DNA of 64,000 bases, from NCBI GenBank assembly GCA_021811185.1, contig JAJZPL010000002.1:95917-159916 (forward strand), read 5' to 3'. The notes beneath the pieces are model-generated. The model had not been told where the DNA came from. It ran no database searches and was given only the letters and a program-made list of their open reading frames with translations. The stretch is from a bacterium (lineage in GTDB: Bacteria; Elusimicrobiota; Elusimicrobia; Elusimicrobiales; UBA9959). Position 1 is the first letter of the stretch. The number at the start of each line of letters is the position of its first letter. Shown piece after piece: positions 1 through 64,000 of the stretch. The position numbers and the translations under genes are program-made.

Positions 1-132
1 GAAATCCATGTACATCTTGTTGAGCTCGTCGGAGCGTTTCAGGTCGGCGGGAGAGATCTTCTCATAGCCGTTCTTGTTGGTGAAAGAGAGGTCCTGCTGC
101 TTGCCGGTCTTTTTCGCGGGTTTAGTTTTCAT
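1..132 (-). CDS. N-terminus of a putative M18-family aminopeptidase (partial)
   Basis: Only the first 44 codons lie in the window; the gene runs off the left edge. The start ATG at 132-130 is preceded on the minus strand by a perfect AGGAGG (143-138) five bases away. The peptide begins with a lysine-rich stretch followed by NKNGYEKISPADLKRSDELN. This resembles the N-terminal helix of M18 aspartyl aminopeptidases of the clostridial 'aminopeptidase 1' type (KNGWEKIS...), as I remember that family. The zinc ligands would lie outside the window, so the assignment rests on this short stretch alone. It is divergent from the MFS gene. Confidence 0.5.
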   Translation of the reverse strand, partial: MKTKPAKKTGKQQDLSFTNKNGYEKISPADLKRSDELNKMYMDF

Positions 133-193
133 TGCTGCCTCCTGTGGCGGTTTTGCTGGAAATTCTATTTATATATTAGCATAATCTTTTTGC

Positions 194-199
194 TATTAT
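194..199 (+). promoter_or_regulatory. Candidate -10 box (TATTAT) for the MFS gene
   Basis: TATTAT lies 17 bases before the MFS start codon, in the only AT-rich stretch of the intergenic region. No convincing -35 box is visible. The predicted leader is only about 10 nt and contains no Shine-Dalgarno sequence. Confidence 0.3.
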
Positions 200-216
200 A
201 GTACTACCGAATCAAC

Positions 217-1425
217 ATGAATTCCGACGGCTACTCCAAAAAAGTCCTAACCCTCATCTTCTGCCTCAGCCTTTTTAACTATATAGACCGCCAGGTCCTT
301 TACGCGGTCTTCCCGCTTATAAAAACGGACCTGCGCCTGAGCGATTCCGAGCTGGGCTTCCTGGCCTCCTCGTTCATGATCGTCTATATGTGCTTCGCCC
401 CTTTCACAGGGTACCTGGGCGACAGGATACGCCGGCCGCTCATCCTGGGCGTAAGCGCCATTTTCTGGAGCATCTCCACGGTCTTCAGCGGCATCGCGAA
501 GACCTACGGCCAGCTGATCTTCGCCCGCTCGGCGGTAGGCATAGGCGAGGCGGGTTACGCCACCGTCTCCCCGTCTTTCCTGGCGGAGTGGTTCCCGGTG
601 GAAAAGCGGGCCAGGGTGATGGCCCTTTACGCGCTGGCCATCCCGGCCGGCAGCGCCGTGGGCTACCTGCTGGGCGGCTACCTGGGCCAGCGATTCGGCT
701 GGCGTAACGCCTTTTATATAGTGGCCGTGCCGGGGATGCTGCTGGGCGTGACCTCGTTCTTCCTGAAAGAAACTCCGGAAAAGAAGGAGCGCTCGGAGCA
801 TATCCCGCTGAAGGGCTACCTTGCGCTTTTTAAGAACCGCACCTACCTGCTGATCAGCCTCTCGCAGGCCATCGGCACTTTCTCCATAGGCGGGCTGGCC
901 GCCTGGATGCCTTCCTATTTCGTGCGCGCCTTCGGGCTGTCCGTGGCCAGGGCCGGCTTCCTTTTCGGCGCGGTTACGGTGACGGCGGGCATCGCCGGCA
1001 GTTTCGCCGGGGGCTGGGCGGCCGACTGGCTGCACAAGCGCACCAGACGCGCCTACTTCATAGTGGGCTACCTTAGTTTCTTCATCAGTATCCCGTTCGG
1101 GGTACTGGCCGTGCTTACCTCGAACCTGAACCTGGCGCTCGCCATGGTCTTCCTGTCCGAGTTCTTCATCTTCGCCTATTCCGGGCCTTACCACGCCGCT
1201 ATCGTCGAGACCGTGCCGGTCACCATGCGCTCCATGGCCTTCGCGCTGAACATCTTCATCATCCACGCGCTGGGCGACGCGGTCTCGCCTTTCCTGCTGG
1301 GCATCGTTTCGGACGCCGCCGGCCTGCAGGTGGCCATCTTCCTCGCCATGATCTACCTGCTGCTGGGCGGAGTAACCTCCATCCTGGCGGGGGAAACTTA
1401 CAAGAAGGATTTCCATATCGCATGA
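217..1425 (+). CDS. MFS transporter, spinster-like
   Basis: Predicted 12-TM major facilitator permease of 402 aa, a normal length for the superfamily. The N-terminal FNYIDRQVL in TM1, the loop 2-3 motif A variant GYLGDRIRRP (residues 65-74) and GIGEAGYATVSPSFLAEWFP in TM4-5 are typical of the spinster (Spns) branch, whose eukaryotic members move sphingolipids or lysolipids. The bacterial substrates are mostly unknown, so no substrate is assigned. A second motif A-like loop (ADWLHKRTRR) lies between TM8 and TM9. The stop codon overlaps the start of the pseudouridine synthase gene by four bases (ATGA), implying one transcript. Confidence 0.85.
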   Translation: MNSDGYSKKVLTLIFCLSLFNYIDRQVLYAVFPLIKTDLRLSDSELGFLASSFMIVYMCFAPFTGYLGDRIRRPLILGVSAIFWSISTVFSGIAKTYGQLIFARSAVGIGEAGYATVSPSFLAEWFPVEKRARVMALYALAIPAGSAVGYLLGGYLGQRFGWRNAFYIVAVPGMLLGVTSFFLKETPEKKERSEHIPLKGYLALFKNRTYLLISLSQAIGTFSIGGLAAWMPSYFVRAFGLSVARAGFLFGAVTVTAGIAGSFAGGWAADWLHKRTRRAYFIVGYLSFFISIPFGVLAVLTSNLNLALAMVFLSEFFIFAYSGPYHAAIVETVPVTMRSMAFALNIFIIHALGDAVSPFLLGIVSDAAGLQVAIFLAMIYLLLGGVTSILAGETYKKDFHIA

Positions 1426-2069
1426 AAGACCTATTCGAAGTGGTAAAAGAGACCCCGGAACTGCTGGTGATCAACAAGCCTTCGGGCCTGCTCACCATGC
1501 CCGCGCGCGGCGACCTGGCCAAGGAGAAGCACCTGGTGGGCCTGCTGCACCAGAAGTTCGGCAAGGTCTACGTGACCCACCGCCTCGACCGCGACGCCAG
1601 CGGCCTGATCATTTTCGCGCGCACCGCCGCGGCGCACCGCTACTACTCCGGGCTCTTCGAGACCCGCGAGGTGGAGAAGCACTACCTGGTGGTGGTGGAG
1701 GGAAAGATAGAGGAGCGGCGGGGCGAGATAGACAAGCCGCTGAAAGAGCGGGGCTCCGGGCGCATGTCCGTAGTGTTCGACGGTAAAAAGTCGCTCACCA
1801 GGTATTCCGTGATCGAAAAGCTGAAAGCCTCCACGATCCTGGACGTTTCCATAGTGACCGGCAGGCGGCACCAGATCCGGGCGCATATGTATTCCATCGA
1901 GCACCCGGTGCTTGGCGACAGGCTTTACGGCGACGCCGTGAAGCAGGCCAGGTACCCGCGGCTGATGCTGCATTCCTGGAAGCTCAAGTTTAAGGATATG
2001 GGCGGCAAGACCCTGTCCTTCGAAGTGTATCCGCCTAAGGATTTCATGGGCGTGCTGAAAGTGCTCTGA
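1422..2069 (+). CDS. RluA-family RNA pseudouridine synthase
   Basis: Isomerises uridine to pseudouridine in rRNA or tRNA. The catalytic motif HRLDRDASGL is at residues 53-62, with Asp56 as the expected nucleophile, and the C-terminal GRRHQIRAHM is the second RluA signature. At 215 aa it contains only the catalytic domain. It has no N-terminal S4 RNA-binding domain, so it resembles the short RluA/TruC forms more than RluC/D. The ATG overlaps the upstream MFS stop by four bases, so translational coupling is likely. The target nucleotide cannot be deduced. Confidence 0.9.
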   Translation: MKDLFEVVKETPELLVINKPSGLLTMPARGDLAKEKHLVGLLHQKFGKVYVTHRLDRDASGLIIFARTAAAHRYYSGLFETREVEKHYLVVVEGKIEERRGEIDKPLKERGSGRMSVVFDGKKSLTRYSVIEKLKASTILDVSIVTGRRHQIRAHMYSIEHPVLGDRLYGDAVKQARYPRLMLHSWKLKFKDMGGKTLSFEVYPPKDFMGVLKVL

Positions 2070-2076
2070 AATAATA

Positions 2077-2082
2077 TAGAAT
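2077..2082 (+). promoter_or_regulatory. Candidate -10 box (TAGAAT) upstream of the DUF2892 gene
   Basis: TAGAAT just after the RluA-type gene matches the -10 form used repeatedly in this window. It would give a leader of about 95 nt that contains the hairpin at 2102-2131. No clear -35 box. Confidence 0.35.
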
Positions 2083-2101
2083 CCGGGTATGCGCCGTTGA
2101 C

Positions 2102-2131
2102 CAAGGCATCTTCGCGGTGCCTTGTTCTTTT
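2102..2131 (+). terminator. Rho-independent terminator or attenuator hairpin
   Basis: Seven-base stem CAAGGCA / TGCCTTG (2102-2108 and 2118-2124) with a 9-nt loop, followed by TTCTTTT. It ends the MFS-RluA transcript. If the TAGAAT box at 2077 is active it would also sit in the leader of the next gene. Confidence 0.65.
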
Positions 2132-2183
2132 ATGAAACTCAGGGGTTCCGGGGGCATCTGATTATGCGGTACAGGGAGGGGTT

Positions 2184-2390
2184 ATGATAACCAAGAACGT
2201 CGGCAATGCGGACAGGATCATAAGGATCGTAGTCGGCCTGGCTTTATTTTTCGCGGCCTACAGCACCGGCGGCGCCGCCGCCATCGTGCTGGCTATAGCC
2301 GGGGTGATAGCGCTGGCCACGGGGCTTATAGGCTGGTGCGGCCTGTATACCCTGCTGGGCATAAACACCTGCAAGATAGACAAGCCCTAG
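2184..2390 (+). CDS. DUF2892-family small inner-membrane protein
   Basis: A 68-aa protein with the DUF2892 layout: a short N-terminal KNVGNADRIIRIVVGLAL, two hydrophobic segments (about residues 14-30 and 33-50) and the conserved end GWCGLYTLLGINTCK. The family is the membrane part of YgaP-like rhodanese proteins and also occurs alone, with no defined activity. The two cysteines in WCGLY and NTCK are family-typical. A GGGAGGGG Shine-Dalgarno lies just before the ATG. Confidence 0.85.
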   Translation: MITKNVGNADRIIRIVVGLALFFAAYSTGGAAAIVLAIAGVIALATGLIGWCGLYTLLGINTCKIDKP

Positions 2391-2392
2391 CC

Positions 2393-5300
2393 TTACCTGG
2401 CGGACAGTTGCAATTCCGCCGAACTCTCGACTCCCCCGGAGAGGAAGGTTATTCCGACCTTCTGCCCGGGGGAGAGTTTTTTTAGCGCCTCGGAATAGGC
2501 CTTCAGCCCGTCCACCGGTTCCCCGTTAACCGCTATGATAACGTCGCCGGCCCTGAAGGCGGTGGCCGCCAGCGGCGAGCCCGGGGTTACGTCCTGGGCG
2601 CGCACGCCTTTCCCTTCGAACGTGAAATCCGGCACCAGGCCCGTGGAAACTTTGCGCGCGGGCCCCGCGGCCTTCACCGCGCCCGCCGCGCCGGAAGGGC
2701 GGGTGAGGAAGTCGGAATCGCCGGCCAGGTAATCTATGATCTCGCGCGCGAATTCGGCCTGTTTTACGATGCCGGCCGCGTCTATCTTCTCCGCCGTGTC
2801 GGTGGGCTTGTGGTAGTCCGCCTTGGGGCCGCTGAAGAACTGCACCGCCGGCACGCCTTTCTCTATGAAGGAAACCTGGTCGCTGGAATCCAGGTCCTCC
2901 TTTACCAGGTCGTAGTCCGCGCCGGTGACGAAACCTGCCCCGCGGAAAATATGCACCCATTTATCCGACGAGTTAGCCCCCAGCACCAGGACCTTGCCGC
3001 TCCCCAGGCGGCCGACCGTGTCGAAGTTCAAGGCGGCGTCCATCTTCTCCGCTGCACCTGCCGGCAGCCCCGTCATGAAAGCCCTTGAGCCCGCCAGCCC
3101 GGCCTCTTCCCCGTCGAAAGCGGCGAATATTATGGAGCGCGGGGCGGGGTGTTTGCCGTAATAGCGCGCCAGTTCCAGCAGCAGCGCCACGCCCGAGGCG
3201 TTGTCGTCCGCGCCCGGGTAGACCGCCCCGTTAGCGGCCGGCAGGTGGTCGTAATGCGCGCTCAATACCACGGTTTCTTCTTTTTTCGAAACTCCGGGCA
3301 GAATGCCCAGCACGTTGGCCAACCCTGGTTTGTTCTGCTCCGCGGTGAAGTCCTTTCCGTTAAAAGGTTTAAGCCCCGCTTTTTTAAATTCAGAAACTAT
3401 ATACGCGGCGGCTTTCTCATGGCCGCGCGATCCCGGGCTCCTGCCTCCGGGCAGAGCGGCCAGGAACTCCACGGTGTCCTTTATCCGGTCTTTCGAGAAG
3501 GCCGAGGGCGGTTCGGCCAGCGCCGTTCTCGGGTGAGGGTTCGGAGTTACATCCCCTCCGCCGGGAAGGTCGCGGGCCAGGGGGGAGGCCGATATCTCCC
3601 ACAGCCCGGCGGCGAGGGAATTCATCCCGCGGTCGAAAACGAGCCAGGAGTATTTGCCGTAATGCGGCAGTTTTACGGCCAGCAGCGGCAGCTTATCCGG
3701 GCTGCCCGAGATTACCAGCCCGGCGGAGAGGCCGGCGAAGACAAAAGTGTTCCCTTCGCGCGGGAAGCGGCGGTTGCCTATGGTTACGGTGTCCGTCGAG
3801 AAGCGCGCGCCGTAGACTTCCAGGTCCTTTTCCAGGCCCGGGGCCAGCCTGTTCTCCGAGCCAAGCACCCAGTAAGCGCCGCCGGAAGGCGCCGTGCCGG
3901 TGTCGGAGAGAACTGCCGGCAGGTTCTCTTTGTCCTTGGTCCAGGCGCCGGCCAGGGCGCGCCAGGGCGCGGCGGCGCCGCCGGGGGGGAGGACCAGGCC
4001 CGGGGTCTTCGCGCCCAGCAGGCGGGAAAGGGTGGGGGGAGTTTCACCCGGGTCGAGCTTCCGGAACACGTCGAAGTCCGGGTCTATCTCCAGCCGCTCG
4101 GGGCGGACCGGGGAGGTGTAGGTGTAAGTCTCTTCCCTGGAATCCATGGCCAGCATCTTGACGCGTGGCTGGCCGAGGCCCTTTATGTAGATGGACGCCG
4201 GCACCTGCAGCGCGTAGGCCGGGCCGTCCTGCTTCTGTACCAGGGTGAACTGCAGGTCGTAGCCTTCCAGCCCCGGGCCCAGCTTCACGTCCTTCAGCTC
4301 CAGCTCGGGCGCGCCCGCGCGTTCCGTCCACTGTGCGAAGAAGTCTTTGAGCCGCCCGGCCCCGGTGAATTTTTCGAAAGAAGCCCGCAGGTCCGCGTAC
4401 GAGGCGTACTTGAACTTGTTCGTCGCGTAAAAATCCCTCAGCGCTTTCCTGAAATTGTCGTCGCCGACCAGGTTCCTGAGCATGTGGAACATCATAAGGG
4501 CTTTGCCGTAGCCCACCGCTTCGGAGGCGGAGGAGTGCCGCGAGCGGAAGGCGGTCAGCGGGAAATCCTTGCCGGCCGAGACGTAGTCCGCGTACTTCTG
4601 CAGCGTGGTCATGCGGTACTCGCGCCCTTTGCCGCGGTATTCGGCTATAAGGTAGTCGGCCAGGTAGGCTGTGAGGCCTTCGGACCAGTTGCCTTTTTCA
4701 TAATCCACGAACACGCCGTTGCCCCACCAGTTGTGCAGGATCTCGTGCGGGTAGGAAGAGTTCAGGATGAAAGGCAGGCGCAGTACCTGCGGCCCGAGCA
4801 GCGTGAACGACGGGAGGCCGTAGCCGGTATCCCAGAAATTCTCTACCAGCGCGAACTTGCCGTAGGGATAAGGGCCTATCAGGTCCGAATACATCTTGAT
4901 ATACTTCGTGTCGGCTTCCAGGTATTTGGAGGCAAGCGCCTCGTCGGGCGAGCGCAGGAAAACGTAATACGTCCGCGGGCCGTCCTTGACGGAGTATTCG
5001 GAGTATTTGCCGCAGGTCAGGGTTATCTCGTCCTGGGGGACCCTGGTATCCCAGACCGTCCGGTTCGTCCCGTCCCCGGTCTTGCGGCTGACCCTGTCGC
5101 CGCCCGCCACGGTGTCGTACGGGGCCGGGAGCGCGGTCCGCAGCCGGAATGTGACCAGCGCGCCGGCCGTGAAGGGGTACCAGCCGGAGGACCCCGCCAG
5201 GTAGCAGCCGTCGGCGGAGATGATGCCGGGTGTTTCGGAGAAGGAGCGCGAATATTCCTCGGCCTGTTCGCCCAGCGGGTGCGCTATTACGCCGGCATAC

Positions 5301-5623
5301 TTAAGCCTGAAAGACCGGAAGGCTTTGGGGGAGGCCAGCCGGTAGGTTTCCATCGGCGCGGAGTCCGAAGAGAAATTGATGCCGTAGGCCGCCCCGGCCT
5401 TTTCCGCGGTAAGCGTTTCCAGCGTCCCGCCGGCGGCCGCGGGGTTGAGCCCCTGGTGCAGGGAGAAGACGTAGTAGGTCGCCGGGGCCGGCAGCGTAAC
5501 GGTGTCTTCCGCTTCCAGCCGCCCGGTGCCCGGGAAAATATCGATTTTCAAATTATGATCCACCGGCCCGGCCTGGGCCGTCCCCGCCGCCAGCATAAAG
5601 AATGAAAAGATTGTTTTTAACAT
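2393..5623 (-). CDS. Secreted M1-M28 metallopeptidase fusion with C-terminal PDZ domain
   Basis: A 1076-aa exported protein with signal peptide MLKTIFSFFMLAAGTAQAG. The N-terminal half is an M1 gluzincin: HEILH at residues 293-297 and Glu315 in GNWSEGLTAY. The spacing between the second His and that Glu is 17 residues, one fewer than in E. coli PepN. The second half is an M28 aminopeptidase with SAHYDHL (His790), GADDNASG (Asp806), FDGEEAG and a YHKPTDT ligand motif. The last 80 residues form a PDZ domain (GSPLAATAFRAGDVIIAVNG). Both peptidase domains keep their zinc ligands, so two independent aminopeptidase activities in the periplasm or at the cell surface are plausible. It stands alone, divergent from the phosphopentomutase-like gene. 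Confidence 0.85.
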   Translation of the reverse strand: MLKTIFSFFMLAAGTAQAGPVDHNLKIDIFPGTGRLEAEDTVTLPAPATYYVFSLHQGLNPAAAGGTLETLTAEKAGAAYGINFSSDSAPMETYRLASPKAFRSFRLKYAGVIAHPLGEQAEEYSRSFSETPGIISADGCYLAGSSGWYPFTAGALVTFRLRTALPAPYDTVAGGDRVSRKTGDGTNRTVWDTRVPQDEITLTCGKYSEYSVKDGPRTYYVFLRSPDEALASKYLEADTKYIKMYSDLIGPYPYGKFALVENFWDTGYGLPSFTLLGPQVLRLPFILNSSYPHEILHNWWGNGVFVDYEKGNWSEGLTAYLADYLIAEYRGKGREYRMTTLQKYADYVSAGKDFPLTAFRSRHSSASEAVGYGKALMMFHMLRNLVGDDNFRKALRDFYATNKFKYASYADLRASFEKFTGAGRLKDFFAQWTERAGAPELELKDVKLGPGLEGYDLQFTLVQKQDGPAYALQVPASIYIKGLGQPRVKMLAMDSREETYTYTSPVRPERLEIDPDFDVFRKLDPGETPPTLSRLLGAKTPGLVLPPGGAAAPWRALAGAWTKDKENLPAVLSDTGTAPSGGAYWVLGSENRLAPGLEKDLEVYGARFSTDTVTIGNRRFPREGNTFVFAGLSAGLVISGSPDKLPLLAVKLPHYGKYSWLVFDRGMNSLAAGLWEISASPLARDLPGGGDVTPNPHPRTALAEPPSAFSKDRIKDTVEFLAALPGGRSPGSRGHEKAAAYIVSEFKKAGLKPFNGKDFTAEQNKPGLANVLGILPGVSKKEETVVLSAHYDHLPAANGAVYPGADDNASGVALLLELARYYGKHPAPRSIIFAAFDGEEAGLAGSRAFMTGLPAGAAEKMDAALNFDTVGRLGSGKVLVLGANSSDKWVHIFRGAGFVTGADYDLVKEDLDSSDQVSFIEKGVPAVQFFSGPKADYHKPTDTAEKIDAAGIVKQAEFAREIIDYLAGDSDFLTRPSGAAGAVKAAGPARKVSTGLVPDFTFEGKGVRAQDVTPGSPLAATAFRAGDVIIAVNGEPVDGLKAYSEALKKLSPGQKVGITFLSGGVESSAELQLSAR

Positions 5624-5713
5624 ATGTCCCCGCCGTTTTGAAAAAATATTACAATATAGTACAACTTTTAAAACGGGCAGTCAGAGGACGCCCGCGCAGG
5701 CACTGGAGAACAT

Positions 5714-6943
5714 ATGAAACAAGGGACGAAGACCGCGCTGCTGCTGGTGATAGACGCCATGGGCCTTTCTACGCTGGAATACCTGCTCTCCAAATATCCC
5801 GGCAAGGTGAACCTGCCGAACCTCTCCCGGCTGGGCCTGGGCGGCATCGTCGCGCCGGAGTTTAAAAAGCGCTTCCCGGTAAAAGCCTCCGGCAAGGCTT
5901 ACGCCGCGGGCGTCTCGCAGGTGTCCGCCACCGCCGACAGCCTGGTGGGCCACCGCGAGATGATGGGCGTGATCGACCACCGCACCTACGACCTGTTCAA
6001 CGACGGGTTCAGCAAGGAGTACCTGGCCGAGCTGGAGCGCCGCATCGGCCGCAAGACCTTCTTCAACAAGATGGCGGGCGGCCTGGAGGCCATAGAGCTG
6101 AACGCCGCGGAGCACGAACGCACGGGCTCGCCCATCGTCTACGCCAGCAAGTGCGACCCTCTGATCCAGCTGGCCATGAACGAGGATATCATCCCTGTGC
6201 CCGAGCAGCACAAGATCGCCGACATCGCCTTCTCGCTCGGCCGCGAGATGGGCATCCCGATAACCCGCGCCATCGCGCGCTCCTATATAAGGAACAAGCA
6301 GGGCGAGATCATCCGCACCTCCAACCGGCACGACGCCGTGCTGCCTATCGGCCAGGATACCCTGGTGGACATTCTTCACAGGAACGCGGTCTGGACCGTG
6401 GCCGTGGGCAAGACCAGCGACCTGGTGAACACGTCGTATCACGCCAAGGTAAAGCTCAACAAGGAGATCTTCATCGATCCTTCGCTGAAGCTGCGCTTCG
6501 TGCACGCCAAGAAAAAGGACACCAACCCTTTCTCCATCCAGGGCACTATCAACGCGCTGCAGGCGGCGCACGCCGTGTACCGCCCCAAGGGCACGTTCAT
6601 CTTCACGAACCTCGTCGACACCGACAGCGTATACGGCCACACCCGCGATATCGAGGGCGGGCTGAAGTCGCTGGAGGAGATAGACCGGACGCTGCCGCTG
6701 ATCGAAAAGAACCTGGCCAAGGGCGACCTGCTGGGCATCACGGCTGACCACGGCATGCTGCACCGCGAGGACTACGGCTACCATAACAACGAGCCGCTGC
6801 CTTTCATCGCTTACCGCAAAGGCTGCGACAGGAAGCTCGGCGGGCTTAAGACCGGGCAGATGAAAGGGCTGGCCGACATCGGGAACGTGTTCGCGCAGTT
6901 CTTCGGCTTGCAGGGGGAATACAAGAAGATCGTTAAGCTGTAA
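5714..6943 (+). CDS. Phosphopentomutase-like alkaline-phosphatase-superfamily enzyme
   Basis: A 409-aa protein of DeoB length and layout. Visible metal-site motifs are VIDAMG (Asp14) near the N-terminus, LVDTDSVYGHTRD, and TADHGMLHRED followed by GYHNNEPLPF. The DeoB signature KDTxTGHWEMMG is here ADSLVGHREMMG, so Ser76 sits where the phosphorylated threonine normally is. Known DeoB enzymes interconvert ribose-1-phosphate and ribose-5-phosphate in nucleoside salvage. The altered nucleophile site means substrate and even mutase activity are uncertain. GGAG precedes the ATG. The gene ends at a long bidirectional hairpin. Confidence 0.75.
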   Translation: MKQGTKTALLLVIDAMGLSTLEYLLSKYPGKVNLPNLSRLGLGGIVAPEFKKRFPVKASGKAYAAGVSQVSATADSLVGHREMMGVIDHRTYDLFNDGFSKEYLAELERRIGRKTFFNKMAGGLEAIELNAAEHERTGSPIVYASKCDPLIQLAMNEDIIPVPEQHKIADIAFSLGREMGIPITRAIARSYIRNKQGEIIRTSNRHDAVLPIGQDTLVDILHRNAVWTVAVGKTSDLVNTSYHAKVKLNKEIFIDPSLKLRFVHAKKKDTNPFSIQGTINALQAAHAVYRPKGTFIFTNLVDTDSVYGHTRDIEGGLKSLEEIDRTLPLIEKNLAKGDLLGITADHGMLHREDYGYHNNEPLPFIAYRKGCDRKLGGLKTGQMKGLADIGNVFAQFFGLQGEYKKIVKL

Positions 6944-6962
6944 CTGGCTGGACTGGAAATAA

Positions 6963-7011
6963 AAAAAGGGGACAGGCTACTTTATCAAATAAAGTAGCCT
7001 GTCCCCTTTTT
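6963..7011. terminator. Very long perfect inverted repeat (bidirectional terminator or REP-like element)
   Basis: Two perfectly complementary 23-base arms (6963-6985 and 6989-7011) surround a CAA loop. Each arm contains GGGGACAGGCTACTTTAT or its complement and ends in an A or T run, so it can end transcription from both convergent genes. The arms are longer than in any other terminator here and resemble the GGGGACAGG-type REP hairpins mobilised by Y1 (RAYT) transposases. Confidence 0.8.
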
Positions 7012-7014
7012 GGC

Positions 7015-8256
7015 TTATTTGGCGGCGGCCACGGCCTGCGGGAAAACAGGCGCTACGAAAGAGGGGTCCACGAAAGCCCGGTAGGACTGGGGCGTGAGGG
7101 CGTCCCAGGTATACCTGTTGCCGGCGTTCCAGAGCACCCAGCTCTCAAGGTAGTTAAGGTGCGCCGCCGTGAGCTGCGCGCGGACCTGCGCCGGGCCGTA
7201 TTTCGGGACGCCGAGGTTGAAGTCCTGCAGGTAAGGGCGCAGCTTGGCGTAATTGGGGCCAAGTTTCACCATGGCGTCCTTCAGGCCCCGGTTGATCACC
7301 TTGTAGGGCTCGGCGTTGGGGCTCTTCAGGCCGTATTCGCCCGGGTAGTAGTGGGAAGGGTACATCATGGGGTAGACGTAGTCGGCGCCTGACGCCAGCG
7401 TGGCTATATCCTGGCCGATGCCCATGTCGTCCTTAACCGTGGTGGTCAGGCCGAACACGTCGGCCGAGATCTTAACGTTGTAGGGCGCCAGGCGCTTGCG
7501 CGCGTAGTCCAGGAAATCCTTCAAATTGCTCGTGGCCGTCTGGCGGTTATGCGGCTTGGAGTAGCGGCAGAGCGCCGTGTTGCCCTCGGACGGGTAGCGC
7601 AGGTAGTCGAACTGGATCGAGTCGACGCCCAGCTTGGCGGCCAGTTCCGCGATGTCCAGGTTATAGTCCCACACTTCATGATTGTATGGGTCCACCCAGG
7701 TGGCGCCGTTGCGGCTGCGCCAGAGGTCGCCGGAGGGAGTGCGCACGGCGAGGTCCTTGCGGACCTTCGGCAGCACCTTGTCCTTGAACATGACGATGCG
7801 CGCGATGGTATAGATATGCGCGTCCTTGAAATCCTTGACCATGCCGGCCGGGTCGGTGATGGCCGACTCATGGGAACCCCATTTTACGGCTTTCTCCACG
7901 CCGGGGATATAAACTTTCCCGTCGGTCTCTTTGAGGGCGATGACTACCGCGTTGAGGACGGTGCCGGACATCTTCCGGATGATCTCGCGCCTGCTCCTGG
8001 CCGAGCCTGCGCCCCAGCAGGTGAGGTGGATGCCGCGGATCTGGTGCTGGGCCAGCACCAGTTCGTGCAGGGTAGTCGTGGAAATAGCGGCCTTAACGGT
8101 TTCGGTCGCCGCCTTTACGGTATCCGTGGCCGCCTGCGTAACCGCCGGTTTGGCCGACGTGCCGGCATGGTGCCTGGGGGCCGTTTTCGCGTGGTGGGTG
8201 CCGGCGGAAGCGGGGAGGGCGGAAGCGAGAAGTAAAAAAAGCGCTGTATGAAGCAT
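7015..8256 (-). CDS. Putative glycoside hydrolase, DUF4015 type
   Basis: A 413-aa exported protein: signal peptide MLHTALFLLLASALPASAG, an Ala/Thr/Lys-rich linker to about residue 65, then a TIM-barrel-like domain from IRGIHLTCWGAGS. Motifs typical of the DUF4015 putative glycosidase family are VDSIQFDYLRYPSEG, VKISADVFGLTT and ADYVYPMMYPSHYY. The Asp in QFDYLRYP and acidic residues on later strands are the likely active-site residues by analogy with GH13-like barrels. No biochemical specificity is known to me. It is divergent from the pullulanase gene. A TAAAAT box ends eight bases before the ATG and no Shine-Dalgarno is present. Confidence 0.75.
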   Translation of the reverse strand: MLHTALFLLLASALPASAGTHHAKTAPRHHAGTSAKPAVTQAATDTVKAATETVKAAISTTTLHELVLAQHQIRGIHLTCWGAGSARSRREIIRKMSGTVLNAVVIALKETDGKVYIPGVEKAVKWGSHESAITDPAGMVKDFKDAHIYTIARIVMFKDKVLPKVRKDLAVRTPSGDLWRSRNGATWVDPYNHEVWDYNLDIAELAAKLGVDSIQFDYLRYPSEGNTALCRYSKPHNRQTATSNLKDFLDYARKRLAPYNVKISADVFGLTTTVKDDMGIGQDIATLASGADYVYPMMYPSHYYPGEYGLKSPNAEPYKVINRGLKDAMVKLGPNYAKLRPYLQDFNLGVPKYGPAQVRAQLTAAHLNYLESWVLWNAGNRYTWDALTPQSYRAFVDPSFVAPVFPQAVAAAK

Positions 8257-8264
8257 ATGGATAT

Positions 8265-8274
8265 ATTTTACAAT
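8265..8274. promoter_or_regulatory. Overlapping divergent -10 boxes
   Basis: On the minus strand TAAAAT (8270-8265) lies 8 bases before the DUF4015 start codon. On the plus strand TACAAT (8269-8274) could serve the pullulanase gene. The two boxes share bases and no strong -35 box is visible on either side. Confidence 0.4.
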
Positions 8275-8326
8275 TTAGGCGCAGTGCTACGGAGAATTTT
8301 ATTCGCGGTCCGCTGTCGGGGGTTTT

Positions 8327-10816
8327 ATGAAGCTTTTGAAAATATTATCGCTGGGGGCCATGATCATGCCGCAGAGCCTTTTCGCCTCGGATACTCTGGT
8401 TATACATTACAGCCGCTTGGGCGGCGATTACTTCGGCTGGAACCTGTGGACCTGGAACGAGTCCGACAGGAAGCCGGGCTTTGACCTGGCCCAGTCCGGT
8501 TCGGACGCCTACGGGGCCGTTTACCGCCTGGATCTTTCCTCTTCGGGCTTCGCCGGGGCCAAGGCCGGGTTCCTGCCGCGCAAGGGGAACTGGGCCGAGA
8601 AGGACTCGCCCGACCGCTTTATTAATTCCGTAAAAGGCGGCGATGTTTTTATTCAGGAGGGGGACGGCGCGGTCTACGCGGCGCCGCCCGTGATCTCCAC
8701 CGCCGTCACCGGGGCCTGGCTGGACGGCGACGGCGTGGTGCGCGCGGCTTTTAACCGCCCTGTGGACCGGGCCTTCGTCGACAGGCAGGGGTTCTACCTT
8801 ACGCGCGGCGAGTCGGCTTTCCAGCCGGTGCGCGGCGATACCGCCGGCGGGGCGGCTTATTCCCGCGCGGCCCTGCTTACCTTCGACAGCCTCGGCAACC
8901 CGGATTACCGGGCGCTCAACGCCGGCAAGTACCTGCTGCATTCCCGCGATTTCAAGCCTTTCCCGCTGGAACTCGGCAAAGCCGTTTACGGCGAGGATTT
9001 TAACCCGCGCCTGCCCCTGGGCCTGCTCGAGGAAAGCGGCGCTTCGGTCGTCCGTATCTTCGCGCCCAAGGCTGTCAGTGCCGAAGTCCTGCTGTACGAC
9101 CGGCCCGGCGCCAAGCCCGAGGTATACCCGATGACCTACCGCGACCGCGGCGTCTGGGAGAAGAATTTCGGGCGCGCGCTCACCGGCGGCTACTACCGCC
9201 TGCGCACCGTGCAGGGCGGCAAGACCTACGAGGGGCTGGACCCCTACGCGCGCTGCGTTACCGGCGACGCCGGGCTGGCCCAGATCGCCAGGGACACTAC
9301 GACCGTTGCCCCCGGGCCTTCTTTCGACCTGTCCGAGACCGTGCTCTACGAGGTGCACCTGCGCGACCTCACCTCCGACCCCTTTTCCGGCGTGAAGCAC
9401 CCGCGCGGCTACCTGGGCGCGGCCGAGACCGGCACCCGCCACCCGAAGTTCCCGGAGATCATGACCGGGCTGGACCATATCGCCGAGCTCGGCGTGAACG
9501 CGGTGCATATCCTGCCGTTCCAGGACTTCGAGAACGGCGACAGCACCAGCGCCTACAACTGGGGCTATATGCCGGTGAACTTCAATTCGCCGGAAGGCGC
9601 TTACGCCTCCAGCCCCGCGGACCTTTCCCGGGTGCGCGAGGCAAAACTGATGATCGACGCTTTCCACAAGAAGGGCCTGAAGGTGATCATGGACGTGGTC
9701 TACAACCACACGGCCGAGACCAAAACGCGGATCTACAACTTCAACGCCCTGGCCAAAGACTACTACTACCGCGCCAATCCCGACGGGACCTATTCCAACG
9801 GCTCCGGCTGCGGCAACGAGTTCATGACCGAGGCGCCGGCGGCCCGCCGCTTCCTGCTGGACAGCCTGCTCTACTGGGTGCGCGAGTACAAAGTGGACGG
9901 GTTTCGCTTCGACCTGATGGGCCTGATAGACACCGACACCGCGGCCGAAGTGGCGCGGGTGCTGCGGCAGGAGAAGCCGGACATCATCGTCTACGGCGAG
10001 CCCTGGACCGCCGGGGCCAGCCCCGTGCACGGCGTGAAAAAAGGCAGCCAGCGCTCCAAGGGTTACTCGGTCTTCAACGACAACTTTCGCGACGCTATCA
10101 AGGGCAGCGTGTTCTCGCTGGCCGACCTGGGCTACGTGGAGGCCGCCCGCAACCGCGACGCCGTGATGCGCGGCATCCGCGGCTCGGTGGACGACTTCAC
10201 CGACGGCCCGCTGGAGACGCTGAACTACGTCTCCTGCCACGACAACCACACGCTGTGGGACCGCATCGACCTCTCGGTGAAGGACGAGCCGCTGGCCAAC
10301 AAGGTGGCCATGGACAAGCTGGCCAACGCGCTGGTGCTGACCTCGCAGGGCGTGCCGTTCCTGCACGCCGGCGAGGAGTTCCTGCGCACCAAGAAGGGCG
10401 AGGAGAATTCCTACAACCTGCCTGACGAGATCAACCGCCTGGACTGGACCCGCAAAAAAGAGAACATGCCGGTCTTCGAATACTACCGCGACCTGATAGC
10501 GATGCGCAAAGCCCACCCTGTCTTCCGCATGTCCACGGCGGCCGAGGTCAGGGAGAATCTCAAGTTCTACGAAGAACTGGGGCTGAAGGTGGAGCCGCCG
10601 GCCATCGCCTACATGCTGTACGGCAGCCGCGAAAAGGACAACTGGAACCGCGTGCTGGTGCTGGTGAACCCGCTGAAGACCGCGCTTAAGTTCGCCCTGC
10701 CCCAGGGCTCCTGGCTTACCGCCTTCGACGAGAAAGGGCTGGTGAAAGAGCCGGGCGCGCCGCATACGGGTTCTTACGAGGCGCCGCCGCTGTCCCTTAC
10801 GGTGCTGAGACTTTAG
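8327..10816 (+). CDS. pulA: Type I pullulanase-like GH13 enzyme
   Basis: An 829-aa secreted alpha-1,6-glucan debranching enzyme. After a signal peptide (MKLLKILSLGAMIMPQSLFAS) and an N-terminal beta domain come a CBM48-like module (about residues 225-320) and a GH13 barrel. The barrel carries YNWGYMPVN, DVVYNHT, DGFRFDLMG with nucleophile Asp529, YGEPWTAG with acid/base Glu558, and SCHDNHTLWD with Asp639. The YNWGY motif is the hallmark of type I pullulanases, though the following residue is Met where Asp is usual. A short C-terminal beta domain ends the protein. GGGGG before the ATG is the ribosome-binding site. Export suggests use of external alpha-glucans. Confidence 0.85.
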   Translation: MKLLKILSLGAMIMPQSLFASDTLVIHYSRLGGDYFGWNLWTWNESDRKPGFDLAQSGSDAYGAVYRLDLSSSGFAGAKAGFLPRKGNWAEKDSPDRFINSVKGGDVFIQEGDGAVYAAPPVISTAVTGAWLDGDGVVRAAFNRPVDRAFVDRQGFYLTRGESAFQPVRGDTAGGAAYSRAALLTFDSLGNPDYRALNAGKYLLHSRDFKPFPLELGKAVYGEDFNPRLPLGLLEESGASVVRIFAPKAVSAEVLLYDRPGAKPEVYPMTYRDRGVWEKNFGRALTGGYYRLRTVQGGKTYEGLDPYARCVTGDAGLAQIARDTTTVAPGPSFDLSETVLYEVHLRDLTSDPFSGVKHPRGYLGAAETGTRHPKFPEIMTGLDHIAELGVNAVHILPFQDFENGDSTSAYNWGYMPVNFNSPEGAYASSPADLSRVREAKLMIDAFHKKGLKVIMDVVYNHTAETKTRIYNFNALAKDYYYRANPDGTYSNGSGCGNEFMTEAPAARRFLLDSLLYWVREYKVDGFRFDLMGLIDTDTAAEVARVLRQEKPDIIVYGEPWTAGASPVHGVKKGSQRSKGYSVFNDNFRDAIKGSVFSLADLGYVEAARNRDAVMRGIRGSVDDFTDGPLETLNYVSCHDNHTLWDRIDLSVKDEPLANKVAMDKLANALVLTSQGVPFLHAGEEFLRTKKGEENSYNLPDEINRLDWTRKKENMPVFEYYRDLIAMRKAHPVFRMSTAAEVRENLKFYEELGLKVEPPAIAYMLYGSREKDNWNRVLVLVNPLKTALKFALPQGSWLTAFDEKGLVKEPGAPHTGSYEAPPLSLTVLRL

Positions 10817-10827
10817 ACCCAGGACGC

Positions 10828-10864
10828 GCCGGGCCTAAAGCCTCTAGTGCCCGGCCCGGGTTTC
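10828..10864 (+). terminator. Weak GC-rich terminator-like hairpin
   Basis: GCCGGGC (10828-10834) pairs with GCCCGGC (10849-10855) around a 14-nt loop, followed by CCGGGTTT with a very short T run. It lies just after the pullulanase gene and before the next promoter. Confidence 0.35.
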
Positions 10865-10867
10865 AGG

Positions 10868-10873
10868 TAGAAT
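10868..10873 (+). promoter_or_regulatory. -10 box TAGAAT
   Basis: TAGAAT in the context GGTAGAATA, 32 bases before the next start codon. It matches the recurrent -10 form of this window. No good -35 is seen in the preceding GC-rich hairpin. Confidence 0.45.
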
Positions 10874-10905
10874 ATTTTAGCAGTCCATATACGCAGGAGG
10901 GTTCG

Positions 10906-11559
10906 ATGAAAAAAATTCTATTGGCTCTGGTCATGGTCTCTTCGGCTTCGGCCGCTTACTCCTCGGATTTCAACCTTGAAACTATAAAAGCCGCCGACCT
11001 CGGCGTAAAGACCGAGGCCGCGGAAGTTCCCGCGCCCGCCGCCCCCGCCAGGGACGCCGCGCAGGACCAGCTGGCCAGGTACCAGCAGGTAGTCAACGAA
11101 CTTAACGCGGTCCGCAACGACCTTACCTGGGTAAGGAGCGACCTGGATAACATGGAGATCCGCGTCAGAAGGGCTATCCAGCTTAACGGCCCCGACCTCT
11201 TCATTCAGTCCGATATCCGCCGCATGAGCATGGATATGTCCCGCCGTTTCGACAATATGCAGCGCGCGGCCATGGACGTGAGAGGCCTGCTCGCTTCCGC
11301 CGTAAAATCCGCCGAACTTAATAAAGCGGCGCGCGACATGGACTGGGCGGCCAGTGACATTCTCCGCGACGTCTGGCCTACGCTCGAGAATTCGGCGCAG
11401 CGCCTGGAATCCGCTATCCGCTCCGGCAGGCCCGAGATCGTGGGTTACGACTCACAGTGGGCCGCCATGGACATCTCGCGCTTCAGCCGCCAGTTGAGCG
11501 ACCAGGCCCGCAACGCTTCTTTCGACACGCGGACCCTGGTTTCCCAGACCCAGCCTTAA
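10906..11559 (+). CDS. Secreted helical protein of unknown function
   Basis: I do not recognise a family. The 217-aa product starts with a clear signal peptide (MKKILLALVMVSSASAAYSS), then a proline/alanine-rich linker (residues 40-52). A long, mostly helical body follows, with heptad-like spacing (LARYQQVVNELNAVRNDLTWVRSDLDNMEIRVRRA). It contains repeated Met-Asp elements (MSMDMSRRFDNM, AMDVRG, DMDWAASD, AMDISRF). It probably lies in the periplasm. GGAGG is well placed before the ATG, and a strong hairpin terminator follows directly, so it is a single-gene unit. Confidence 0.75.
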   Translation: MKKILLALVMVSSASAAYSSDFNLETIKAADLGVKTEAAEVPAPAAPARDAAQDQLARYQQVVNELNAVRNDLTWVRSDLDNMEIRVRRAIQLNGPDLFIQSDIRRMSMDMSRRFDNMQRAAMDVRGLLASAVKSAELNKAARDMDWAASDILRDVWPTLENSAQRLESAIRSGRPEIVGYDSQWAAMDISRFSRQLSDQARNASFDTRTLVSQTQP

Positions 11560-11589
11560 AACGACCGGTGCGGCTTAGCGCCGCCCATA

Positions 11590-11617
11590 AAGCGGGACCA
11601 TAGGGTCCCGCTTTTTT
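11590..11617 (+). terminator. Rho-independent terminator
   Basis: Ten-base perfect stem AAGCGGGACC / GGTCCCGCTT with an ATAG loop and a six-T tract. Confidence 0.9.
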
Positions 11618-11623
11618 GTTTGC

Positions 11624-11629
11624 TAGAAT
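11624..11629 (+). promoter_or_regulatory. -10 box TAGAAT for the sigma-factor operon
   Basis: TAGAAT directly after the T tract of the preceding terminator, 55 bases before the chosen sigma-factor start. The upstream TTG start suggested by the ORF track overlaps this box and the terminator, so it is unlikely to be used. Confidence 0.45.
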
Positions 11630-11684
11630 TAATGAACTAATCAGGCCGCCCCGGCTACTAAAGAACGGAGGGCGCCGCGACTAT

Positions 11685-12251
11685 ATGGAAAACAGCAGCG
11701 ACGAAGAACTTATCCGGGCGGCGGGGCGGGGGGAGGGCCCCGCCCTGGGGGAACTCGTCCGGCGCTACCAGGACCGGGTCCTGAGTTTTATGGCCTGGAA
11801 CTTTTCGCTGCCGGCCGAAGAAGCGCTTGATATGACGCAGGAGGTGTTCCTGGCGGTCTGGAAGAGCGCGGGCTCGTACCGGGGAGAGTCCCTGTTCCGC
11901 ACCTGGCTTTTTTCGGTGGCGAGGAACGTGGGATTGAGTTATTTCCGCCATTACCTGGCCAAGAAGACGGAGAGCGCCGGGCTGCTGTTCGGCGACGAGG
12001 AATTCGAGAACATCCCGGACGCCGCGCCCGGCCTGCTGGAGGGGCTGGAGACCGGGGAGCGCGCTGCTTTCGTCCGCGCTTCGGTGGAGAAGCTGCCGGG
12101 CAAGCTGAAGGCGGCGCTGCTGCTGCGTGAGTGGGAAGGCCTGCCTTACGAGGACATCGCCGTGGTGCTGGGCGTGCCGGTGGGGACCGTGCGCTCCAGG
12201 CTGCATAACGCCCATGCCAGGCTTTTCAAACTGCTGAGGGAGAGGATATGA
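11685..12251 (+). CDS. ECF RNA polymerase sigma factor
   Basis: A 188-aa sigma-70-family protein of group IV. Region 2 is LVRRYQDRVLSFMAWNFSLPAEEALDMTQEVFLAVW...FRTWLFSVARNVGLSYFRH, and region 4 is LPGKLKAALLLREWEGLPYEDIAVVLGVPVGTVRSRLHNAHARL with a helix-turn-helix. I start at ATG 11685 rather than the tracked TTG at 11616, because the upstream 23 codons overlap a terminator and a -10 box. GGAGG lies about 13 bases before this ATG, a slightly long spacing. Its stop overlaps the anti-sigma start by four bases. It likely directs RNA polymerase to an envelope or stress regulon and is controlled by the next protein. Confidence 0.9.
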   Translation: MENSSDEELIRAAGRGEGPALGELVRRYQDRVLSFMAWNFSLPAEEALDMTQEVFLAVWKSAGSYRGESLFRTWLFSVARNVGLSYFRHYLAKKTESAGLLFGDEEFENIPDAAPGLLEGLETGERAAFVRASVEKLPGKLKAALLLREWEGLPYEDIAVVLGVPVGTVRSRLHNAHARLFKLLRERI

Positions 12252-12766
12252 ACTGCGATGCTGAAATGAGAACGCGCGTAGCCGCGCTGGCCGCCGGGGA
12301 GCTGACCCCGGCGGAGGCGCTGGAAACGGAACGGCATATAGCCGGCTGCCCTGCCTGCGCCGCGCTCAGGCTGGCCGCGCTCGAGGAGCGGGCCGCCCTT
12401 AAGGAAGCCGGCGCCCCGCTGCTGAAGGCGGGCCCCGCTTTTGCCGCCAGGGTCCTGGCCGCGGCCGCCGCGGGCGAAAGCCGCGGACAGCGCGCCGCGG
12501 CGGCGGCTCTGGCTTTCGCGGCCGGTTTCGCCGTGCTCATGCTTTTCATGCCGCACGGGCGCGGCTCAGTCAGCCCGGCCCGCTCTTCGCTGAACCCGCT
12601 TTACGCGCCCAATCTGGCCGGCGGCGGGGCTCCGGCCGCCAGCGTGCTTGGCGACCTTAAGGGCAGCACCGCCGACCTGTTCTATATGCTGAGCTGCAGG
12701 AAGGAACTGCCGGCGGCGGCTGGATCTGTTATAAACTTGAAAAATGGCGGTCAGGAGGGATTATGA
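12248..12766 (+). CDS. Zinc-finger (ZAS) anti-sigma factor, membrane anchored
   Basis: A 172-aa protein with an N-terminal zinc anti-sigma motif: Cys3, then HIAGCPAC giving His30-x3-Cys34-x2-Cys37. An Ala-rich linker is followed by one TM segment (about 80-100) and a short C-terminal domain outside the membrane. ZAS proteins hold ECF sigma factors inactive until a signal reaches the outer domain. Four-base overlaps with the sigma gene upstream and the SAF-domain gene downstream indicate one operon. The C-terminal sensor domain is not one I recognise. Confidence 0.8.
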   Translation: MNCDAEMRTRVAALAAGELTPAEALETERHIAGCPACAALRLAALEERAALKEAGAPLLKAGPAFAARVLAAAAAGESRGQRAAAAALAFAAGFAVLMLFMPHGRGSVSPARSSLNPLYAPNLAGGGAPAASVLGDLKGSTADLFYMLSCRKELPAAAGSVINLKNGGQEGL

Positions 12767-13209
12767 AAGTGAAAACTATGGCGGCGCTGGCGGCGATACT
12801 GGTTCTGGCCGGAATATTTTTCGGCCCTTACCGCAGGCACATGGAGGACCGCAGGCCGGCGCTGGCGCCGGGCTACCGCGGCCTCGTGATGCAGTTCCCG
12901 AAGGAGCAGCTGCAGTGGGTGAAGAAAGGGGACGCCCTGGACGTGATCTGCGTGTTCGACGCCATCATGGGTCCCAAGAACGGGGGGGCGACCACGAAAG
13001 AAAAAGTGGCGGCGACGCTCCTTCAGAACGTGAAGGTGGCCGGCGTTAACTCCCATAAGGGGACCATCGTGCTGCTGGTGAACCCGAACGAGGCCCAGTA
13101 CGCCGCGCTCTCGCTGTCGCAGGGTAACGTAAGCCTGTCGCTCAGGACGGCGGGGGATTCGGAGCTGAAGCCCATGGAGATAGCCAGCTTCAAGCGCCTG
13201 ATCCGCTAG
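12763..13209 (+). CDS. Membrane-anchored CpaB/RcpC-like SAF-domain protein
   Basis: A 148-aa protein with an N-terminal TM anchor (MKVKTMAALAAILVLAGIFF) and an extracytoplasmic domain. The domain resembles the C-terminal RcpC part of CpaB: VKKGDALDVICVFDA, LLQNVKVAGV and VLLVNPNEAQYAALSLSQGNVSLSLR. CpaB helps assemble Flp/Tad pili, but this protein lacks the usual full-length SAF region and no pilus genes are nearby. The link to a sigma / anti-sigma pair suggests a partner or output of that circuit. GGAGGG precedes the ATG, which overlaps the anti-sigma stop. Confidence 0.6.
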   Translation: MKVKTMAALAAILVLAGIFFGPYRRHMEDRRPALAPGYRGLVMQFPKEQLQWVKKGDALDVICVFDAIMGPKNGGATTKEKVAATLLQNVKVAGVNSHKGTIVLLVNPNEAQYAALSLSQGNVSLSLRTAGDSELKPMEIASFKRLIR

Positions 13210-13218
13210 GGAAACGTT

Positions 13219-13253
13219 CCCGCGCCGGGCCTGTAGACCGGCGCGGGAGTTTT
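13219..13253 (+). terminator. Rho-independent terminator
   Basis: Ten-base perfect stem CCCGCGCCGG / CCGGCGCGGG with a 9-nt loop, followed by AGTTTT. It ends the sigma-factor operon. Confidence 0.8.
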
Positions 13254-13313
13254 AGCGAGGAGTTCGCGGAACCTGCCTTCTTGATTTTTTCCGGAAATGT
13301 AACATTTTGGACA

Positions 13314-13341
13314 TTAAAAAGGCCGGGCGTTAATGTATACT
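13314..13341 (+). promoter_or_regulatory. Candidate promoter TTAAAA-16-TATACT
   Basis: TTAAAA (13314-13319) and TATACT (13336-13341) precede the PorV-like gene. TATATT and TATTAT overlap the same AT-rich stretch, so the exact -10 is uncertain. Confidence 0.4.
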
Positions 13342-13373
13342 ATATTATCGCGGCCGGGCCCGCGCTCTTTGCT

Positions 13374-14420
13374 ATGAAGAAATCGGCCAGGACCATGCTT
13401 TTGCGTGCTATAGCTGCGGCTGCCCTTTTGGCCGCCTGGCCGGCTCCGCGCGCCCTCGCCGGAGGGGCCGGTACCACTACCGCCAATTTCCTTAAGATCC
13501 CCGTAGCCGCAGTGCCTTCCGGGCTGGCCGAAGCCTATACCGCCATGGTCGGGCCCGACTCTATGCTCTATAACCCGGCGGGCTTGGGCTTGCTCAGCTA
13601 TTCTTCGCTTTCGGGCTCCCATAACCAGTATATCGACGGTATAACCCAGGAGTACCTGGCCGCCACCTGGCGGTCGCCGTGGGGCACCCTGGGGGCCGCC
13701 TTCACCACGCTTAACAGCGGCAGCATCGACGCGTACGATGCCAACGACATGCGCATCGGCGATACCTCGAGCGGGCATACCATGATGTCGCTTTCCTTCG
13801 GCCAGTCCTGGCCGCATTTCAACCAGGATATCGGCAAGCTGGACCCCATGCTGATCACGCCCGGCTGGACCAAGGTGCCGCTGGTCCGCGACTACCGCCC
13901 CAGGTCCTACAGGTTCTCGGCCGGCGCCACCGTTAAAAAAATAAGCGAAAAGCTCGGCAGCGATTCCGCTTCCTCCTACGCTTACGACGCGGGGGTCCTG
14001 CTGGTGTTGCCCCATCATTTCCATCTCGGGGCTTCCGCCCTGAACATGGGCGGCAGCGAGAAATTCGCGGGGGAAACCTACAAGCTGCCCTCCGCCGCGC
14101 GCTTCGGCTTCGCCAAGGACTTTCGCACGATAAACGACGTGATGGTGTTCACGCTCTCTTCCGACCTGGTGAAGTATTCCGACAGTGGGTATATCAGCGC
14201 CACCGGCCTAGAGACAGACGTGATGCGGCTGTTCCAGCTGCGCATCGGCTACCAGACGCGCAAGGATTCCGGCTCGCGCATCAGCGGCGGTTTCGGCATG
14301 ACCTTCGACAGCCTGGCGGACAAGAACAGTTTCCTCCGCGGGGCGCGCGTGGATTATTCCTACCTGGACTATGGTTCGCTGGGGGGCACCCACCGGCTGG
14401 GGGTCCAGTTCATCTGGTAG
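13374..14420 (+). CDS. PorV/PorQ-family outer-membrane beta-barrel protein
   Basis: A 348-aa protein with signal peptide MKKSARTMLLRAIAAAALLAAWPAPRALA. The mature start GGAGTTTANFLKIPVAAVPSGLAEAYTAMVGPDSMLYNPAGLG is typical of PorV/PorQ (UPF0164) proteins, whose barrels act in type IX secretion or as fatty-acid-transporter-like pores. Alternating strands run to the C-terminal HRLGVQFIW, which ends in an aromatic residue as barrels do. The tracked TTG start at 13281 is rejected because its first 31 codons cover the promoter region. No other type IX genes are in the window, so only the fold is claimed. Confidence 0.75.
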   Translation: MKKSARTMLLRAIAAAALLAAWPAPRALAGGAGTTTANFLKIPVAAVPSGLAEAYTAMVGPDSMLYNPAGLGLLSYSSLSGSHNQYIDGITQEYLAATWRSPWGTLGAAFTTLNSGSIDAYDANDMRIGDTSSGHTMMSLSFGQSWPHFNQDIGKLDPMLITPGWTKVPLVRDYRPRSYRFSAGATVKKISEKLGSDSASSYAYDAGVLLVLPHHFHLGASALNMGGSEKFAGETYKLPSAARFGFAKDFRTINDVMVFTLSSDLVKYSDSGYISATGLETDVMRLFQLRIGYQTRKDSGSRISGGFGMTFDSLADKNSFLRGARVDYSYLDYGSLGGTHRLGVQFIW

Positions 14421-14434
14421 CGCGGCCTTTTTTG

Positions 14435-14440
14435 TATAAT
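14435..14440 (+). promoter_or_regulatory. -10 box TATAAT directing a leaderless start
   Basis: Perfect TATAAT with six bases between it and ATG 14447. The expected transcription start coincides with the A of the ATG. No Shine-Dalgarno is present. The promoter lies in the 26-bp gap after the PorV-like gene. Confidence 0.6.
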
Positions 14441-14446
14441 TCAATA

Positions 14447-15376
14447 ATGGATGTCGATGAATATATAAGGCAACGCGCCGCCGCTATAAACGCGGCTCTC
14501 CCGGGTTTTATAACCAGCCTTAAAGGGGCGCAGCCCGCCCTCTCTAAAGCCATGGCCTACCCGCTGGCGGCCGGCGGCAAGCGCCTGCGCCCGCTCCTGA
14601 TGGGCGCCTCTTACGAGATCTTCGGCGGCAGGGCCGCCGACATCCTGCCCGCGGCCTGCGCCATAGAGATGCTGCATACCTATTCGCTCGTTCACGACGA
14701 CCTGCCGGCCATGGACGACGACGACCTGCGCCGAGGCCGCCCCACCAGCCACAAGGTTTACGGCGAGGCCCTGGCCATCCTCTCCGGCGACGCGCTGCTG
14801 ACCGACGCTTTTACCGTCCTGCTTTCCTCGAAGTATCCCGGCGGCGTCAAGCCGGAGCGCGTGCTCCGCGCCGCGGGCATCCTTGCCTCCAGGGCGGGCG
14901 CCCGGGGCATGGTGTCGGGGCAGGCGGCGGACCTGGGAGCCGAGGGCTTTCTCCCGGGGGGGAAGATCCCGGCCGCCCGGAAGAAAGCCGGGCTGAGGCT
15001 GCTTTCCTACATCCACCAGCACAAGACCGCCGACTTGATCACCGCCGCGGTGGAGATGGGCGCGGCCCTGGCCGGCGCCCCGGAAAAAGACTTTAAGGCC
15101 ATGTCCGCCTTCGGGCGCGATCTGGGCCTCTGCTTCCAGGTGGCGGACGACATCCTGGACGTGGTGGGGGATAAGAAGAAACTCGGGAAGAGCGGCAGCG
15201 ACGCGCGCAACCGCAAGCTCACCTACGCCTCCCTGCTGGGCGTGGAGGAAGCCCGCGGCCGGGCGGCGGCGCTGATGCGCCGGGCCCTGGCCGGTCTCGC
15301 CGGGGTAAACGGCGCGGCCGCCCCAAAAGAAGCCCTGGCCGGCCTGGCCGGTTTCGTCTACGGGAGGGAAAGCTGA
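14447..15376 (+). CDS. Polyprenyl diphosphate synthase (IspA/GGPP-type)
   Basis: A 309-aa trans-prenyltransferase that condenses allylic diphosphates with IPP. The first Asp-rich motif is HDDLPAMDDDDLRRG and the second is QVADDILDVVGD, with GGKRLRP binding IPP. Short-chain type (C15-C20) is likely from length and the IspA-like layout, but chain length cannot be fixed by eye. ATG 14447 (MDVDEYIRQ) is preferred over the tracked TTG at 14432, which overlaps the -10 box. The next gene, dxs, starts one base after its stop, joining precursor supply with prenyl elongation. Confidence 0.88.
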   Translation: MDVDEYIRQRAAAINAALPGFITSLKGAQPALSKAMAYPLAAGGKRLRPLLMGASYEIFGGRAADILPAACAIEMLHTYSLVHDDLPAMDDDDLRRGRPTSHKVYGEALAILSGDALLTDAFTVLLSSKYPGGVKPERVLRAAGILASRAGARGMVSGQAADLGAEGFLPGGKIPAARKKAGLRLLSYIHQHKTADLITAAVEMGAALAGAPEKDFKAMSAFGRDLGLCFQVADDILDVVGDKKKLGKSGSDARNRKLTYASLLGVEEARGRAAALMRRALAGLAGVNGAAAPKEALAGLAGFVYGRES

Positions 15377-15377
15377 T

Positions 15378-17261
15378 ATGCCTCTCCTCTCCAATATAAG
15401 AGGTTCGGAAGACATAAAGAAACTTTCCGCGGCGGCCCTGCCGGAACTGGCCGAGGAAGTGCGCCGGCTCATCATAGAGGGCGTCAGCCGCACCGGCGGC
15501 CACCTGGCCTCCAGCCTGGGGGCGGCGGACCTGATCCTGTCGCTGCATTACGTCTTCGACACGCCCCGCGACCGCATAGTTTTCGACACCGGGCACCAGG
15601 CCTACGCCCATAAGATCCTCACCGGGCGGGCCGACAGTTTTCACACCATCCGTACGAAGGGCGGCCTTTCCGGTTTCCTCAAACGCTACGAATCCGAATA
15701 CGACGCCTTCGGCGCCGGGCACGCCTCCACGGCCCTTTCCGCCGCCGCGGGCATGGCCGCGGCCCGCGACCAGGCCGGGGCCTCTTACCGCGTGGTGGCC
15801 GTGGTGGCCGACGGCGCTATGACAGGCGGCATGGCCTGGGAGGCCATGCAGAACGTCGGGCAACTGGGCACGGACCTGCTGGTGGTGCTGAACGACAACC
15901 AGATGTTCATCTCGCAGCGCGTCGGGCGCCTGGGGCGCATCCTCACGAAGCTCCTCACGCTGGGCACGATCCAGAACGCCGAGCGCAAGGCCGAGCTGTT
16001 CCTGAACCGCTTCCAGTTCTGGGGCAAGAACATCCTGCGCGTGGCCAAGCGCGCGCGCGTGCTCTTCTTCCCCGGCATGATCTTCGAGGAAATGGGCTTT
16101 ACCTACTACGGGCCGGTGGACGGTCACAATATAGCCGAGCTGGTGGAAGTGCTGGGCTACGTTAAAAATCTGAAGGGCCCCGTCATGCTGCACGTGGTCA
16201 CCAAAAAAGGCCGCGGCTACGCGCCGGCGGAGACGGCCCCCACCAAATTCCACGGCGCGGCCAGTTTCGACGTGGAAACGGGGATCTCGGCCAAGGCGTC
16301 CGCGCCCGCCGCGCCCTCTTTCACCTCGGTCTTCGGTACGACCCTGGTTAAACTGGCCAGGAAGGACAGCCGGATCTGCGCTATAACCGCGGCCATGCCG
16401 GAGGGGACAGGGCTGGACCTGTTCCGCGACGCTTTTCCCAAGCGGTATTACGACGTCGGCATCGCCGAAGAGCACGCCATCACCTTCGCCGCAGGGCTTG
16501 CCGCGGACGGTATGAAGCCGGTGGCCGCCATCTACTCCTCTTTCATGCAGCGCGCTTTCGATCAGGTACAGCACGACATCTCCCTGCAAAAGCTGCCGGT
16601 GGTGATCGCGATGGACCGCGCCGGCCTGGTGGGGGAGGACGGCCCCACGCACCACGGCGTGTTCGATATTTCCCTTTTCCGGATGCTGCCTGACGTGGTG
16701 GTTATGGCCGCCGCCGACGAGAACGAGCTGCAGCACATGCTGGCTACGGCCTTCGCCTGCGGCAAGCCCGCGCTGCTGCGCTACCCGCGCGGCCGCGGCT
16801 TCGGCGTGCCGATGGACCCCGAACCGGCGGAGCTGCCGCTCGGCAAGGGCCGCGTGCTGCTGCCCGGCAAGGACGTCAATTTTCTGGCCATAGGCAACCG
16901 GGTACACCCGGCCGTTAAGGCCGCCGAACTCCTCCGGGCCTCCGGCATAGACGCCGGCGTGGCCGATATGAGGTTCGTGAAGCCGCTCGATACGGAACTC
17001 ATAAACAAACTGGCCGCCTCCGGGCCGCTGATCACCGTAGAGGATAACGCGCTCGCCGGCGGCTTCGGCTCTGCGGTGCTGGAATACCTTAACGGGTCCG
17101 GCATGGAGACCAGGCTGCTGCGCCTCGGCATTCCGGACGAATACGTCGAGCAGGGCAAGCCCGAAGAGCTTTACGAGGACCTGGGCCTGACCGCGGAAAA
17201 GATGGCCGCGCAGGCCTCGGCGTGGCTCGCGAAAAAAGATCTGCTGAAGACCAACAACTAA
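15378..17261 (+). CDS. dxs: 1-deoxy-D-xylulose-5-phosphate synthase
   Basis: A 627-aa thiamine-diphosphate transketolase-like enzyme that condenses pyruvate and glyceraldehyde-3-phosphate in the first MEP-pathway step. Visible motifs are GGHLASSLGAADLILSLHY, DTGHQAYAHKILTGR, the ThDP/Mg motif ADGAMTGGMAWEAM...LNDNQMFIS, and the catalytic glutamate in GIAEEHAITFAAGLA. RAGLVGEDGPTHHGVFD is the usual C-terminal signature. Length and domain order are normal. A GGAGGGAAAG stretch before the ATG lies inside the end of the prenyl synthase gene, so the two are probably coupled. Confidence 0.95.
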   Translation: MPLLSNIRGSEDIKKLSAAALPELAEEVRRLIIEGVSRTGGHLASSLGAADLILSLHYVFDTPRDRIVFDTGHQAYAHKILTGRADSFHTIRTKGGLSGFLKRYESEYDAFGAGHASTALSAAAGMAAARDQAGASYRVVAVVADGAMTGGMAWEAMQNVGQLGTDLLVVLNDNQMFISQRVGRLGRILTKLLTLGTIQNAERKAELFLNRFQFWGKNILRVAKRARVLFFPGMIFEEMGFTYYGPVDGHNIAELVEVLGYVKNLKGPVMLHVVTKKGRGYAPAETAPTKFHGAASFDVETGISAKASAPAAPSFTSVFGTTLVKLARKDSRICAITAAMPEGTGLDLFRDAFPKRYYDVGIAEEHAITFAAGLAADGMKPVAAIYSSFMQRAFDQVQHDISLQKLPVVIAMDRAGLVGEDGPTHHGVFDISLFRMLPDVVVMAAADENELQHMLATAFACGKPALLRYPRGRGFGVPMDPEPAELPLGKGRVLLPGKDVNFLAIGNRVHPAVKAAELLRASGIDAGVADMRFVKPLDTELINKLAASGPLITVEDNALAGGFGSAVLEYLNGSGMETRLLRLGIPDEYVEQGKPEELYEDLGLTAEKMAAQASAWLAKKDLLKTNN

Positions 17262-17279
17262 GACCCCAAGGAGCGCAAC

Positions 17280-18143
17280 GTGAAACAGACACAAGAGATG
17301 AGGGAACAGGTTTTAAAATTACGCAGGGCCAAGGCCTACAGGAAAGCCTATACCGACCCGGATTTCCTCAGCAGCGATGAAATGCGCCCCGTGCGCCTGC
17401 AGCTGGAACTGCAGAAACCCGAAATGGCGCTGGCGGCCCACGACGTGAAGGCCACCGTGGTGGTTTTCGGCAGCGCCCGCATCTGGGATAAAGGCCAGTC
17501 CGAGGACAGGTCCGCTGAAATAAGCAAGCTCCTGAAAAAGGACCCCAAAAACCCGCTGCTGGTCAACAAGCTGGCCTCGGCCAGGCGGCTGGAGGCCTCC
17601 GCCAAGTTTTACGAAGTGGCCCGCGATTTCGGCCGGCTGGTTTCCCTGGCCGACGTGCTGCCGGACCGCAAACTGGTGGTGGTCACCGGCGGCGGCCCCG
17701 GCATCATGGAAGCCGCCAACCGCGGCGCCTACGAGGCAGGCGCGAAGACCATCGGCCTGAACATCACGCTCGACATGGAGCAGGGTCCCAACCCTTACGT
17801 CTCCCCCGAGTTCTGCTTCCGCTTCCATTATTTCGCCATCCGCAAGATGCACTTCGTCATGCGGGCGCGCGCGCTGGTGGCGTTCCCCGGCGGCTTCGGC
17901 ACCATGGACGAACTGTTCGAGGTGCTGACGCTGGTGCAGACCGGCAAGAAGCGCCGCCTGCCCATCATCCTGGTCGGCAGGAAATACTGGGACGACGTGG
18001 TCAACTTCGCGAACATGGCCAAGTGGGGCTATATCGCCAAGGAGGACCTGAAGCTGTTCCGCTACGCGGAGACCGGCGCGGAGATCCTGGAGCATATCAC
18101 CGAGTTCTACCGCAAAAACCCCCAGGCCAACGGTAAAAAATGA
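17280..18143 (+). CDS. LOG-family (TIGR00730-like) nucleotide phosphoribohydrolase-like protein
   Basis: A 287-aa Rossmann-fold protein with VVTGGGPGIMEAANRGAYEAG and the LOG signature PGGFGTMDELFEVLTLVQTGK (PGGxGTxxE). LOG proteins release adenine-type bases from nucleoside 5'-monophosphates, and plant and some bacterial members activate prenylated cytokinin nucleotides. The N-terminal 90 residues are extra compared with the short 190-aa LOGs, as in type II forms. It starts with GTG behind AAGGAG (17268-17273), 18 bases after dxs, and its stop overlaps the radical SAM gene. A prenyl-adenine role is suggested by the isoprenoid neighbours but unproven. Confidence 0.85.
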   Translation: MKQTQEMREQVLKLRRAKAYRKAYTDPDFLSSDEMRPVRLQLELQKPEMALAAHDVKATVVVFGSARIWDKGQSEDRSAEISKLLKKDPKNPLLVNKLASARRLEASAKFYEVARDFGRLVSLADVLPDRKLVVVTGGGPGIMEAANRGAYEAGAKTIGLNITLDMEQGPNPYVSPEFCFRFHYFAIRKMHFVMRARALVAFPGGFGTMDELFEVLTLVQTGKKRRLPIILVGRKYWDDVVNFANMAKWGYIAKEDLKLFRYAETGAEILEHITEFYRKNPQANGKK

Positions 18144-19366
18144 AGTCCTTACGGGGAGGCACGGCTGCGGCGCTGGCGGTACTTACCGCCGGCGCCGCGC
18201 TGGGCGCCTCGGCGCTGATCGCGCTTCTCCCTCCGCCTTCCACCTTTTCGCTGCTCTTCCCGCCGCAAAGTCCACATATCAGGGCCGGCCGTTTCGCCGT
18301 GCCGGTCTGCAACGGCGTGCAGTGCCGCCTCTGTCCCTACGAATGTTTCCTGCCCGAGGGCGCGCGCGGGCGCTGCAAGGTGCGCGTCAATTACGGCGGG
18401 CGCATAAAGACGCTGGTCTACGGCCAGCCCGCGGCGGTCAACCTGGACCCGATAGAAAAAAAGCCCGTCTACCATATGTACCCTGGCAGCCTTATTTACT
18501 CCATCGCGGCGCCGGGGTGCAACCTGTCCTGCAAGGCCTGCCAGAACTGGGAGATCTCCCAGATCTACCCCGAGCAGGCCCGGGGCTCCGTGTCCATCCC
18601 TTCCGCGCTGGAGATCCTGCCGGGGCCCGGCGGCAAGCCCTACGCCCGGCTGCGGGCGGCCCGGGTTTCGGAGCTGCCGCCAGCCGACGTGGTGAAGTAC
18701 GCGCTCGCTACCCGGTCCAGGGCCGTCGCCTACACCTATTCCGAGCCGGTGATCTTCTACGAGTACATGTACGACACGGCCGCGCTGGCGCGGAGCAAGG
18801 GGCTTAAGAACGTGATGGTCAGTTCCGGCTATATCAACAAGGAGCCGCTGGACGAGCTGCTGCCGCTGATGGATGTGGTCAAGATAGACCTGAAGGGTTT
18901 TAATGAGAAATTCTACCGCGATTACACCGGGGCCAGGCTGGAACCTGTTAAGCGCACGCTGCTGGAGCTTAAGAAGAAAGGGATGCTCTTCGAGGTGGTG
19001 AACCTGGTGGTGCCCGGGCTTAACGATTCGCCCAAGGACATAGCGGAGCTTTCCTCGTGGGTGAAGGATAACCTTGGGGCGGACACGCCGCTGTTCTTTT
19101 CGCGCTTTACGCCCAATTACCTGCTGTCCGAGCTGCCGCCAACACCCGTGGAAACGCTTACGCTGGCGCGCGCGGAGGCCGTCAGGAAAGGTCTCAAGTA
19201 CGTGTACGTGGGGAACGTGCCCGGCCACGAGGGGGAGAATACTTACTGCCCCAAGTGCGGCCGGGTGCTGATACGCAGGTACGGCTACGCGGTGCTGGAA
19301 GACAGGCTGACGCCTTCGGGCGGCCGCTGTCCCTGGGACGGCACGAAAGTTCCGGGTATCTGGTAG
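18140..19366 (+). CDS. amrS: AmmeMemoRadiSam-system radical SAM enzyme, membrane anchored
   Basis: A 408-aa radical SAM protein. The N-terminal CRLCPYECFLPEGARGRC and the cluster motif CNLSCKACQNWE (Cys127-x3-Cys131-x2-Cys134) match the AmrS family, related to pyruvate-formate-lyase activases. A C-terminal CPKCG...RCPWDG zinc-ribbon-like segment is also present. Unusually, residues 8-31 form a hydrophobic segment after a K/R-bearing start, predicting an N-in anchor with the Fe-S domain outside the cytoplasm. The ATG overlaps the LOG stop by four bases, and the MEMO-AMMECR1 gene follows after 17 bases. The reaction of the system is not established. Confidence 0.88.
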   Translation: MKSLRGGTAAALAVLTAGAALGASALIALLPPPSTFSLLFPPQSPHIRAGRFAVPVCNGVQCRLCPYECFLPEGARGRCKVRVNYGGRIKTLVYGQPAAVNLDPIEKKPVYHMYPGSLIYSIAAPGCNLSCKACQNWEISQIYPEQARGSVSIPSALEILPGPGGKPYARLRAARVSELPPADVVKYALATRSRAVAYTYSEPVIFYEYMYDTAALARSKGLKNVMVSSGYINKEPLDELLPLMDVVKIDLKGFNEKFYRDYTGARLEPVKRTLLELKKKGMLFEVVNLVVPGLNDSPKDIAELSSWVKDNLGADTPLFFSRFTPNYLLSELPPTPVETLTLARAEAVRKGLKYVYVGNVPGHEGENTYCPKCGRVLIRRYGYAVLEDRLTPSGGRCPWDGTKVPGIW

Positions 19367-19383
19367 GGATCGGGAGGGGGATC

Positions 19384-20847
19384 ATGAAAAGAATACTTAT
19401 GGCGCTGGTTCTGGCGGCCCAGGCCGCCGCCGCGGGCGCGCGCGAACCGGCCGTGGCGGGGCAGTTCTATCCCGCGGACAAGGCCGCGCTGGCGGCTTTC
19501 GTGGACGCCGCGCTCGCGGCAAAAAGCACCGCGAAACTCCCTGGCGCGGTGGTGGCCGTGCTGGCGCCCCACGCCGGCTACGAGTTCTCCGGCAGGATGG
19601 CGGGGCTGGCCTACGCGGAGATCGCGGACAGTTACGACACCGTGGTCATTCTAGGCACCGCGCATACCGAGGCGGTGAAAGGCGCGGCGCTGCTGGCCGC
19701 GGATTCTTACGAAACGCCGCTGGGGAAAGTTCCGACCGACAGGAAGCTCGCCGCGGCGCTGCTTAAGGCCAGCCCGCTCTTCGAGGACAGGCCCTCGGCG
19801 CACGCCCGTGAGCACTCCGTAGAGGTGCAGCTGCCTTTCCTTCAGCGCAGGCTTAAGAAGCCTTTTAAGCTGCTCGCGGCCGTGCTGAATACCGGCGACT
19901 TGGCAGACCTGAAGAAGATCGGCGCCGCGCTGGCTTCGGCTCTTAAGGGAAAGAAAGCCCTGCTGGTTATCTCCACCGACTTCTCCCATTACCCGCCGCA
20001 CAGCACGGCTGCCGCCGCCGACGGGGCCATGCTGCTGGCCGTCGAGACCCTGGACCCGGCGCTGCTCTGGTCCGCTTCGAAGATGATCCTGCAGAAGCAG
20101 GAGCCCGGGCTGGAGACCTGCGCCTGCGGCGAGGCCGCGCTGGAAGCCGGCATGGAGGCCGCGCGCCTGCTGGGCGCGGGGTCGTTCGTGCCGTTAAAAC
20201 TTTCCGACTCTTACGCGGAGAACCCGGCGGCCTCGGAAGCCGGAAGGGTCGTGGGCTATCTTTCGGGGGTTTTCGTTAAAGGCGGGCGTCCCGAAGAACT
20301 TAAGCTTTCGGCGGTGCAGAAGACCGCGTTGCTCGCCGAGGCGCGCCGCACGCTGTCGGACGCGTTCGCGAAGAGACCGGCCGATCCCTCTTTGAGCGGC
20401 GACCCGAGGCTTAACCTGCCCGGCGCGGTCTTCGTGACGCTGACCGAGGGCGGGGAACTGCGCGGCTGCGTAGGCACCGTGGAGCCGGCCATGACCCTGC
20501 TGGACGCGGTGCGCTATGGGGCGTTTTCCGCGGCCTTCCGCGACGGGCGCTTCCCGCCGCTGAAGCCCGGCGAACTGGACAAAGTGCGGATAGAAGTTTC
20601 CGTGCTGTCCCCGCTCAAGCCGGTAAAGCCGGACGCTGTAAAGCCTGGCAAGATGGGTATTGTAGCCGTGAACGGAGAAAAGTCCGGGCTTTTCCTGCCT
20701 CAGGTCTGGGAGCAGCTGCCTGGGAAAGACGCGTTCCTGGGCGAACTGTGCTCCCAGAAGGCCGGCCTGCCGCGGGGCTGCTGGAAGGACGGTAAAACGA
20801 AACTCTATTCTTTTACCGTGGACGCTTTTTCCGAAGAGAAAAAATAG
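19384..20847 (+). CDS. AmmeMemoRadiSam protein B-A fusion (MEMO1 + AMMECR1)
   Basis: A 487-aa fusion. ATG 19384 behind GGGAGGGGG is chosen over the tracked upstream start; it gives a signal-peptide-like N-terminus (MKRILMALVLAAQAAAAGA). Residues 22-290 are MEMO-like, with putative metal ligands His63 (APHAGYEFSG), His94 (GTAHTE) and Cys248 (CACGE), matching His49, His81 and Cys244 of human MEMO1. Residues 300-485 are AMMECR1-like (LRGCVGTVEPAMTL, RDGRFPPLKPGEL). The usual three-gene system is therefore two genes here. The C-terminal 35 bases overlap the end of the convergent gene. Activity is unknown; joint action with the radical SAM enzyme is the accepted inference. Confidence 0.88.
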   Translation: MKRILMALVLAAQAAAAGAREPAVAGQFYPADKAALAAFVDAALAAKSTAKLPGAVVAVLAPHAGYEFSGRMAGLAYAEIADSYDTVVILGTAHTEAVKGAALLAADSYETPLGKVPTDRKLAAALLKASPLFEDRPSAHAREHSVEVQLPFLQRRLKKPFKLLAAVLNTGDLADLKKIGAALASALKGKKALLVISTDFSHYPPHSTAAAADGAMLLAVETLDPALLWSASKMILQKQEPGLETCACGEAALEAGMEAARLLGAGSFVPLKLSDSYAENPAASEAGRVVGYLSGVFVKGGRPEELKLSAVQKTALLAEARRTLSDAFAKRPADPSLSGDPRLNLPGAVFVTLTEGGELRGCVGTVEPAMTLLDAVRYGAFSAAFRDGRFPPLKPGELDKVRIEVSVLSPLKPVKPDAVKPGKMGIVAVNGEKSGLFLPQVWEQLPGKDAFLGELCSQKAGLPRGCWKDGKTKLYSFTVDAFSEEKK

Positions 20848-22903
20848 GCCCGCCGGCCGCCCGGCGCCGGCGCAGGGCGACCAGCAGCCCGCCCGCCAGC
20901 GCCGCTCCCGCGGCCGCGCCGGCCAGGTGCAGCGCCCCGCTTATGCCCCAGAGCGGGGCGGAGAAAGCGGCCGTTACCAGCCCGCCCGCGGCCCCGCCGA
21001 CCAGGTCTAGCGCGTAGATCCCGGCAGGGCCGCTCCCGGCGGCCTTTGAAAAGAAAAAACCTGTAAGCGTTCCCGCCGCCGCTATGAAAGCCCATACCCA
21101 GGCGCCGCCCGCTATCATGGCCGGCGCTCCGGCGCAGCCGAAGGCCAGCGCGGCGGCCGCCAGTTCCGCCGCAAGTATGCCCCCGCCGCTTTTCCCGCCC
21201 GCCCAGGCCCCCGCCGCGCCGCCCGCCATGAAGACCGCGAACAGCAGGCCCAGTTCCGGATTAAGCCTGCCCGTGCCCGCCTGGAAGGCCAGCAGCAGCG
21301 AAGTCTCGAAGGCCAGCGCCCAGAACCCCATGAAGAAAGCTTCGCCCGAGCGGTCCTCCGGCGTGAAGCCCAGGAGCCCGGCGACGCGGAAGCCCCCGAG
21401 GACGGCCGCCAGGCCCAGGGCGGCCAGGCCGAGCAGGGCCGGCGGCGAAGCCACCATAGAGAGCCAGGCCCGCCAGAAGCGGAAGTAGGCCAGCGGGTTC
21501 AGGTCGGTGTTGAGCGGCGGGTGTTTAACGCGCGCTATTTCCATTTCCGCCCAGGCTCGCCGGTAAGGGTCCAGCATGAACGGGAACGCCGGCGTTGTTA
21601 CCGTCCGGTTCTTTATCCCGCGTTCGGAATATCTGCGCGCCAGCAGGGGGAGCTCCAGTTTTATCGGCTTCAGCGAGGCCAGCACGGTAAGCCGGCGGCC
21701 CGGCACCAGTTCGATATAGGGGAACACGGCCTTGGCGGAGGCCAGCACGCAGGCCGCGGCGTAGGCGGTCTCCCGCGGCAAGTAGTTCTCCGCGAACGGC
21801 AGCTGGAAGGCCAGGATGCCGCCCGGCGCCAGCATGCCGGCGGCCAGGCGGAAATATTCCAGCGTGAAGGACCTGTTCAGGGCGGCGTTGTCCGGCGAGG
21901 CGTCGGTCTGGAAAATTACGTCGTAAAAGCCGGAACGGCCTTTCAGTTCTCTCGGGTCCAGCGGCAGCAGCGCGCAGGTGCCGTTCCGCGCGCCTGCCCA
22001 GGCGGCGAGCGCGCGCGCCTTGAACCGGTCCGGCTCGGCGATCTCCACCGACGAGGGCCGGTGCTTCAGGACTTCCGGCAGGATAAAGAAAGCCCCGCCG
22101 CCGGTAAGGAGCACGCGGCCGGGGCCGGGCGAGGCCAGCAGCGGGATATGGGCCAGTTCCTCCGGCCCGGTGTCCCCCGCGGAATTCAGCAGCCGCCCGT
22201 CCTCGTAGACGGCGCGCTCCGCTCCGCCGGTGAAAGCGAGCCTGGAGCCCCCGGTAAGCGCTACCCGGGCGGGCCGCGGGGCCGGCGGTTTAAGGGTATA
22301 GCAGAGGGGCGCGGCGGCAACGGCCAGGGCGCAGGCGGCCAGGAGGGCCGCGGCGGCGTACAGCCGTTTTTTCACGGAGCCCGCCTGCGCCGCGTAAAAA
22401 GCTCCTAGCCCCAGCCCGGGCAAAGCCAGCGCGAGCACGGGCTCCAGGGAGGGGAAATAGCGGAAATAGAGAACCGTGAACATCCCGGCCGCGGCGGCGC
22501 CGGCGGCTTCGGCGGCGTAAAAGAAAGCGGGCCTGCCGGCAAGCCCTGCGCCCGCGGCATAGCCGTTGGCTAAGCCGCAGGGCAGGGCCAGCAGCAGCGA
22601 ACCGGCCGCCATGGAGAACAAGCCCGGCTGGGAAAGGCCGCCGGGCAGGGCGGGCGCGAGCCGCGCCAGCAGCAGGTTGGCCGGCGCCAACGCGGCCAGC
22701 AGCAGCGCCGCCGCCGGGAAATTCAGCCGTGCCCCGGCCGTTTTGGCTGCGGCCAGCCTGGCCCCCGCGGCGGTCCACAGCAGCCAGGCCGCCAGCGCCG
22801 CGGCCAGCGAGAGTTCGTGGGCGGAGAACAGCTGCGAGATCTCGCGCACCAGCAGTACCTGCGCCAGCAGCGAATAAAAACCGAACAGCAGGAATATCCC
22901 CAT
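20813..22903 (-). CDS. Polytopic membrane protein with spermidine-synthase-like domain
   Basis: A 696-aa protein. An N-terminal block of about six TM segments (MGIFLLFGFYSLLAQVLLVREISQLF...) precedes a Rossmann domain at about residues 225-420, followed by further TM segments. The Rossmann domain has LLTGGGAFFILPEVLKH, VEIAEPD and FDVIFQTDASPDNAALN-like motifs. This matches the membrane 'spermidine synthase-like' family. The glycine loop is degenerate (GGGAFF) and the aminopropyltransfer site is only partly kept, so true polyamine synthesis is doubtful. ATG 22903 is preferred over the tracked 22936, which overlaps the promoter and the divergent gene. The 3' ends of this gene and MEMO-AMMECR1 overlap by 35 bp. 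Confidence 0.7.
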   Translation of the reverse strand: MGIFLLFGFYSLLAQVLLVREISQLFSAHELSLAAALAAWLLWTAAGARLAAAKTAGARLNFPAAALLLAALAPANLLLARLAPALPGGLSQPGLFSMAAGSLLLALPCGLANGYAAGAGLAGRPAFFYAAEAAGAAAAGMFTVLYFRYFPSLEPVLALALPGLGLGAFYAAQAGSVKKRLYAAAALLAACALAVAAAPLCYTLKPPAPRPARVALTGGSRLAFTGGAERAVYEDGRLLNSAGDTGPEELAHIPLLASPGPGRVLLTGGGAFFILPEVLKHRPSSVEIAEPDRFKARALAAWAGARNGTCALLPLDPRELKGRSGFYDVIFQTDASPDNAALNRSFTLEYFRLAAGMLAPGGILAFQLPFAENYLPRETAYAAACVLASAKAVFPYIELVPGRRLTVLASLKPIKLELPLLARRYSERGIKNRTVTTPAFPFMLDPYRRAWAEMEIARVKHPPLNTDLNPLAYFRFWRAWLSMVASPPALLGLAALGLAAVLGGFRVAGLLGFTPEDRSGEAFFMGFWALAFETSLLLAFQAGTGRLNPELGLLFAVFMAGGAAGAWAGGKSGGGILAAELAAAALAFGCAGAPAMIAGGAWVWAFIAAAGTLTGFFFSKAAGSGPAGIYALDLVGGAAGGLVTAAFSAPLWGISGALHLAGAAAGAALAGGLLVALRRRRAAGGPIFSLRKKRPR

Positions 22904-22912
22904 TGATTTTGA

Positions 22913-22922
22913 TATTATAATA
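22913..22922. promoter_or_regulatory. Shared palindromic -10 element for a divergent gene pair
   Basis: The 10-bp perfect palindrome TATTATAATA is almost all of the 22 bp between the divergent start codons (22903 minus, 22926 plus). It offers a TATTAT or TATAAT box to both strands, 4-10 bases before each ATG. Neither gene has a Shine-Dalgarno sequence. Confidence 0.6.
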
Positions 22923-22925
22923 CAA

Positions 22926-24062
22926 ATGAAAACCACCGGAAGCGTAAAGGAGGGGGCGGCGCCGGCGGCGTTATTTTCCGCGCTGATATTCGCGACCGTC
23001 CTTTTCTTCTCCCGCCTGGTCGTGGCCAGGGAGATCAGCGCCTTTTACGCGCTGGCCTGGGCGCTGTTCTCGGCGGGTATCGGCTTCGCCATCGCGTACA
23101 CGGGCCGCGTTTCTTTTTACCGCCGCATCTTCTTTTCGGTTTCCGCGCTGGCCTTCCTGGCGCATTTCAAGTTGAGCCTGCTGGGCCGGATAGCCCCTTC
23201 CTCCTGCTTCAAGGAAACTCCTTTCTGCCACATAGCCATGGCCCCGTATTTCCTGAACTATCTCTACCAGCAGTACCTGGCCGTGCTGAGCGGAGGGTGG
23301 AAGCTGTGGGGGCCGCTCACGCTGGGCGCGGCCTGGCTTTTTGTTACCCTGGCGCTGGGCCGGGGCTGGTGCGCCTGGGCCTGTTTTTACGGCGGCATCG
23401 ACGACGGGCTTAGCGCGCTGCCGCGCCGGCCGCTGCTCAGGCTCGGGCGCTGGGCGCTGAAGTTCCGGGACCTGCCGGCGGCGCTGCTGGTATTCCTGCT
23501 GCTGGCTTCCTTTGCCTATATGCTGCCGGTCTACTGCCTATGGCTCTGCCCGTTCAAACTGACCGGGGTTTTTATGGACGCCGACGCCGGCACACACCGG
23601 CTTCAGTACGCTTTAATGCTCGCGGCCCTGGCCGCGCTGGTGCTGGGGCCGCTGCTCACTAAAAAAAGGGTATTCTGTTCCTACCTCTGCCCTTTCGCGG
23701 CCTGGCAGGCTTTCTGGGGGCGGCTGAACCCCTTCCGGGTTTCGCTGGACGCCGCCAAATGTTCGGGCTGCCTTAAATGCGCCTCGGTCTGCCCTATGCT
23801 GGCCCTTAAGGCTTCCCCGGAGGGGAAGCCGGAGTTCCTGGCCTACTGCAATCTTTGCGGGGAATGCCTAAGCGCCTGCCCTTCGGGGGGACTGCGGTAC
23901 ACCGTGCTGGGCCGGAACCTTCCCGGGGCCGGGGGCTGGGCGGGGCGGCTGTTCACGGCTGGGTATTTCTACGTTTATTCAGGCTTAACGCTTGGGGCGG
24001 TTTTCGCGTCCCTTTGGGCCCCGGCCGCGCTGCGCGATATTTTCGGGCTGATCAAGTTTTAA
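22926..24062 (+). CDS. Membrane 4Fe-4S ferredoxin-type protein (NapH/NosR-like)
   Basis: A 378-aa protein with about six TM helices. A CxxxC pair lies after TM4 (GWCAWACFYGG) and another in FCSYLCPFAAW. Two [4Fe-4S] ferredoxin motifs near the C-terminus (CSGCLKCASVCP, CNLCGECLSACP) precede a final TM segment. This is the NapH/NosR/CcoG-type arrangement, which moves electrons between the quinone pool or membrane partners and periplasmic or cytoplasmic acceptors. The short zinc-ribbon and SafE-like genes follow in the same direction. The partner enzyme is not visible. The start is probably leaderless. Confidence 0.8.
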   Translation: MKTTGSVKEGAAPAALFSALIFATVLFFSRLVVAREISAFYALAWALFSAGIGFAIAYTGRVSFYRRIFFSVSALAFLAHFKLSLLGRIAPSSCFKETPFCHIAMAPYFLNYLYQQYLAVLSGGWKLWGPLTLGAAWLFVTLALGRGWCAWACFYGGIDDGLSALPRRPLLRLGRWALKFRDLPAALLVFLLLASFAYMLPVYCLWLCPFKLTGVFMDADAGTHRLQYALMLAALAALVLGPLLTKKRVFCSYLCPFAAWQAFWGRLNPFRVSLDAAKCSGCLKCASVCPMLALKASPEGKPEFLAYCNLCGECLSACPSGGLRYTVLGRNLPGAGGWAGRLFTAGYFYVYSGLTLGAVFASLWAPAALRDIFGLIKF

Positions 24063-24077
24063 ATTCAGGGAGGACCA

Positions 24078-24272
24078 ATGAAAGACGGAAAATGGCTGGA
24101 ACCGCGGTACACAAATAAGGACATCTTCGAAAAGGACTACTGCAAGCTGGACCTGAACGGCATGGACGTCAAATGCCCCGGCTGCAAGGATACGGTACCG
24201 CTCAACCGCAAGAACAACTTCGGGAAAGCCGCCGGCTGGTGCAAGCGCTGCAACCGGGCGGTGAACATTTAG
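24078..24272 (+). CDS. Small zinc-ribbon protein
   Basis: A 64-aa protein with two CxxC knuckles, CPGC and CKRC, about 22 residues apart, forming a zinc ribbon. There is no signal peptide or membrane segment. An additional Cys22 is present. It sits between the membrane Fe-S protein and the SafE-like permease, with a strong AGGGAGG ribosome site, so a metal- or redox-handling accessory role is plausible but not shown. I do not recognise a named family. Confidence 0.75.
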   Translation: MKDGKWLEPRYTNKDIFEKDYCKLDLNGMDVKCPGCKDTVPLNRKNNFGKAAGWCKRCNRAVNI

Positions 24273-24283
24273 CCGGTCGAACG

Positions 24284-24898
24284 ATGCCGGCTTTATTTTC
24301 CGAAGGCTTCCTGCTGGGGCTTTCCACGGGCTTTTACTGCCTGGCAGCCTGCCTGCCGCTGCTGGCCCCGTACCTGCTGGCTGAGGGAAAGACAGCCTGG
24401 AGGTTCAACTTCCGGATCTTCCTGGAGTTCATGGGGGGGCGTTTCGGGGCCTATATGCTTTTCGCCCTGCTGGCTTCGCTGGCGGGCAAGGCCGGGCAGG
24501 GGGCCCTTCCGCCAAGGCTTCTCCCCGCCGGCATGCTGTCCTGCGGCCTGGTGATGGTGCTGCTGGCCGCTTTCCGGATCACTTCAGGCCCGGCCGCCTG
24601 CCTGCTTAAGACCGACATTAACCCTTTTTTTCGAAGACTGCCCCTGGCTATGGGGTTCATTACCGGTATAAATATCTGCCCGCCCTTCGCCGCGGGTTTC
24701 CTGCGCCTGATGGAAATGGCCGATGTTCTTAAGGGCCTGGTATACTTCTGCGGTTTCTTCGGGGCTACCTCCCTCTTTATCTCCCCTGTCATGCTGGGCA
24801 CTCCCTGGATAGGCGCCCGGGCTAATGAAATAGGCCGGCTTACCCTGCTCATAGCCGGGCTGTGGTACACTTTCCTGGGCATTAGCGGGCTTATATAG
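24284..24898 (+). CDS. SafE/UreH-like integral membrane protein
   Basis: A 204-aa protein with six predicted TM segments, of the sulfite-exporter TauE/SafE or UreH/DsbD-like transmembrane group. Visible motifs are FLLGLSTGFYCLAACLPLLAPYL with a Cys pair (Cys20, Cys24), and GFITGINICPPF in the second half, the usual Cys-Pro repeat of the fold. ATG 24284 is chosen over the tracked 24173 because the earlier start would run through the zinc-ribbon gene. The paired cysteines fit a thiol/electron carrier in the membrane or a metal transporter. The neighbouring Fe-S protein favours a redox role. Confidence 0.7.
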   Translation: MPALFSEGFLLGLSTGFYCLAACLPLLAPYLLAEGKTAWRFNFRIFLEFMGGRFGAYMLFALLASLAGKAGQGALPPRLLPAGMLSCGLVMVLLAAFRITSGPAACLLKTDINPFFRRLPLAMGFITGINICPPFAAGFLRLMEMADVLKGLVYFCGFFGATSLFISPVMLGTPWIGARANEIGRLTLLIAGLWYTFLGISGLI

Positions 24899-24899
24899 G

Positions 24900-24935
24900 G
24901 GCCAAAGGGCCCAGGTGGGCATAGGTCCTTTGGCC
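24900..24935 (+). terminator. Stem-loop after the Fe-S cluster operon
   Basis: Nine-base perfect stem GGCCAAAGG / CCTTTGGCC around an 18-nt loop. There is no proper T tract after it, so it may be a weak or Rho-assisted terminator. Confidence 0.45.
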
Positions 24936-24965
24936 TTGCCGGTATTTGGCTTTAGGTCCTATAAT
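24936..24965 (+). promoter_or_regulatory. Promoter TTGCCG-18-TATAAT
   Basis: -35 TTGCCG (24936-24941) and -10 TATAAT (24960-24965) with an 18-bp spacer, upstream of the M14 gene. The leader carries GCGGAGG before the ATG. Confidence 0.6.
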
Positions 24966-25010
24966 TTATAAAGACTTGACTGTTATCAACCGCAGCGGAG
25001 GTTTTCAGCG

Positions 25011-26312
25011 ATGAAGAAAATTTTACTCTCTTTTGCTTTACTCGGAACACTTTCCATGTCAGTCCGCGCCGCTGCCGACCAGCCCGCTGACGCCTCCTCT
25101 TTTGACCAGCTGCTCAAGCAGATAACCGTAGAAACTCCCGCCGCCCCCGAACCCGCTTTCAACATAGAGAAGACCGAAGTCCTGCCCGCCGAGGGCCGCT
25201 TCTGGGTAACCGTAAAAGCCGCCGACAAGTACGAGCGCACCCGCCTTCTGGAAGCCGGCATGGACATCGTTGAAATCAAGGGCGACCTGGTCTCAGGTTT
25301 CGCCGGCCAGCACACCATGGACGCTTTGTCGTCCAAGGCCTTCTCCCTGGTGAGCAAGATGACGGTGGAGCAGAAGTACGCCCGCGGCGTCACCAAGGAT
25401 TTCCCGGCCGCGGACGCCGCCTACCATAACTATAAGGAGACCACCGACCTGCTGAACCAGCTGGCCTCCAAGAATTCCGACATCGCCTCCGTGTTCTCGA
25501 TCGGCAAGACCACCGAAGGCCGCGACATCTGGTGCCTGCGCATCAACGCCAGCGCCAAGGGGACCGCTCCCAGTTCCAAGCCCGGCGCCTTCTTCCTGGG
25601 CAACGTGCACGCCCGCGAGCACCTGGCCAACGAAGTGCCGCTGCTGTTCGCGTCCTGGCTGTTCGACCACCGGAACGACGCCGACATCAAGCGGTACATC
25701 TCGACCCTGGACATCTATATCATCCCGATGGGCAACCCCGACGGCGTGGAATACGACATCAAGGGCGGCAAGTACCAGTACTTCCGCAAGAACGCCCGCG
25801 TGAACCCCGACAAGTCCATCGGCGTGGACTTGAACCGCAATTTCGATTCCTGGTGGTGCGAGGCCGGCGCCTCCACCTACCCCGGCGCGGACACTTACTG
25901 CGGCCCCAAGGCCTTCTCCGAGCCCGAGAGCCAGCACCTGAGGGATTTCATGCTGGCGCGCAAGAACCTCAAGACGCACATCAGCTACCACTCCTACGCC
26001 AGCGAGATCCTGTACCCCTGGGGCGGCAACGACGCGGATGTGCCGAACGCCAAGGATAAGGACGCTTTCGTGAAGATGTCCGGCGAGATGGGCAAGCTGA
26101 CCGGCTACACCGCCCGCAAGTCCAGCGACATGTACATAGCCACCGGCGACAGCTGCGACTGGGCCTACGACAAGGGCGGCATCCTGGCCTTCACTTTCGA
26201 GCTGGAAGGCAACGGCTTCTACCCTGGCGCGGGCCTGATCACCAAGACGGTGAACAGCAACATCAAGGCCGCGGTCTACCTGCTGAGCAAGACGGCCAAC
26301 CCTTACAATTAA
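25011..26312 (+). CDS. Secreted M14 zinc carboxypeptidase
   Basis: A 433-aa exported metallocarboxypeptidase. Signal peptide MKKILLSFALLGTLSMSVRA and a propeptide-like segment (residues 25-130) are followed by the catalytic domain. Zinc ligands are visible as GNVHAREH (His200, Glu203) and HISYHSYAS (His327), and the catalytic glutamate as FTFELEG (Glu397). GVDLNRNFDSWW is the substrate-binding Arg/Asn motif. Length and order match the carboxypeptidase A/T group, but the specificity pocket cannot be read by eye. It is transcribed alone, ending in a strong bidirectional hairpin. Confidence 0.92.
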   Translation: MKKILLSFALLGTLSMSVRAAADQPADASSFDQLLKQITVETPAAPEPAFNIEKTEVLPAEGRFWVTVKAADKYERTRLLEAGMDIVEIKGDLVSGFAGQHTMDALSSKAFSLVSKMTVEQKYARGVTKDFPAADAAYHNYKETTDLLNQLASKNSDIASVFSIGKTTEGRDIWCLRINASAKGTAPSSKPGAFFLGNVHAREHLANEVPLLFASWLFDHRNDADIKRYISTLDIYIIPMGNPDGVEYDIKGGKYQYFRKNARVNPDKSIGVDLNRNFDSWWCEAGASTYPGADTYCGPKAFSEPESQHLRDFMLARKNLKTHISYHSYASEILYPWGGNDADVPNAKDKDAFVKMSGEMGKLTGYTARKSSDMYIATGDSCDWAYDKGGILAFTFELEGNGFYPGAGLITKTVNSNIKAAVYLLSKTANPYN

Positions 26313-26329
26313 ACGCGAGCGCGCCGACT

Positions 26330-26359
26330 AAAAAGCCCGGGAAAGTTCCCGGGCTTTTT
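26330..26359. terminator. Bidirectional Rho-independent terminator
   Basis: Fourteen-base perfect stem (26330-26343 and 26346-26359) with a core GCCCGGGAA / TTCCCGGGC, and A and T runs on both sides. It serves the convergent M14 and DUF2156 genes. Confidence 0.9.
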
Positions 26360-26379
26360 AATTTTAACGCCTGAGCCGC

Positions 26380-27285
26380 TTATTTAAGCGTGAGCGTATA
26401 GGATCTTACTTTAGCGGCAGGATAATACGATTCCTTGGTTTTGATGAGGCCCGGCTTGCCCAGGTCGCTTTCCTTGTTGACGCGGGCGTATGCGGGGGGG
26501 AGGCGGGCCGCGAATTCCTTATCGAGAAACTGGTAAAGGCCCTTTACGTCGTCCAGCGCCTTCTCGAAGTTCAGCACGAAAGTGTCCGGCGCCAGGCGCG
26601 AGCCCAGCGCGAAGCCGCAGATCTCGCCGTCGATAAGCACGAGGATGCCCTTCATTTCCAGCAGGTCCAGGTGCTTGAGCGAATTCACGATGGCCTTGCG
26701 CTCGCAGTTGAGCATGTCCAGGCGCGCGCCGGTCTCGGGGTCGTGGGCCCAGCGGTCAAGGAGCTTAAGACAGGCGTCAGTGTTGGCGGCGGTTATGGCT
26801 TCCACGGCAACCTTTCTGACGGCGGCCGTCTGCTTGTTGAACTGCGCCACCAGGTTGCGCTTCTTGGAGTACTTGTGCCCGGCCAGCCCCGCCAGGTCCG
26901 TGGTGTTGTAAAGGTAGTCCATGAAGCCGGGCTGCTCCTCGGCCGTGAACAGGGCCTCGATTTCGGCCTTATGCCTTTCCAGGTAATCCTGCGGTACGTA
27001 GTAAAAACTGTAGTGCCGGTTGCGCCCCGCTATCGCCGCAAGTTCGGAGGGCGGCACGTCGCGGAACGGGCAGGGCACCGGCATCAGCAGGCGGCGCGCC
27101 GCGGGCGGCTCCAGGTCGGTTTCGGCCAGCAGCAGCAGGTCGCCGTCCAGCTTCCAGGACACCTCGTAAAGGCAGCGGTTCCAGGCTATTACGGCGGAAA
27201 GGGAATATTCGCAGAGGGTGTACGTAGGCCCGTCGAAGTATTTCCTGAGCTCCGGGTAATCTTCGGGCGTTAGGAGTTTAAACAT
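26380..27285 (-). CDS. DUF2156-family GNAT-fold protein
   Basis: A 301-aa protein of the DUF2156 group, the same GNAT-like fold as the C-terminal part of phosphatidylglycerol lysyltransferase (MprF/LysX). Typical segments are YTLCEYSLSAVIAWN, KYSKKRNLVAQF, ILVLIDGEICGFALGS, and YARVNKESDLGKPGLIKTKESYYP near the end. There is no membrane domain, so it is cytosolic. Its ATG lies inside the end of the upstream GNAT gene (8-base overlap), so the two acyltransferase-fold genes are co-transcribed. The donor and acceptor are unknown; aminoacyl- or acyl-transfer is the family expectation. Confidence 0.8.
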   Translation of the reverse strand: MFKLLTPEDYPELRKYFDGPTYTLCEYSLSAVIAWNRCLYEVSWKLDGDLLLLAETDLEPPAARRLLMPVPCPFRDVPPSELAAIAGRNRHYSFYYVPQDYLERHKAEIEALFTAEEQPGFMDYLYNTTDLAGLAGHKYSKKRNLVAQFNKQTAAVRKVAVEAITAANTDACLKLLDRWAHDPETGARLDMLNCERKAIVNSLKHLDLLEMKGILVLIDGEICGFALGSRLAPDTFVLNFEKALDDVKGLYQFLDKEFAARLPPAYARVNKESDLGKPGLIKTKESYYPAAKVRSYTLTLK

Positions 27286-27706
27286 TGCTGCCTTTGGAGA
27301 GCATCGGCGCCGCGTTCTTCAGGGTCCTGAACCCCAGCTTAAGGTAGAAAGGTTCGGAATGGTCCTGGGCTATCAGGCCAAGCCAGCCCACGCCGTCGCG
27401 CTTGAGCCGGGCCTTAAGGGCTTTAACTATGGCGCTGCCGGCACCGGAATGACGTTCGCTCTTTAGTACGGCCACGTCCTGGATGTAGGCGTCGCTGACC
27501 CCGTCGCTGATGGCCCGGCCGATGCCTACGATACGGCCGTCCAGTTCGGCCACGACGAAGCCGTGGCTGCCTTTTATCAGTTTTTTAAGCAGCGCGGGGG
27601 TGTCGGTGCGCTTCCACCAGCCTTGCGCGCGGTAAATTGTTATAATTCCGTTTAACGTTCCGGCATCCGCCTTGCCGATGAACCTGCAGGTAACGCGGTG
27701 TGACAT
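27278..27706 (-). CDS. GNAT-family N-acetyltransferase
   Basis: A 142-aa single-domain acetyltransferase. Motif A is seen as IQDVAVLKSERHSGAGSAIVKAL (acetyl-CoA pyrophosphate loop, atypical SGAGSA in place of Q/RxxGxG/A), preceded by GFVVAELDGRIVGIGRAISDG and followed by FYLKLGFRTL. The tracked 430-aa frame is an over-extension antisense through pgeF; ATG 27706 (MSHRVTCRF) gives a normal family length. A TATTAT box six bases before the ATG and no Shine-Dalgarno suggest a leaderless mRNA. The substrate is unknown. Confidence 0.85.
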   Translation of the reverse strand: MSHRVTCRFIGKADAGTLNGIITIYRAQGWWKRTDTPALLKKLIKGSHGFVVAELDGRIVGIGRAISDGVSDAYIQDVAVLKSERHSGAGSAIVKALKARLKRDGVGWLGLIAQDHSEPFYLKLGFRTLKNAAPMLSKGSNV

Positions 27707-27710
27707 GCGG

Positions 27711-27720
27711 TTATAATAAC
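27711..27720. promoter_or_regulatory. Shared divergent -10 element (GNAT / pgeF)
   Basis: The AT stretch TTATAATAAC gives TATAAT on the plus strand (27712-27717) for pgeF and TATTAT on the minus strand (27718-27713), six bases before the GNAT start codon. It is the second case in this window of one symmetric -10 serving a divergent pair. Confidence 0.55.
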
Positions 27721-27766
27721 AATCTTGGGGCCGGCAGTGAAAGCCGGCCAGGTTTACGGGGGAAAA

Positions 27767-28549
27767 ATGCATACTGAAGAAAAGAACGGCCTTAAGCTGC
27801 TGCGGTTCGACCTGTTCAGGAACCAGGAAGACCTTTCCTGCGCGGTGGCCACCCGCGCCGGCGGGGTAAGTTCCGGCCCGTATTTCGGCCTTAACCTGGG
27901 CTCGGGCACCGGCGACAAGCTGGAGCTGGTGGAAGAGAACCTGGAGCTGTTCTGCGGCGTGATGGGGGCGGAGTCCGCCCGGCTCGGGCGGATGCAGCAG
28001 CGCCATACGGCGAACGTGGCGGTGCTGGAGAACGGCGGGGGGGCCGCCACCGAAAACACCGACGCGCTGGTCACCGCCGTGCCGGGAGTGCCGCTGCTGG
28101 CGCTTTCGGCAGACTGCGCTCTTACCTGCTTTTACGATCCCAAAAGAAAGGTGCTGGCCGTGGCCCACAGCGGCTGGCGGGGGGCTTTCCTGGGCGTCTA
28201 TGCCGCCACCCTGAACGTTATGAAGATGCGCTATGGAACGGAGCCGGGGGACGTTACGGCGGGAGTTTCGCCCATGATCTCGGCGGCCAACTACCCGGTG
28301 CGTGAGGATTTCCTGGAAAAACTGAAGGCCTTCTATCCCGGCGGGGCGGACAAGCGCTTTCTTACGATGAAGGACGGCCTGCATTTCTTCAACCTGCGCG
28401 AACTCCTGCGCTCCCAGTTGGAGACTCTGGGCGTGAAGGACCATGAGTTCATGCACCTCTGCACGTACGCGGAAAAAGAAATGTTCTATTCCTGGCGGCG
28501 GGACGGCGGGAAGACCGGCCGCTTCGGCCTGATGGCGATGATAAAGTAG
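27767..28549 (+). CDS. pgeF: Peptidoglycan editing factor / laccase-domain protein (YfiH family)
   Basis: A 260-aa protein of the YfiH/DUF152 family. Family metal-site residues are visible in RMQQRHTANV, SADCALTCFYD and VAHSGWRGAFLG, with GVSPMISAANYPV later. E. coli YfiH removes wrongly incorporated amino acids from peptidoglycan precursors, and family members also show adenosine deaminase or laccase activity in vitro. ATG 27767 behind GGGGGAAAA is chosen over the tracked TTG, which lies close to the -10 box. It converges with the TSUP gene, with only two bases between their stop codons. Confidence 0.9.
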   Translation: MHTEEKNGLKLLRFDLFRNQEDLSCAVATRAGGVSSGPYFGLNLGSGTGDKLELVEENLELFCGVMGAESARLGRMQQRHTANVAVLENGGGAATENTDALVTAVPGVPLLALSADCALTCFYDPKRKVLAVAHSGWRGAFLGVYAATLNVMKMRYGTEPGDVTAGVSPMISAANYPVREDFLEKLKAFYPGGADKRFLTMKDGLHFFNLRELLRSQLETLGVKDHEFMHLCTYAEKEMFYSWRRDGGKTGRFGLMAMIK

Positions 28550-28551
28550 TT

Positions 28552-29325
28552 TTATCTCACCATGTTCCACACGATCTTGGCGAGCAGGGCGGCGGAGACG
28601 GTGAACAGCATCGGGCGTATGACCCAGGCGCCCTTTTTAAGGGCCAGGTGGGAGCCGGCGTAATTGCCGGCCATGCCGGCCAGGCCCATGGCGAGGCCCA
28701 ACTTGAGGTGCACGCGGCCGAGGTACAGGAAAGCGCCCAGCGCGGCCAGGTTGGAGACCAGGTTTAAAAGCTTGGCCAGCGCCGTGGCGCGGAGCAGGTC
28801 GAAGCCGCAGACCCTGGCGAAGGCCACGGCCAGGAAAGTGCCGGTGCCGGGCCCGAGCAGCCCGTCGTAAAAACTCACACAGAAAGAAATGCTCCCGGAC
28901 CGCGCCAGCAGGGCGTTGTCGTTGAAGCGCGCGCTGGTATCCGCCAGGCCGAAGCTCTTTTTTGCGGCCAGGAAGATGGCCACCGGGGGGAGCAGGACTA
29001 TCAGCAGGTAGCGGATGGCTTCCGGCGGCACCAGCGCGATGGCCCTGGCGCCCAGGAAGGCCCCGGCCGCGGCCAGGAAGACAAGGATGAAGAGCAGGTC
29101 CCACCTGGTGCGAGTTTCCTTAAGGAAGCGCGCGGCGGCTACCGTGGTGCCCATGGCGGAAGAAAGCTTGTTGGTGCCGAGAAGATACAGGGGGCTTACG
29201 CCGTAGGCCAGATAAGCCGGCAGGGTTATCAGGCCGCCGCCGCCGGCGATGGCGTCCACAAAGCCGGCCAGGAAGACCAGCAGGGCGAGAGGGGCGTAAG
29301 GCAGGGCGGCGTGAAGCAGGTCCAT
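28552..29325 (-). CDS. TSUP-family (TauE/SafE, DUF81) membrane permease
   Basis: A 257-aa permease with about eight TM segments. The two signature repeats are visible as FLAGFVDAIAGGGGLITLPAYL at the N-terminus and SFYDGLLGPGTGTFLAVAF in the middle, with GTNKLSSAMGTTVAA after TM2. TSUP proteins export sulfite, sulfoacetate or related sulfur and organic anions, and the exact substrate cannot be told here. TATATT six bases before the ATG without a Shine-Dalgarno suggests a leaderless start. It is divergent from adenine deaminase. Confidence 0.9.
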   Translation of the reverse strand: MDLLHAALPYAPLALLVFLAGFVDAIAGGGGLITLPAYLAYGVSPLYLLGTNKLSSAMGTTVAAARFLKETRTRWDLLFILVFLAAAGAFLGARAIALVPPEAIRYLLIVLLPPVAIFLAAKKSFGLADTSARFNDNALLARSGSISFCVSFYDGLLGPGTGTFLAVAFARVCGFDLLRATALAKLLNLVSNLAALGAFLYLGRVHLKLGLAMGLAGMAGNYAGSHLALKKGAWVIRPMLFTVSAALLAKIVWNMVR

Positions 29326-29331
29326 AGAAAC

Positions 29332-29337
29332 AATATA
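29332..29337 (-). promoter_or_regulatory. Candidate -10 box TATATT for the TSUP gene
   Basis: On the minus strand TATATT ends six bases before ATG 29325, so the mRNA would begin at or next to the start codon. Confidence 0.4.
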
Positions 29338-29345
29338 TTACTATT

Positions 29346-29374
29346 TTGCGAAGAACCCCGCGAAAATGTAGAAT
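29346..29374 (+). promoter_or_regulatory. Promoter TTGCGA-17-TAGAAT for adenine deaminase
   Basis: -35 TTGCGA (29346-29351), a 17-bp spacer and -10 TAGAAT (29369-29374). This gives a leader of about 25 nt that contains AAGGCGG before ATG 29405. Confidence 0.7.
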
Positions 29375-29404
29375 TACTGCATCTCATACAAGGCGGTGCT
29401 AACG

Positions 29405-31147
29405 ATGGAACTCGATGCTAACCTGGAAAAACTTAAAAACACCATAGAGATCTCCGGCGGCGCCAAGCCCGTGGACCTGCTGCTTAAGAACGCGCGCGTG
29501 ATCAACACTTTCTCCGGGGATATCCACCGCACGCACGTGGCCATCCACGGCGGCCGCGTGGTGGGCTTCGGCGACTACAAGGCCCGCCAGACCATGGACC
29601 TCAAGGACGCCTACGTCTCCCCCGGCTTCATCGACGGCCACGTCCATATCGAAAGCTCCATGGTGAAGGTGCCCGAGTTCGCCAGCGTGGTGCTGCCGCA
29701 CGGCACCACCTCCGCCGTGATCGACCCCCACGAGATCGCCAACGTCCTGGGCCTGGACGGCATCAGGTACATGATGGCCTCCAGCGAGGACAGCCCCCTG
29801 AGCGTGTACGTCATGCTCCCTTCCTGCGTGCCCGCCACCTCCCTCGAGACCGCCGGCGCCGAGCTTTCCGCCCACGACCTGGGCCTGCTGCTGAACGACG
29901 AGCGCGTGCTGGGCATCGGCGAGATGATGGACTACCCCGGCGTGATCTACCGCAACGAGGAAGTGCTCAAGAAGATCCTGATCGCCAAGAACAAGGTGAT
30001 AGACGGCCACGCCCCGATGCTGAAGGACAAACAGCTTTACGCCTACGTGGCCGCGGGCATCCGCTCGGACCACGAGTGCACCGACGTGGCCGAGGCCAGG
30101 GAGAAGCTGCGCGCCGGCATGTACATCATGATCCGCGAGGGCACGGCCGCCAAGAACCTCAAGGGCCTGCTGCCGCTGGTGAACTCCGAGAATTCCCGCA
30201 AGTTCTTCTTCGTGACCGACGACCGGCACCTGGAGGACATCGCCCGCGAAGGCCACATAGACTACCTGGTGCGCACCGCGGTGCGCCTGGGCGTGGACCC
30301 GATCCGCGCCATCCAGATGGCCACCATCAATACCGCCGAGTACTTCGGCATCAAGAACCTGGGCGCCATAGCTCCCGGCTACGCGGCCGACCTGGTGGTG
30401 TTCGACGACCTGAAGAAGATGAAGATCTCCAAGGTGTTCAAGAACGGCAAACTGGTCTCGAAGGCCGGCGTGATAGAGCCGGGCGTAATAAAGGACTACC
30501 ACGGCAAGACCCGCGGCACCGTCAACGTCAAATGGATAGAGCACGAGGACTTCGCGCTGAAGGCCGAGAGCCAGCACGCCCGCGTGATCAACGTGATCCC
30601 CGACCAGATCGTCACCAGGATGACCGTGGAAAAAGTCAAGGAGGACGGCGGCTACGTCTCTTCCGACACTGAGAAGGATATCCTGAAGATCGCCGTGATA
30701 GAACGCCACATGGCCTCCGGCCGCGTGGCGCTGGCGCTGGTGAAAGGCTTCGGCCTCAAGAAAGGCGCCATCGCCTCCTCGGTCTCGCACGATTCTCATA
30801 ACATCGTAGTGATAGGCACGCACGACGGGGATATGTATACCGCCGCCGTGCAGGTGGTCAAGATGCAGGGCGGCATAGTGGCGGCGCTGAACGGCCAGGT
30901 GCTGGAAGCCCTGCCGCTGCCCGTGGCCGGCCTGATGTCCGACCGCAGCGCCGAGTTCGTGCGCGAAAAGCAGAAGCGCCTGAACGAAATAGCGAAGATG
31001 CTGGGCTCCAAACTTTCGGACCCGTTCATGGCCATGTCCTTCCTTACGCTGCCGCCCATCCCCGAGATCCGCCTCACCGACCGCGGCCTGATCGACGCCG
31101 TCAAGTTCAAAGTGGTGCCGCTGTTCTGCGGCCCCGGGGGCAAATGA
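29405..31147 (+). CDS. ade: Adenine deaminase
   Basis: A 580-aa amidohydrolase that converts adenine to hypoxanthine in purine salvage. The metal-binding motif is GFIDGHVHIESSMVKVPEFA, followed by HGTTSAVIDPHEIANVLG, IDGHAPML, GIRSDHECTD and a C-terminal domain ending SFLTLPPIPEIRLTDRGL. Size and motif order match bacterial Ade. The start could be GTG 29396 or ATG 29405; I choose the ATG because AAGGCGG then has normal spacing. Its stop overlaps the metallophosphatase start by four bases, suggesting linked nucleotide or phosphate salvage. Confidence 0.93.
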   Translation: MELDANLEKLKNTIEISGGAKPVDLLLKNARVINTFSGDIHRTHVAIHGGRVVGFGDYKARQTMDLKDAYVSPGFIDGHVHIESSMVKVPEFASVVLPHGTTSAVIDPHEIANVLGLDGIRYMMASSEDSPLSVYVMLPSCVPATSLETAGAELSAHDLGLLLNDERVLGIGEMMDYPGVIYRNEEVLKKILIAKNKVIDGHAPMLKDKQLYAYVAAGIRSDHECTDVAEAREKLRAGMYIMIREGTAAKNLKGLLPLVNSENSRKFFFVTDDRHLEDIAREGHIDYLVRTAVRLGVDPIRAIQMATINTAEYFGIKNLGAIAPGYAADLVVFDDLKKMKISKVFKNGKLVSKAGVIEPGVIKDYHGKTRGTVNVKWIEHEDFALKAESQHARVINVIPDQIVTRMTVEKVKEDGGYVSSDTEKDILKIAVIERHMASGRVALALVKGFGLKKGAIASSVSHDSHNIVVIGTHDGDMYTAAVQVVKMQGGIVAALNGQVLEALPLPVAGLMSDRSAEFVREKQKRLNEIAKMLGSKLSDPFMAMSFLTLPPIPEIRLTDRGLIDAVKFKVVPLFCGPGGK

Positions 31148-32319
31148 GACGCCTCCTACCTGCCGCCGTCCTCCTGCTCCTGGCCGGCGCCGCCGCCGCG
31201 GCGCGCGTTGAGCGCGGGCCCTACCTGGAGAACATGGCGCAGGACATGGTGACCGTCCGCTTCCGGGCGGACGTCTCTACCCCGGCCTGGCTCTCTTACG
31301 GCGTCGTTCCCGACTGCGAGCGGTTCCTTACCAGCGCGGCGCAGCTGAAGGAACAAAAAATAACGCTGTTCGGCCTTACGCCGGATACCACTTACTGTTA
31401 CCGGCTTTACCTGCCGGCCGACCAGAGCACCGGAGTCTACAAGGCCTTCGAGGGGCCTTTTACCACTTTCAAAGGGGAAGATAAACCCGAATTCTCTTTC
31501 CTGGCTTTCGGCGATTCCGGCTCGGGGTCGCAGGAGCAGCGCGATCTCGCGGCCCAGATGGACAAGTTCCATCCCGATTTCGTGCTGCATATGGGCGACA
31601 TGGTGGAATCGGGCCTGGATTCAGACGCCGACGCGCAGTACTTCAAGCCCTACGCCGGGCTGCTGGCCCGCGCGCCGTTCTTCCTGGCGCTGGGCAACCA
31701 CGACTACGGCAAGGACCTGCGCACGCCGGACGGGCGCGGCTTCATCAAGGCCAACTACGCCCCGTTCCACAGCGTCCCGCTCACCGGTCTGCCGCCCCAT
31801 TACTATTTTTTCGACGAGGGCAACGCGCGCTTCTTCGTGCTGGATACCAACGCCTTCGACGGCGCCAAGTTCGCCCCGGCGCTGGAGCCGGGCTCCAGGC
31901 AGTATAAATGGCTGGAGCGCTACCTGGCGAAATCGGCCGACAAAGAATGGAAGTTCGTGGTGGTGCACGAGCCCATCTATTCCACCGGGGCGCACGGGGC
32001 CGCGGAAGCGGAAGTTAAAGCGCTGGAACCGCTGCTGCTTAAATATAAAGTGGACATAGTCTTCCAGGGGCACGACCACGACTACGAGCGGACGATGCCG
32101 GTGAAGGAAGGGCTGCCCGACGAGGCGGAGGGGATCGTGTACATCACGCTGGCGGGCGGCGGCAGCACGCTCTATATCCAAAGGCGCAATGAGGAATGGT
32201 CGGAGAAATTCCTGCCGACCTACCACTTCGCTTTTATCGAGGTTAAGGACCAGGTCTTCAATATGTCCGTCTACAACAAAGACGGCGAGGTAATAGATTC
32301 CCTGGAGATACAGAAGTAG
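31144..32319 (+). CDS. Exported purple-acid-phosphatase-like metallophosphatase
   Basis: A 391-aa secreted phosphoesterase. Signal peptide MRRLLPAAVLLLLAGAAAA is followed by a fibronectin-like N-terminal domain (to about residue 115), then a calcineurin-type metallophosphatase domain. Its metal motifs are all present: AFGDSG, MGDMVESG, LGNHDYG, VVHEPIY and GHDHDYER. This is the purple acid phosphatase layout, acting on phosphomonoesters outside the cytoplasm. It is translationally coupled to adenine deaminase through an ATGA overlap, and the U32 pair follows 12 bases later. Confidence 0.88.
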   Translation: MRRLLPAAVLLLLAGAAAAARVERGPYLENMAQDMVTVRFRADVSTPAWLSYGVVPDCERFLTSAAQLKEQKITLFGLTPDTTYCYRLYLPADQSTGVYKAFEGPFTTFKGEDKPEFSFLAFGDSGSGSQEQRDLAAQMDKFHPDFVLHMGDMVESGLDSDADAQYFKPYAGLLARAPFFLALGNHDYGKDLRTPDGRGFIKANYAPFHSVPLTGLPPHYYFFDEGNARFFVLDTNAFDGAKFAPALEPGSRQYKWLERYLAKSADKEWKFVVVHEPIYSTGAHGAAEAEVKALEPLLLKYKVDIVFQGHDHDYERTMPVKEGLPDEAEGIVYITLAGGGSTLYIQRRNEEWSEKFLPTYHFAFIEVKDQVFNMSVYNKDGEVIDSLEIQK

Positions 32320-32331
32320 AGGGCTTTGTAA

Positions 32332-33135
32332 ATGAAATTAATGGCCGGCGTGATTTCCGAGACTGAGGCCAAGTCTTTCTCCGATTCCGGCGCCGACGAA
32401 CTTTATTGCGGCCTTTGCCTCATAAACAACCATCGAGACCCGGAACTGAGCGTTGACCTGGCGGGCCTTACGCGGATTATAAAGGCCGCCCGGAACCGCC
32501 GCAAACCAGTATTCCTAGCAGCTAACGAGACCTATCATCAAAGCTGGTACCCGCGTATCGTGGAAACGATCTCGGACTGCCTGGCCGCCGGCCTGTCCGG
32601 GCTGATAATTAGGGATATGGGTTTGCTCTCCTACCTGCGGGAGCGAAGTGTGAAAACACGGTTTATATTAAGCGCGCTAGGCTGCTGCTTCAACTCCGGC
32701 GCGCTGTCCTTCTATGCCTGCCTCGGCATAGAGAGGATAACGGTTCCCCAGCAACTTACTCCTGCCGAGGCCGGAAGGCTGCTCCATAACCGGCTTGGGC
32801 TTGAAACCGAAGTGTTCTTCCACGATTTCAGCTACTGCGTCAATATAGACGGGGCCTGCGTGCTGCACGATTTCCCGGGAGCGGCATGTGCCTCTCACCC
32901 CTGCCTCGAGACCTATACTCTGCAGGGGAAAAAATTCGTTATGCCCAAGCCGTCCCGCCCGGAGATGATGCGCATGTTCTACTCTTTTTACAAAGAGGGA
33001 GCTCAGTATCTTAAGACCCCCCGCTATGGTGATTTCAGTCACGGTGCCGCGGTGGTCCAGAGAGCCCTTAAACTTATCTCCCTTGCCGGCGCCAGCGCCA
33101 GCGAGAGCGAATTCCTTACGGCGGCTGGCCGATGA
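32332..33135 (+). CDS. Peptidase-U32-family protein (UbiU-like)
   Basis: A 267-aa protein with the U32 N-terminal barrel: MAGVISETEAKSFSDSGADELYCGL, KPVFLAANE, GLSGLIIRDMGLLSYL and ITVPQQLTPAEAGRLL. Cysteines in SYCVNIDGACVL and GAACASHPC match the four-cysteine [4Fe-4S] motif of U32 proteins such as UbiU, RlhA and TrhP. These enzymes support oxygen-independent hydroxylations of quinone precursors or RNA. It is shorter than UbiU (about 330 aa). The next gene overlaps its stop and seems to encode a partner, like the UbiU-UbiV pair. Confidence 0.75.
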   Translation: MKLMAGVISETEAKSFSDSGADELYCGLCLINNHRDPELSVDLAGLTRIIKAARNRRKPVFLAANETYHQSWYPRIVETISDCLAAGLSGLIIRDMGLLSYLRERSVKTRFILSALGCCFNSGALSFYACLGIERITVPQQLTPAEAGRLLHNRLGLETEVFFHDFSYCVNIDGACVLHDFPGAACASHPCLETYTLQGKKFVMPKPSRPEMMRMFYSFYKEGAQYLKTPRYGDFSHGAAVVQRALKLISLAGASASESEFLTAAGR

Positions 33136-33935
33136 TGGAATACGCCGTCGCCCTTTCTTCCGCGCAGTTGCGCTCCACGCCTGCGGGGGCGTTCTCGGCC
33201 TTTGACCGCATTTACGCAGGCAGCGAATTCTGTCAGAACCTTCTGCCGGACCCGGCGGCGCTGGCATCGGCCTGTAAAAGGCTGGCCAGACCTTTTACGC
33301 TGCTGCTGCCGCCAGTTACGGACGAGTTCCTCCCAAGGGCTGCGGCTTTGTCCGGCGCGCTGACCTCGGCCGGGTATGTGGACGAAATAGTGGTCAACGA
33401 TCCCGGCCTGGCTGGCCTTCTGTCCGTAAAAGTACCGCGGCAAAAAGCGCGGCTTTCTGCCGGCAGAGTGCTTACCGTAATGATGGGGCACAGCGCTTTT
33501 TCCGGTATCTTTTTCACCGTTTTCGGCGGACGCCTCGAAGCGATTGAAGCGGACAGTCCTGACCGGCTGCGAATGGCGCAGGGGGGGGCGTCAGCGCCTG
33601 TCAATTTTCACGCCCCGCTGGCTTACCTCAGTGTTACAAGGTATTGCCACTTTAAAAAAGGTTTTAATGGCCCCTGCAAGGTGCCGTGCGGCGAGAAGCT
33701 GCGCCCGGTGGCGTACCGCGGGAGGCCGGGCGGGTTCTATATCCGCGGAAACGCTTGCCTGCGTGACAACCGGGAAGAGCTTAAGAGGGGCGGCGGGATT
33801 GACGGTCTTCTCGCCGCTTTCCCGGCGGTCAAGAGACTGGTGCTGGCCGCTCCCGGTGGAGCTGGGTTTAGCAGGCTGATGGGAGTGACGGACAGGCGAA
33901 AACTCCTGGAAGAGGCTTTTGGCGCTTTGCAATAA
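33132..33935 (+). CDS. Putative U32-like partner protein (UbiV-like)
   Basis: A 267-aa protein I cannot place firmly. It has a barrel-like N-terminal half (RPFTLLLPPVTDEFLPRAAAL, GYVDEIVVNDPGLAGLL) and four clustered cysteines in its second half: YCHFKKGFNGPCKVPCGEK and GNACLRDN. This is reminiscent of the UbiV cluster. The start overlaps the upstream U32 stop (ATGATGG), so the two are coupled and probably form a complex. The absence of a typical U32 peptidase signature means the UbiV comparison is inference from cysteines and context. Confidence 0.55.
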   Translation: MMEYAVALSSAQLRSTPAGAFSAFDRIYAGSEFCQNLLPDPAALASACKRLARPFTLLLPPVTDEFLPRAAALSGALTSAGYVDEIVVNDPGLAGLLSVKVPRQKARLSAGRVLTVMMGHSAFSGIFFTVFGGRLEAIEADSPDRLRMAQGGASAPVNFHAPLAYLSVTRYCHFKKGFNGPCKVPCGEKLRPVAYRGRPGGFYIRGNACLRDNREELKRGGGIDGLLAAFPAVKRLVLAAPGGAGFSRLMGVTDRRKLLEEAFGALQ

Positions 33936-34150
33936 CGTCACCGGCCCCGTGGCCATGTCCAGCCAGGGAAATCCCCGGAGGCGGGCCGCGGCTTTAAAGT
34001 TTTCCACCGCTCACAAAACGAAGTTCCCGGGGCCGCAATGCCTACGATACCTGCCGGATCTCAATTCCAAACACCGTATTTACCCTGTCACTTTTACTCG
34101 TTGTGGCGGATATCGCGGTCATGAGATGTAAGTTCTTCCGACGTGAAATG

Positions 34151-34179
34151 TTGCAAAAGTCTTTACCTTGTGCTATACT
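34151..34179 (+). promoter_or_regulatory. tRNA promoter TTGCAA-17-TATACT
   Basis: -35 TTGCAA (34151-34156) and -10 TATACT (34174-34179) with an optimal 17-bp spacer, five bases before the tRNA gene. The preceding 215 bases after the U32-like pair hold no gene I can support. Confidence 0.75.
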
Positions 34180-34184
34180 TATTG

Positions 34185-34261
<77 letters not shown>

Positions 34262-34308
34262 TTTAGACGCTCTACAGATCGAACTTGCAATGAAAATAGC
34301 AGGGCATG

Positions 34309-34330
34309 AACCTCCGAAAGGGGGTTTTTT
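34309..34330 (+). terminator. Rho-independent terminator of the tRNA gene
   Basis: Stem AACCTCC / GGGGGTT (one G:T pair) with a GAAA tetraloop and a T6 tract, about 48 bases after the tRNA. Confidence 0.75.
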
Positions 34331-34355
34331 GTTGCCCTGGCGCACGCGGTTCCTC

Positions 34356-36089
34356 CTATGGGACCGGGGGGGTTACGCGCTGAAGCCCGCCCGCCGCAGG
34401 CGAAGCCTGCGGTGGACCGGCTGAAGGCACCGCTACCGAGTAGACCTCTACCGAATTGCCGCCGGCGCCGTCTATTCCCTGCGAGGTTACCCACAAAGAA
34501 CCGCCGTCGGGGCTGATGTCCAGGCCCACGGGAAAAGAGTCCGCCGCCATACGGGAGGCCACGGTCATGCCGGCCGTGTCCACTACCGCCACTTCGGAGG
34601 CCCCGTTCAGCGCCACGTAGAGCCATTTTCCGTCGGGGGATAATTTCATGGAGCGCGGCAGGCCGCCCACCTTGGCCGCGGTCACCGCGATCCCGCGCGC
34701 AGGCCCTTTGGCCGAAGCCGCGTTTATCACCGCGGCAGTCTCGGCGCGCAGCACGCTGCCGGTCTTGCTGGCGGTAACGTACAGCCACCGCCCGTCGGGG
34801 GAGACGAGCAGGTCGCGGGGCTTGCCGCCCAGGTCTACCCGGCCCAGCAGCCCGGGGCTGCCTGGGGAGCTGACGCTGATAACGCCTATGCCGCCCGGCC
34901 CGCCCATGCAGCCGGCGAACAGCGTGCCGGAATCCGCCGTCCAGGCGAGGCCCCGCACGCACAGGCCGCATTCCAGGTCCCGGTTAACGGCCTCGGCGCC
35001 CGGAGGCGGGGACGCCGGCCCCAGCGCGATGACCGCGGCCGAGGAGAAGGCCATGGGATCCGCGGAGGAAATGTCGATGAGCCCGACGCTGTTGTTGCCC
35101 CAGTGGGCTACGGCCATGTAGCGCCCGTCGGGGGAAGCCGCGGCGTTCTTGGCGATGGGCCCCGTGGGCAGCACGCGGACTATCGCGCCGGTCCGCGTGT
35201 CTATTATCGCCGCGGCGGAGGGCTGCGTGCCGTCCAGGTCGAAATTGCGGCGGTAATACGGCACCCACAGGAAACGGCCGCCGTGGCTGAATTCGCTTTC
35301 CACGGGCTTGCCCGTGAAAACATTGGGCCCCTCCGGAGGCAGGTCCTCGGAGAAAGCGCCGCCCAGCCAGGGTGCGGCGCCGGGGAACAGCCCCGCCCGC
35401 GCCGGGCCGAACACATGAGGGATGGTCCCGAGTTTGGTCAATGTCCGCGCGTCGTAGATCACTGTGCGCGCGCCTTCCAGGGAATTCACGTACGCCTTGC
35501 TCCCGTCGGAAGAGATCCGGACGGACTTGGGCGAGTCGATGTCTTTGTCGTAGACGTCGGCGGCGTCCACGGGCTTGGGGTTGTAGCGCTGGAAGCGCGC
35601 TATGAGGCGGAGTTCCGGTAAAGCGCCGGCTGGCGAGGACACCGCCCCGATGGCCGGGTGCGTGGCGGCGCGGGCCCTGCGTTCCAGATAGGCTTTCCAG
35701 GAGCGGCGCGCGGCCGCCAGACGCTGGACCAGTTTGCGGTCCTCCGGGCGCAGCCGGGAAAGCTCGGCCCAGGCCTGCACCGCGTCCTCCCACTCGCGCA
35801 GGGCTGCGTGCGCGCGGCCTTTGCCGTCCAGGCATTCCTGGCGGGCAGGCTCCAGCACCAGGCAGCGGTGGAATTCGCTGACCGCGGCGCCGGCTTTGCC
35901 GCGGCGCAGCAGGGCTACGGCGCGGTCTAGGGCCGCCGCCGCACGCAGGTTCCGCGCGGGACGGGCGGGCAGGACGGCGGCGGTCTCAGGGCCGCCGGTT
36001 CGCGCGGGCGGGGGCACACGCCGGGCATGGCAGCCGGCCAGAGCCAGCAGCGCGGAACAGCCAAAGACGAAAGAAATACGCCGTTTCAT
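34356..36089 (-). CDS. YVTN-type beta-propeller lipoprotein with N-terminal TPR-like region
   Basis: A 577-aa lipoprotein: MKRRISFVFGCSALLALAGC gives a lipobox ending at Cys20. Residues 45-125 are helical and TPR-like (LDRAVALLRRGKAGAAVSEFHRCLVLEP). The rest is a seven-bladed YVTN/YncE-like propeller, with recurring 'PDGxxLYV' blades such as DGSKAYVNSLEGARTVIYDA, SPDGRWLYVTASKTGSVL, SPDGKWLYVALNGASEVAVVD and SPDGGSLWVTSQG. Such proteins bind partners or ligands at the cell envelope, and no enzymatic motif is visible. A good AGGGG site precedes the ATG. Confidence 0.8.
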   Translation of the reverse strand: MKRRISFVFGCSALLALAGCHARRVPPPARTGGPETAAVLPARPARNLRAAAALDRAVALLRRGKAGAAVSEFHRCLVLEPARQECLDGKGRAHAALREWEDAVQAWAELSRLRPEDRKLVQRLAAARRSWKAYLERRARAATHPAIGAVSSPAGALPELRLIARFQRYNPKPVDAADVYDKDIDSPKSVRISSDGSKAYVNSLEGARTVIYDARTLTKLGTIPHVFGPARAGLFPGAAPWLGGAFSEDLPPEGPNVFTGKPVESEFSHGGRFLWVPYYRRNFDLDGTQPSAAAIIDTRTGAIVRVLPTGPIAKNAAASPDGRYMAVAHWGNNSVGLIDISSADPMAFSSAAVIALGPASPPPGAEAVNRDLECGLCVRGLAWTADSGTLFAGCMGGPGGIGVISVSSPGSPGLLGRVDLGGKPRDLLVSPDGRWLYVTASKTGSVLRAETAAVINAASAKGPARGIAVTAAKVGGLPRSMKLSPDGKWLYVALNGASEVAVVDTAGMTVASRMAADSFPVGLDISPDGGSLWVTSQGIDGAGGNSVEVYSVAVPSAGPPQASPAAGGLQRVTPPVP

Positions 36090-36133
36090 GTTTTACCCCT
36101 GCCCGCGGCGGGCCGGCCCCTTAACCATGGACT

Positions 36134-36139
36134 ATTCTA
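36134..36139 (-). promoter_or_regulatory. -10 box TAGAAT for the propeller lipoprotein
   Basis: Minus-strand TAGAAT, 44 bases before the start codon, in the AT-rich part of the intergenic region. Confidence 0.4.
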
Positions 36140-36266
36140 ATAAATAGGCCCCGGCATTAAAAGTAGAGCCCCGGCGGTAAGCCGTGAGGCGTGCAGATCC
36201 CGGGCAGGGATTTTTCTTTATCCTGTTTTTTTAGTAAGATTACCCTGATAGTTCAGGAGGAAACAA

Positions 36267-37031
36267 ATGAAGAAGATCATACTCGCGGTTCTCGCCTGCT
36301 TCATCGCCGGCAGCGCTATAGCAAAGGACGACACCATGACCGAAGACCAGAAGACCCTTTATTTCCTGGGCAAAGCAGTAAGCTCCAAGATCAAGCAGTT
36401 CGATTTTACCCCGGAAGAGACCAAGTACATAGTAATGGGCTTTTCCGACACCCTGGCCGGAGCCAAGGCCAAGGTCGACGACTCCTACGGCAACAAGCTG
36501 AACGAGTACCTTGGCAAGAAACAGGAAGGCATCGTGGCCAAGCAGAAAGAGGCCGCCAAGCCCTTCCTGGAGAAAATGGCCAAGGAGCCCGGCGCGGTCA
36601 AGCTGCCCTCCGGCGTGATCATGATCCCCATGAAAGAAGGCACCGGCGCTATGCCCAAGGCCACCGACATGGTGAAGGTCCACTACCACGGCACTTTCCC
36701 CGACGGCAAGGTGTTCGATTCCTCCGTTGAGCGCGGCACTCCCGCCGAATTCCCGCTTTCCGGCGTGATCCCCTGCTGGACCGAAGGCGTGCAGAAGATA
36801 AAGGTCGGCGGCAAGGCCAAGCTGGTCTGCCCCTCCGACACCGCCTACGGCGATCAGGGCGCCGGCGGGGCCATTCCCGGCGGAGCCACGCTGGTGTTCG
36901 AAGTGGAGCTGCTCGATATCCTTAAGAGCCCGGCTCCCGCGGACGTTTCCGTGAAACCGGCCAAGGCCGAAAAAGCCGTAAAGCCCGCGGCCAAGCCCGC
37001 GGCCGCCAAGCCTGCCGAAGTTAAGAAATAA
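36267..37031 (+). CDS. Exported FKBP-type peptidyl-prolyl isomerase
   Basis: A 254-aa periplasmic folding factor. Signal peptide MKKIILAVLACFIAGSAIA, a helical dimerisation domain like FkpA/Mip (residues 25-115) and an FKBP domain are visible: VKVHYHGTFPDGKVFDSSVERG, FPLSGVIPCWTEGVQKIKVGGKAKLVCPSDTAYGDQG and IPGGATLVFEVELLDI. The final 30 residues are an Ala/Lys/Pro-rich tail (KPAAKPAAAKPAEVKK) that is not part of the fold. CAGGAGG is ideally placed before the ATG. It is a single-gene unit ending in a strong hairpin. Confidence 0.92.
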   Translation: MKKIILAVLACFIAGSAIAKDDTMTEDQKTLYFLGKAVSSKIKQFDFTPEETKYIVMGFSDTLAGAKAKVDDSYGNKLNEYLGKKQEGIVAKQKEAAKPFLEKMAKEPGAVKLPSGVIMIPMKEGTGAMPKATDMVKVHYHGTFPDGKVFDSSVERGTPAEFPLSGVIPCWTEGVQKIKVGGKAKLVCPSDTAYGDQGAGGAIPGGATLVFEVELLDILKSPAPADVSVKPAKAEKAVKPAAKPAAAKPAEVKK

Positions 37032-37046
37032 ATACAGGCCTGAATA

Positions 37047-37076
37047 AAAAAAGCCCCGGAAGTCCGGGGCTTTTTT
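37047..37076. terminator. Bidirectional Rho-independent terminator
   Basis: GCCCCGGA / TCCGGGGC with an AG loop, flanked by six A and six T, between convergent fkp-like and P-type ATPase genes. Confidence 0.9.
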
Positions 37077-37086
37077 GTTGCGCGCC

Positions 37087-39720
37087 TTATGGCCGGCCGC
37101 GGCGGCGAACAAGTTTTTCTGCCTCGACCGCCAGGAATATTACCGACGACAGGGTTAAAGCGAGGATGAGCTGGCCCGCGGGCAGGGGCTCAGTCCGGAA
37201 TATCCTGTTGGCCCACGGCGCATAAATTACCGCCAGCTGAAGGCCCAGCGTGAGAAGCACGGAATAAAGCAGCGGTTTATTGGACAGGAGCCCCATCCGG
37301 AAAAGAGAGCGCTTTTCCGAGCGTATCGCCAGCGCATGGCCCAGCTGGCTCAGGCAAAGCACCGTGAACACGATGGTCTGCCAATGCGCTCCGGCTTTCA
37401 TGGCCCAGGCCTGCGTGCCAAGGCACAGGAAGCCCATAAGCAGCCCCACCCAGATGACGTGCGCGCCAAGCCCGCCCGCGAAAAGGCTTTCGCATGGCGC
37501 GCGCGGGGGCCTTTCCATGATATCGGGCTCGGCGGCCTCGGCCGCCAGGGCCAGCCCCGGCAGCCCGTCGGTAACCAGGTTTATCCACAGGATCTGGATG
37601 GGCAGCAGCGGGATGGGCAGGCCCAGGAACGGCGCCAGGAAGATGGTCCAGATCTCGCCGGAATTGCAGGTGAGCACATAGCGCACGAACCGCCTGATAT
37701 TGTCGAAGATCCTGCGGCCCTCGCCCACCGCCTTAACGATAGTGGCAAAGTTGTCGTCGAGCAGTATCATGTGGGCCGCTTCCTTCGAAACGTCCGTGCC
37801 CGTTATCCCCATGGCCACGCCGATGTCGGCCCGCTTGAGAGCCGGGGCGTCGTTCACTCCGTCGCCGGTCATGGCGGCGAAATGCCCGCGCGCTTGCAGC
37901 GCCTTTACGATGCGCAGCTTCTGCTCCGGGGCGACCCGGGCGTAAACCCTTATGTTCTCAACCCGCCGCGCGAAGGCCTCCGGGGAGATCTTTTCCAGCT
38001 CCGCGCCGGTCAGCATGGCTGCGGCGTCGCCCGTGTTTATGATCCCCAGGCGCTCGGCGATATTGCGCCCCGTGACCGGGTGGTCGCCGGTGATCATCAC
38101 CGGCACTATGCCCGCCGACCGGCATTGGGCCACCGCCGCTTTGGCCTCTTCCCTTGGCGGATCGGTTATGCCCGCCAGGCCGATAAAGACCAGGTCTTTC
38201 TCGGCGTCGGCCAGGGACCCCGGGAAGGCGTCCCACTGCCTGGCCGCCAGGCCCAGCACACGCAGGCCCCTGGCGGCCATCCTCTCGGCCGCGGCGCGTA
38301 TTTCTTTCTTGCCGTCCGGTGTCAGCCCCGAAGAGGTCATAATCCGCGGGGAGTTTTCCAGCAGGCTCTCGGCGGCGCCCTTGGTCAGCGAGAAATAGGC
38401 CCCGCCCGCCCAGCCGCACAGCTGGCCGGCGTGGAAGGTGGTCATGCGCTTGCGCACGGAATCGAAAGGCAGCTCGGCTTTGCGCGGGTACTTGGCGTCC
38501 AGTTCCAGCTTCTCCAGGCCGCCGGCCTCCGCCAGCACGCAGAGCGCGGTCTCGGTGGGGTCGCCTGCCCAGCCTTCGCCTTTCCGCAGCGAATCGTTGT
38601 TGAGCGCGAAGCCCGCGAGCAGCCGCGCGTAGAGGTCGGGCTGCGGGGGGGCTTGCCCGGCCGCCAGCGGCGTTCCGTCCAGGTACAGCTCCTCCACCGT
38701 CATCTTGTTCTGCGTGAGCGTGCCGGTCTTGTCCGTGCAGATGTAGGTCACCGAGCCCAGGGTTTCCACGGCGAGCAGTTTGCGCACCAGCGCGTTCTGC
38801 TTCACCATCCTGCCGGCGCCCAGCGCAAGCGCTATGCTCATGACCGCGGGCAGCGCTTCGGGAATGGCCGCCACCGCCAGCGACACGGCCGTTAAGAACA
38901 TCAGCGCGGGCGGTTCGCCGCGCAGCAGGCCGGAAACAAAAACCAGGGCGCAGACGGCCAGCACGGCCCAGGCCAGCTTCTTGCCGAAGGCCGTCAGCCG
39001 CTTTTGCAGCGGCGTCTCGACCTCTTCCTCGTCCTGCAGCGAGCCGGCTATCTTGCCGAGCTCCGTGGCCATGCCGGTGGCCGTTACCACGCCCCGGCCC
39101 CTGCCGTAGGAGACCGTGGTGCCGCTGTAGGCCATGTTCAGCCTGTCGCCCAGCGGCAGGTCCCCGCCTGGCAGCGGGCCGCATTGTTTCTCTACGGAGA
39201 GGGATTCGCCGGTAAGCGCGGCTTCCTCGGTCTTCAGCGAAGCGCACTCGATAAGGCGCAGGTCCGCCGGCACCACGCTGCCGGCTTCCACCAGCACGAG
39301 GTCGCCGGGCACCAGCGCGGCGGCCGGGACGGACTCGGGGTTGCCGTCCCGGATCACGGAAGCGGAGGGCGCGGCCATTCTTTTAAGCGCCTCCATGGCT
39401 TTCTGGGCGCGGTATTCCTGCGTGAAGCCCATCACGGCGTTCAGGATAACTATGGCCCCTATAACGGCGGCGTCCAGCATCTCGCCTATGGCGCCTGAAA
39501 CTATGGCCGCGGCTATCAGTATCCCTATCAAGAAATCTTTGAACTGGCCGAGGAACATGGCCAGCGCGCCGCGCCCGGCTTTTTCCACAAGGGAATTCGG
39601 GCCGTATTCGGCCAGGCGCAGGGCCGCCTCCGCCGGGGAAAGCCCGGACAGGGAGGCGCCGAGCTCTTTTAAAAGCTGCGGGATCTCTTTGTTGTGCCAG
39701 TTTAAGGAGTTCGTTGCCAT
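37087..39720 (-). CDS. P-type cation-transporting ATPase (P2A, Ca2+/Mn2+-type)
   Basis: An 877-aa P-type ATPase with cytoplasmic N-terminal cation-ATPase domain, actuator motif TGES, phosphorylation site CTDKTGTLTQNK (Asp330) and hinge MTGDGVNDAPALKRADIGVAMG. The C-terminal six-TM domain completes it. Size and TM4/TM6 features (AVAAIPEALPA, LWINLVTDGLPGLAL) match P2A calcium/manganese pumps. ATG 39720 (MATNSLNW) is preferred over the tracked 39741, because a TATAAT box overlaps the upstream codon. TerC lies just upstream in the same direction but behind its own terminator. Confidence 0.9.
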   Translation of the reverse strand: MATNSLNWHNKEIPQLLKELGASLSGLSPAEAALRLAEYGPNSLVEKAGRGALAMFLGQFKDFLIGILIAAAIVSGAIGEMLDAAVIGAIVILNAVMGFTQEYRAQKAMEALKRMAAPSASVIRDGNPESVPAAALVPGDLVLVEAGSVVPADLRLIECASLKTEEAALTGESLSVEKQCGPLPGGDLPLGDRLNMAYSGTTVSYGRGRGVVTATGMATELGKIAGSLQDEEEVETPLQKRLTAFGKKLAWAVLAVCALVFVSGLLRGEPPALMFLTAVSLAVAAIPEALPAVMSIALALGAGRMVKQNALVRKLLAVETLGSVTYICTDKTGTLTQNKMTVEELYLDGTPLAAGQAPPQPDLYARLLAGFALNNDSLRKGEGWAGDPTETALCVLAEAGGLEKLELDAKYPRKAELPFDSVRKRMTTFHAGQLCGWAGGAYFSLTKGAAESLLENSPRIMTSSGLTPDGKKEIRAAAERMAARGLRVLGLAARQWDAFPGSLADAEKDLVFIGLAGITDPPREEAKAAVAQCRSAGIVPVMITGDHPVTGRNIAERLGIINTGDAAAMLTGAELEKISPEAFARRVENIRVYARVAPEQKLRIVKALQARGHFAAMTGDGVNDAPALKRADIGVAMGITGTDVSKEAAHMILLDDNFATIVKAVGEGRRIFDNIRRFVRYVLTCNSGEIWTIFLAPFLGLPIPLLPIQILWINLVTDGLPGLALAAEAAEPDIMERPPRAPCESLFAGGLGAHVIWVGLLMGFLCLGTQAWAMKAGAHWQTIVFTVLCLSQLGHALAIRSEKRSLFRMGLLSNKPLLYSVLLTLGLQLAVIYAPWANRIFRTEPLPAGQLILALTLSSVIFLAVEAEKLVRRRGRP

Positions 39721-39739
39721 TAAATACTGCCCCGCGGCC

Positions 39740-39745
39740 ATTATA
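39740..39745 (-). promoter_or_regulatory. -10 box TATAAT for the P-type ATPase
   Basis: Minus-strand TATAAT ends 19 bases before ATG 39720, and GGGGC lies in between as ribosome site. It rules out the upstream ATG at 39741 as the start. Confidence 0.55.
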
Positions 39746-39757
39746 TGACTTAAGCGG

Positions 39758-39794
39758 ACAAAAAAAGAAGCCCCGGTTTGCCGGGGCTTTTTTT
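39758..39794. terminator. Rho-independent terminator between terC and the P-type ATPase
   Basis: AGCCCCGG / CCGGGGCT with a TTTG loop, an A-rich left flank and a T7 right flank. In the direction of both genes it separates the terC transcript from the ATPase promoter. Confidence 0.85.
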
Positions 39795-39802
39795 GCGGGC
39801 CG

Positions 39803-40747
39803 TTACTTTGCCTTGTCCGCCTCAGGCGGCGCTTTGTGCGGGTGCTTTATCACCACCGACAGCATGATGGAAACCGCTAGTATGCCCAGCACCACGGAGA
39901 GCGAGATCAGGGCGTGGATGTGTATATAGCCGGAGATGAGCATTTTTACTCCGACATAGAACAGTATGATGGAAATGCCGGCTTTTAGGTAGCGGAACAG
40001 GTCCATCACGGAGGCCAGCAGGAAGTACAGCGAGCGCAGGCCCACTACGGCGAAGACGTTGGAGGTGTAGACGATGAACGCTTCCTTGGAAATGGCCAGC
40101 ACCGCCGGAATGGAGTCCACGGCGAAGATCAGGTCCGTGGTCTCTATCACCAGCAGGGTGGCGAACAGGGGGGTGGCGTGCCAGATATGGCGCTTGACGA
40201 AGAACTCGCCGTCGGCGGCCTCCTTGTCGATCGGGACGATCCTGGCCAGCAGTTTAAGCACCGGGTTGGAGCCGGGGTCCATCTCACCGTCCTTCTGCAG
40301 CATCATCTTGACCGAGGTGATGATAAGGATGCCGCCGAAGACGTAGATGATCCAGTTGAAGTTCTGTATCAGCTTGACGCCGGTGAAGATGAGGATGAGG
40401 CGCATGAACACTGCGCCCAGGATGCCCCAGGTGAGGATCTTCGGCTGGTACTTCTTGGGGATGCCGAAGTAGGCGAAGATCATGATGAACACGAACATGT
40501 TGTCCATCGAGAGGGAATACTCTATGACGTAGGCCGTGAAGAACTCTATCATCCGCTCGAAGCCCAGCATGTAGCCTGTCAGGAAGCCGAACAGCGCGGC
40601 CACTATAACCCAGAAGGCGCAGAGCATCAGGGCCTCCTGGCGGGTGATCTCGTGGGCGCGCCCGGCCGAGAGTTTAATGTCCGCTATGAAAAGGCCGGAG
40701 GCGGTGACCGCGAATACGAGCCACATTATTTCCAGGTTGGTGAGCAT
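39803..40747 (-). CDS. TerC/Alx-family membrane protein
   Basis: A 314-aa membrane protein with eight to nine TM helices. Family signatures are FFTAYVIEYSLSMDNMFVFIMIF and ETTDLIFAVDSIPAVLAISKEAFIVYTSNVFAVVGLRSLYF, with the membrane Asp residues that bind metal. TerC/Alx proteins export Mn2+ or support metal loading of secreted proteins. There is no room for a yybP-ykoY riboswitch: TATAAT lies seven bases before the ATG and no Shine-Dalgarno is present, so a leaderless mRNA is predicted. Confidence 0.9.
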   Translation of the reverse strand: MLTNLEIMWLVFAVTASGLFIADIKLSAGRAHEITRQEALMLCAFWVIVAALFGFLTGYMLGFERMIEFFTAYVIEYSLSMDNMFVFIMIFAYFGIPKKYQPKILTWGILGAVFMRLILIFTGVKLIQNFNWIIYVFGGILIITSVKMMLQKDGEMDPGSNPVLKLLARIVPIDKEAADGEFFVKRHIWHATPLFATLLVIETTDLIFAVDSIPAVLAISKEAFIVYTSNVFAVVGLRSLYFLLASVMDLFRYLKAGISIILFYVGVKMLISGYIHIHALISLSVVLGILAVSIMLSVVIKHPHKAPPEADKAK

Positions 40748-40754
40748 AACGTAG

Positions 40755-40760
40755 ATTATA
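40755..40760 (-). promoter_or_regulatory. -10 box TATAAT directing a leaderless terC start
   Basis: Perfect TATAAT on the minus strand with seven bases to ATG 40747, and a fair -35 (TTTATC, 40783-40778) 17 bp away. Confidence 0.65.
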
Positions 40761-40787
40761 TAAATAAAGCCGTGCAGGATAAACTTC

Positions 40788-40816
40788 TTGAAAATACTCC
40801 GGATATAAATTAGAAT
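40788..40816 (+). promoter_or_regulatory. Promoter TTGAAA-17-TAGAAT
   Basis: -35 TTGAAA (40788-40793), exactly 17 bp, and -10 TAGAAT (40811-40816), followed by AGGAGG and the ATG at 40844. This is the best sigma-70-type promoter in the window. Confidence 0.8.
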
Positions 40817-40843
40817 TTAGGCATACTTCAGTCAGGAGGAACA

Positions 40844-41827
40844 ATGAGCGAAACTTTCGACATAGTGCTGCTGCTGGCCCTGCCGGCTTCCGGGAAGTCC
40901 GAAGTGAGGCGTTTTCTCGCCAACATCGAGCCCCAGCGGCTCAAGAAAGAATTTCACATAGGGGCGAACCTCCAGCTGGACGACTTCCCCTACGTGCACA
41001 TGATGCGCCGCGCCGACGACGAACTGGTAAAGCTCGGCAAGGCCCGCATCTTCTTCAAGGCCGGCGACAAGCCTTTCATAAATACCAAGGATTGGGGTAC
41101 GCTGATCCACCTGCTGAACGAGGACTACTACGACCTGATGGCGAAGAAGGTGACCACCACCTCCTCCGCCGCCGACCTGCTGCTGCGCCGCATCGACCTG
41201 GCCGGCGAAAAGGCCAAGATCGCCCCGCGCCTGGTCAAACTCGATAAGGATACCTGGAGCACTGTGGCCGCCGCGCTCGAGAAAGAAGCCCGCGCGATGC
41301 TGGACGAAAAGCACGCCGCCTACCCCGACTCTTTCGAAGGGAAGACCATCGTGATAGAGGCCGCCCGCGGCGGTCCCGATAAGTCCTCCTTCCCGCTGCA
41401 GGACCCGCTGGGCTACCAGTACTCGCTCAGGGAGCTGGCCCCGGAGATCCTCAAGAAAGCCGTTATCCTGTACGTGTGGGTCACCCCCGAGGAGTCCCGC
41501 CGCAAGAACACCGCCCGCACCAACCCCAACGACCCCGGCTCCATCCTGCACCACGGCGTGCCGATGGAAGTGATGCTGAACGACTACGGCTGCGACGACA
41601 TGGACTACCTGGAGAAGAATTCCGAGGTTCCCGGTACCATCACCGTGGCCGCCCACGGCACCAAGTACCATCTGCCCATAGGCCGCTTCGATAACCGCGT
41701 GGACAAGACCTCGTTCCTGCGCGTGGAGAAGAAGGACTGGGACCCGAAGATGGTGGCCGACGTCACCAACGGCATAAAGGCCGCCACCGACAAACTGTTC
41801 TCCATGAAGACGCTCGCCGGCAAATAA
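40844..41827 (+). CDS. Conserved P-loop-like protein of unknown function
   Basis: A 327-aa cytosolic protein I do not recognise. Near the N-terminus IVLLLALPASGKSEVRRFL is a kinase-type P-loop (xxPASGKS), preceded by a hydrophobic strand. Later segments include IVIEAARGGPDKSSFPL, ILYVWVTPEESRRKNTARTNPNDPGSILHHGVP and YHLPIGRFDNRVDKTSF. The Arg/Lys-rich ESRRKN helix could be a lid. This suggests a nucleotide or small-molecule kinase fold, but no substrate motif is familiar. It is monocistronic with a consensus promoter, strong Shine-Dalgarno and strong terminator, so probably well expressed. Confidence 0.7.
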   Translation: MSETFDIVLLLALPASGKSEVRRFLANIEPQRLKKEFHIGANLQLDDFPYVHMMRRADDELVKLGKARIFFKAGDKPFINTKDWGTLIHLLNEDYYDLMAKKVTTTSSAADLLLRRIDLAGEKAKIAPRLVKLDKDTWSTVAAALEKEARAMLDEKHAAYPDSFEGKTIVIEAARGGPDKSSFPLQDPLGYQYSLRELAPEILKKAVILYVWVTPEESRRKNTARTNPNDPGSILHHGVPMEVMLNDYGCDDMDYLEKNSEVPGTITVAAHGTKYHLPIGRFDNRVDKTSFLRVEKKDWDPKMVADVTNGIKAATDKLFSMKTLAGK

Positions 41828-41840
41828 GCCCGGTTAACAT

Positions 41841-41882
41841 AAAGAGAGGCCGCCGGTTTTAAACCCGGCGGCCTCTCTTTTT
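41841..41882. terminator. Bidirectional Rho-independent terminator
   Basis: Sixteen-base perfect stem AAAGAGAGGCCGCCGG / CCGGCGGCCTCTCTTT with an 8-nt loop and T tract, between the convergent P-loop and APC genes. Confidence 0.92.
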
Positions 41883-41897
41883 GCCTCGCGTGAACCG

Positions 41898-43367
41898 CTA
41901 CTTGTTCCAGCTGTCCACCCTGGCTTCCGCCAGTTTGCTGTGGTGCCGGCCGTAGAAGAAGTAGATCGCCATGCCCACGGCCATCCAGATGATGAGCCGC
42001 AGCCAGGTGGCCCAGGGCAGGAAGCCCATCTGCGCGATGCAGATGGCGGCGCCCAGGGCCGGCACGAGCGGCACCAGCGGGGTCTTGAAGGGGCGCGCCA
42101 GTTCCGGGTGCGTGCGGCGCAGCACGATGATGCTGACGCAGACGATCGCGAACGCCAGCAGCGTGCCGATGGAGACCATTTCGCCCAGCGCGCCTATCGG
42201 GAACAGCCCGCCCAGCAGCGCCGCCACCGCGCCGGTGACCATGGTGGTAATGTGCGGCGTGCGGAAGCGCGGGTGCACCTTGGAGAAGAAGGGGGGGAGC
42301 AGCCCGTCGAGCGACATGGAGTAGAAGATGCGCGGCTGCCCCAGCAGCAGCACCAGCATCACGGAGGACAGGCCCGCGATGGCGCCTATCTTTATGAACT
42401 TCCTCAGCCAGAACAGGCCCTGGCCGGCGGCGTTGACGCCAACGGCGATGGGGTCCGGCACCAGGAGCTGGTCGTACTTTACTATGCCGGTGAGCACCAG
42501 CGCCACCAGGATGTAGAGGACGGTGCAGATGGCGAGAGAGGACAGGATGCCTATGGGCATGTCGCGCTGGGGGTTCCTGGCCTCCTGCGCCGCGGTGCTG
42601 ACCGCGTCGAAGCCTATGTAGGCGAAGAAGATCACGCCGGCCCCGCGCGCTATGCCGCTCCAGCCGAACTGCCCGAACGTGCCGGTATTGGCCGGGATGA
42701 ACGGGTGCCAGTTGGCGGAATTAACGTAAGCCGCGCCGAACGCTATGAAGAGGATGACCACGACCACTTTAACGGCTACGGCGATGTCGTTCACCGTGGC
42801 TGATTCGCTGATGCCGATCACCAGCAGGCCCGTGACCGCCGCGATGATCAGCACCGCCGGCAGGTTTATGATGGCGCCTGTGGAGGCCCAGCCCGCGACG
42901 TGGTCGAAGGAGAAGGGCGCCGAGGAGAGGGCGTAGGGGATGTTGACCCCGAAATCCCTGAGGAAGCTGGTGACGTAGCCGGACCAGCCCACTGAAACCG
43001 TGGCCGCCCCGAACAGGTATTCCAGGATCAGGTCCCAGCCGATGATCCAGGCAAGCAGCTCGCCGATGGTGGCATAGGAATAGGTATAGGCGGAGCCCGC
43101 TATGGGGATCATGGAGGCGAACTCGGCGTAACACAGGCCCGCGAAAGCGCAGCCCGCGGCCGAGATGATAAAGGATAGCACGATGGCCGGGCCGGCGTAC
43201 TGGGCGGCCGCCTGGCCTGTCAGCACGAAGATGCCCGCGCCGATGATGCCGCCCACTCCGAGCAGCGTAAGGTTCATGGCGCCCAGGGTTCGTTTGAGCG
43301 AGTGCTCTTTCTCCTCGGCCTGCGCCATCAGCGCCTGCAGGGACTTCTTCCTGAATAATGCTTTCAT
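41898..43367 (-). CDS. APC-superfamily amino-acid permease (CAT-like)
   Basis: A 489-aa permease with 12 or more TM helices. N-terminal GAMNLTLLGVGGIIGAGIFVLTG is the APC TM1 signature. SFIISAAGCAFAGLCYAEFASMIPIAGSAYTYSYATIGE and FFAYIGFDAVSTAAQEARNPQRDMPIGI resemble cationic amino-acid transporters (YfnA/CAT type). ATG 43367 (MKALFRKK) behind GGGAGGG is chosen over the tracked 43385. It imports amino acids across the inner membrane; substrate not determined. Confidence 0.9.
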   Translation of the reverse strand: MKALFRKKSLQALMAQAEEKEHSLKRTLGAMNLTLLGVGGIIGAGIFVLTGQAAAQYAGPAIVLSFIISAAGCAFAGLCYAEFASMIPIAGSAYTYSYATIGELLAWIIGWDLILEYLFGAATVSVGWSGYVTSFLRDFGVNIPYALSSAPFSFDHVAGWASTGAIINLPAVLIIAAVTGLLVIGISESATVNDIAVAVKVVVVILFIAFGAAYVNSANWHPFIPANTGTFGQFGWSGIARGAGVIFFAYIGFDAVSTAAQEARNPQRDMPIGILSSLAICTVLYILVALVLTGIVKYDQLLVPDPIAVGVNAAGQGLFWLRKFIKIGAIAGLSSVMLVLLLGQPRIFYSMSLDGLLPPFFSKVHPRFRTPHITTMVTGAVAALLGGLFPIGALGEMVSIGTLLAFAIVCVSIIVLRRTHPELARPFKTPLVPLVPALGAAICIAQMGFLPWATWLRLIIWMAVGMAIYFFYGRHHSKLAEARVDSWNK

Positions 43368-43454
43368 AGCCCTCCCGGTGTACACAGAATTTTAAAATGG
43401 TACCAACTTTGCGCGGCCGCGCGCAATCGGCTTTTCGCCGGGCGCGGTAAAAGG

Positions 43455-43460
43455 TAGAAT
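43455..43460 (+). promoter_or_regulatory. -10 box TAGAAT directing a leaderless GTG start
   Basis: TAGAAT (context GGTAGAATT) with seven bases to GTG 43468. The transcription start should fall on or next to the start codon. The -35 is weak (TTTTCG at 17 bp). Confidence 0.55.
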
Positions 43461-43467
43461 TGGCCTG

Positions 43468-43665
43468 GTGATCCACTTTAACGACCAGCCGTTGGAAACG
43501 GCGAAAGACGGCACCCTGGAGGACCTGCTCAGACGGCTGGGCCGCGAGCCGGCCCGCACGGTTGTAACGGTGGACGGGGACTTCGTGCCGCCCTCGGAGT
43601 ATAAAAGATTTAAGGTGCCCGACGGGGCCCGCGTGAGCGCGCGGGAACTGCCGGGCGGAGGCTGA
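43468..43665 (+). CDS. ThiS/MoaD-family sulfur carrier
   Basis: A 65-aa beta-grasp protein (MIHFNDQPLETAKDGTLEDLLRRLG...) ending in PGGG, so the C-terminal Gly-Gly tail needed for adenylation and thiocarboxylation is present. It uses GTG as start with no ribosome site. Placed three bases before the aldehyde ferredoxin oxidoreductase gene, it most likely donates sulfur for the tungsto- or molybdopterin dithiolene of that enzyme. A thiamin role (ThiS) cannot be excluded by sequence alone. Confidence 0.8.
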   Translation: MIHFNDQPLETAKDGTLEDLLRRLGREPARTVVTVDGDFVPPSEYKRFKVPDGARVSARELPGGG

Positions 43666-43668
43666 ACT

Positions 43669-45558
43669 ATGGATAAACAATTGAAAGTTCTGCACGTGGA
43701 CGCGGCTTCGGCTTTTTACCGCGTGGAGCGGTTCCCGGTGGGCCCTTTCTGGGGGCCGGTGGACCTGGGCCTGCACCTCGTCGGGCGCGAGGCGGGCAGG
43801 CAGAGCGTGCTCAATTTCGGCACGGGCCTGCTGGCCGGCTCCATTTTCCCCGGTTCGAACCGGCTGATGTTCTCCGGGCACTCGCCCTGCTGGGGCGGGT
43901 TCTATATTTCCGCCATGGGCGGGGCCGGACTGATCTTCGACGACCTGGGCATCAACATGGTGTCCCTGCGCGGCAAGGCGCCCGCGCCTTCCGTGCTGGT
44001 TCTCAACCGCGAGCATGGCGAAGAAGTGCAGGTGGAGATAGTGCCCGTGGATGTTAAAGCCATCTGGGGCGCGGCCCCGGGCGGCGTGTACTCGCTGATG
44101 GACGCGGTCTACGCGCGCTGGGCGGGGGAATTCAAGCAGACGCCGCGCGTGCTGGCCGTCGGCCCCGCGGCGGAAACCACCGATTTCGGCGCCATCGTCT
44201 CGGCTCCTTTCGCGGACGGCAAGAGCACCCACGCCGACTGCTGGGCCGGGCGCGGCGGGTTCGGCAGCAAGCTGTTCCGGGAGCACGGCATCTGCGCCGT
44301 GATCTACGGCGGCACCTGCCTCGACGAGGATTTCCGCGACCGCACCGTGGCCGACGAGTGGTTCCGCGGCCGCTACGAGCAGAAGGTGGCCGCCAAGGAT
44401 TTCGAGGCCACCACCAAGTACCGCTTCGACCCCAAGTTCAATACCGGCGGCACGTTCGGCGTCAATTATTCCACGCTGAACGGCAAGATCATGGCGTTCA
44501 ACTACCGGAGCGCCCTGTGGCCCGAAGAGCGGCGCCTGGCCATGAACAAGGCCCTGGTGACCGGCCACTACCTCAAGCAATTCAATAACGAGACCATAGC
44601 CGCCAAGCAGCAGCGCACCTGCGGCGAGCCCTGCGCGGCTGTCTGCAAGAAGCTCAACGGCGAGTATAAGAAGGATTACGAGCCCTATCAGACCATGGGG
44701 CCGCTGTGCGGCATCTTCGACCAGCGCGCCGCCGAGCGCCTCAACCACCACGCCGACGCCGCGGGCTTCGACGCCATCTCAGTTGGGGGGGTGCTCAGCT
44801 GGCTGATGGACTGCCTTGCCGACGGGCTGCTGAAGCCCGATGCGATCGGCGTAAAAACCGCGCCACGCTGGGACCTGGACAAGTTCGACGTCGTGGCCGA
44901 TTCCTCGCACAACGCCGACCTCGGGAAGGCGCTGATAGACGTTATCCTCAAGCCCGGCGGGCCGCTGGACCTTTCGCTCGGGCCCCGCAAGCTCGCCCGC
45001 AGGCTGTCGCGCGAGAAGAACCCTGAGATAGGCAAGCGGCTGGTCTGCAACGCCAACGCCCGCAACGGCTGGATGGTGCCAAACCAGTACTGGAACTCCG
45101 GCGCGCTGAGCCCCATGCCCATCATGGGCAAGTACTACATGTACTACGGCTTCGATTTCGTGCCGCCCCGGCAGCTCGGGCGCCTGAACGCCAACCGCAT
45201 GGTGCAGGAGCTCATCATCGACGACCTGGGCATCTGCCGGTTCCACCGGGGCTGGGCGGAGGAGATGGCGCCGGAGATCGTGGAACATATCTGGGGGAAC
45301 TCCGCGCAGTTCCTGGACGTGGTCAAGGCCACCGCCGGGCGGATCAACAGCAGGAACGTCGCGGTGTTCTGGGAATCCGAAAGAGACATAGACTTCGTGT
45401 TTTCCGCCATGAAGCGGCGGCGCGACGTGGACGGGGACAAAGCCCCGGAGTTGGATAAATGGATAAAGGCCTTCGAGGCAGACAAGAACGCGGCCGCGCT
45501 GGACTATTGGTTCGAGATCCGCAAGGGCATAGCCGAGACCCTGAACACCCTGGCCTGA
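43669..45558 (+). CDS. Aldehyde ferredoxin oxidoreductase family protein
   Basis: A 629-aa AOR-family enzyme using a (tungsto)bispterin and one [4Fe-4S] cluster to oxidise aldehydes, or reduce acids, with ferredoxin. The cluster motif is CGEPCAAVC (Cys318-x3-Cys322-x3-Cys326; many AORs have x2 then x3), with the distal Cys523 in DDLGICRFHRGW. GPLCGIFDQRAAERLNHHADAAGFDAISVGGVLSWLMD is the usual pterin/substrate region. Length matches the family. The linked ThiS/MoaD-like gene supports a pterin-containing enzyme. The physiological aldehyde is unknown. Confidence 0.88.
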   Translation: MDKQLKVLHVDAASAFYRVERFPVGPFWGPVDLGLHLVGREAGRQSVLNFGTGLLAGSIFPGSNRLMFSGHSPCWGGFYISAMGGAGLIFDDLGINMVSLRGKAPAPSVLVLNREHGEEVQVEIVPVDVKAIWGAAPGGVYSLMDAVYARWAGEFKQTPRVLAVGPAAETTDFGAIVSAPFADGKSTHADCWAGRGGFGSKLFREHGICAVIYGGTCLDEDFRDRTVADEWFRGRYEQKVAAKDFEATTKYRFDPKFNTGGTFGVNYSTLNGKIMAFNYRSALWPEERRLAMNKALVTGHYLKQFNNETIAAKQQRTCGEPCAAVCKKLNGEYKKDYEPYQTMGPLCGIFDQRAAERLNHHADAAGFDAISVGGVLSWLMDCLADGLLKPDAIGVKTAPRWDLDKFDVVADSSHNADLGKALIDVILKPGGPLDLSLGPRKLARRLSREKNPEIGKRLVCNANARNGWMVPNQYWNSGALSPMPIMGKYYMYYGFDFVPPRQLGRLNANRMVQELIIDDLGICRFHRGWAEEMAPEIVEHIWGNSAQFLDVVKATAGRINSRNVAVFWESERDIDFVFSAMKRRRDVDGDKAPELDKWIKAFEADKNAAALDYWFEIRKGIAETLNTLA

Positions 45559-45573
45559 GCGGCCCAGTAAATG

Positions 45574-45604
45574 AAAAGACCGGAGGAAGGCCTCCGGTCT
45601 TTTT
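45574..45604. terminator. Bidirectional Rho-independent terminator
   Basis: Thirteen-base perfect stem AAAAGACCGGAGG / CCTCCGGTCTTTT with an AAGG loop, between convergent AOR and AGCS genes. Confidence 0.92.
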
Positions 45605-45620
45605 CTTTGGCCGCGCGGCG

Positions 45621-46943
45621 TCAGGGTTCGTCTATGTACTTGCGGGTTTCCGCCGCGACCACCGGGGCCAGCAGCAGCAGCGAGATGAGGTTCGGAACGG
45701 CCATCAGGCCGTTGAAGATGTCGGCGAAATTCCAGACGGCCGGCAGGGCAGCCACGGACCCCACCATGACGGCGGCTATCCAGAGGTACCGGTACGGCAT
45801 CACGGACTTCACGCCCAGCAGGTATTCCGCGGCTTTCTCGCCGTAGTATTCCCAGCCCAGGATGGTGGAGAACACGAAGGTCAGTAGCCCCAGGCTGAGC
45901 ACCGCCGGCCCTATATATGGAATATGGGAGAAGGCGCTCTTGGTCAGCTCCGCCCCTTTCAGCCCGCTTTGCCAGTCGCCGGCGCTCACGATAACCAGGC
46001 CCGTCATCAGGCACACGACCACGGTGTCCCAGAAGGTGCCCGTGGAGGAGACCAGCGCCTGCCGCACCGGGTTCCTGGTCTGGGCGGCCGCGGCCACTAT
46101 TGGGGCCGAGCCCAGGCCGGACTCGTTCGAGAAAAGGCCGCGCGCGATGCCGTAGCGCATGGCCTCTTTAACGCCCGCGCCCATAAAGCCGCCGACGGCG
46201 GCCTGGCCGGAAAACGCGGAAGAGATGATCAGGGCGATGGTCCCCGGCAGCCTGCCGAAGTTCAGCAGCAGGATCAGCCCGCAGCCCAGCACGTAGAAGA
46301 CCGCCATGAACGGCACCAGCTTTTCGCACACCCTGGCGATGGACTTTATCCCGCCGAGGATAACGACCGCGGTGAGCGCGGTCATCGCCGCGCCGCTGAT
46401 CCAGGCGGATAGCCCGAAGGTGTGCCGGAGCATCTGGGCGATGGAATTGGCCTGCACCATGTTGCCGATGCCGAAGGCGGCCACGGCGGTGAAGAAGGCG
46501 AAGATCACGCCCAGCCACCTGGCGTTGAGGCCGCGCTCCAGCACGTACATCGGGCCGCCGGAGATCTCGCCGTTGGGGAGCGTGACGCGGTATTTCACGG
46601 AGAGCAGCGCCTCGGCGTACTTGGTGGCGATGCCGAACACCCCGGTGAGCCACATCCACAGCACGGCGCCGGGGCCGCCCGCGGCCACCGCCGTGGCCAC
46701 GCCCACGATGTTGCCGGTGCCGATCGTGGCGGCCAGCGCCGTCATCAGCGCGCCGAACTGCGAGATCTCGCCCGCGCCCTCTTTCTCCCGGCTGAAGGAA
46801 AGTTTTATGGCCTTGGGCAGGTGGCGCTGGATGATCCCCAGCCTGAAAGTAAGGTAGAGGTGCGTGCCGAAAAGCAGGATGATCAGCGGCGCGCCCCAGA
46901 CGAGGGCGCTGGTCCTTTCAAGCAAGGCGTTAAAATTTTCCAT
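45621..46943 (-). CDS. AGCS-family sodium:alanine/glycine symporter
   Basis: A 440-aa symporter with about ten TM helices. Typical segments are FGALMTALAATIGTGNIVGVATAVAAGGPGAVLWMWLTGVFGIATKYAEALLSVKYR and GISRGLFSNESGLGSAPI-like (ARGLFSNESGLGSAPIVAAAA). It couples sodium entry to alanine or glycine uptake. TAGAAT lies six bases before the ATG and no Shine-Dalgarno is present, so a leaderless mRNA is predicted. It is the last clear gene before the truncated tRNA. Confidence 0.92.
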   Translation of the reverse strand: MENFNALLERTSALVWGAPLIILLFGTHLYLTFRLGIIQRHLPKAIKLSFSREKEGAGEISQFGALMTALAATIGTGNIVGVATAVAAGGPGAVLWMWLTGVFGIATKYAEALLSVKYRVTLPNGEISGGPMYVLERGLNARWLGVIFAFFTAVAAFGIGNMVQANSIAQMLRHTFGLSAWISGAAMTALTAVVILGGIKSIARVCEKLVPFMAVFYVLGCGLILLLNFGRLPGTIALIISSAFSGQAAVGGFMGAGVKEAMRYGIARGLFSNESGLGSAPIVAAAAQTRNPVRQALVSSTGTFWDTVVVCLMTGLVIVSAGDWQSGLKGAELTKSAFSHIPYIGPAVLSLGLLTFVFSTILGWEYYGEKAAEYLLGVKSVMPYRYLWIAAVMVGSVAALPAVWNFADIFNGLMAVPNLISLLLLAPVVAAETRKYIDEP

Positions 46944-46949
46944 CCGTGA

Positions 46950-46955
46950 ATTCTA
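46950..46955 (-). promoter_or_regulatory. -10 box TAGAAT directing a leaderless AGCS start
   Basis: Minus-strand TAGAAT with six bases to ATG 46943. No clear -35 box. Confidence 0.55.
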
Positions 46956-47038
46956 ACTTATTTCGCCGTCCCCAGGGCCTGGCCGCCGCCGTTCGCAGTG
47001 AAAACCGCTTAAGCGTCCCGGGCCGTTCAGCCGGGTTT

Positions 47039-47067
47039 TTGTAAAACCCCTGTTAATTTACTAATAT
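47039..47067 (+). promoter_or_regulatory. Promoter TTGTAA-17-TAATAT for the truncated tRNA
   Basis: -35 TTGTAA (47039-47044), 17 bp, and -10 TAATAT (47062-47067), 15 bases before the tRNA 5' end. The interrupted tRNA gene therefore kept its promoter, and transcripts would read into the island. Confidence 0.5.
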
Positions 47068-47082
47068 ATATTGACGTTATTC

Positions 47083-47130
47083 GCCGAGGTAGCTCAACTG
47101 GTAGAGCGTTCGCTTCGTAAGCGAATTAGA
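47083..47130 (+). pseudogene. Truncated tRNA-Thr (CGT), 5' half only
   Basis: The sequence has acceptor strand GCCGAGG, TA, a D arm GCTC...GAGC, then anticodon arm TTCGC-TTCGTAA-GCGAA with anticodon CGT at 47116-47118, like E. coli tRNA-Thr(CGT). After GCGAATTAGA the T arm and 3' acceptor strand (expected CCTCGGC) are absent and unrelated AT-rich DNA begins. The gene is therefore broken at the anticodon stem/variable region, the usual area for tyrosine-recombinase integration. ACG codons could still be read by tRNA-Thr(TGT). Confidence 0.75.
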
Positions 47131-47480
47131 CCCTCATAAAAACCCCTAAATTTGACCTCAAACCGGCCTTTCCCATGGCCTTGAGCCTCCAATGAGAGCG
47201 CCCCACTTTGCCATGTTTAATTTTTGATCGAAAGTATTCTGCTCATTCCAATGCCAATTTAGCTCAATTTTGTCCTAATTGTCCACCAAATAGCCACCGA
47301 ATTAGCCACTAAAAAAAACTGTCCATTATCCTTGGCTTTAGGCCTGGCTAAAGTCCGAGGAATGTGGCAAAGCCTGAAATAGGCCCCAAACCTGCCTTAA
47401 AACGCAGTTTCAGGCCCTTTAAGGGGCTTTCTGTGTCGGGGAGTGGAAGCTTGATTGTCGCGTTTAGCGCGTTAAATACG
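47131..47480. other. Gene-free left end of the island
   Basis: About 350 bases with no supported ORF on either strand. It includes a short repetitive stretch, CCACCAAATAGCCACCGAATTAGCCAC (three CCA/GCCAC units), and an imperfect inverted repeat GCCTGAAAT...GTTTCAGGC at about 47380-47418. I looked for tyrosine-recombinase C-terminal motifs on the minus strand and saw none. Confidence 0.5.
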
Positions 47481-47524
47481 AAAAAATCCGCCGCAACCAA
47501 ATAAATGAATAGTGTTGGCGGATT
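47481..47524 (-). terminator. Terminator of the XRE regulator gene
   Basis: On the minus strand AATCCGCCAAC pairs with GTTGcGGCGGATT (one bulged base) around a 16-nt loop, followed by a T run, directly after the XRE stop codon. Confidence 0.7.
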
Positions 47525-47536
47525 AAGTTGGGGGAT

Positions 47537-47929
47537 TTAAGCGCTTTTAAACTGAGCGACCAAGGATTTGGCTATTTTGATAATACGCTTGCGGTTCTTC
47601 GGAGAACTACTGCGAAGGATCTTAATTAGGGAGAGCAGGTCTTTGTCTTCTGCCGGAGAAAAATACATTGCTGTTTTCTCACGAGTTGCCGAGACCGCCT
47701 GCAAGCTGGCTCCTGCCGCCCCGGCAAGTAAGTCCGTAATAGGCTTTTTCAGCCCATCAGCTATCTTTTTAAGATTGACCAGCGAGGGATTGCGCCTGCC
47801 GCGCTCTACGTCACCCAGGTAATTCGGATGGAGCTGCGCCCGGAAAGCTAATTCCTCAAGAGTCAGGCAGTCCGCTAGCCTGAATTTACGGATATTTTTG
47901 CCTACCAGCGCTTGTATCTTTACGTCCAC
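47537..47929 (-). CDS. XRE-family HTH transcriptional regulator
   Basis: A 130-aa regulator. Residues 10-68 form an XRE/Cro-C1 helix-turn-helix (VGKNIRKFRLADCLTLEELAFRAQLHPNYLGDVERGRRNPSLVNLKKIADGL). The C-terminal part (DLLSLIKILRSSSPKNRKRIIKIAKSL) is a basic helix likely for dimerisation. Start is GTG behind GGAGG. As the first island gene it may control the element. A 7-bp palindrome at 48012-48031 between it and the divergent lipoprotein is a candidate operator. Confidence 0.85.
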   Translation of the reverse strand: MDVKIQALVGKNIRKFRLADCLTLEELAFRAQLHPNYLGDVERGRRNPSLVNLKKIADGLKKPITDLLAGAAGASLQAVSATREKTAMYFSPAEDKDLLSLIKILRSSSPKNRKRIIKIAKSLVAQFKSA

Positions 47930-48011
47930 ATTTCCTCCGAACCGATATTAAATTTTATTCAATGCCACCCCCTTTAGCCACAATGAATAAGTGTTGCGCT
48001 CTATTTTGACA

Positions 48012-48031
48012 ATACCACGGATAAGTGGTAT
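48012..48031. promoter_or_regulatory. Palindrome ATACCAC-N6-GTGGTAT, candidate operator or hairpin
   Basis: Perfect 7-bp inverted repeat with a 6-bp spacer in the divergent region upstream of the XRE gene and the lipoprotein gene. It fits an XRE operator. On the plus strand a T7 tract follows, so it could also terminate transcription entering from the left. Confidence 0.45.
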
Positions 48032-48134
48032 ATTTTTTTGATATGGGACTGGGCGCCTCACTGCATTTCTCCTAAATGTTCGATTAAGTCCTGGATAAAT
48101 AATTGATTCTGAGCCGTTTGCTAAGGAGCATCTA

Positions 48135-48530
48135 ATGAGAAAGAACGTACTTTTCCTGGTTGGCTTACTTGCAATGGCAGCCTGTGCCACTGTCGAACCT
48201 GTCTGGAGAACTATTCCCGAATCCGAATACCCTTATAAGAAAGCATGGCCGATCATCGTAAGTACGATAAGCAATAAATTCGATATTGCCACTATCGACG
48301 CTAATTCCGGTTATATGCGGACAGATTGGAAAATCAAAAAAGACATGTTCGGCACTCCTAAAACAAGGACTAGAATGGCGGTGAAGACGGAAAGCAAGCA
48401 GCCGTTAAAGTTCAGTTTTCGGGCGGAAGTCGAAAGTTGGAACGCTTTCTCCGAGAGTTGGACCCCCAAGGGCAATGACGCCACCATCGAGAGCGACATC
48501 CAAGAAGAATTCGCGTCCCGGCTTAAATAA
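48135..48530 (+). CDS. Small putative lipoprotein
   Basis: A 131-aa protein with a lipoprotein-like signal (MRKNVLFLVGLLAMAAC, Cys17). The mature part is a compact mixed alpha/beta domain: TIPESEYPYKKAWPIIVSTISNKFDIATIDANSGYMRTDWKIKK. I do not recognise a named family; small lipoproteins with this 'aW..I...i...f.i...d...Gyi.T.W' pattern are common in diderms. TAAGGAG precedes the ATG. It heads a run of three envelope-type genes at the island's left end. Confidence 0.7.
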   Translation: MRKNVLFLVGLLAMAACATVEPVWRTIPESEYPYKKAWPIIVSTISNKFDIATIDANSGYMRTDWKIKKDMFGTPKTRTRMAVKTESKQPLKFSFRAEVESWNAFSESWTPKGNDATIESDIQEEFASRLK

Positions 48531-48608
48531 TTACCAGACGTTAAGAGTTAGGACATAGTTCTCGCCGGATACTGCCGGCTATATACTCACAAATTGCGGG
48601 GGTTTCTT

Positions 48609-48917
48609 ATGGTCCAATATGATGAGAAGATAATCGAGACGTTTGCCGAGGAGCTTTATCGCGAAGCGGCATCCCTTGTGTTGAAATCCACACTGAAATG
48701 GACATTTATCGGCGTATTAGCGGGTGGAATCGGGGGGGCTGGGGCAGGAAACTGGGAAAACTCTGCCAACGCTTTAATAGCCGCTGTACTTGCCGGCGCG
48801 GTCTGCGGCTCTATCGGATATAGTCTCGGCAAGCGCCGTATTTTCACCCTGAAACTGCAAGCTCAGACAGCGCTTTGCCAAACGCAGATAGAGCGTAACA
48901 CCCGCAAAACAGAATAA
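48609..48917 (+). CDS. Small membrane protein with glycine-zipper segment
   Basis: A 102-aa protein. ATG 48609 behind GGGGG is chosen over the tracked 48594. Residues about 30-72 hold two hydrophobic stretches with glycine-zipper spacing (GVLAGGIGGAGAGN and AAVLAGAVCGSIGYSLG), separated by NWENSAN. Basic helices flank them (SLGKRR). Glycine-zipper hairpins occur in small membrane-insertion proteins and some toxins. No family is recognised and no partner gene is adjacent. Confidence 0.6.
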   Translation: MVQYDEKIIETFAEELYREAASLVLKSTLKWTFIGVLAGGIGGAGAGNWENSANALIAAVLAGAVCGSIGYSLGKRRIFTLKLQAQTALCQTQIERNTRKTE

Positions 48918-49086
48918 TCGGGCAAATAGCGGGGACTGCAATGTGTGTATACATACCAATACCACATTAACAACTAACGGTGTAAGCTGCTTTTTTGGGA
49001 GATAGTCCAATGGTTGTATACGTACGAAGTGTAGCGGAATCTATGAAATCTGTTGTGTGCCGAGCTTCGGAAGAAGAGGGGAAATA

Positions 49087-50325
49087 ATGAACGTATTTAC
49101 TCGGTGGATCTTATTCCTGCTGTCTGCTGGTATAACTTCGATAGCCTTTGTAACAGATAGTACTGCCAAAGTGTTCGGCGAACTTGAGGTGTATTCCCCT
49201 GGGAAGGTTGCAGAGGGTGAAGAAGTAAATCTTAAAAAAGTCGCCGCTGCACTTGTGGCAGGAGGCTCTGACTCAGCCGGATATACCATTACAACGCCCG
49301 TCGCTTTTGGCGGACGATTAGGGATACTTTACCCTGTGCAAGACGTCGGAGACCTTGGGATTAGCGTGGGATATGTCGCCGGTCCAACGTCTGAAGTTAA
49401 AGTTACAGATAAAGACCCTGGCATAGGGACAAGTCATTTCGACTATACCAGGGAGTTGAGTTTTGTTCGCGCCTTGTTCGAATATAGGAAAGAATTTTCA
49501 ATTAACGATAACTGGGCTTTCTTCCCGGCGTTCGGGGTGGGGATGGGGTTCGGGGCTGAGAAAAATAAAGTAAAAATGGCTACCAATTTTTTTGCCGGGG
49601 ATTCACTTGAGTCGGCAAAATGGAGCGGGCTGACTTGGGAAGTAACTTCCGGATTTGCGTATAAGATGGACAGCTCTGATTTAACAATTGCTGTGCGTTA
49701 CGCGGCTTTTCCGTCATTTAAGGGTGATACCGCCAAAGGGCTGGCGAAAGTGGACTGGGGAACTATAGGATTTTCCTTCGGACTAGGGTTTGGTGGGGGA
49801 AGGTCCTTAACGCCCTCAGCAAAATATTATGGTTCTCCCCAAAAAACCGACGAACACAGTTCCAAAGACATGGAACCCGCAGATCCGATCGAGCCTGTAG
49901 CAGCGCCCGAAACTTCAGAGAGCGTTGAAAGTTATGATACTTATGTGGGTTATGCAGAAGATTATGTCTCCCAGGGGAATTATTCAAAGGCTCTTAATGA
50001 ATATGACAATGCGTTGGCGCTTTTGCCCCCTAATGATGCACGTAAAGTGTATATCTGGGAAAGGAAAGGCTCCGCGCTGTCTGAGAAAAAAGATTACATT
50101 AAGGCCAAAGGCTTTTATGCTTTTTCAATAAAGACCGCTAAGGGCCTTCGTGTTTCAAATGCGTCGGTAGTTAATGCCTATTTGGGGTTAGCTTATTGCT
50201 TGGAAAAAACCGCGAATACTTCTGATGCCATCCGAAATTATGAGAAAGCGCTCCAGCTTTCTACCAACACCAGAACTAAAGCAAGAATAAGAAAGATCAT
50301 CCAGAAATTAAAAACGCAATCATAG
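49087..50325 (+). CDS. Outer-membrane barrel protein with C-terminal TPR domain
   Basis: A 412-aa exported protein. ATG 49087 behind GAGGGG is chosen over the tracked 49057. Signal peptide (to about residue 27) precedes a beta-rich region to about residue 250, with alternating strands such as LGISVGYVAGPTSEVKV and WGTIGFSFGLGFGGG, consistent with a small outer-membrane barrel. An acidic linker leads to three TPR-like repeats (YAEDYVSQGNYSKALNEYDNALALLP, AYLGLAYCLEKTANTSDAIRNYEKALQL). The gene at 62341 has the same two modules in the reverse order. Confidence 0.65.
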   Translation: MNVFTRWILFLLSAGITSIAFVTDSTAKVFGELEVYSPGKVAEGEEVNLKKVAAALVAGGSDSAGYTITTPVAFGGRLGILYPVQDVGDLGISVGYVAGPTSEVKVTDKDPGIGTSHFDYTRELSFVRALFEYRKEFSINDNWAFFPAFGVGMGFGAEKNKVKMATNFFAGDSLESAKWSGLTWEVTSGFAYKMDSSDLTIAVRYAAFPSFKGDTAKGLAKVDWGTIGFSFGLGFGGGRSLTPSAKYYGSPQKTDEHSSKDMEPADPIEPVAAPETSESVESYDTYVGYAEDYVSQGNYSKALNEYDNALALLPPNDARKVYIWERKGSALSEKKDYIKAKGFYAFSIKTAKGLRVSNASVVNAYLGLAYCLEKTANTSDAIRNYEKALQLSTNTRTKARIRKIIQKLKTQS

Positions 50326-50530
50326 TTAAGCTTTTTGCAAGAATTACCCCCAAACAGGTTGAGCTAAGACATCTTTCGATTGAAAGATGGTGAAGTCGAA
50401 AGTGCTTAGAGCCTGAAAGCATGATCGTAACCTCCTGATTTTTGCCTAAAAAACTTGGTGTATTCCATTGGGCTCTCCACCTATTATTTGTCACTGGTGT
50501 TTTCTTCATTAAAGATTCAATCGCCAAAAA

Positions 50531-50574
50531 CTGACGTTAGCAGCCCGACACTACGTTGTCGGGTTGTTCTGCTA
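50531..50574. other. Stem-loop upstream of the HEXXH gene
   Basis: TAGCAG...CTGCTA outer pairs and a CCCGACA / TGTCGGG inner stem form a long hairpin with one bulge (TTGTT). It lies inside the tracked ORF 50455-51696 and is the reason I place the real start downstream. It may be a terminator of the preceding gene or a mobile-element feature. The 130 bases before it hold no supported gene. Confidence 0.5.
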
Positions 50575-50589
50575 CACTATTTTGTAAAA

Positions 50590-51696
50590 GTGATTGCCGC
50601 TGAAGAGTTAGAATATGTTCAGGCCCTTGCCAAATTAAACATAGCCCGCTACGCCCCTATGGAAAACATCCTGAGTATTTCTTTGAAAGCTAGTAATGTC
50701 TCTCCCCAGGGCTTTCACGACTTCGAGAAGATGGCGAAGGTTTGCCATGAGTACATGGTCTCCTTTGCAACCGAGGTCGGAATGCCTAAAAGGATAGAGC
50801 TAATTCTGGCGGAGAATTTTGATGAAGTCGTTTCAGACATATTAGGGAAATCTGACACTGCAAGTGGCAGATTTTCTTCTGCTCGTCCTCACGGTTGTGT
50901 GGTGGGGAAAAATATTGTTAAGGACGATTCTTGGGATCATGTTGTAATCGTTTTCAACGCAACATTTTGGGACTGCACAGCAAACAGCAACTCTGGGAAC
51001 GTGCTGTTACAACTCGGACTTATTGCCCACGAACTCGCCCATCCGTACATTGACAGGATGAGATTCCGAAGCGGAGCCGTAAAAGTCGCCACGACAGACG
51101 CTTTAGAACTGAACGTCAGAAACCTGTCCCGACTTATAATCGATGAGTATTTTGCTGATCTAATTGCGGATGCTATTGTTGTGATAGCGACCCGGAAACC
51201 TACAGACGCTGGCGTTACTCCCGTGCATATGTGGGATATCTTGGGAACCAATCAGATCGACACACTCAGAACTTATCTGACAGATAACTGCGCTGCCCTC
51301 CCGAATTATGCGAATGAATATAGAGCTAATAAAATTACTTTCCAAGTGATGTGGGGGGAAATATTGTCTGGGATCGAACAGTTGTTCACTATATATATCC
51401 ATGCAAGGGCTTTTGCAGACGCCACTAAAACCGAGATTCCCATATTCGACTCCCCAGAAATCCAAGCAGTCCCTTTTGTCCAAAAATATATCCCGAAGTC
51501 ATCGATGCAGTTCCTGGATCAACTTAGGAAGTATCGTCCGCCAATGTCATTGGGCGAATGGCATAACATGGAAGCAGTATTGCTTCCTGCGGGGGAAAAA
51601 TCTTTTCTGGAAATATGGGAGTTGTTATGTGTCCCAAAAATACCCACGCCACCCAGTTTATTGCATTTAGTATGGTCATATCTGATGAGAGTTTGA
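50590..51696 (+). CDS. HEXXH-motif putative zinc metallopeptidase
   Basis: At least 368 aa. The tracked frame starts at TTG 50455 but crosses a hairpin; GTG 50590 or ATG 50659 (MENILSIS) are more plausible starts, and none has a clear ribosome site. LLQLGLIAHELAHPYIDRMRF gives the zincin motif His147-Glu148-x2-His151. Glu186 in RLIIDEYFADLIADAI is a candidate third ligand, recalling the layout of IrrE/ImmA-like (M78) and other minigluzincins. The rest shows no recognised domain. It has AT-rich island composition and precedes the RES-domain gene. Confidence 0.55.
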   Translation: MIAAEELEYVQALAKLNIARYAPMENILSISLKASNVSPQGFHDFEKMAKVCHEYMVSFATEVGMPKRIELILAENFDEVVSDILGKSDTASGRFSSARPHGCVVGKNIVKDDSWDHVVIVFNATFWDCTANSNSGNVLLQLGLIAHELAHPYIDRMRFRSGAVKVATTDALELNVRNLSRLIIDEYFADLIADAIVVIATRKPTDAGVTPVHMWDILGTNQIDTLRTYLTDNCAALPNYANEYRANKITFQVMWGEILSGIEQLFTIYIHARAFADATKTEIPIFDSPEIQAVPFVQKYIPKSSMQFLDQLRKYRPPMSLGEWHNMEAVLLPAGEKSFLEIWELLCVPKIPTPPSLLHLVWSYLMRV

Positions 51697-51832
51697 ACGG
51701 GCAAGGCAATACGCTAAAATTTTATATCTTATTCTGGATCTTGTAGTTGAATGTGCCCGTCGTTGACACTGATGATTGGAAGTTATAGGCTCTTCTGGGT
51801 GGACGAGCCGCCGGCTTGTTTAAGGACTACAA

Positions 51833-52945
51833 ATGAACGTACAGTGTTGCGAGAATTGTTTTCTTGAGCCAAGTATTCGAAATTATATCCATAAAATCGG
51901 ATTGGTCTCAAAGGAGCCATGTGAGTACTGCGGCTCAATAGAGATGCCGAGTGTTGAGGTTTCTACTCTTAGGGAGCTTTTTGAACCTGTAATTCAAAAA
52001 CATTATCTTACCTGCGATAACCTTAGTCAATATCGGCACGAAGACCCTGGCAATGGTGAGGACCTCGTTACTCTTCTTGACTCTGACTTCGGAGTGTTTT
52101 CCGAAGAGGTCGAAGATAGTTGTGAGCTTCTTAACGATATACTAAATCTAGATCGTGATCAGTGTGAGCCTGAAATGGATCCGCGCGACTCGTGGTTCAG
52201 GATTGACGATGATTGGGGATACAGATCGCCTGAAGAAGAACACGATGAGGCACTTTCCACCCTAACTGATGCGATAGAAACTCACGGGAGTGGAATTACT
52301 ATTCTTTTGTCACGTAAGCGGCTTCCGGCAGAGGTTGGATATGCGTGCGCGGATATTTTAAATGCATTAACGCACTCCTCGCTTAAGGCCGGGGAATTGT
52401 TGTGGCGTGCGAGGGTTGGAAATTGGGATGATGTGGAGCAGATAAAAGCTCCTCCCTCTCATTGTGCGAAGCCTGGGCGTTGCAGTCTGGGGGGGCAACC
52501 TGTGCTGTATGTCGCATCATCTCGTGACACGGCTGTGAGCGAAGTCCGTCCCAGCAAGCGGGATATTGTTTCAGTCGCCCAGTTCAAGCTTAAATATGAT
52601 GTCAAGATTTGCGACTTACTCTCTGTTCCGGTTGTTGCATCGCCGTTTACCGAGTTTGATGCCTATTGTCTGGAACTCCGAAGGAAGGCGTTAGCTGACA
52701 CGTTAGGTCAAGCCTTAGCCAAGCCTATAAGACCGGATGAGGAGCCAAGGGAATATCTCGTGACACAAGTTCTCTGTTATCTGATATTCGATAAAGGATT
52801 TGACGGTATTCGGTATCATTCCTCCCAGCATGACGGCGGCGTAAACATGGTTTTCCTGGAACCAGAGATTGCAGAGCCGGTCGCAACATCGTTTAGCCAT
52901 GTCACGGTAAAAGCGGTTTCTTACAGTATTGGGGAAGGTCAATAA
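51833..52945 (+). CDS. RES-domain protein with cysteine-rich N-terminus (putative NAD+-targeting toxin)
   Basis: A 370-aa protein. N-terminal CCENCF and CEYCG knuckles (residues 5-40) could bind zinc and are followed by an acidic helical region. The C-terminal 170 residues are a RES domain: GELLWRARVGNW, LGGQPVLYVASSRDTAVSEVRPSKRDIVSVAQFKL, YLVTQVLCYLIFDKGFDGIRYHSSQHDGGVNMVFLEPE. RES domains are ADP-ribosyltransferase-like toxins that degrade NAD+, normally paired with an Xre antitoxin, but no antitoxin gene is adjacent. The layout matches the HEPN/RES-N-terminal type of standalone effectors. Confidence 0.75.
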   Translation: MNVQCCENCFLEPSIRNYIHKIGLVSKEPCEYCGSIEMPSVEVSTLRELFEPVIQKHYLTCDNLSQYRHEDPGNGEDLVTLLDSDFGVFSEEVEDSCELLNDILNLDRDQCEPEMDPRDSWFRIDDDWGYRSPEEEHDEALSTLTDAIETHGSGITILLSRKRLPAEVGYACADILNALTHSSLKAGELLWRARVGNWDDVEQIKAPPSHCAKPGRCSLGGQPVLYVASSRDTAVSEVRPSKRDIVSVAQFKLKYDVKICDLLSVPVVASPFTEFDAYCLELRRKALADTLGQALAKPIRPDEEPREYLVTQVLCYLIFDKGFDGIRYHSSQHDGGVNMVFLEPEIAEPVATSFSHVTVKAVSYSIGEGQ

Positions 52946-53065
52946 GCCGACAACCGCTTAATGGGTGAAAATCCAGAAGGGAATATTTTTTTCACTGTTT
53001 AAGTGAAAGTACGCGAAGCACTCTGCATTTTAGTGTTGCCATTGCCGCTATTCTTGTGATCCGCA

Positions 53066-53629
53066 TTAAAACAAGCAGGTTGCTTCAGTACGGAATGGCG
53101 TTTGTGTCGTTTCGGGAGTGCGCCGGATGTATTCCACCGCGCTTGCGCGCGTCTTCGGATCTAGATTCTTTAGATATTCTAAGGCTGTCGCTACGGAGAA
53201 TGGTTGCTTGTATACCTCTTCAAAATTTGAGGTTAAGGCGGTCCAAACTATAGCATCGAATCCTTGCTGAATAGCCCAACGGCGAATAGTTTGGCAGGCG
53301 GAAGGATGCTGAGTGTGTGCCCAGGTTTGTACCGTGTCAGTCCGTAAATTTATAAATCCTATTCTGCTTTGATTGCTGCGCTCTCTTTTTCCCAAGTCGA
53401 TAATGCTTTCATCCAACACATTGCGTGAACTGGTAATAAATTGAGTTGATACGGGTGCCCCATTAATGGGGTCAATCACCAGCGTCAAGCAGCCAGCTCT
53501 GACACCTCTTTGAGAGATACGAGAAAACTCAATTGGTATAACTGGACCGCCAGTCTGCCAGTCACCAGTGACGGGTAATTCTCCACGCTCAGTAATTAAG
53601 GAGCCCCATCCAAGGATTGCAATCTTCAT
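53066..53629 (-). CDS. Conserved hypothetical protein, fourth gene of the ABC-3C-like operon
   Basis: A 187-aa cytosolic protein, starting at ATG 53629 (MKIAILGWGSLI) rather than the tracked 53686, which lies inside the ATPase gene. The N-terminal strand-loop ILGWGSLI and the segments PVIPIEFSRISQRG, GCLTLVIDP and SRIGFINLR resemble gamma-glutamylcyclotransferase-like (GGCT) folds, which begin with a similar YGSN/WGSL loop. I cannot assign an activity. It begins 10 bases after the ATPase stop, so it is probably part of the same transcript and could be an accessory effector or regulator. Confidence 0.6.
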   Translation of the reverse strand: MKIAILGWGSLITERGELPVTGDWQTGGPVIPIEFSRISQRGVRAGCLTLVIDPINGAPVSTQFITSSRNVLDESIIDLGKRERSNQSRIGFINLRTDTVQTWAHTQHPSACQTIRRWAIQQGFDAIVWTALTSNFEEVYKQPFSVATALEYLKNLDPKTRASAVEYIRRTPETTQTPFRTEATCLF

Positions 53630-53639
53630 AGGAAGGCAT

Positions 53640-55589
53640 TTATTTACCCCGATACTTTTTGATAAGTGGGGGATTTTCCACATCATCCGGTTTCATATGT
53701 CTTTCCTGGAAATCCAGTTTCTTGGGGTCTTCTGGACGAAATATCTCTTTATCTATTACTATGAACTGAGTTCCTTTTAATTCAGTTTCCGCTAGCTTAT
53801 GAAGCATTTTGTGGAACCCTGCAAATTGCATGAGATTCTCTCTTTCGCTGACGTTTTTCATTGGTGAATCAATAATTAAAATCGTTGGCAATGTTACGCC
53901 ATTCCTTACTGCCAATCTGTGAATAGCAACCGCAAAACAACATTTAAAGAATGTTTTTTTACCTCCACTGCCCAAATTGGCAAAGGAAGTTCGCACTATA
54001 TCACCAGTACTTTGACCGTAGACTTGTGGTAGGAATTTTGGGGAGTTTATTTCCACAGAGTCGTCAGATTTAAAGCCGTGGAGATGAGACTTTACCAAAC
54101 AATCAAGGAATAACTCCTTAAGAAGATCCAGGTTTGAAGTATCCTTCTCCGCTTCAGCACGCACGATTTTTAATTCAGCCCTAATTTCGGCTTCACGGCC
54201 TGCCAATTGAATAGTTTCTTCCTGAAGTTTCTCTATTTTATTTGCCAAAGCCTCTACCTGCTGCAAATCCTCTGTCCTCTGTATGAGTCGCGCGCGTTCT
54301 TTTTCAAATGCCAATGCTGCGGCCAAGTATTTGGAATCATACTCTCGCAATGCCTGTTCTAAATCGTTATCGACCGTCGTTTTTTCACTGGCAATATCTT
54401 GCCGTTGGCGTTTTAGACGTCTCGTTTCCTCTAATTGCAGGTCAATCCGTTCCTGCAATTCATCTGCGCGGGCCTTTGTATCTGCCTCAATTGCGTCATC
54501 ATTGATGGGACTTTGCGGCATATCCTGGTGGGCCTGTCCGCAAACGGGGCAAAGAGTTCCATCCTTGGGCTCCAAAGGTTGATAGCACTGAGGACACTGT
54601 ATAAACTCTATACCCGTCAAAACGGAGCGAGCGGCTTGTGCTCGTTTCTGGCGAGTCGCCAATGAGAGAAGTGTATTTCTATGGCTTTTATCTCTTGCAA
54701 TAGTTTGTTCAAGATCATCCAAGGCAGCATCTGTTTCCGCTATTTGGAAGGAGAGTTTGCGGCCTCTCTGTTGCAAAAGCTCCGTCTCATGGGAACGTAA
54801 TTTTCCAGTTTCGGTGCGTATTTTTTGTATCTGAATCTCTAACCTTTCAACCTCAGCCTTAATCTTTTGACGAAGGGCCTCAATTTCCAGGGGCGTAGCC
54901 AAATGTTCTACAGCGAGAGCTTCCTTAATGGCCTCTGCCGCAGATTCACAGCGAAGTTTCTTGTCTTTCACCAACTCTAATTCTGCTTCTAAATCGGATA
55001 CTCTTTCTTGGTGGAAACCCAAAATCAGGCGCAAAACGTCACGGCTTTTCAATTGAACGGCAAAGTTTGCCGCTTCATCAAGATTAAAAAAACTGCTGTC
55101 CATCGACTCCTGATTAAGGTAACAGTACCAAAACATATCGCGGAAGCTTAATCGGACGAGTTCAGATTCTTCTTTAAGTTTACTTTTGCGGACGTGTGGG
55201 GGGGTAACTCCTGCCAAACGGAATAACAAGTCTGAAAGCACTTCAATTCCAGTCCCTATAAGGACTTCACCATTAGCCACCTTGCCTGGAATTAAAACGT
55301 CATAAGGTTGATCTTTTTCTGTCCACTGGGCGTGGATTTTGTTTTCGCCGGAATTCCGAGTGAGAAAAAGTGGCGTCCCATTTATTTCAATGTCTAAAGT
55401 CGCCGACACGAACTCCTGTTGCAGGGCTGGAGTATATTCCAGTTTGCCTCCGAGACAGAAATCGATTAGGCGGGCGATGGTTGACTTGCCGGACCCCATT
55501 GGCCCGTAGTAATAATTAAACTTGGAAAAAGTCAGAATATCATTCTCTTTCTTGCAGTTCAGTGTGAGTTGTCGGATGTGGAAATTCAT
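53640..55589 (-). CDS. Rad50/SMC-like ABC ATPase with zinc hook (ABC-3C ATPase component)
   Basis: A 649-aa ATPase. Walker A is GPMGSGKS at residues 29-36. Two long coiled coils (about 205-310 and 370-500) flank a zinc-hook-like pair CPQC (332-335) and CPVC (347-350). The signature region is ASFANLGSGGKKTFFKCCFAVAIHRLA and Walker B is TILIIDSPMKN. This is the layout of the ATPases of ABC-three-component conflict systems. ATG 55589 overlaps the middle-component stop by four bases. DNA sensing or looping that activates the nuclease partner is the expected role. Confidence 0.82.
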   Translation of the reverse strand: MNFHIRQLTLNCKKENDILTFSKFNYYYGPMGSGKSTIARLIDFCLGGKLEYTPALQQEFVSATLDIEINGTPLFLTRNSGENKIHAQWTEKDQPYDVLIPGKVANGEVLIGTGIEVLSDLLFRLAGVTPPHVRKSKLKEESELVRLSFRDMFWYCYLNQESMDSSFFNLDEAANFAVQLKSRDVLRLILGFHQERVSDLEAELELVKDKKLRCESAAEAIKEALAVEHLATPLEIEALRQKIKAEVERLEIQIQKIRTETGKLRSHETELLQQRGRKLSFQIAETDAALDDLEQTIARDKSHRNTLLSLATRQKRAQAARSVLTGIEFIQCPQCYQPLEPKDGTLCPVCGQAHQDMPQSPINDDAIEADTKARADELQERIDLQLEETRRLKRQRQDIASEKTTVDNDLEQALREYDSKYLAAALAFEKERARLIQRTEDLQQVEALANKIEKLQEETIQLAGREAEIRAELKIVRAEAEKDTSNLDLLKELFLDCLVKSHLHGFKSDDSVEINSPKFLPQVYGQSTGDIVRTSFANLGSGGKKTFFKCCFAVAIHRLAVRNGVTLPTILIIDSPMKNVSERENLMQFAGFHKMLHKLAETELKGTQFIVIDKEIFRPEDPKKLDFQERHMKPDDVENPPLIKKYRGK

Positions 55590-56161
55590 AATTCGATGGG
55601 GTTCCCCCATTTCATGGAAATTATTTCAGGGACTATTTTGTATACGAACGATGTTAGTTTGGTTGATGGCATATGCCCTACTGCCCCATTAACCGTCTTC
55701 GCTCTTTCGACAAGGGCGGTAAATCCATTATCCGCTTCCAATCTACCCGCCAGGGTCTTGCCGGCTTCAGTAAGTTGTATTTTCACTGTTCTGCCTTCGC
55801 GATAAACTATTGCTAATTGCTTTGCCACTAAGATGCTAAGCCATCGGCGATATCTGGGATCCCAGGGCCCAAAGCGAAATCGTATCATCCGGGCCTCAAT
55901 AGTATCCCTGTCTTCTTCTGGTATGCCAGAAGTGGCAGCCTCAGCTGTTTCCCCTGGTTTTTTTAGTTCCGCCAACGCACGCGCTAGGACATTTGGATAA
56001 CGGAGCAAAAAATCCATCTTTGCCAGCTTCATTATCCCTTCCAGTGGCCTGGGTGTCTTTCCCCTGCCTGCGGCAACCTTTAGTAACAGTAATAGCCGTG
56101 CTTCATTGAACTCATCAGAGTTTTCTATAGCAGCGGCTGTTTTAAGAATTCTTAAACTCAT
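55586..56161 (-). CDS. ABC-3C middle-component-like protein
   Basis: A 191-aa protein, helical with a winged-helix-like C-terminal half: MIRFRFGPWDPRYRRWLSILVAKQLAIVYREGRTVKIQLTEAGKTLAGRL. The N-terminal region (LLLLLKVAAGRGKTPRPLEGIMKLAKMDFLLRYP) is typical of small middle components that link effector and ATPase in ABC-3C systems. It overlaps both neighbours by four bases (start in the nuclease stop, stop in the ATPase start), which strongly suggests fixed stoichiometry of a complex. There is no catalytic motif. Confidence 0.75.
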   Translation of the reverse strand: MSLRILKTAAAIENSDEFNEARLLLLLKVAAGRGKTPRPLEGIMKLAKMDFLLRYPNVLARALAELKKPGETAEAATSGIPEEDRDTIEARMIRFRFGPWDPRYRRWLSILVAKQLAIVYREGRTVKIQLTEAGKTLAGRLEADNGFTALVERAKTVNGAVGHMPSTKLTSFVYKIVPEIISMKWGNPIEL

Positions 56162-57423
56162 GATTTTTCTTCTAAATCGAATTTATCACTCCACCAAACT
56201 AAACAACTTTCGGTTAAGATCCCAGCCATACCCATTAGCGCCTCATACGGTTGGTGCGCTACTTTACCAGGCTCGCTTTTAGCTATCTGGCGTAATCTGT
56301 CTTGCACGCTAATTAACATCCGCTGGCCATAAGGGGCTGCCCCCTGTGCTGCGCGCAATTGCGCATCGTCGCATTCCGTCTTAACCACATTTTCTATCTG
56401 CACTAATTCAGCTTCGGTCTCCGGTCCACGCGTAGCCATTTCCAAGAAGATTGCTTCTGCGGAGAGCAACTGCGTACGTAAAGAATATGCATTGTTATCA
56501 AGGCCGCCTCGCTTGAGCTTTAAGTCAAAGCGTCGCTTATCCTTGCCTGTTTGCTTGAGGGGTTGCGTGGTGAGAGTCGGCAAATATCGGAAGGTCGGTG
56601 TTGTTAGATCACGACTTCTCAAAACGAACTCATCCACCGTTATTCTCTTGAAAGTTAGTTGGGGATCTGGCTGTCCATCTTCGATATGACGAGGAAGGTG
56701 TCTCGCCGCGTCCTGAGCTGAAAGAGAGGATGCCCCAGTTACCATCGAGATCATATCTCGCACCAAGGGTTCCAATTTGTCTTGCGGGAGGCGACACCAG
56801 TCCAGTTGCCTTAAGTGGTTTTGTGCAAGCTCCGCGACAAATGATTCTCGAGAAGGGGGCAATTTTGCAAAACCGAATTTTTGAAGAACTGCGAATAGTT
56901 CTTCCGGAGTGGTTTTTGTTGTGACTTTGGCGAGCAAGGCATTAAAGCCTTTCGTCTCGGGGTCTGACAGTGCGGTTGAGGATGCACTGGCAAGAACTGC
57001 TGAAACAAGACGCTGCGGAGAAAGATGCGTGGTCGCAGAGGCGTCACTCTCCGAAGACTCAACATTGGTAACAAAATTAAAGTGCTTAAAGCGCCCAGGG
57101 AAACGTTTGTTCAATCTTAAGAAGCCATTAATAGCGCTAACAAAGGCATCGTCTGTTAAGTTCCACTTTCCGTTTTCCGGCTTTCTAGTTTTAACTTGGT
57201 AGGCATCGAAAGACTTGTCATCAATTTGCGCTAGGACATCGTCCTCCTGCTCACACCAGACGGCTATATAGTCCCTTTTGCCAGCTGCAGCAGCAACAAG
57301 CAATACGACAGCATACGCTGATTGGTAACAAAAATTGCGGAATGTCTCGGCGCCAATATCTTGCGCGGGCAATTGTGTGATAGGACTTGGCAGTTCTGTA
57401 TTAGAGTGTTCTTCAATTGACAT
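56158..57423 (-). CDS. DUF4297/Cap4-like nuclease effector (ABC-3C effector component)
   Basis: A 421-aa protein. The N-terminal 130 residues match the DUF4297 (Cap4-type, PD-(D/E)XK-like) pattern: FRNFCYQSAYAVVLLVAAAAG, DYIAVWCEQEDDVLA (acidic residues 58-62) and SFDAYQVKTRK with Gln76-x-Lys78, the QxK half of the active site. The C-terminal half would be the docking domain for the middle component and ATPase. It is the first gene of the operon. Expected role: DNA cleavage once the ATPase senses foreign or damaged DNA. The effector choice is read from motifs by eye. Confidence 0.75.
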   Translation of the reverse strand: MSIEEHSNTELPSPITQLPAQDIGAETFRNFCYQSAYAVVLLVAAAAGKRDYIAVWCEQEDDVLAQIDDKSFDAYQVKTRKPENGKWNLTDDAFVSAINGFLRLNKRFPGRFKHFNFVTNVESSESDASATTHLSPQRLVSAVLASASSTALSDPETKGFNALLAKVTTKTTPEELFAVLQKFGFAKLPPSRESFVAELAQNHLRQLDWCRLPQDKLEPLVRDMISMVTGASSLSAQDAARHLPRHIEDGQPDPQLTFKRITVDEFVLRSRDLTTPTFRYLPTLTTQPLKQTGKDKRRFDLKLKRGGLDNNAYSLRTQLLSAEAIFLEMATRGPETEAELVQIENVVKTECDDAQLRAAQGAAPYGQRMLISVQDRLRQIAKSEPGKVAHQPYEALMGMAGILTESCLVWWSDKFDLEEKS

Positions 57424-57519
57424 GGCTAAGCATGTAGCAGTTTAGTTGCCACTTTGATCAGTCTTGCGCCCAAATACCGCAGATTTGCAATTAATGATTC
57501 CAAATCCCGGCCCTAAAGT

Positions 57520-57566
57520 TATAATACAAAAAAGTTAGGGGAGCAAACAGTTGCATAATTGTTTGC
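57520..57566. promoter_or_regulatory. Divergent regulatory region with inverted repeat
   Basis: Between the ABC-3C operon and the PD-(D/E)XK gene are TATAAT (57520-57525, plus strand, with TATTAT overlapping on the minus strand) and a perfect repeat GCAAACA-N10-TGTTTGC (57543-57549, 57560-57566). The repeat could bind a regulator of both units. Confidence 0.4.
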
Positions 57567-57646
57567 AGTTCAGCACTATTTCATTGTAAACAAGAAATTT
57601 TGCGTAAAAATTTGTAAAGTTGATGTTACTAGCTGGGGGAATAACA

Positions 57647-58579
57647 ATGAGCCTTACCTCTTTAATCAGGTCTTCTGATTCGGAAACCAAACGCTTCTTC
57701 GATAAGCATTTCCCGAACGTGACTGAGGCTGTGAAATTAATTAATCAAGATCTGGCTGCTAAAAAGCTTCACGACTGTCTACCGAAAAAATCACCTGGAC
57801 ATGTATATGGCTGGGTGGGAACCGCTTTTGATTACAGGGCTAGATACTATTTAAAAATCACTCCATATAAACAGTTAATGGCCTATAGTGGCGGGAAAAT
57901 ATTTGAAAACAACCAAACCTTCGGAAAAAATCTTGACGCTTGGCTCCGAAGAACCCAAAAGCCTAAAAAGAAACTTACTGCCGTGCAAGAAAGGAATATC
58001 TGCTTGCTCACTCTTCTACTAGCTAAACTGGAAGTGTTGGGGCGGGCGTATATGGTCGAGTCTCCAGTGGAAGTGTTAGGCGAGGTGCACTATCCTATAG
58101 TAAAAGAAGCCATTGCGCAGCCGACGATCGCCAAGACACTCAAAATCCTTGCGGGCAAGTACGACCCTAACGTGGTTAAGGACCTTGCAGCGCTTTCCAG
58201 GATCTTTCGGAAGAATCTAGTGGCCTGGAATGTTCGTGCTTCTGTATTGAATCCTTTATTCGCCGGCAGTGCCGATGTCGGAGGCGCGGATGCTGATTTG
58301 ATCCTTGGGTCTGTGTTAGTTGAAATTAAATGCAAGAAGAGAGCTATCGGGCGCAACGATATCTTTCAGCTAATCGGGTATAAACTGCTGGATTATCGGA
58401 ATTGGTATGGGATCGATTGCCTGGGGATATATTTCGGGAGATATGGCATTCTTGAATACTGGCCGATACAAAAGATGTTCAAGGGCTTGGGCTGCTCAAT
58501 AAGCAGCATAAGCAAGCTGCGCGAAAAGTTCAGGCGCGCCATAGAGAAAGATATGCGATTTATTAATGGCTACTTGTAG
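57647..58579 (+). CDS. PD-(D/E)XK nuclease-like protein
   Basis: A 310-aa protein. ATG 57647 behind GGGGGA is chosen over the tracked 57620. The C-terminal half carries a restriction-endonuclease-like core: GGADADLILGSVLVEIKCKK gives Asp215/Asp217 and Glu226-x-Lys228, followed by DIFQLIGYKLLDY (Gln241), the common QxxxY motif. The N-terminal half (RSSDSETKRFFDKHFPN, VGTAFDYRARYYLK) is a conserved helical domain seen with this nuclease type, of unknown role. It is divergent from the ABC-3C operon and may be part of the same defence cluster. Confidence 0.7.
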   Translation: MSLTSLIRSSDSETKRFFDKHFPNVTEAVKLINQDLAAKKLHDCLPKKSPGHVYGWVGTAFDYRARYYLKITPYKQLMAYSGGKIFENNQTFGKNLDAWLRRTQKPKKKLTAVQERNICLLTLLLAKLEVLGRAYMVESPVEVLGEVHYPIVKEAIAQPTIAKTLKILAGKYDPNVVKDLAALSRIFRKNLVAWNVRASVLNPLFAGSADVGGADADLILGSVLVEIKCKKRAIGRNDIFQLIGYKLLDYRNWYGIDCLGIYFGRYGILEYWPIQKMFKGLGCSISSISKLREKFRRAIEKDMRFINGYL

Positions 58580-58665
58580 CTGAAGGTGTTGCAGAGTTGT
58601 AGGAAATTATCGGGCTGTCGGGGGGAGGAATCGTTAATCTATTATCCCAAAAGGAAACTTAGCAT

Positions 58666-59316
58666 ATGAACAACGAGTATCGATGGCCTAAGAAAGGTGC
58701 TAACGCTTTTGATGTTGCATCAATTGACGTAACCTCTTCCACATTTGCAGCAGTTCGATATCTTGATGATATTCATACTGATGATTCATGGCTAGCTGAT
58801 GCTTTTAAGGTGGCTGCGGATAAAATAATACACGAACTAACACAGGAAAACGGGCAAGAACCTGCTGATGTGTACTTTATGCCTATTGGGTATCTCTATA
58901 GACATGCGTTAGAATTGAAGTTGAAACGAATTATTCGATTATCATTTAGACTTAAATTGCTGGAGGAAAATCAGAAAACATCTAAGAGACTGGAGGAGCA
59001 TCGACTGTGCCCGCTTTGGCATAATGTGAAAGAGAGTTTTCTGAAATTCTGGCCAGGAGCCCCAACCGAGGAGATAGATGGAGTCGAACGTTTTATTCAG
59101 TCATTCCATGGCATGGATAGTTCTGGGCAAAATTTGCGGTACACGGTAGATAGCCGCGGCCAATCAACAATTCCAAAAATGCCGGAGTATGTGGAACTTG
59201 TCCACCTGAAAGAAGTTTGTAATGGCGTCTTTACTCTCCTCAGTGCCTGTGAGACCACTTTCGACCACGCTATTGAGATGGAATCTGAAGCCGCTCAAGA
59301 ATATGACGCAGAATAA
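58666..59316 (+). CDS. HEPN-like helical protein
   Basis: A 216-aa all-helical protein. IGYLYRHALELKLKRIIRL and HRLCPLWHNVKESFLKFWP are typical of a widespread HEPN-related group with an 'YRH.LELxLK ... H.L..LW' pattern, followed by LRYTVDSRGQSTIPKMPEYVELVHLKEV. A full catalytic Rx4-6H is not obvious. The next gene overlaps its end by 14 bases. HEPN proteins are often RNases or their partners in toxin-antitoxin and defence systems, so this may be one half of a pair. Confidence 0.55.
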   Translation: MNNEYRWPKKGANAFDVASIDVTSSTFAAVRYLDDIHTDDSWLADAFKVAADKIIHELTQENGQEPADVYFMPIGYLYRHALELKLKRIIRLSFRLKLLEENQKTSKRLEEHRLCPLWHNVKESFLKFWPGAPTEEIDGVERFIQSFHGMDSSGQNLRYTVDSRGQSTIPKMPEYVELVHLKEVCNGVFTLLSACETTFDHAIEMESEAAQEYDAE

Positions 59317-60277
59317 AATTTTTCATAGAGATGGTGCGATTAGTTTTACGCTGACAGAGGGGACTGGCGGGCTAATCCAGATGTATCCAGTCGGGGATTA
59401 TTTGGAGATATTCAAAATCGATAAAACATTTAGGTTTTATAGCCCGGACTCTCTAGATAAAGAGAAATCCGACCCTAATATGCCCTCTATGGCTGTTCCG
59501 GTCGCTGACGTGGGATCTGGGAATTATATTGTTGCCAGGGTATTTATTCAGACAATGGAGGGGATAACCCATACTCCGTTAAGAAAGGGGATTAACACTA
59601 AAGAACTTGCCCTGCTTGCTCATAAAGCCAAAGAACTGCTTCTCGGCTGTGAAGGCTCTTACAATAATTTCCTTGCACAATACGATAGCGCTGTAAAAGA
59701 TATAGGCGCCGGAATAAAGAAATCCGGGAATGTCTTCATGGGAGTTCCGACCGTGAAAGGTTTGCCGGACATCTCTTCAGCGTTCCTGATGGCTGCGAAA
59801 AATGTAATTCAAGTAGAAGCCGAAATATTTAACGAGTTTTTTCAAACCAAGTTTGATGGTCCTAGGTTTGATAAGGTTCTCCAATGGGCAGAAGCCAATC
59901 TCTCAAAGAATCCGGCTTTTATACAATTTCTAAGTGACAATCATGCCTTTCTGAAGTGTATAGTTGATATGCGGAATGCCCAGGAACATCCCAAAAAGGA
60001 GAAAGAACTGATCGTTAAGGATTTCCGTCTTCAGCCGCATCATAAAATAGCGCCGCCTACCTGGCACGTCACTGGCAGTGATGAAATGGATATGAAGTCC
60101 GACATGAAAGATATCTTGGACGGCCTTGTCGTGTTTCACGAAAGTCTGATGGTTTATTGTTTAATGACAAATTTGAATTCTAAGTTCCCATATAAAGTCC
60201 TTACTATTCCGGAAGAAGACAGAGACCTAAACTGCCCAATCCGTTATAAATTGGAAATCGATTTGAATATTGTTTGA
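59303..60277 (+). CDS. Putative HEPN-family protein with Rx4H motif
   Basis: A 324-aa protein. ATG 59303 lies inside the previous gene and the tracked 59222 start is an over-extension. The C-terminal half contains IVDMRNAQEHPKKE with Arg224-x4-His229, the HEPN RNase motif, after a long helical region and before the conserved LQPHHKIAPPTWHVTG. The N-terminal 110 residues are beta-rich (ISFTLTEGTGGLIQMYPVGDYLEIFKI) and unfamiliar. Overlap with the upstream HEPN-like gene suggests a two-protein system, possibly RNA-cleaving. The pairing is inference. Confidence 0.55.
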   Translation: MTQNKIFHRDGAISFTLTEGTGGLIQMYPVGDYLEIFKIDKTFRFYSPDSLDKEKSDPNMPSMAVPVADVGSGNYIVARVFIQTMEGITHTPLRKGINTKELALLAHKAKELLLGCEGSYNNFLAQYDSAVKDIGAGIKKSGNVFMGVPTVKGLPDISSAFLMAAKNVIQVEAEIFNEFFQTKFDGPRFDKVLQWAEANLSKNPAFIQFLSDNHAFLKCIVDMRNAQEHPKKEKELIVKDFRLQPHHKIAPPTWHVTGSDEMDMKSDMKDILDGLVVFHESLMVYCLMTNLNSKFPYKVLTIPEEDRDLNCPIRYKLEIDLNIV

Positions 60278-60313
60278 GAGCCTTTGTACACTTCAGTTGC
60301 AGAGGGGAAAAAG

Positions 60314-60757
60314 ATGATTGAGCTCTTGTTGAAAAAAATACTCTTTAGTCTGCTGGCCTATGTTACGATGTTTGGTCTGTACAAAAACGGATTTGAACAT
60401 TTATATTGCAAACCTAGTAAGTTGCTTAGTTCTATTTTTGAATCTGGCGCGAAGACTATCTTCACAAAACGTGGACAAAGAATGCGGGATGGTTTACTGC
60501 GAGTATTCGATTCTATTTTTTGGTTTCTAGTCTGGATAAGTTCGTATCGGGTAATTAAGTCTGTAGAGTTTTTTAAGAGAGATGAGTATCTTTTGACTTT
60601 TTCCGATGCATCGCATATTTTTGCGATAGTTGGTGCTATTATCGCTCTGATGTATTTTTGCATAGTAGTGAGCGAGATGGGAAAAAAGCATTATGCCGGG
60701 GTTATTACTATTTTGCGGGAATTCTTTTTTCAAACTTTGCCGCCTCTAGGGCGATAA
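60314..60757 (+). CDS. Membrane protein of unknown function, partner of the NERD protein
   Basis: A 147-aa protein; ATG 60314 behind GAGGGG is chosen over the tracked 60284. Three hydrophobic segments are visible (ILFSLLAYVTMFGLY, IFWFLVWISSYRVI, IFAIVGAIIALMYFCIVV) with basic loops. No family is recognised. The NERD-domain gene starts five bases after its stop, so the two are probably co-translated and may form a membrane complex. Confidence 0.6.
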   Translation: MIELLLKKILFSLLAYVTMFGLYKNGFEHLYCKPSKLLSSIFESGAKTIFTKRGQRMRDGLLRVFDSIFWFLVWISSYRVIKSVEFFKRDEYLLTFSDASHIFAIVGAIIALMYFCIVVSEMGKKHYAGVITILREFFFQTLPPLGR

Positions 60758-60762
60758 TCACG

Positions 60763-62226
60763 ATGCCTATAGAAAAAGGTAATTTCCTCACGGATGTCAT
60801 TCAAAGTCCCTGGTGGCTTAATGCCGCGCTGGGGGTGGCTGCTTTTTTGATGTCTTTTGTGGTTAAGGGTGTTAAGGCCGGCTTTATTCCAGTTGGGCTG
60901 CTATTCTCCCAACTCTTGAAGTTTCTCGCAGTAGTATTTCTTATAGGCGCGATTATTTCCTGGCTTTTGGTTTTTGGGAAATCCGTTTTTGGAAGTAGCT
61001 TGAGAAAGATGATGACTGATAAGCCAGAACCGGAGCGGCCGAATCCAGCGCATGTGGAATGGGGCCATGCTGCTAAGAATCCTTTTTTCAGTCAAACGGG
61101 TTCTCTTAACAAGGCAACCGTAATTGGTGAAAGCGGCGCGTGGATAGATATTGCGGAGAAGATGCAGCGCCAAGGCTTGAATATCCGTCACTTGGAAGAT
61201 ATTCATCCGTTGCTAATCCAGTTGCGCAATGCTTATCAACCGTCGGTGGCTAATTTTCATGCGGAAATCGCCCAATACATTCGGATGAAGAATACGCAGA
61301 TTGCTGTATTACGGGCTGAGCCCGGTTTCTTTATAACAATTATAAACTGGTTTAGAGTAATGTTTTGCAAATGGGATATTCGGAAACTGTATAGCGAAGA
61401 AAAGTTATATTCGGATGGATTGTCGGAAAACATTCAGAAGCTGGAGGCGCTTCTGCAATCCAGGGAATTGGCTGGCGCTAAGGCGGAACTGGACGTAATC
61501 GCGCAGCTGGCTTGCCTGCCGGCTGAATATACGATTTTTAATAACATCCGTCTGCGTGCCGCGCGCTATATAAAATTCAATGGGGTAGCGCTGTATAGCG
61601 CGCAGCTTGATCACTTGGTGCTATCGCCAGCAGGTGTTTTCGTAATTGAAACAAAACATTGGAGCAAAGAGTTTTCGGAGTCGGGCCGTTACCATAACCC
61701 ATTCGACCAGGTGGAGCGTGCTGGATATCTTTGTTACGACCTTTTGAATAAAGCCTTCGGTAAGGTCCGCGTGCGCAGTATTATTCTTAGCGCTGGCAGT
61801 TTGCCAATGGCGCCGACGGATTCTTATGTTAAGGTTATGCACCTTTTGGAGTTGACTAAGTATGTCGCCGGGTTTAACCACGTTGAGCTTATGCCAAGTC
61901 AGATACACGATCTTCACCAGTATTTTGAGCAGCGTGTGGTTGCATTCGTGCAGCCATCACTCGCCGACAACCCCGAAGGGATAAGGCGTAGTGACTTCCT
62001 GAAAGGAATGATGCGTGAGTTTGAGCAGGAACAATCAAAATCGCCAGCATCCGTTAGGCCCGCTAATAGACGAGCGGTCTTGATCCCGACAGAACCTCCT
62101 CCTTCTAAGATTCATGACGAGCGCCGCTATATGCCGCCCGCAATGCGGAAGGAATTTGAAGAGATAGAAAGGAAGAAACGAGGTGAGAGGGTCCTGGAAA
62201 ACACAGCGGAATCAGGAATGCCATAA
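60763..62226 (+). CDS. Membrane-anchored NERD-domain (nuclease-related) protein
   Basis: A 487-aa protein; ATG 60763 replaces the tracked 60658. Two N-terminal TM segments (about 20-36 and 45-70) precede a helical linker. A NERD domain follows at about residues 240-370: LDHLVLSPAGVFVIETKHW gives Asp283 and Glu296-x-Lys298, the PD-(D/E)XK-like active-site pattern of NERD domains, with GYLCYDLLNKAFG after it. The C-terminal 70 residues are charged and low-complexity. NERD proteins are predicted nucleases found with plasmid- or phage-related and defence genes. It is coupled to the small membrane protein upstream. Confidence 0.75.
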   Translation: MPIEKGNFLTDVIQSPWWLNAALGVAAFLMSFVVKGVKAGFIPVGLLFSQLLKFLAVVFLIGAIISWLLVFGKSVFGSSLRKMMTDKPEPERPNPAHVEWGHAAKNPFFSQTGSLNKATVIGESGAWIDIAEKMQRQGLNIRHLEDIHPLLIQLRNAYQPSVANFHAEIAQYIRMKNTQIAVLRAEPGFFITIINWFRVMFCKWDIRKLYSEEKLYSDGLSENIQKLEALLQSRELAGAKAELDVIAQLACLPAEYTIFNNIRLRAARYIKFNGVALYSAQLDHLVLSPAGVFVIETKHWSKEFSESGRYHNPFDQVERAGYLCYDLLNKAFGKVRVRSIILSAGSLPMAPTDSYVKVMHLLELTKYVAGFNHVELMPSQIHDLHQYFEQRVVAFVQPSLADNPEGIRRSDFLKGMMREFEQEQSKSPASVRPANRRAVLIPTEPPPSKIHDERRYMPPAMRKEFEEIERKKRGERVLENTAESGMP

Positions 62227-62340
62227 GCCAAAAACGCCGCAACTCATTCATGAAAGTTGTGCGAACATTGAACTTGCTCGGGAATATTTAATAGCATAGT
62301 AGTGTTGAATTTCACCAGGGGTTAGCTTCAGGGGATCATT

Positions 62341-63459
62341 TTGCGTTCTTTTGTCTTACTTCTTGCCGTGCTTTCTTTAAGCATTCCAGCCTGCTTTGCC
62401 GGGCCGGATAAGGCATTGCTTTCCGCCCGCGAAGCCATCCTTTTATCATCAACCACCCCGCAAGCCGCGTTGGTAAAATACACGGCGGCCTCAAAAAAAA
62501 CCGATGCAGCCCCTGTAGCTGCTGAATACTCCTATGCCCTGGCTAAGGCCGGGCTCGGCGAAGCCGCGCTTTATAATATTGACCGTGCGCTTATAGCCGA
62601 GCCTCTCAACGCCGATATCCGATTCTACTTGGCCGAGATCTTTACCTCATTCGGCCTTGAGGATGCCTCCTCGGAACTTTCCGCGCCGGTACCTGCTTGG
62701 CTTAAAACGCCGCTAAAATTGACTACGCTGACCGCAACTGCGCAAACCAAGGATTTTGAAGCCGCTTTTACCGAACTGAACTTGCTTATGGCGCAGCGGC
62801 GCTACGCACAGACGGCAGTTCAATACAATGATCTTTGTAAGGCTTTTCCGGCCGAGGCGCGCTGCCATGTGGGGTATGCGCTGGCCCTGGAGCGCTTGGG
62901 GGCATATAAAACCGCCGCTGTCGAAGCGAAAAAGAATCTGGATATCTATAAAGGGCCGGATCAGCGCCGCGTCACGGAAGCTTTTATATCGGACTTGTCC
63001 AAACGCCCGCCGCTTAAATTCACTAATAAAGATAAACCAACACTTAAAGGCCGCTATTTGTTGTTCGCGGGCGGTGGCCTTAGCCGCGCCGATGGCCGCA
63101 CCCTATATTCCTTTAACAGCCGGGTAGGCAGATTTGTAAGCGAGCGCCTGGATATTTCGGCCGAAGCGGGGATAAACGGCGGCAATGAGGTGAAGGATTA
63201 TAATGGCCTTAAACTTGGCGCGGCCGCCCGCTACAATACGCCGCTTCCCTCTGTTCCGCTGTACCTCACGCTGGCCGCCAAGGTGGACCGTGTGCCGGCC
63301 CCGAATAAAAATTTCTCTTTTCTTCTTTCTCCCGGCCTGAGCTACTTCACCGGCGATAGTTCTATAGACCTTTTCTTTGATATGGCCTTTGCCGGGGCCT
63401 ATAAAGGCAGCGTTACTTTGTCGCTGGGTTATACCATTTACTTCGGAGGCGGCAAATGA
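62341..63459 (+). CDS. TPR-containing outer-membrane barrel protein
   Basis: A 372-aa exported protein starting with TTG behind AGGGG. Signal peptide MRSFVLLLAVLSLSIPACFA precedes helical TPR-like repeats (about 25-215: SYALAKAGLGEAALYNIDRALIAEPLNADIRFYLAEIF, VGYALALERLGAYKTAAVEAKKNL). A beta-rich C-terminal region follows (RYLLFAGGGLSR...YKGSVTLSLGYTIYFGGGK), fitting an outer-membrane barrel. GC-rich codon use marks a return to core-like DNA. Its stop overlaps the next gene by four bases. Protein-protein or surface-structure assembly is a possible role, not proven. Confidence 0.65.
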   Translation: MRSFVLLLAVLSLSIPACFAGPDKALLSAREAILLSSTTPQAALVKYTAASKKTDAAPVAAEYSYALAKAGLGEAALYNIDRALIAEPLNADIRFYLAEIFTSFGLEDASSELSAPVPAWLKTPLKLTTLTATAQTKDFEAAFTELNLLMAQRRYAQTAVQYNDLCKAFPAEARCHVGYALALERLGAYKTAAVEAKKNLDIYKGPDQRRVTEAFISDLSKRPPLKFTNKDKPTLKGRYLLFAGGGLSRADGRTLYSFNSRVGRFVSERLDISAEAGINGGNEVKDYNGLKLGAAARYNTPLPSVPLYLTLAAKVDRVPAPNKNFSFLLSPGLSYFTGDSSIDLFFDMAFAGAYKGSVTLSLGYTIYFGGGK

Positions 63460-63911
63460 GGAACATTCTTGCCGCCCTTTTACTGTTGAGCCCGGTTCTG
63501 TGCCGCGCAGCGGTGCTGCCCGCGCAATTCGAAAACTCTGTTGTTAATTCAGCCGGGACGGTAGTCCTTAAAGCCGCGCCAGCTTATAATGCCGACCAGC
63601 AGGGCAAGGGTGAAGCAGTGGCGCAGGCCGCGCGCGCCCTGGGGATCCCTGTCGATAAACCTGTGGCTGTGCAGTGGCCCGGCGGCGGCGAACTGTGGAC
63701 CATGAAGGATATAGGGGCCGTAAAGTTGGATTCCTGGTCCGACAAGGCCTTGCCTTTGGGGCCTAACAGCCAAAATGGCGGGCGCTGGTTCGGCTTTTTC
63801 GGCATCCAGAGCATGGGCGGCGGGGATTTCCCGTCTTCCTCGATGAACCTGCGGGTGGGGTCCACGCTTTTCAAGAACCAGTACGACCTGGCTTATACCT
63901 GTTCTGTCTAG
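63456..63911 (+). CDS. Secreted protein of unknown function
   Basis: A 151-aa protein with signal peptide MRNILAALLLLSPVLCRA. The mature part has no recognised domain: a short helix (GEAVAQAARALGIPV) and a Gly/Ser/Asn-rich stretch (LPLGPNSQNGGRWFGFFGIQSMGGGDFPSSS), ending in FKNQYDLAYTCSV. It is translationally coupled to the TPR-barrel gene (ATGA overlap), so it is probably its periplasmic or surface partner. Confidence 0.65.
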   Translation: MRNILAALLLLSPVLCRAAVLPAQFENSVVNSAGTVVLKAAPAYNADQQGKGEAVAQAARALGIPVDKPVAVQWPGGGELWTMKDIGAVKLDSWSDKALPLGPNSQNGGRWFGFFGIQSMGGGDFPSSSMNLRVGSTLFKNQYDLAYTCSV

Positions 63912-63912
63912 T

Positions 63913-64000
63913 TTAAGTTGAAACATTTTGTTGGCCAATTCTGTTGACACTTTCAGCCGTTACATTCACTTCCCACTCTTCATACAATCCTAGTTCTTTC
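63913..64000 (-). CDS. Possible C-terminus of a protein running off the right edge (partial)
   Basis: On the minus strand the last 29 codons form an open frame ending in TAA at 63915-63913: KELGLYEEWEVNVTAESVNR then IGQQNVST. The amphipathic, charged composition looks protein-like, but the piece is too short to identify and was below the ORF-track cut-off. It is AT-richer than the two preceding genes. Confidence 0.35.
   Translation of the reverse strand, partial: KELGLYEEWEVNVTAESVNRIGQQNVST

Follow-up and report, generated by a model that had tools for sequence, protein, structure and literature searches.

A candidate extracytoplasmic branch of the AmmeMemoRadiSam system, predicted from export leaders and conserved membrane partners

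Can a radical SAM enzyme operate outside the cytoplasm? This question is raised by an AmmeMemoRadiSam locus on a stretch of 64,000 nucleotides (GCA_021811185.1, JAJZPL010000002.1:95917-159916), here called the window, which comes from an Elusimicrobiota genome as judged by its nearest named relatives. We know of no radical SAM enzyme that works outside the cytosol and, to our knowledge, the reaction of the AmmeMemoRadiSam system is not known. No published description of an exported, extracellular, periplasmic or secreted AmmeMemoRadiSam system or radical SAM enzyme was found (most subscription journals were not covered, which makes this weak evidence of novelty), nor was a biochemical study of AmmeMemoRadiSam found in the literature searched. 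On balance, we favor a dedicated extracytoplasmic AmmeMemoRadiSam branch, with some confidence but no more than that. Its location is read from sequence only; activity, SAM cleavage and the electron path are inferred.

The radical SAM enzyme, AmrS (18140..19366, plus strand; 408 aa), matches TIGR04337 (327.8 bits, cut-off 220) and Pfam Radical_SAM and has 33 orthologues. Its N-terminus (MKSLRGGTAAALAVLTAGAALGASALIALLPPPSTF) has a basic start, followed by a single uncharged helix, a Pro-rich linker and the first Cys motif. The leader (MKSLRGGTAAALAVLTAGAALGASALIALL) contains a transmembrane (TM) segment at residues 10-30 (18167..18229, plus strand) with a 17-residue hydropathy (KD17) of 2.13, and by the charge rule it is oriented N-in/C-out. 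None of 269 aligned TM cells from 13 orthologues carries a charged residue, and codon changes in the leader are concentrated at third positions, as is typical of coding sequence. The ATG overlaps the stop codon (ATGA) of the upstream LOG-family (lysine decarboxylase-like) gene (17280..18143, plus strand; TIGR00730, 107 bits), which is syntenic and probably does not belong to the AmmeMemoRadiSam system. The only later in-frame starts nearby are GTG codons at residues 54 and 60, adjoining the first Cys motif. Leaders were called throughout from hydropathy, charge, motif and conservation rules, not with SignalP or DeepTMHMM.

The adjacent gene encodes an exported form of the MEMO-AMMECR1 fusion (19384..20847, plus strand), supported by alignment, by TIGR04336 for the MEMO part (221.5 bits, cut-off 26), by TIGR04335 for the AMMECR1 part (164.2 bits, cut-off 99) and by PDB relatives (human MEMO1, 7kq8; AMMECR1 family, 1vaj). 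The conserved His, Asp and Cys residues of MEMO and the LRGC motif of AMMECR1 are kept in the orthologue alignment. Its true start is the ATG at 19384; the mechanical ORF start at 19255 lies too early. From this ATG, the protein begins with a predicted signal peptide (19384..19440, plus strand), MKRILMALVLAAQAAAAGA followed by REP, with the cut predicted between AGA and REP; the (-3,-1) site is present in 33 of 34 orthologues. The earlier note had described a basic start with a TM segment for AmrS and a signal-peptide-like start for the fusion. Both descriptions hold, the latter for a leader of the cleavable type. The placement of the Fe-S domain of AmrS outside, also proposed there, is supported by the charge rule but remains a prediction without localisation data. 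All three domains of the system score above their cut-offs, and the MEMO-AMMECR1 fusion also occurs in leaderless systems of other phyla. The window set differs from known AmmeMemoRadiSam systems by its export leaders, by a separate AmrS clade with signature residues and by additional membrane partners.

Orthologous loci were drawn from 34 related genomes. Within this family, the leader is retained in all AmrS (33/33) and all MEMO proteins (34/34) with an assignable start. The hydrophobic segment of AmrS has a mean KD17 of 2.27 (minimum 1.76) in the 33 orthologues; the flank ahead of the helix carries a mean net charge of +1.6 and the one behind it 0.0, with an N-in charge bias in 28 of the 33. 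Homologues that start downstream of the hydrophobic segments, which would have refuted the proposal, are absent from the family. The invariant AmrS cysteines are retained, and most loci on contigs of sufficient length keep the gene order DXS, LOG, AmrS, MEMO-AMMECR1, SpeE-TM (opposite strand), NapH-like protein, small Cys4 protein, DsbD-like protein and M14 peptidase.

The exported form is not confined to this family. From 274 distinct AmrS sequences, gathered by a genome-contig search and by surveys of several groups, a tree of 140 rows (68 exported, 72 leaderless) was built. Exported AmrS fall mostly into one large clade, with at least seven changes of export state on the tree, and this clade spans Elusimicrobiota, Omnitrophota, Planctomycetota, Zixibacteria, Chloroflexota and others. 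Their leaders are of several types: a TM anchor in Elusimicrobiota, Omnitrophota and Goldbacteria, Sec-like leaders in many lineages, and twin-arginine (Tat) leaders in Brocadia-type Planctomycetota, Zixibacteria, KSB1, Aminicenantes, Altiarchaeales and Chloroflexota (the leader of L132 was reassigned to Tat). Clear lipoboxes are present in the MEMO proteins of loci L117, L126, L130, L140, L180 and L184. Judged from these sequences, the exported AmrS constitute an old subfamily, spread over several phyla and with varied leader types. That leaders as unrelated as a TM anchor, Sec and Tat signals and the MEMO lipobox serve the same end argues that selection acts on the putative extracytoplasmic location itself. 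None of the canonical Pseudomonadota AmrS that were read, with scores of roughly 600 bits and above, has a leader; the relatives from L118, L123, L098 and L120 score 371-391 bits against TIGR04337. Three Omnitrophota AmrS inside the exported clade (L279, L284, L286) are leaderless, two of them (L284, L286) beside a lipoprotein MEMO. In leaderless clades, signal-peptide calls for L254 and L271 were rejected as false starts. Some AmrS frames open at the first Cys; selenocysteine was rejected as the cause, as the upstream sequence is either a non-coding frame with many stops or contains a short normal start.

AmrS and MEMO tend to share their export state. Where a tree row has a linked MEMO that could be read (45 rows), both proteins are exported in 26, neither in 17, and only two are discordant (L284 and L286, both with a leaderless AmrS and a lipoprotein MEMO). 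When an automatic rule was applied to the unfiltered set of 108 pairs, 53 had both exported, 41 neither, and 14 were discordant. Upon inspection, nearly all of the other discordant pairs were attributed to contig ends, fused MEMO-AmrS frames (L116, L131), MEMO fragments or errors in start choice; L142 and L308 remained unresolved. The leaderless AmrS L106/L161, close to the window clade, is paired with a MEMO that is leaderless too. Because export state changed rarely, the tree offers only two to three phylogenetically independent contrasts, so that no p-value is possible and no significance is claimed. Of 17 genomes with an exported AmrS, 14 also have an exported MEMO-AMMECR1 (the other three are assemblies of 0.8-1.2 Mb) and 12 have a leaderless copy. 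Leaderless copies of both AmrS and MEMO coexist with the exported set in many genomes.

The residues expected for radical SAM chemistry are present in exported AmrS. The CX3CX2C cluster motif (C127, C131, C134; 18518..18541, plus strand) is complete in all 140 rows (68/68 exported, 72/72 leaderless), and C62, C65, C69, C79, C370, C373 and C397 are each conserved in at least 96% of them. The window clade has Asp (D400) in place of the final C-terminal Cys. Exported AmrS share a signature (A123, P144, M210, N233, P236, R322, W408) that is mostly absent from leaderless rows, which suggests, at the level of sequence comparison, that the substrate of the exported branch may differ. A solved AmrS structure was not found; structure matches were to PFL-activating enzyme only.

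Downstream, on the minus strand, lies the gene for SpeE-TM (20813..22936; likely start 22903), a 14-TM protein with a spermidine-synthase-fold domain. It is found within 1.5 kb of 19 of the 68 exported AmrS and of none of the 72 leaderless ones, and its frequency near exported AmrS is higher in longer loci. In Omnitrophota, the genes for the NapH-like protein, the DsbD-like protein, SpeE-TM and AmrS follow one another on the same strand. The AF2 model (29 sequences; pLDDT 88, pTM 0.90) has seven TM helices, the domain and seven more TM helices, with the last long helix divided in two by hand. Mean K+R counts in the 29 sequences are 3.2, 2.7, 3.0, 3.5, 2.0 and 1.9 for the predicted inner loops and 1.0, 1.8, 0.7, 0.8, 0.7 and 0.6 for the predicted outer loops. 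Taken with the modeled topology, this positive-inside pattern predicts that the SpeE-like domain lies on the outer side of the membrane. Foldseek matched the domain to spermidine synthases (1uir, E 6e-11; 3anx). Fused MFS/spermidine synthase proteins (NF037959) and SpeE aminopropyltransferases have the same domain fold, and the relatives from L120 and L140 pass the NF037959 cut-off. The window copy, in contrast, shows only weak similarity to SpeE models, with 27.5 bits against a curated SpeE cut-off of 249.55, and its 7+7 TM layout predicts an external domain. Parts of the canonical motifs are lost in the window clade, and the catalytic motif, which we take to be of the DSTD type in canonical SpeE, reads D-L-P-E-P in SpeE-TM relatives.

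The next gene encodes a membrane polyferredoxin resembling NapH/MauN (22926..24062, plus strand), although it stays below the cut-offs of TIGR02163 (56.3 vs 213.05 bits) and PRK09477 (60.2 vs 234). With the NapH/MauN quinol dehydrogenase ferredoxin-type proteins it shares TM helices, CxxxCP motifs and two 4Fe-4S ferredoxin motifs; it differs in having an invariant Cys-His and a third CxxxC pair, which are predicted to lie outside. Across 30 sequences, fifteen Cys and one His never vary. The charge rule places C101, H102, C204 and C208 on the outer face, and C149, C153, C251 and C255, together with the ferredoxin cysteines, on the inner one. In this assignment, model helix 102-122 (KD15 0.65) was considered too weakly hydrophobic to cross and was taken as peripheral; if it did cross, the ligand sides would change. 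A Foldseek search with the model gave ferredoxin domains as best matches, none under E 0.001. It is followed by a 64-aa Cys4 zinc-ribbon-like protein (24078..24272, plus strand; weak DUF6510), which falls under the 80-aa ORF cut-off and is found at the same place in 25 loci, and by a DsbD/CcdA-like membrane protein (24284..24898, plus strand; Pfam DsbD_2, E 3e-10). The latter has invariant C19, C23 and C132 (24 sequences). Like DsbD/CcdA thiol-disulfide transporters, it carries invariant cysteines in TM helix 1 and in a later one, with a Pro nearby; it differs from them in lacking a thioredoxin-like domain.

Seven Chloroflexota-type AmrS carry a CxxCH insert after their Tat leader. Around five such loci that were checked, ResB-like genes are near all (L117, L118, L130, L140, L144) and CcsA-like genes near four (L118, L130, L140, L144). 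This form likely binds a c-type heme, as far as motif and neighborhood can tell; data on heme binding are lacking and the motif could instead form a Zn site (CxxCH...CHxxH).

A scheme can be proposed for the extracytoplasmic branch. Judged by sequence, AmrS is tethered by its N-terminal TM helix (in other lineages, it carries a Tat or Sec leader) and MEMO-AMMECR1 is exported by its signal peptide (elsewhere, as a lipoprotein). Outside, AmrS would bind its [4Fe-4S] cluster and SAM and generate a radical, and the two proteins would act together on an envelope substrate. Electrons may pass through the NapH-like protein, from its cytoplasmic ferredoxin clusters via the inner site (C149/C153/C251/C255) to the outer site (C101/H102/C204/C208); in the Chloroflexota form, a c-type heme may take this role. 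The DsbD/CcdA-like protein could hold thiols of the AmrS system reduced, and the SpeE-like domain could bind SAM or a SAM-derived nucleoside outside. The branch probably works outside and has an electron supply of its own, although no activity data exist. The more far-reaching version, with the entire SAM-dependent radical pathway outside the cytoplasm, an Fe-S wire or built-in heme, and a domain binding SAM nucleosides on the same face, could in our estimate equally well prove right or wrong. The earlier note had objected that SAM and reductants are cytosolic. For the reductants there is now a candidate answer (the NapH-like Fe-S wire, or heme); for the supply of SAM there is none, and no SAM exporter was identified. 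It should be noted that Sec-type leaders would require Fe-S insertion outside. The Tat system exports folded proteins, and for this reason the Tat forms would solve the insertion of the cluster.

Three other explanations have to be weighed. One would keep both proteins outside while abandoning the chemistry: AmrS would be a periplasmic Fe-S or metal carrier or an electron-transfer protein, and MEMO its metal-binding partner. SAM is not known outside the cell interior, and the seven exported-specific residues could mark an altered active site. This is hard to reconcile, however, with the full CX3CX2C motif and the motifs common to leaderless AmrS, retained in nearly all exported rows, and with the SpeE-type partner, whose fold binds SAM-type nucleosides. 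We regard this explanation as unlikely, yet as one to be kept in mind. Somewhat less credit still is given to the possibility that the leaders merely tether the proteins while the catalytic domains stay cytoplasmic, with AmrS on an N-out/C-in anchor. A lone TM helix can in principle insert in either orientation, SAM and a low-potential reductant would be at hand in the cytosol, and the three Omnitrophota homologues do without a leader. But such a tether leaves unexplained the N-in bias of the AmrS orthologues, the cleavable-type signal peptides or lipoboxes of MEMO, the Tat motifs of many AmrS, the CxxCH insert with its adjoining ResB/CcsA genes and the SpeE-TM domain predicted outside.

That the leaders are annotation artefacts, caused by wrong starts in GC-rich MAG sequence, is hardly tenable. 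Automatic start choice is indeed ambiguous in a few loci, as the false calls for L254 and L271 illustrate, but the presence of the segment in every AmrS orthologue, its charge-free hydrophobic columns, the third-position excess and the ATGA overlap all speak against it. For the window AmrS itself, a start-codon artefact is ruled out by the 33 orthologues and the third-position pattern.

As to a possible isoprenoid link, Burroughs et al. are said to have connected Memo with the modification of nucleotide bases or isoprenoids (2019, JBC). A polyprenyl synthase gene and DXS lie upstream of the window system, and the DXS neighbor is conserved in the window's family. By eye, no such isoprenoid link was seen around the listed Omnitrophota, Zixibacteria and Chloroflexota loci.

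If the exported branch is active outside, then the envelope must cope with SAM, Fe-S clusters and low-potential electrons alike, and the conserved membrane neighbors are direct candidates for meeting these needs. Should the whole radical SAM pathway run outside, SAM would have to be available in the bacterial envelope. MEMO and AMMECR1 have human relatives, and their unsolved reaction would be narrowed, in that whatever the exported branch acts on must be accessible from the periplasm. The co-occurrence of cytosolic and exported sets within many genomes allows the two to be compared.

The main exception to the co-export of linked AmrS and MEMO proteins is found in two loci from Omnitrophota (L284 and L286), where a leaderless AmrS lies beside a MEMO-AMMECR1 that is predicted to be a lipoprotein. 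The other flank of this AmrS is occupied by an lgt-like gene (prolipoprotein diacylglyceryl transferase, assigned by eye). One leaderless AmrS and one leaderless MEMO-AMMECR1 are also encoded in the window's own genome, on other contigs (G000:C7:80658-81638, L005; G000:C51:835-1662, L340).

The AmrS proteins with a Tat leader from loci L117, L118, L130, L134, L140, L144 and L234 carry an inserted CxxCH...CHxxH segment, and the cytochrome c assembly genes ResB/CcsA occur near most of the CxxCH-type loci checked. In Atribacterota and a relative (L116, L131), MEMO is fused to AmrS in a single reading frame with a signal peptide; another exported AmrS and a MEMO-AMMECR1 are encoded close by.

In the window, a zinc-ribbon-like Cys4 gene (64 aa, 24078-24272) lies between the NapH-like and DsbD-like genes, a position kept in 25 loci. 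An M14-type carboxypeptidase with a signal peptide (25011-26312; family assigned by eye) adjoins the cluster, and this synteny is kept in the window's bacterial family. Immediately upstream of the cluster are genes identified by eye as polyprenyl synthase and DXS (14432-17261), the DXS synteny being kept across that family. From these upstream genes, a link to isoprenoids is possible.

Follow-up and report, generated by a model that had tools for sequence, protein, structure and literature searches.

The 64,000-nucleotide stretch of DNA analyzed here (the window) corresponds to positions 95917 to 159916 of contig C3 in a draft genome, G000, of 79 contigs and an estimated contamination of 5.2%; the end of the window is also the end of the contig. 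Its chromosomal flank carries an aldehyde ferredoxin oxidoreductase-like gene on the forward strand (43669 to 45558) followed by a sodium:alanine symporter gene on the reverse strand (45621 to 46943; PF01235, E = 4.1e-140), the last gene before a partial tRNA-Thr(CGT). This half gene had been reported at 47083 to 47130 in a sequence-only reading of the window, which placed it at the edge of an island. Both the half gene and its position at an island edge are confirmed here, and the proposed extent is right to within a few bases: nucleotides 1 to 42 of the tRNA occupy 47083 to 47124 on the forward strand, and the last 6 bases up to 47130 are not tRNA sequence. G+C content is about 0.64 up to the end of the half and about 0.47 beyond it. 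ARAGORN calls no tRNA at 47083 to 47124, and the Rfam tRNA model scores 25.7 bits there, below its cut-off of 29 bits, with the T arm skipped. The half is preceded by a promoter-like sequence, TTGTAA-17-TAATAT (47039 to 47067, forward strand), which was read by eye and is not called by a consensus promoter scan.

Judging from the G+C profile and open reading frames, island DNA extends from 47125 to the contig end at 64000. The first gene inside it encodes an HTH_3 regulator on the reverse strand (47537 to 47929; PF01381, E = 1.3e-11). Further in, three adjacent reverse-strand genes at 53640 to 57423 match LmuB (1.5e-74), LmuC (1.3e-12), and LmuA (8.3e-22; Cap4 nuclease domain) in PADLOC and form a probable Lamassu-type antiphage defense operon. 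Three other genes in this segment lie on the forward strand, encoding a RES-domain protein (51833 to 52945), a PADLOC match to the PDDEXK partner of defense reverse transcriptases (57620 to 58579; 5.3e-13), and a NERD-domain protein (60658 to 62226).

The missing 31 nt of the tRNA are absent from the whole window, where the best match covers 19 of 31 letters. They occur exactly on contig C7 of the same genome, within an intact tRNA-Thr(CGT) at C7:14597-14669; the sequence-only reading had proposed looking for this 3' half elsewhere in the genome. A megablast search of E. coli genomes gave no match. Every letter of the half in the window is identical to nucleotides 1 to 42 of this intact gene. 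The half together with its leader matches C7 at 92% identity over 89 nt (E = 8.5e-28 in a search of the same genome), a degree of sequence agreement that would not arise by chance. The 3' end of the intact gene is CCTCGGCT; the CCA that was expected to follow it is not encoded.

Contig C7 up to position 14589 is island-like in composition, with a G+C content of 0.38 to 0.56 in 1-kb windows, and past the tRNA its G+C content rises to the chromosomal level. The first chromosomal gene beyond the tRNA encodes a large membrane protein, tentatively O-antigen-ligase-like. The island side carries a methyltransferase gene with a helix-turn-helix domain (C7:8318-9433), a tyrosine integrase gene (C7:9443-10531; PF00589, E = 1.4e-26), and, between the integrase gene and the tRNA that it adjoins, a 1240-amino-acid open reading frame (L004:10667-14389 on C7, forward strand). 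The last of these matches PD-Lambda-4_A in PADLOC (1.3e-21) and may be another defense gene. The integrase gene lies about 4 kb from the tRNA, a greater distance than in most relatives.

The two contigs share an exact 49-nt sequence, consisting of 7 nt of leader plus tRNA nucleotides 1 to 42, at 47076 to 47124 (forward strand) in the window and at C7:14590-14638. We refer to these copies as the attL and attR cores. Beyond them, the island parts of C3 and C7 have no similarity and no end overlap. The leaders and the promoter-like sequences of the two copies are similar but not identical, and for the leaders this is expected if one of them came with the element. Inward of the core, a pair of TAGCCAC repeats (47291 to 47309, forward strand) is matched by a pair at C7:14496 and 14509. 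The spacing is 12 and 13 nt at the two edges, and C7 carries an inverted copy as well. These repeats resemble arm-type integrase sites and probably serve as such. The remainder of the island, including the integrase gene, is on C7:1-14589, which brings the observed island DNA to at least 31.5 kb (at least 16.9 kb on C3 plus 14.6 kb on C7).

To place the two contigs relative to one another, we examined gene order in related genomes. In 27 of the 29 loci of relatives scanned with ARAGORN, tRNA-Thr(CGT) directly precedes the orthologue of the flanking C7 gene. On the other side, orthologues of the C3 left flank end 70 to 220 bp before tRNA-Thr(CGT) on single contigs in seven genomes (G001, G005, G008, G015, G022, G033, and G036); in G005 and G022 it is the orthologue of the oxidoreductase gene that lies 70 to 90 bp before an intact tRNA-Thr. 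This conserved arrangement indicates that the ancestral order was left flank, tRNA-Thr, C7 gene, with the island inside the tRNA, and therefore that C3 and C7 hold the two edges of an insertion. The symporter gene, which in the window stands between the oxidoreductase gene and the half, is not beside tRNA-Thr(CGT) in relatives; its orthologues there (81 to 91% identity) are located elsewhere, with no tRNA or shared neighbors nearby.

We consider it almost certain that 47083 to 47124 marks the attL junction at which an integrative island entered tRNA-Thr(CGT), and that the element supplied the 5' half and promoter region with which the working gene was rebuilt at the C7 edge. This reading is built on sequence comparison, namely the displaced half, the intact tRNA on the integrase-bearing contig, the 49-nt core, and the gene order of relatives. 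The TAGCCAC pairs at both edges and the complete single-contig examples in G005 and G011, described below, also favor it. Counting against it are the location of the two island parts on different contigs with no sequence joining them, the distance of the C7 integrase gene from the tRNA, and the draft state and estimated contamination of the genome. The integrase encoded at C7:9443-10531 would have catalyzed recombination between the attP of the element and the anticodon stem-loop region of the tRNA. In this scheme, attP would carry a promoter region, a leader, and a tRNA 5' half, and crossover in the anticodon region would yield two junctions. At the C7 junction, the promoter region, leader, and 5' half of the element would be joined to the chromosomal 3' half, rebuilding the gene at C7:14597-14669. 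At the other, the chromosome's own promoter and 5' half (47039 to 47124) would stay behind as a leftover, followed by element DNA. Transcription of the living tRNA-Thr(CGT) is therefore expected to be driven by promoter DNA that came with the element. In G000 the intact tRNA and the displaced half have different sequences on their promoter sides, and in G005 and G002 the difference is larger; we take the promoter-side DNA of the intact gene to come from the element. The polarity is reversed relative to the usual one: it is the 5' half that has been displaced, while the 3' half of the chromosome stayed in place. The sequence-only reading was therefore right that an island integrated into a tRNA gene has its edge here, and wrong in expecting the restored copy at the edge within the window.

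That reading had offered destruction of the tRNA by the element, later deletion of the restored half, or an assembly join of unrelated DNA, none of which is needed to explain the half gene. Contig C3 does have a half gene only, as destruction or deletion would leave it, and the copy on C7 would then have to be an unrelated second tRNA-Thr(CGT). In relatives, however, tRNA-Thr(CGT) stands precisely where C7 has it and is bordered on the opposite side by the C3 flank. The C7 copy is thus the same gene, intact at the other edge of the island. This conserved gene order largely refutes loss of the tRNA, which we regard as hardly credible, and deletion of a restored half likewise finds no support. 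An error of assembly or binning could be suspected from the draft state of the genome and the abrupt shift in composition. Against this, the break falls exactly at the end of the 49-nt att core, the other half sits at the position it occupies in relatives, and the same design is seen on single contigs in related genomes. With the intact gene at the other island edge, a misjoin has no support and is very improbable.

A more serious alternative, although still an unlikely one, is that two different elements or a tandem array occupy tRNA-Thr(CGT), in which case C3 would show the beginning of one element, C7 the end of a second, and further att sites would lie in between. The contigs break within the island, leaving its middle unseen, and tRNA-Thr(CGT) has been targeted repeatedly in the genus, with integrase remnants or a second half in G002 and G003. 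Yet the genome search found one leftover half and one intact tRNA only, and the arm-type repeats of the two edges match each other. The half is in any case read in the same way, as a displaced attL piece, whether one island or two elements or an array lie between the edges.

The arrangement of the island is of a known but uncommon type, of which this is a new instance. The Islander database lists 159 islands with 5' fragments versus 3,760 with 3' fragments, for a total of 3,919 (PMC4383910). In its 5'-fragment islands, as here, a regenerated tRNA and a displaced fragment mark the ends, the integrase lies inside, the 5' fragment precedes the intact tRNA and shares its orientation, and the core is in the anticodon region (PMC4383910). 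In G000, island DNA lies inward of both the intact gene and the displaced end fragment, on two contigs, a tyrosine integrase gene (PF00589) is within it, and the upstream position and shared orientation of the fragment follow from the gene order of relatives. For Islander, the two ends must lie on a single replicon sequence (PMC4383910), 2 to 200 kb apart, whereas those of the present island are on two contigs.

Bacterial examples of the 5'-half arrangement are rarely encountered, and recombinant tRNA genes in bacteria are expressed from their original promoter with very few exceptions (PMC8371274). Integrases of the archaeal pTN3-like elements also produce a rebuilt tRNA that is expected to use element-side promoter DNA (PMC8371274); the likeness of the C7 integrase to these is one of arrangement. 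The two differ in that the pTN3-like promoter is that of the integrase (PMC8371274), while on C7 the promoter-like sequence immediately precedes the tRNA and is separated from the integrase gene by about 4 kb. In its catalytic domain, the C7 integrase is homologous to phage tyrosine integrases of the HP1 Int type (phmmer E = 7.7e-18 to 1aih), and its best PHROG is an integrase family. The phage matches that rank best are about 28 to 35% identical to it, and a pattern scan of viral contigs found no relatives.

What looked like a broken tRNA gene is thus explained by ordinary island biology. Before a tRNA is declared lost because of a half gene at an island edge, the other contigs should be searched for the remaining half. 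Beyond this case the implication is modest: in one bacterial genus, several elements bring with them the 5' half and promoter region of the tRNA gene into which they integrate. Homologues of the integrase adjoin tRNA-Val (G002 and G021; 54% identity), tRNA-Thr(TGT) (G011; 45%), tRNA-Phe (G023; 41%), tRNA-Tyr (G005; 35%), and tRNA-Gly (G028 and G030). Alongside homologous integrases, G005 has a displaced 5' half and the intact gene of tRNA-Tyr about 29 kb apart on a single contig, and G011 likewise has a displaced half and the intact gene of tRNA-Thr(TGT) about 6.1 kb apart. For tRNA-Val, the displaced 5' halves of G002 and G021 are on other contigs, and a three-gene module (open reading frame, methyltransferase, and integrase) is common to C7, G002:C23, and G021:C120. 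No displaced half was found for tRNA-Phe in G023, where gene order points to a probable 5' polarity.

The tRNA-Gly elements differ in polarity from these. In G028 the displaced piece is a 49-nt 3' part, the ordinary polarity, and in G030 GGTGTCC repeats are found on the 3' side. In a tree in which one Gly sequence is a 106-amino-acid fragment, the two Gly integrases form one branch among those of 5' polarity, with modest support, and a flip of core orientation within the integrase family is likely. Both polarities thus seem to occur within the family, which opens the questions of what promoter replacement does to tRNA supply and how the polarity of integration is flipped. More tentatively, at a little under an even chance, one integrase family in this Elusimicrobia genus may have used the anticodon stem-loop core in both orientations (5' at Thr, Val, Tyr, and probably Phe; 3' in the Gly branch), its elements repeatedly replacing host tRNA promoters via the 5' form. 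Two promoter types are found upstream of tRNA-Thr in the genus, and these might record earlier promoter swaps by elements. On the tree of the flanking gene, promoter type changes 5 to 6 times, versus a shuffled mean near 7.9, and counts as low occur in 46 of 500 shuffles.

Two further loci bear fragments of tRNA-Thr. G003 has a second tRNA-Thr(CGT) 5' half (L155; G003:C89:12326-12367) with no clear promoter upstream, and the sequence downstream of it, GCGAATAAGTCCTTCCCAAAAA, resembles the island edge in the window, GCGAATTAGACCCTCATAAAAA. At the start of G023:C20 (L053:1-270), the tRNA-Thr 3' end and the sequence following it occur twice within 270 bp, about 140 bp apart, suggesting either a local duplication or an assembly artifact.
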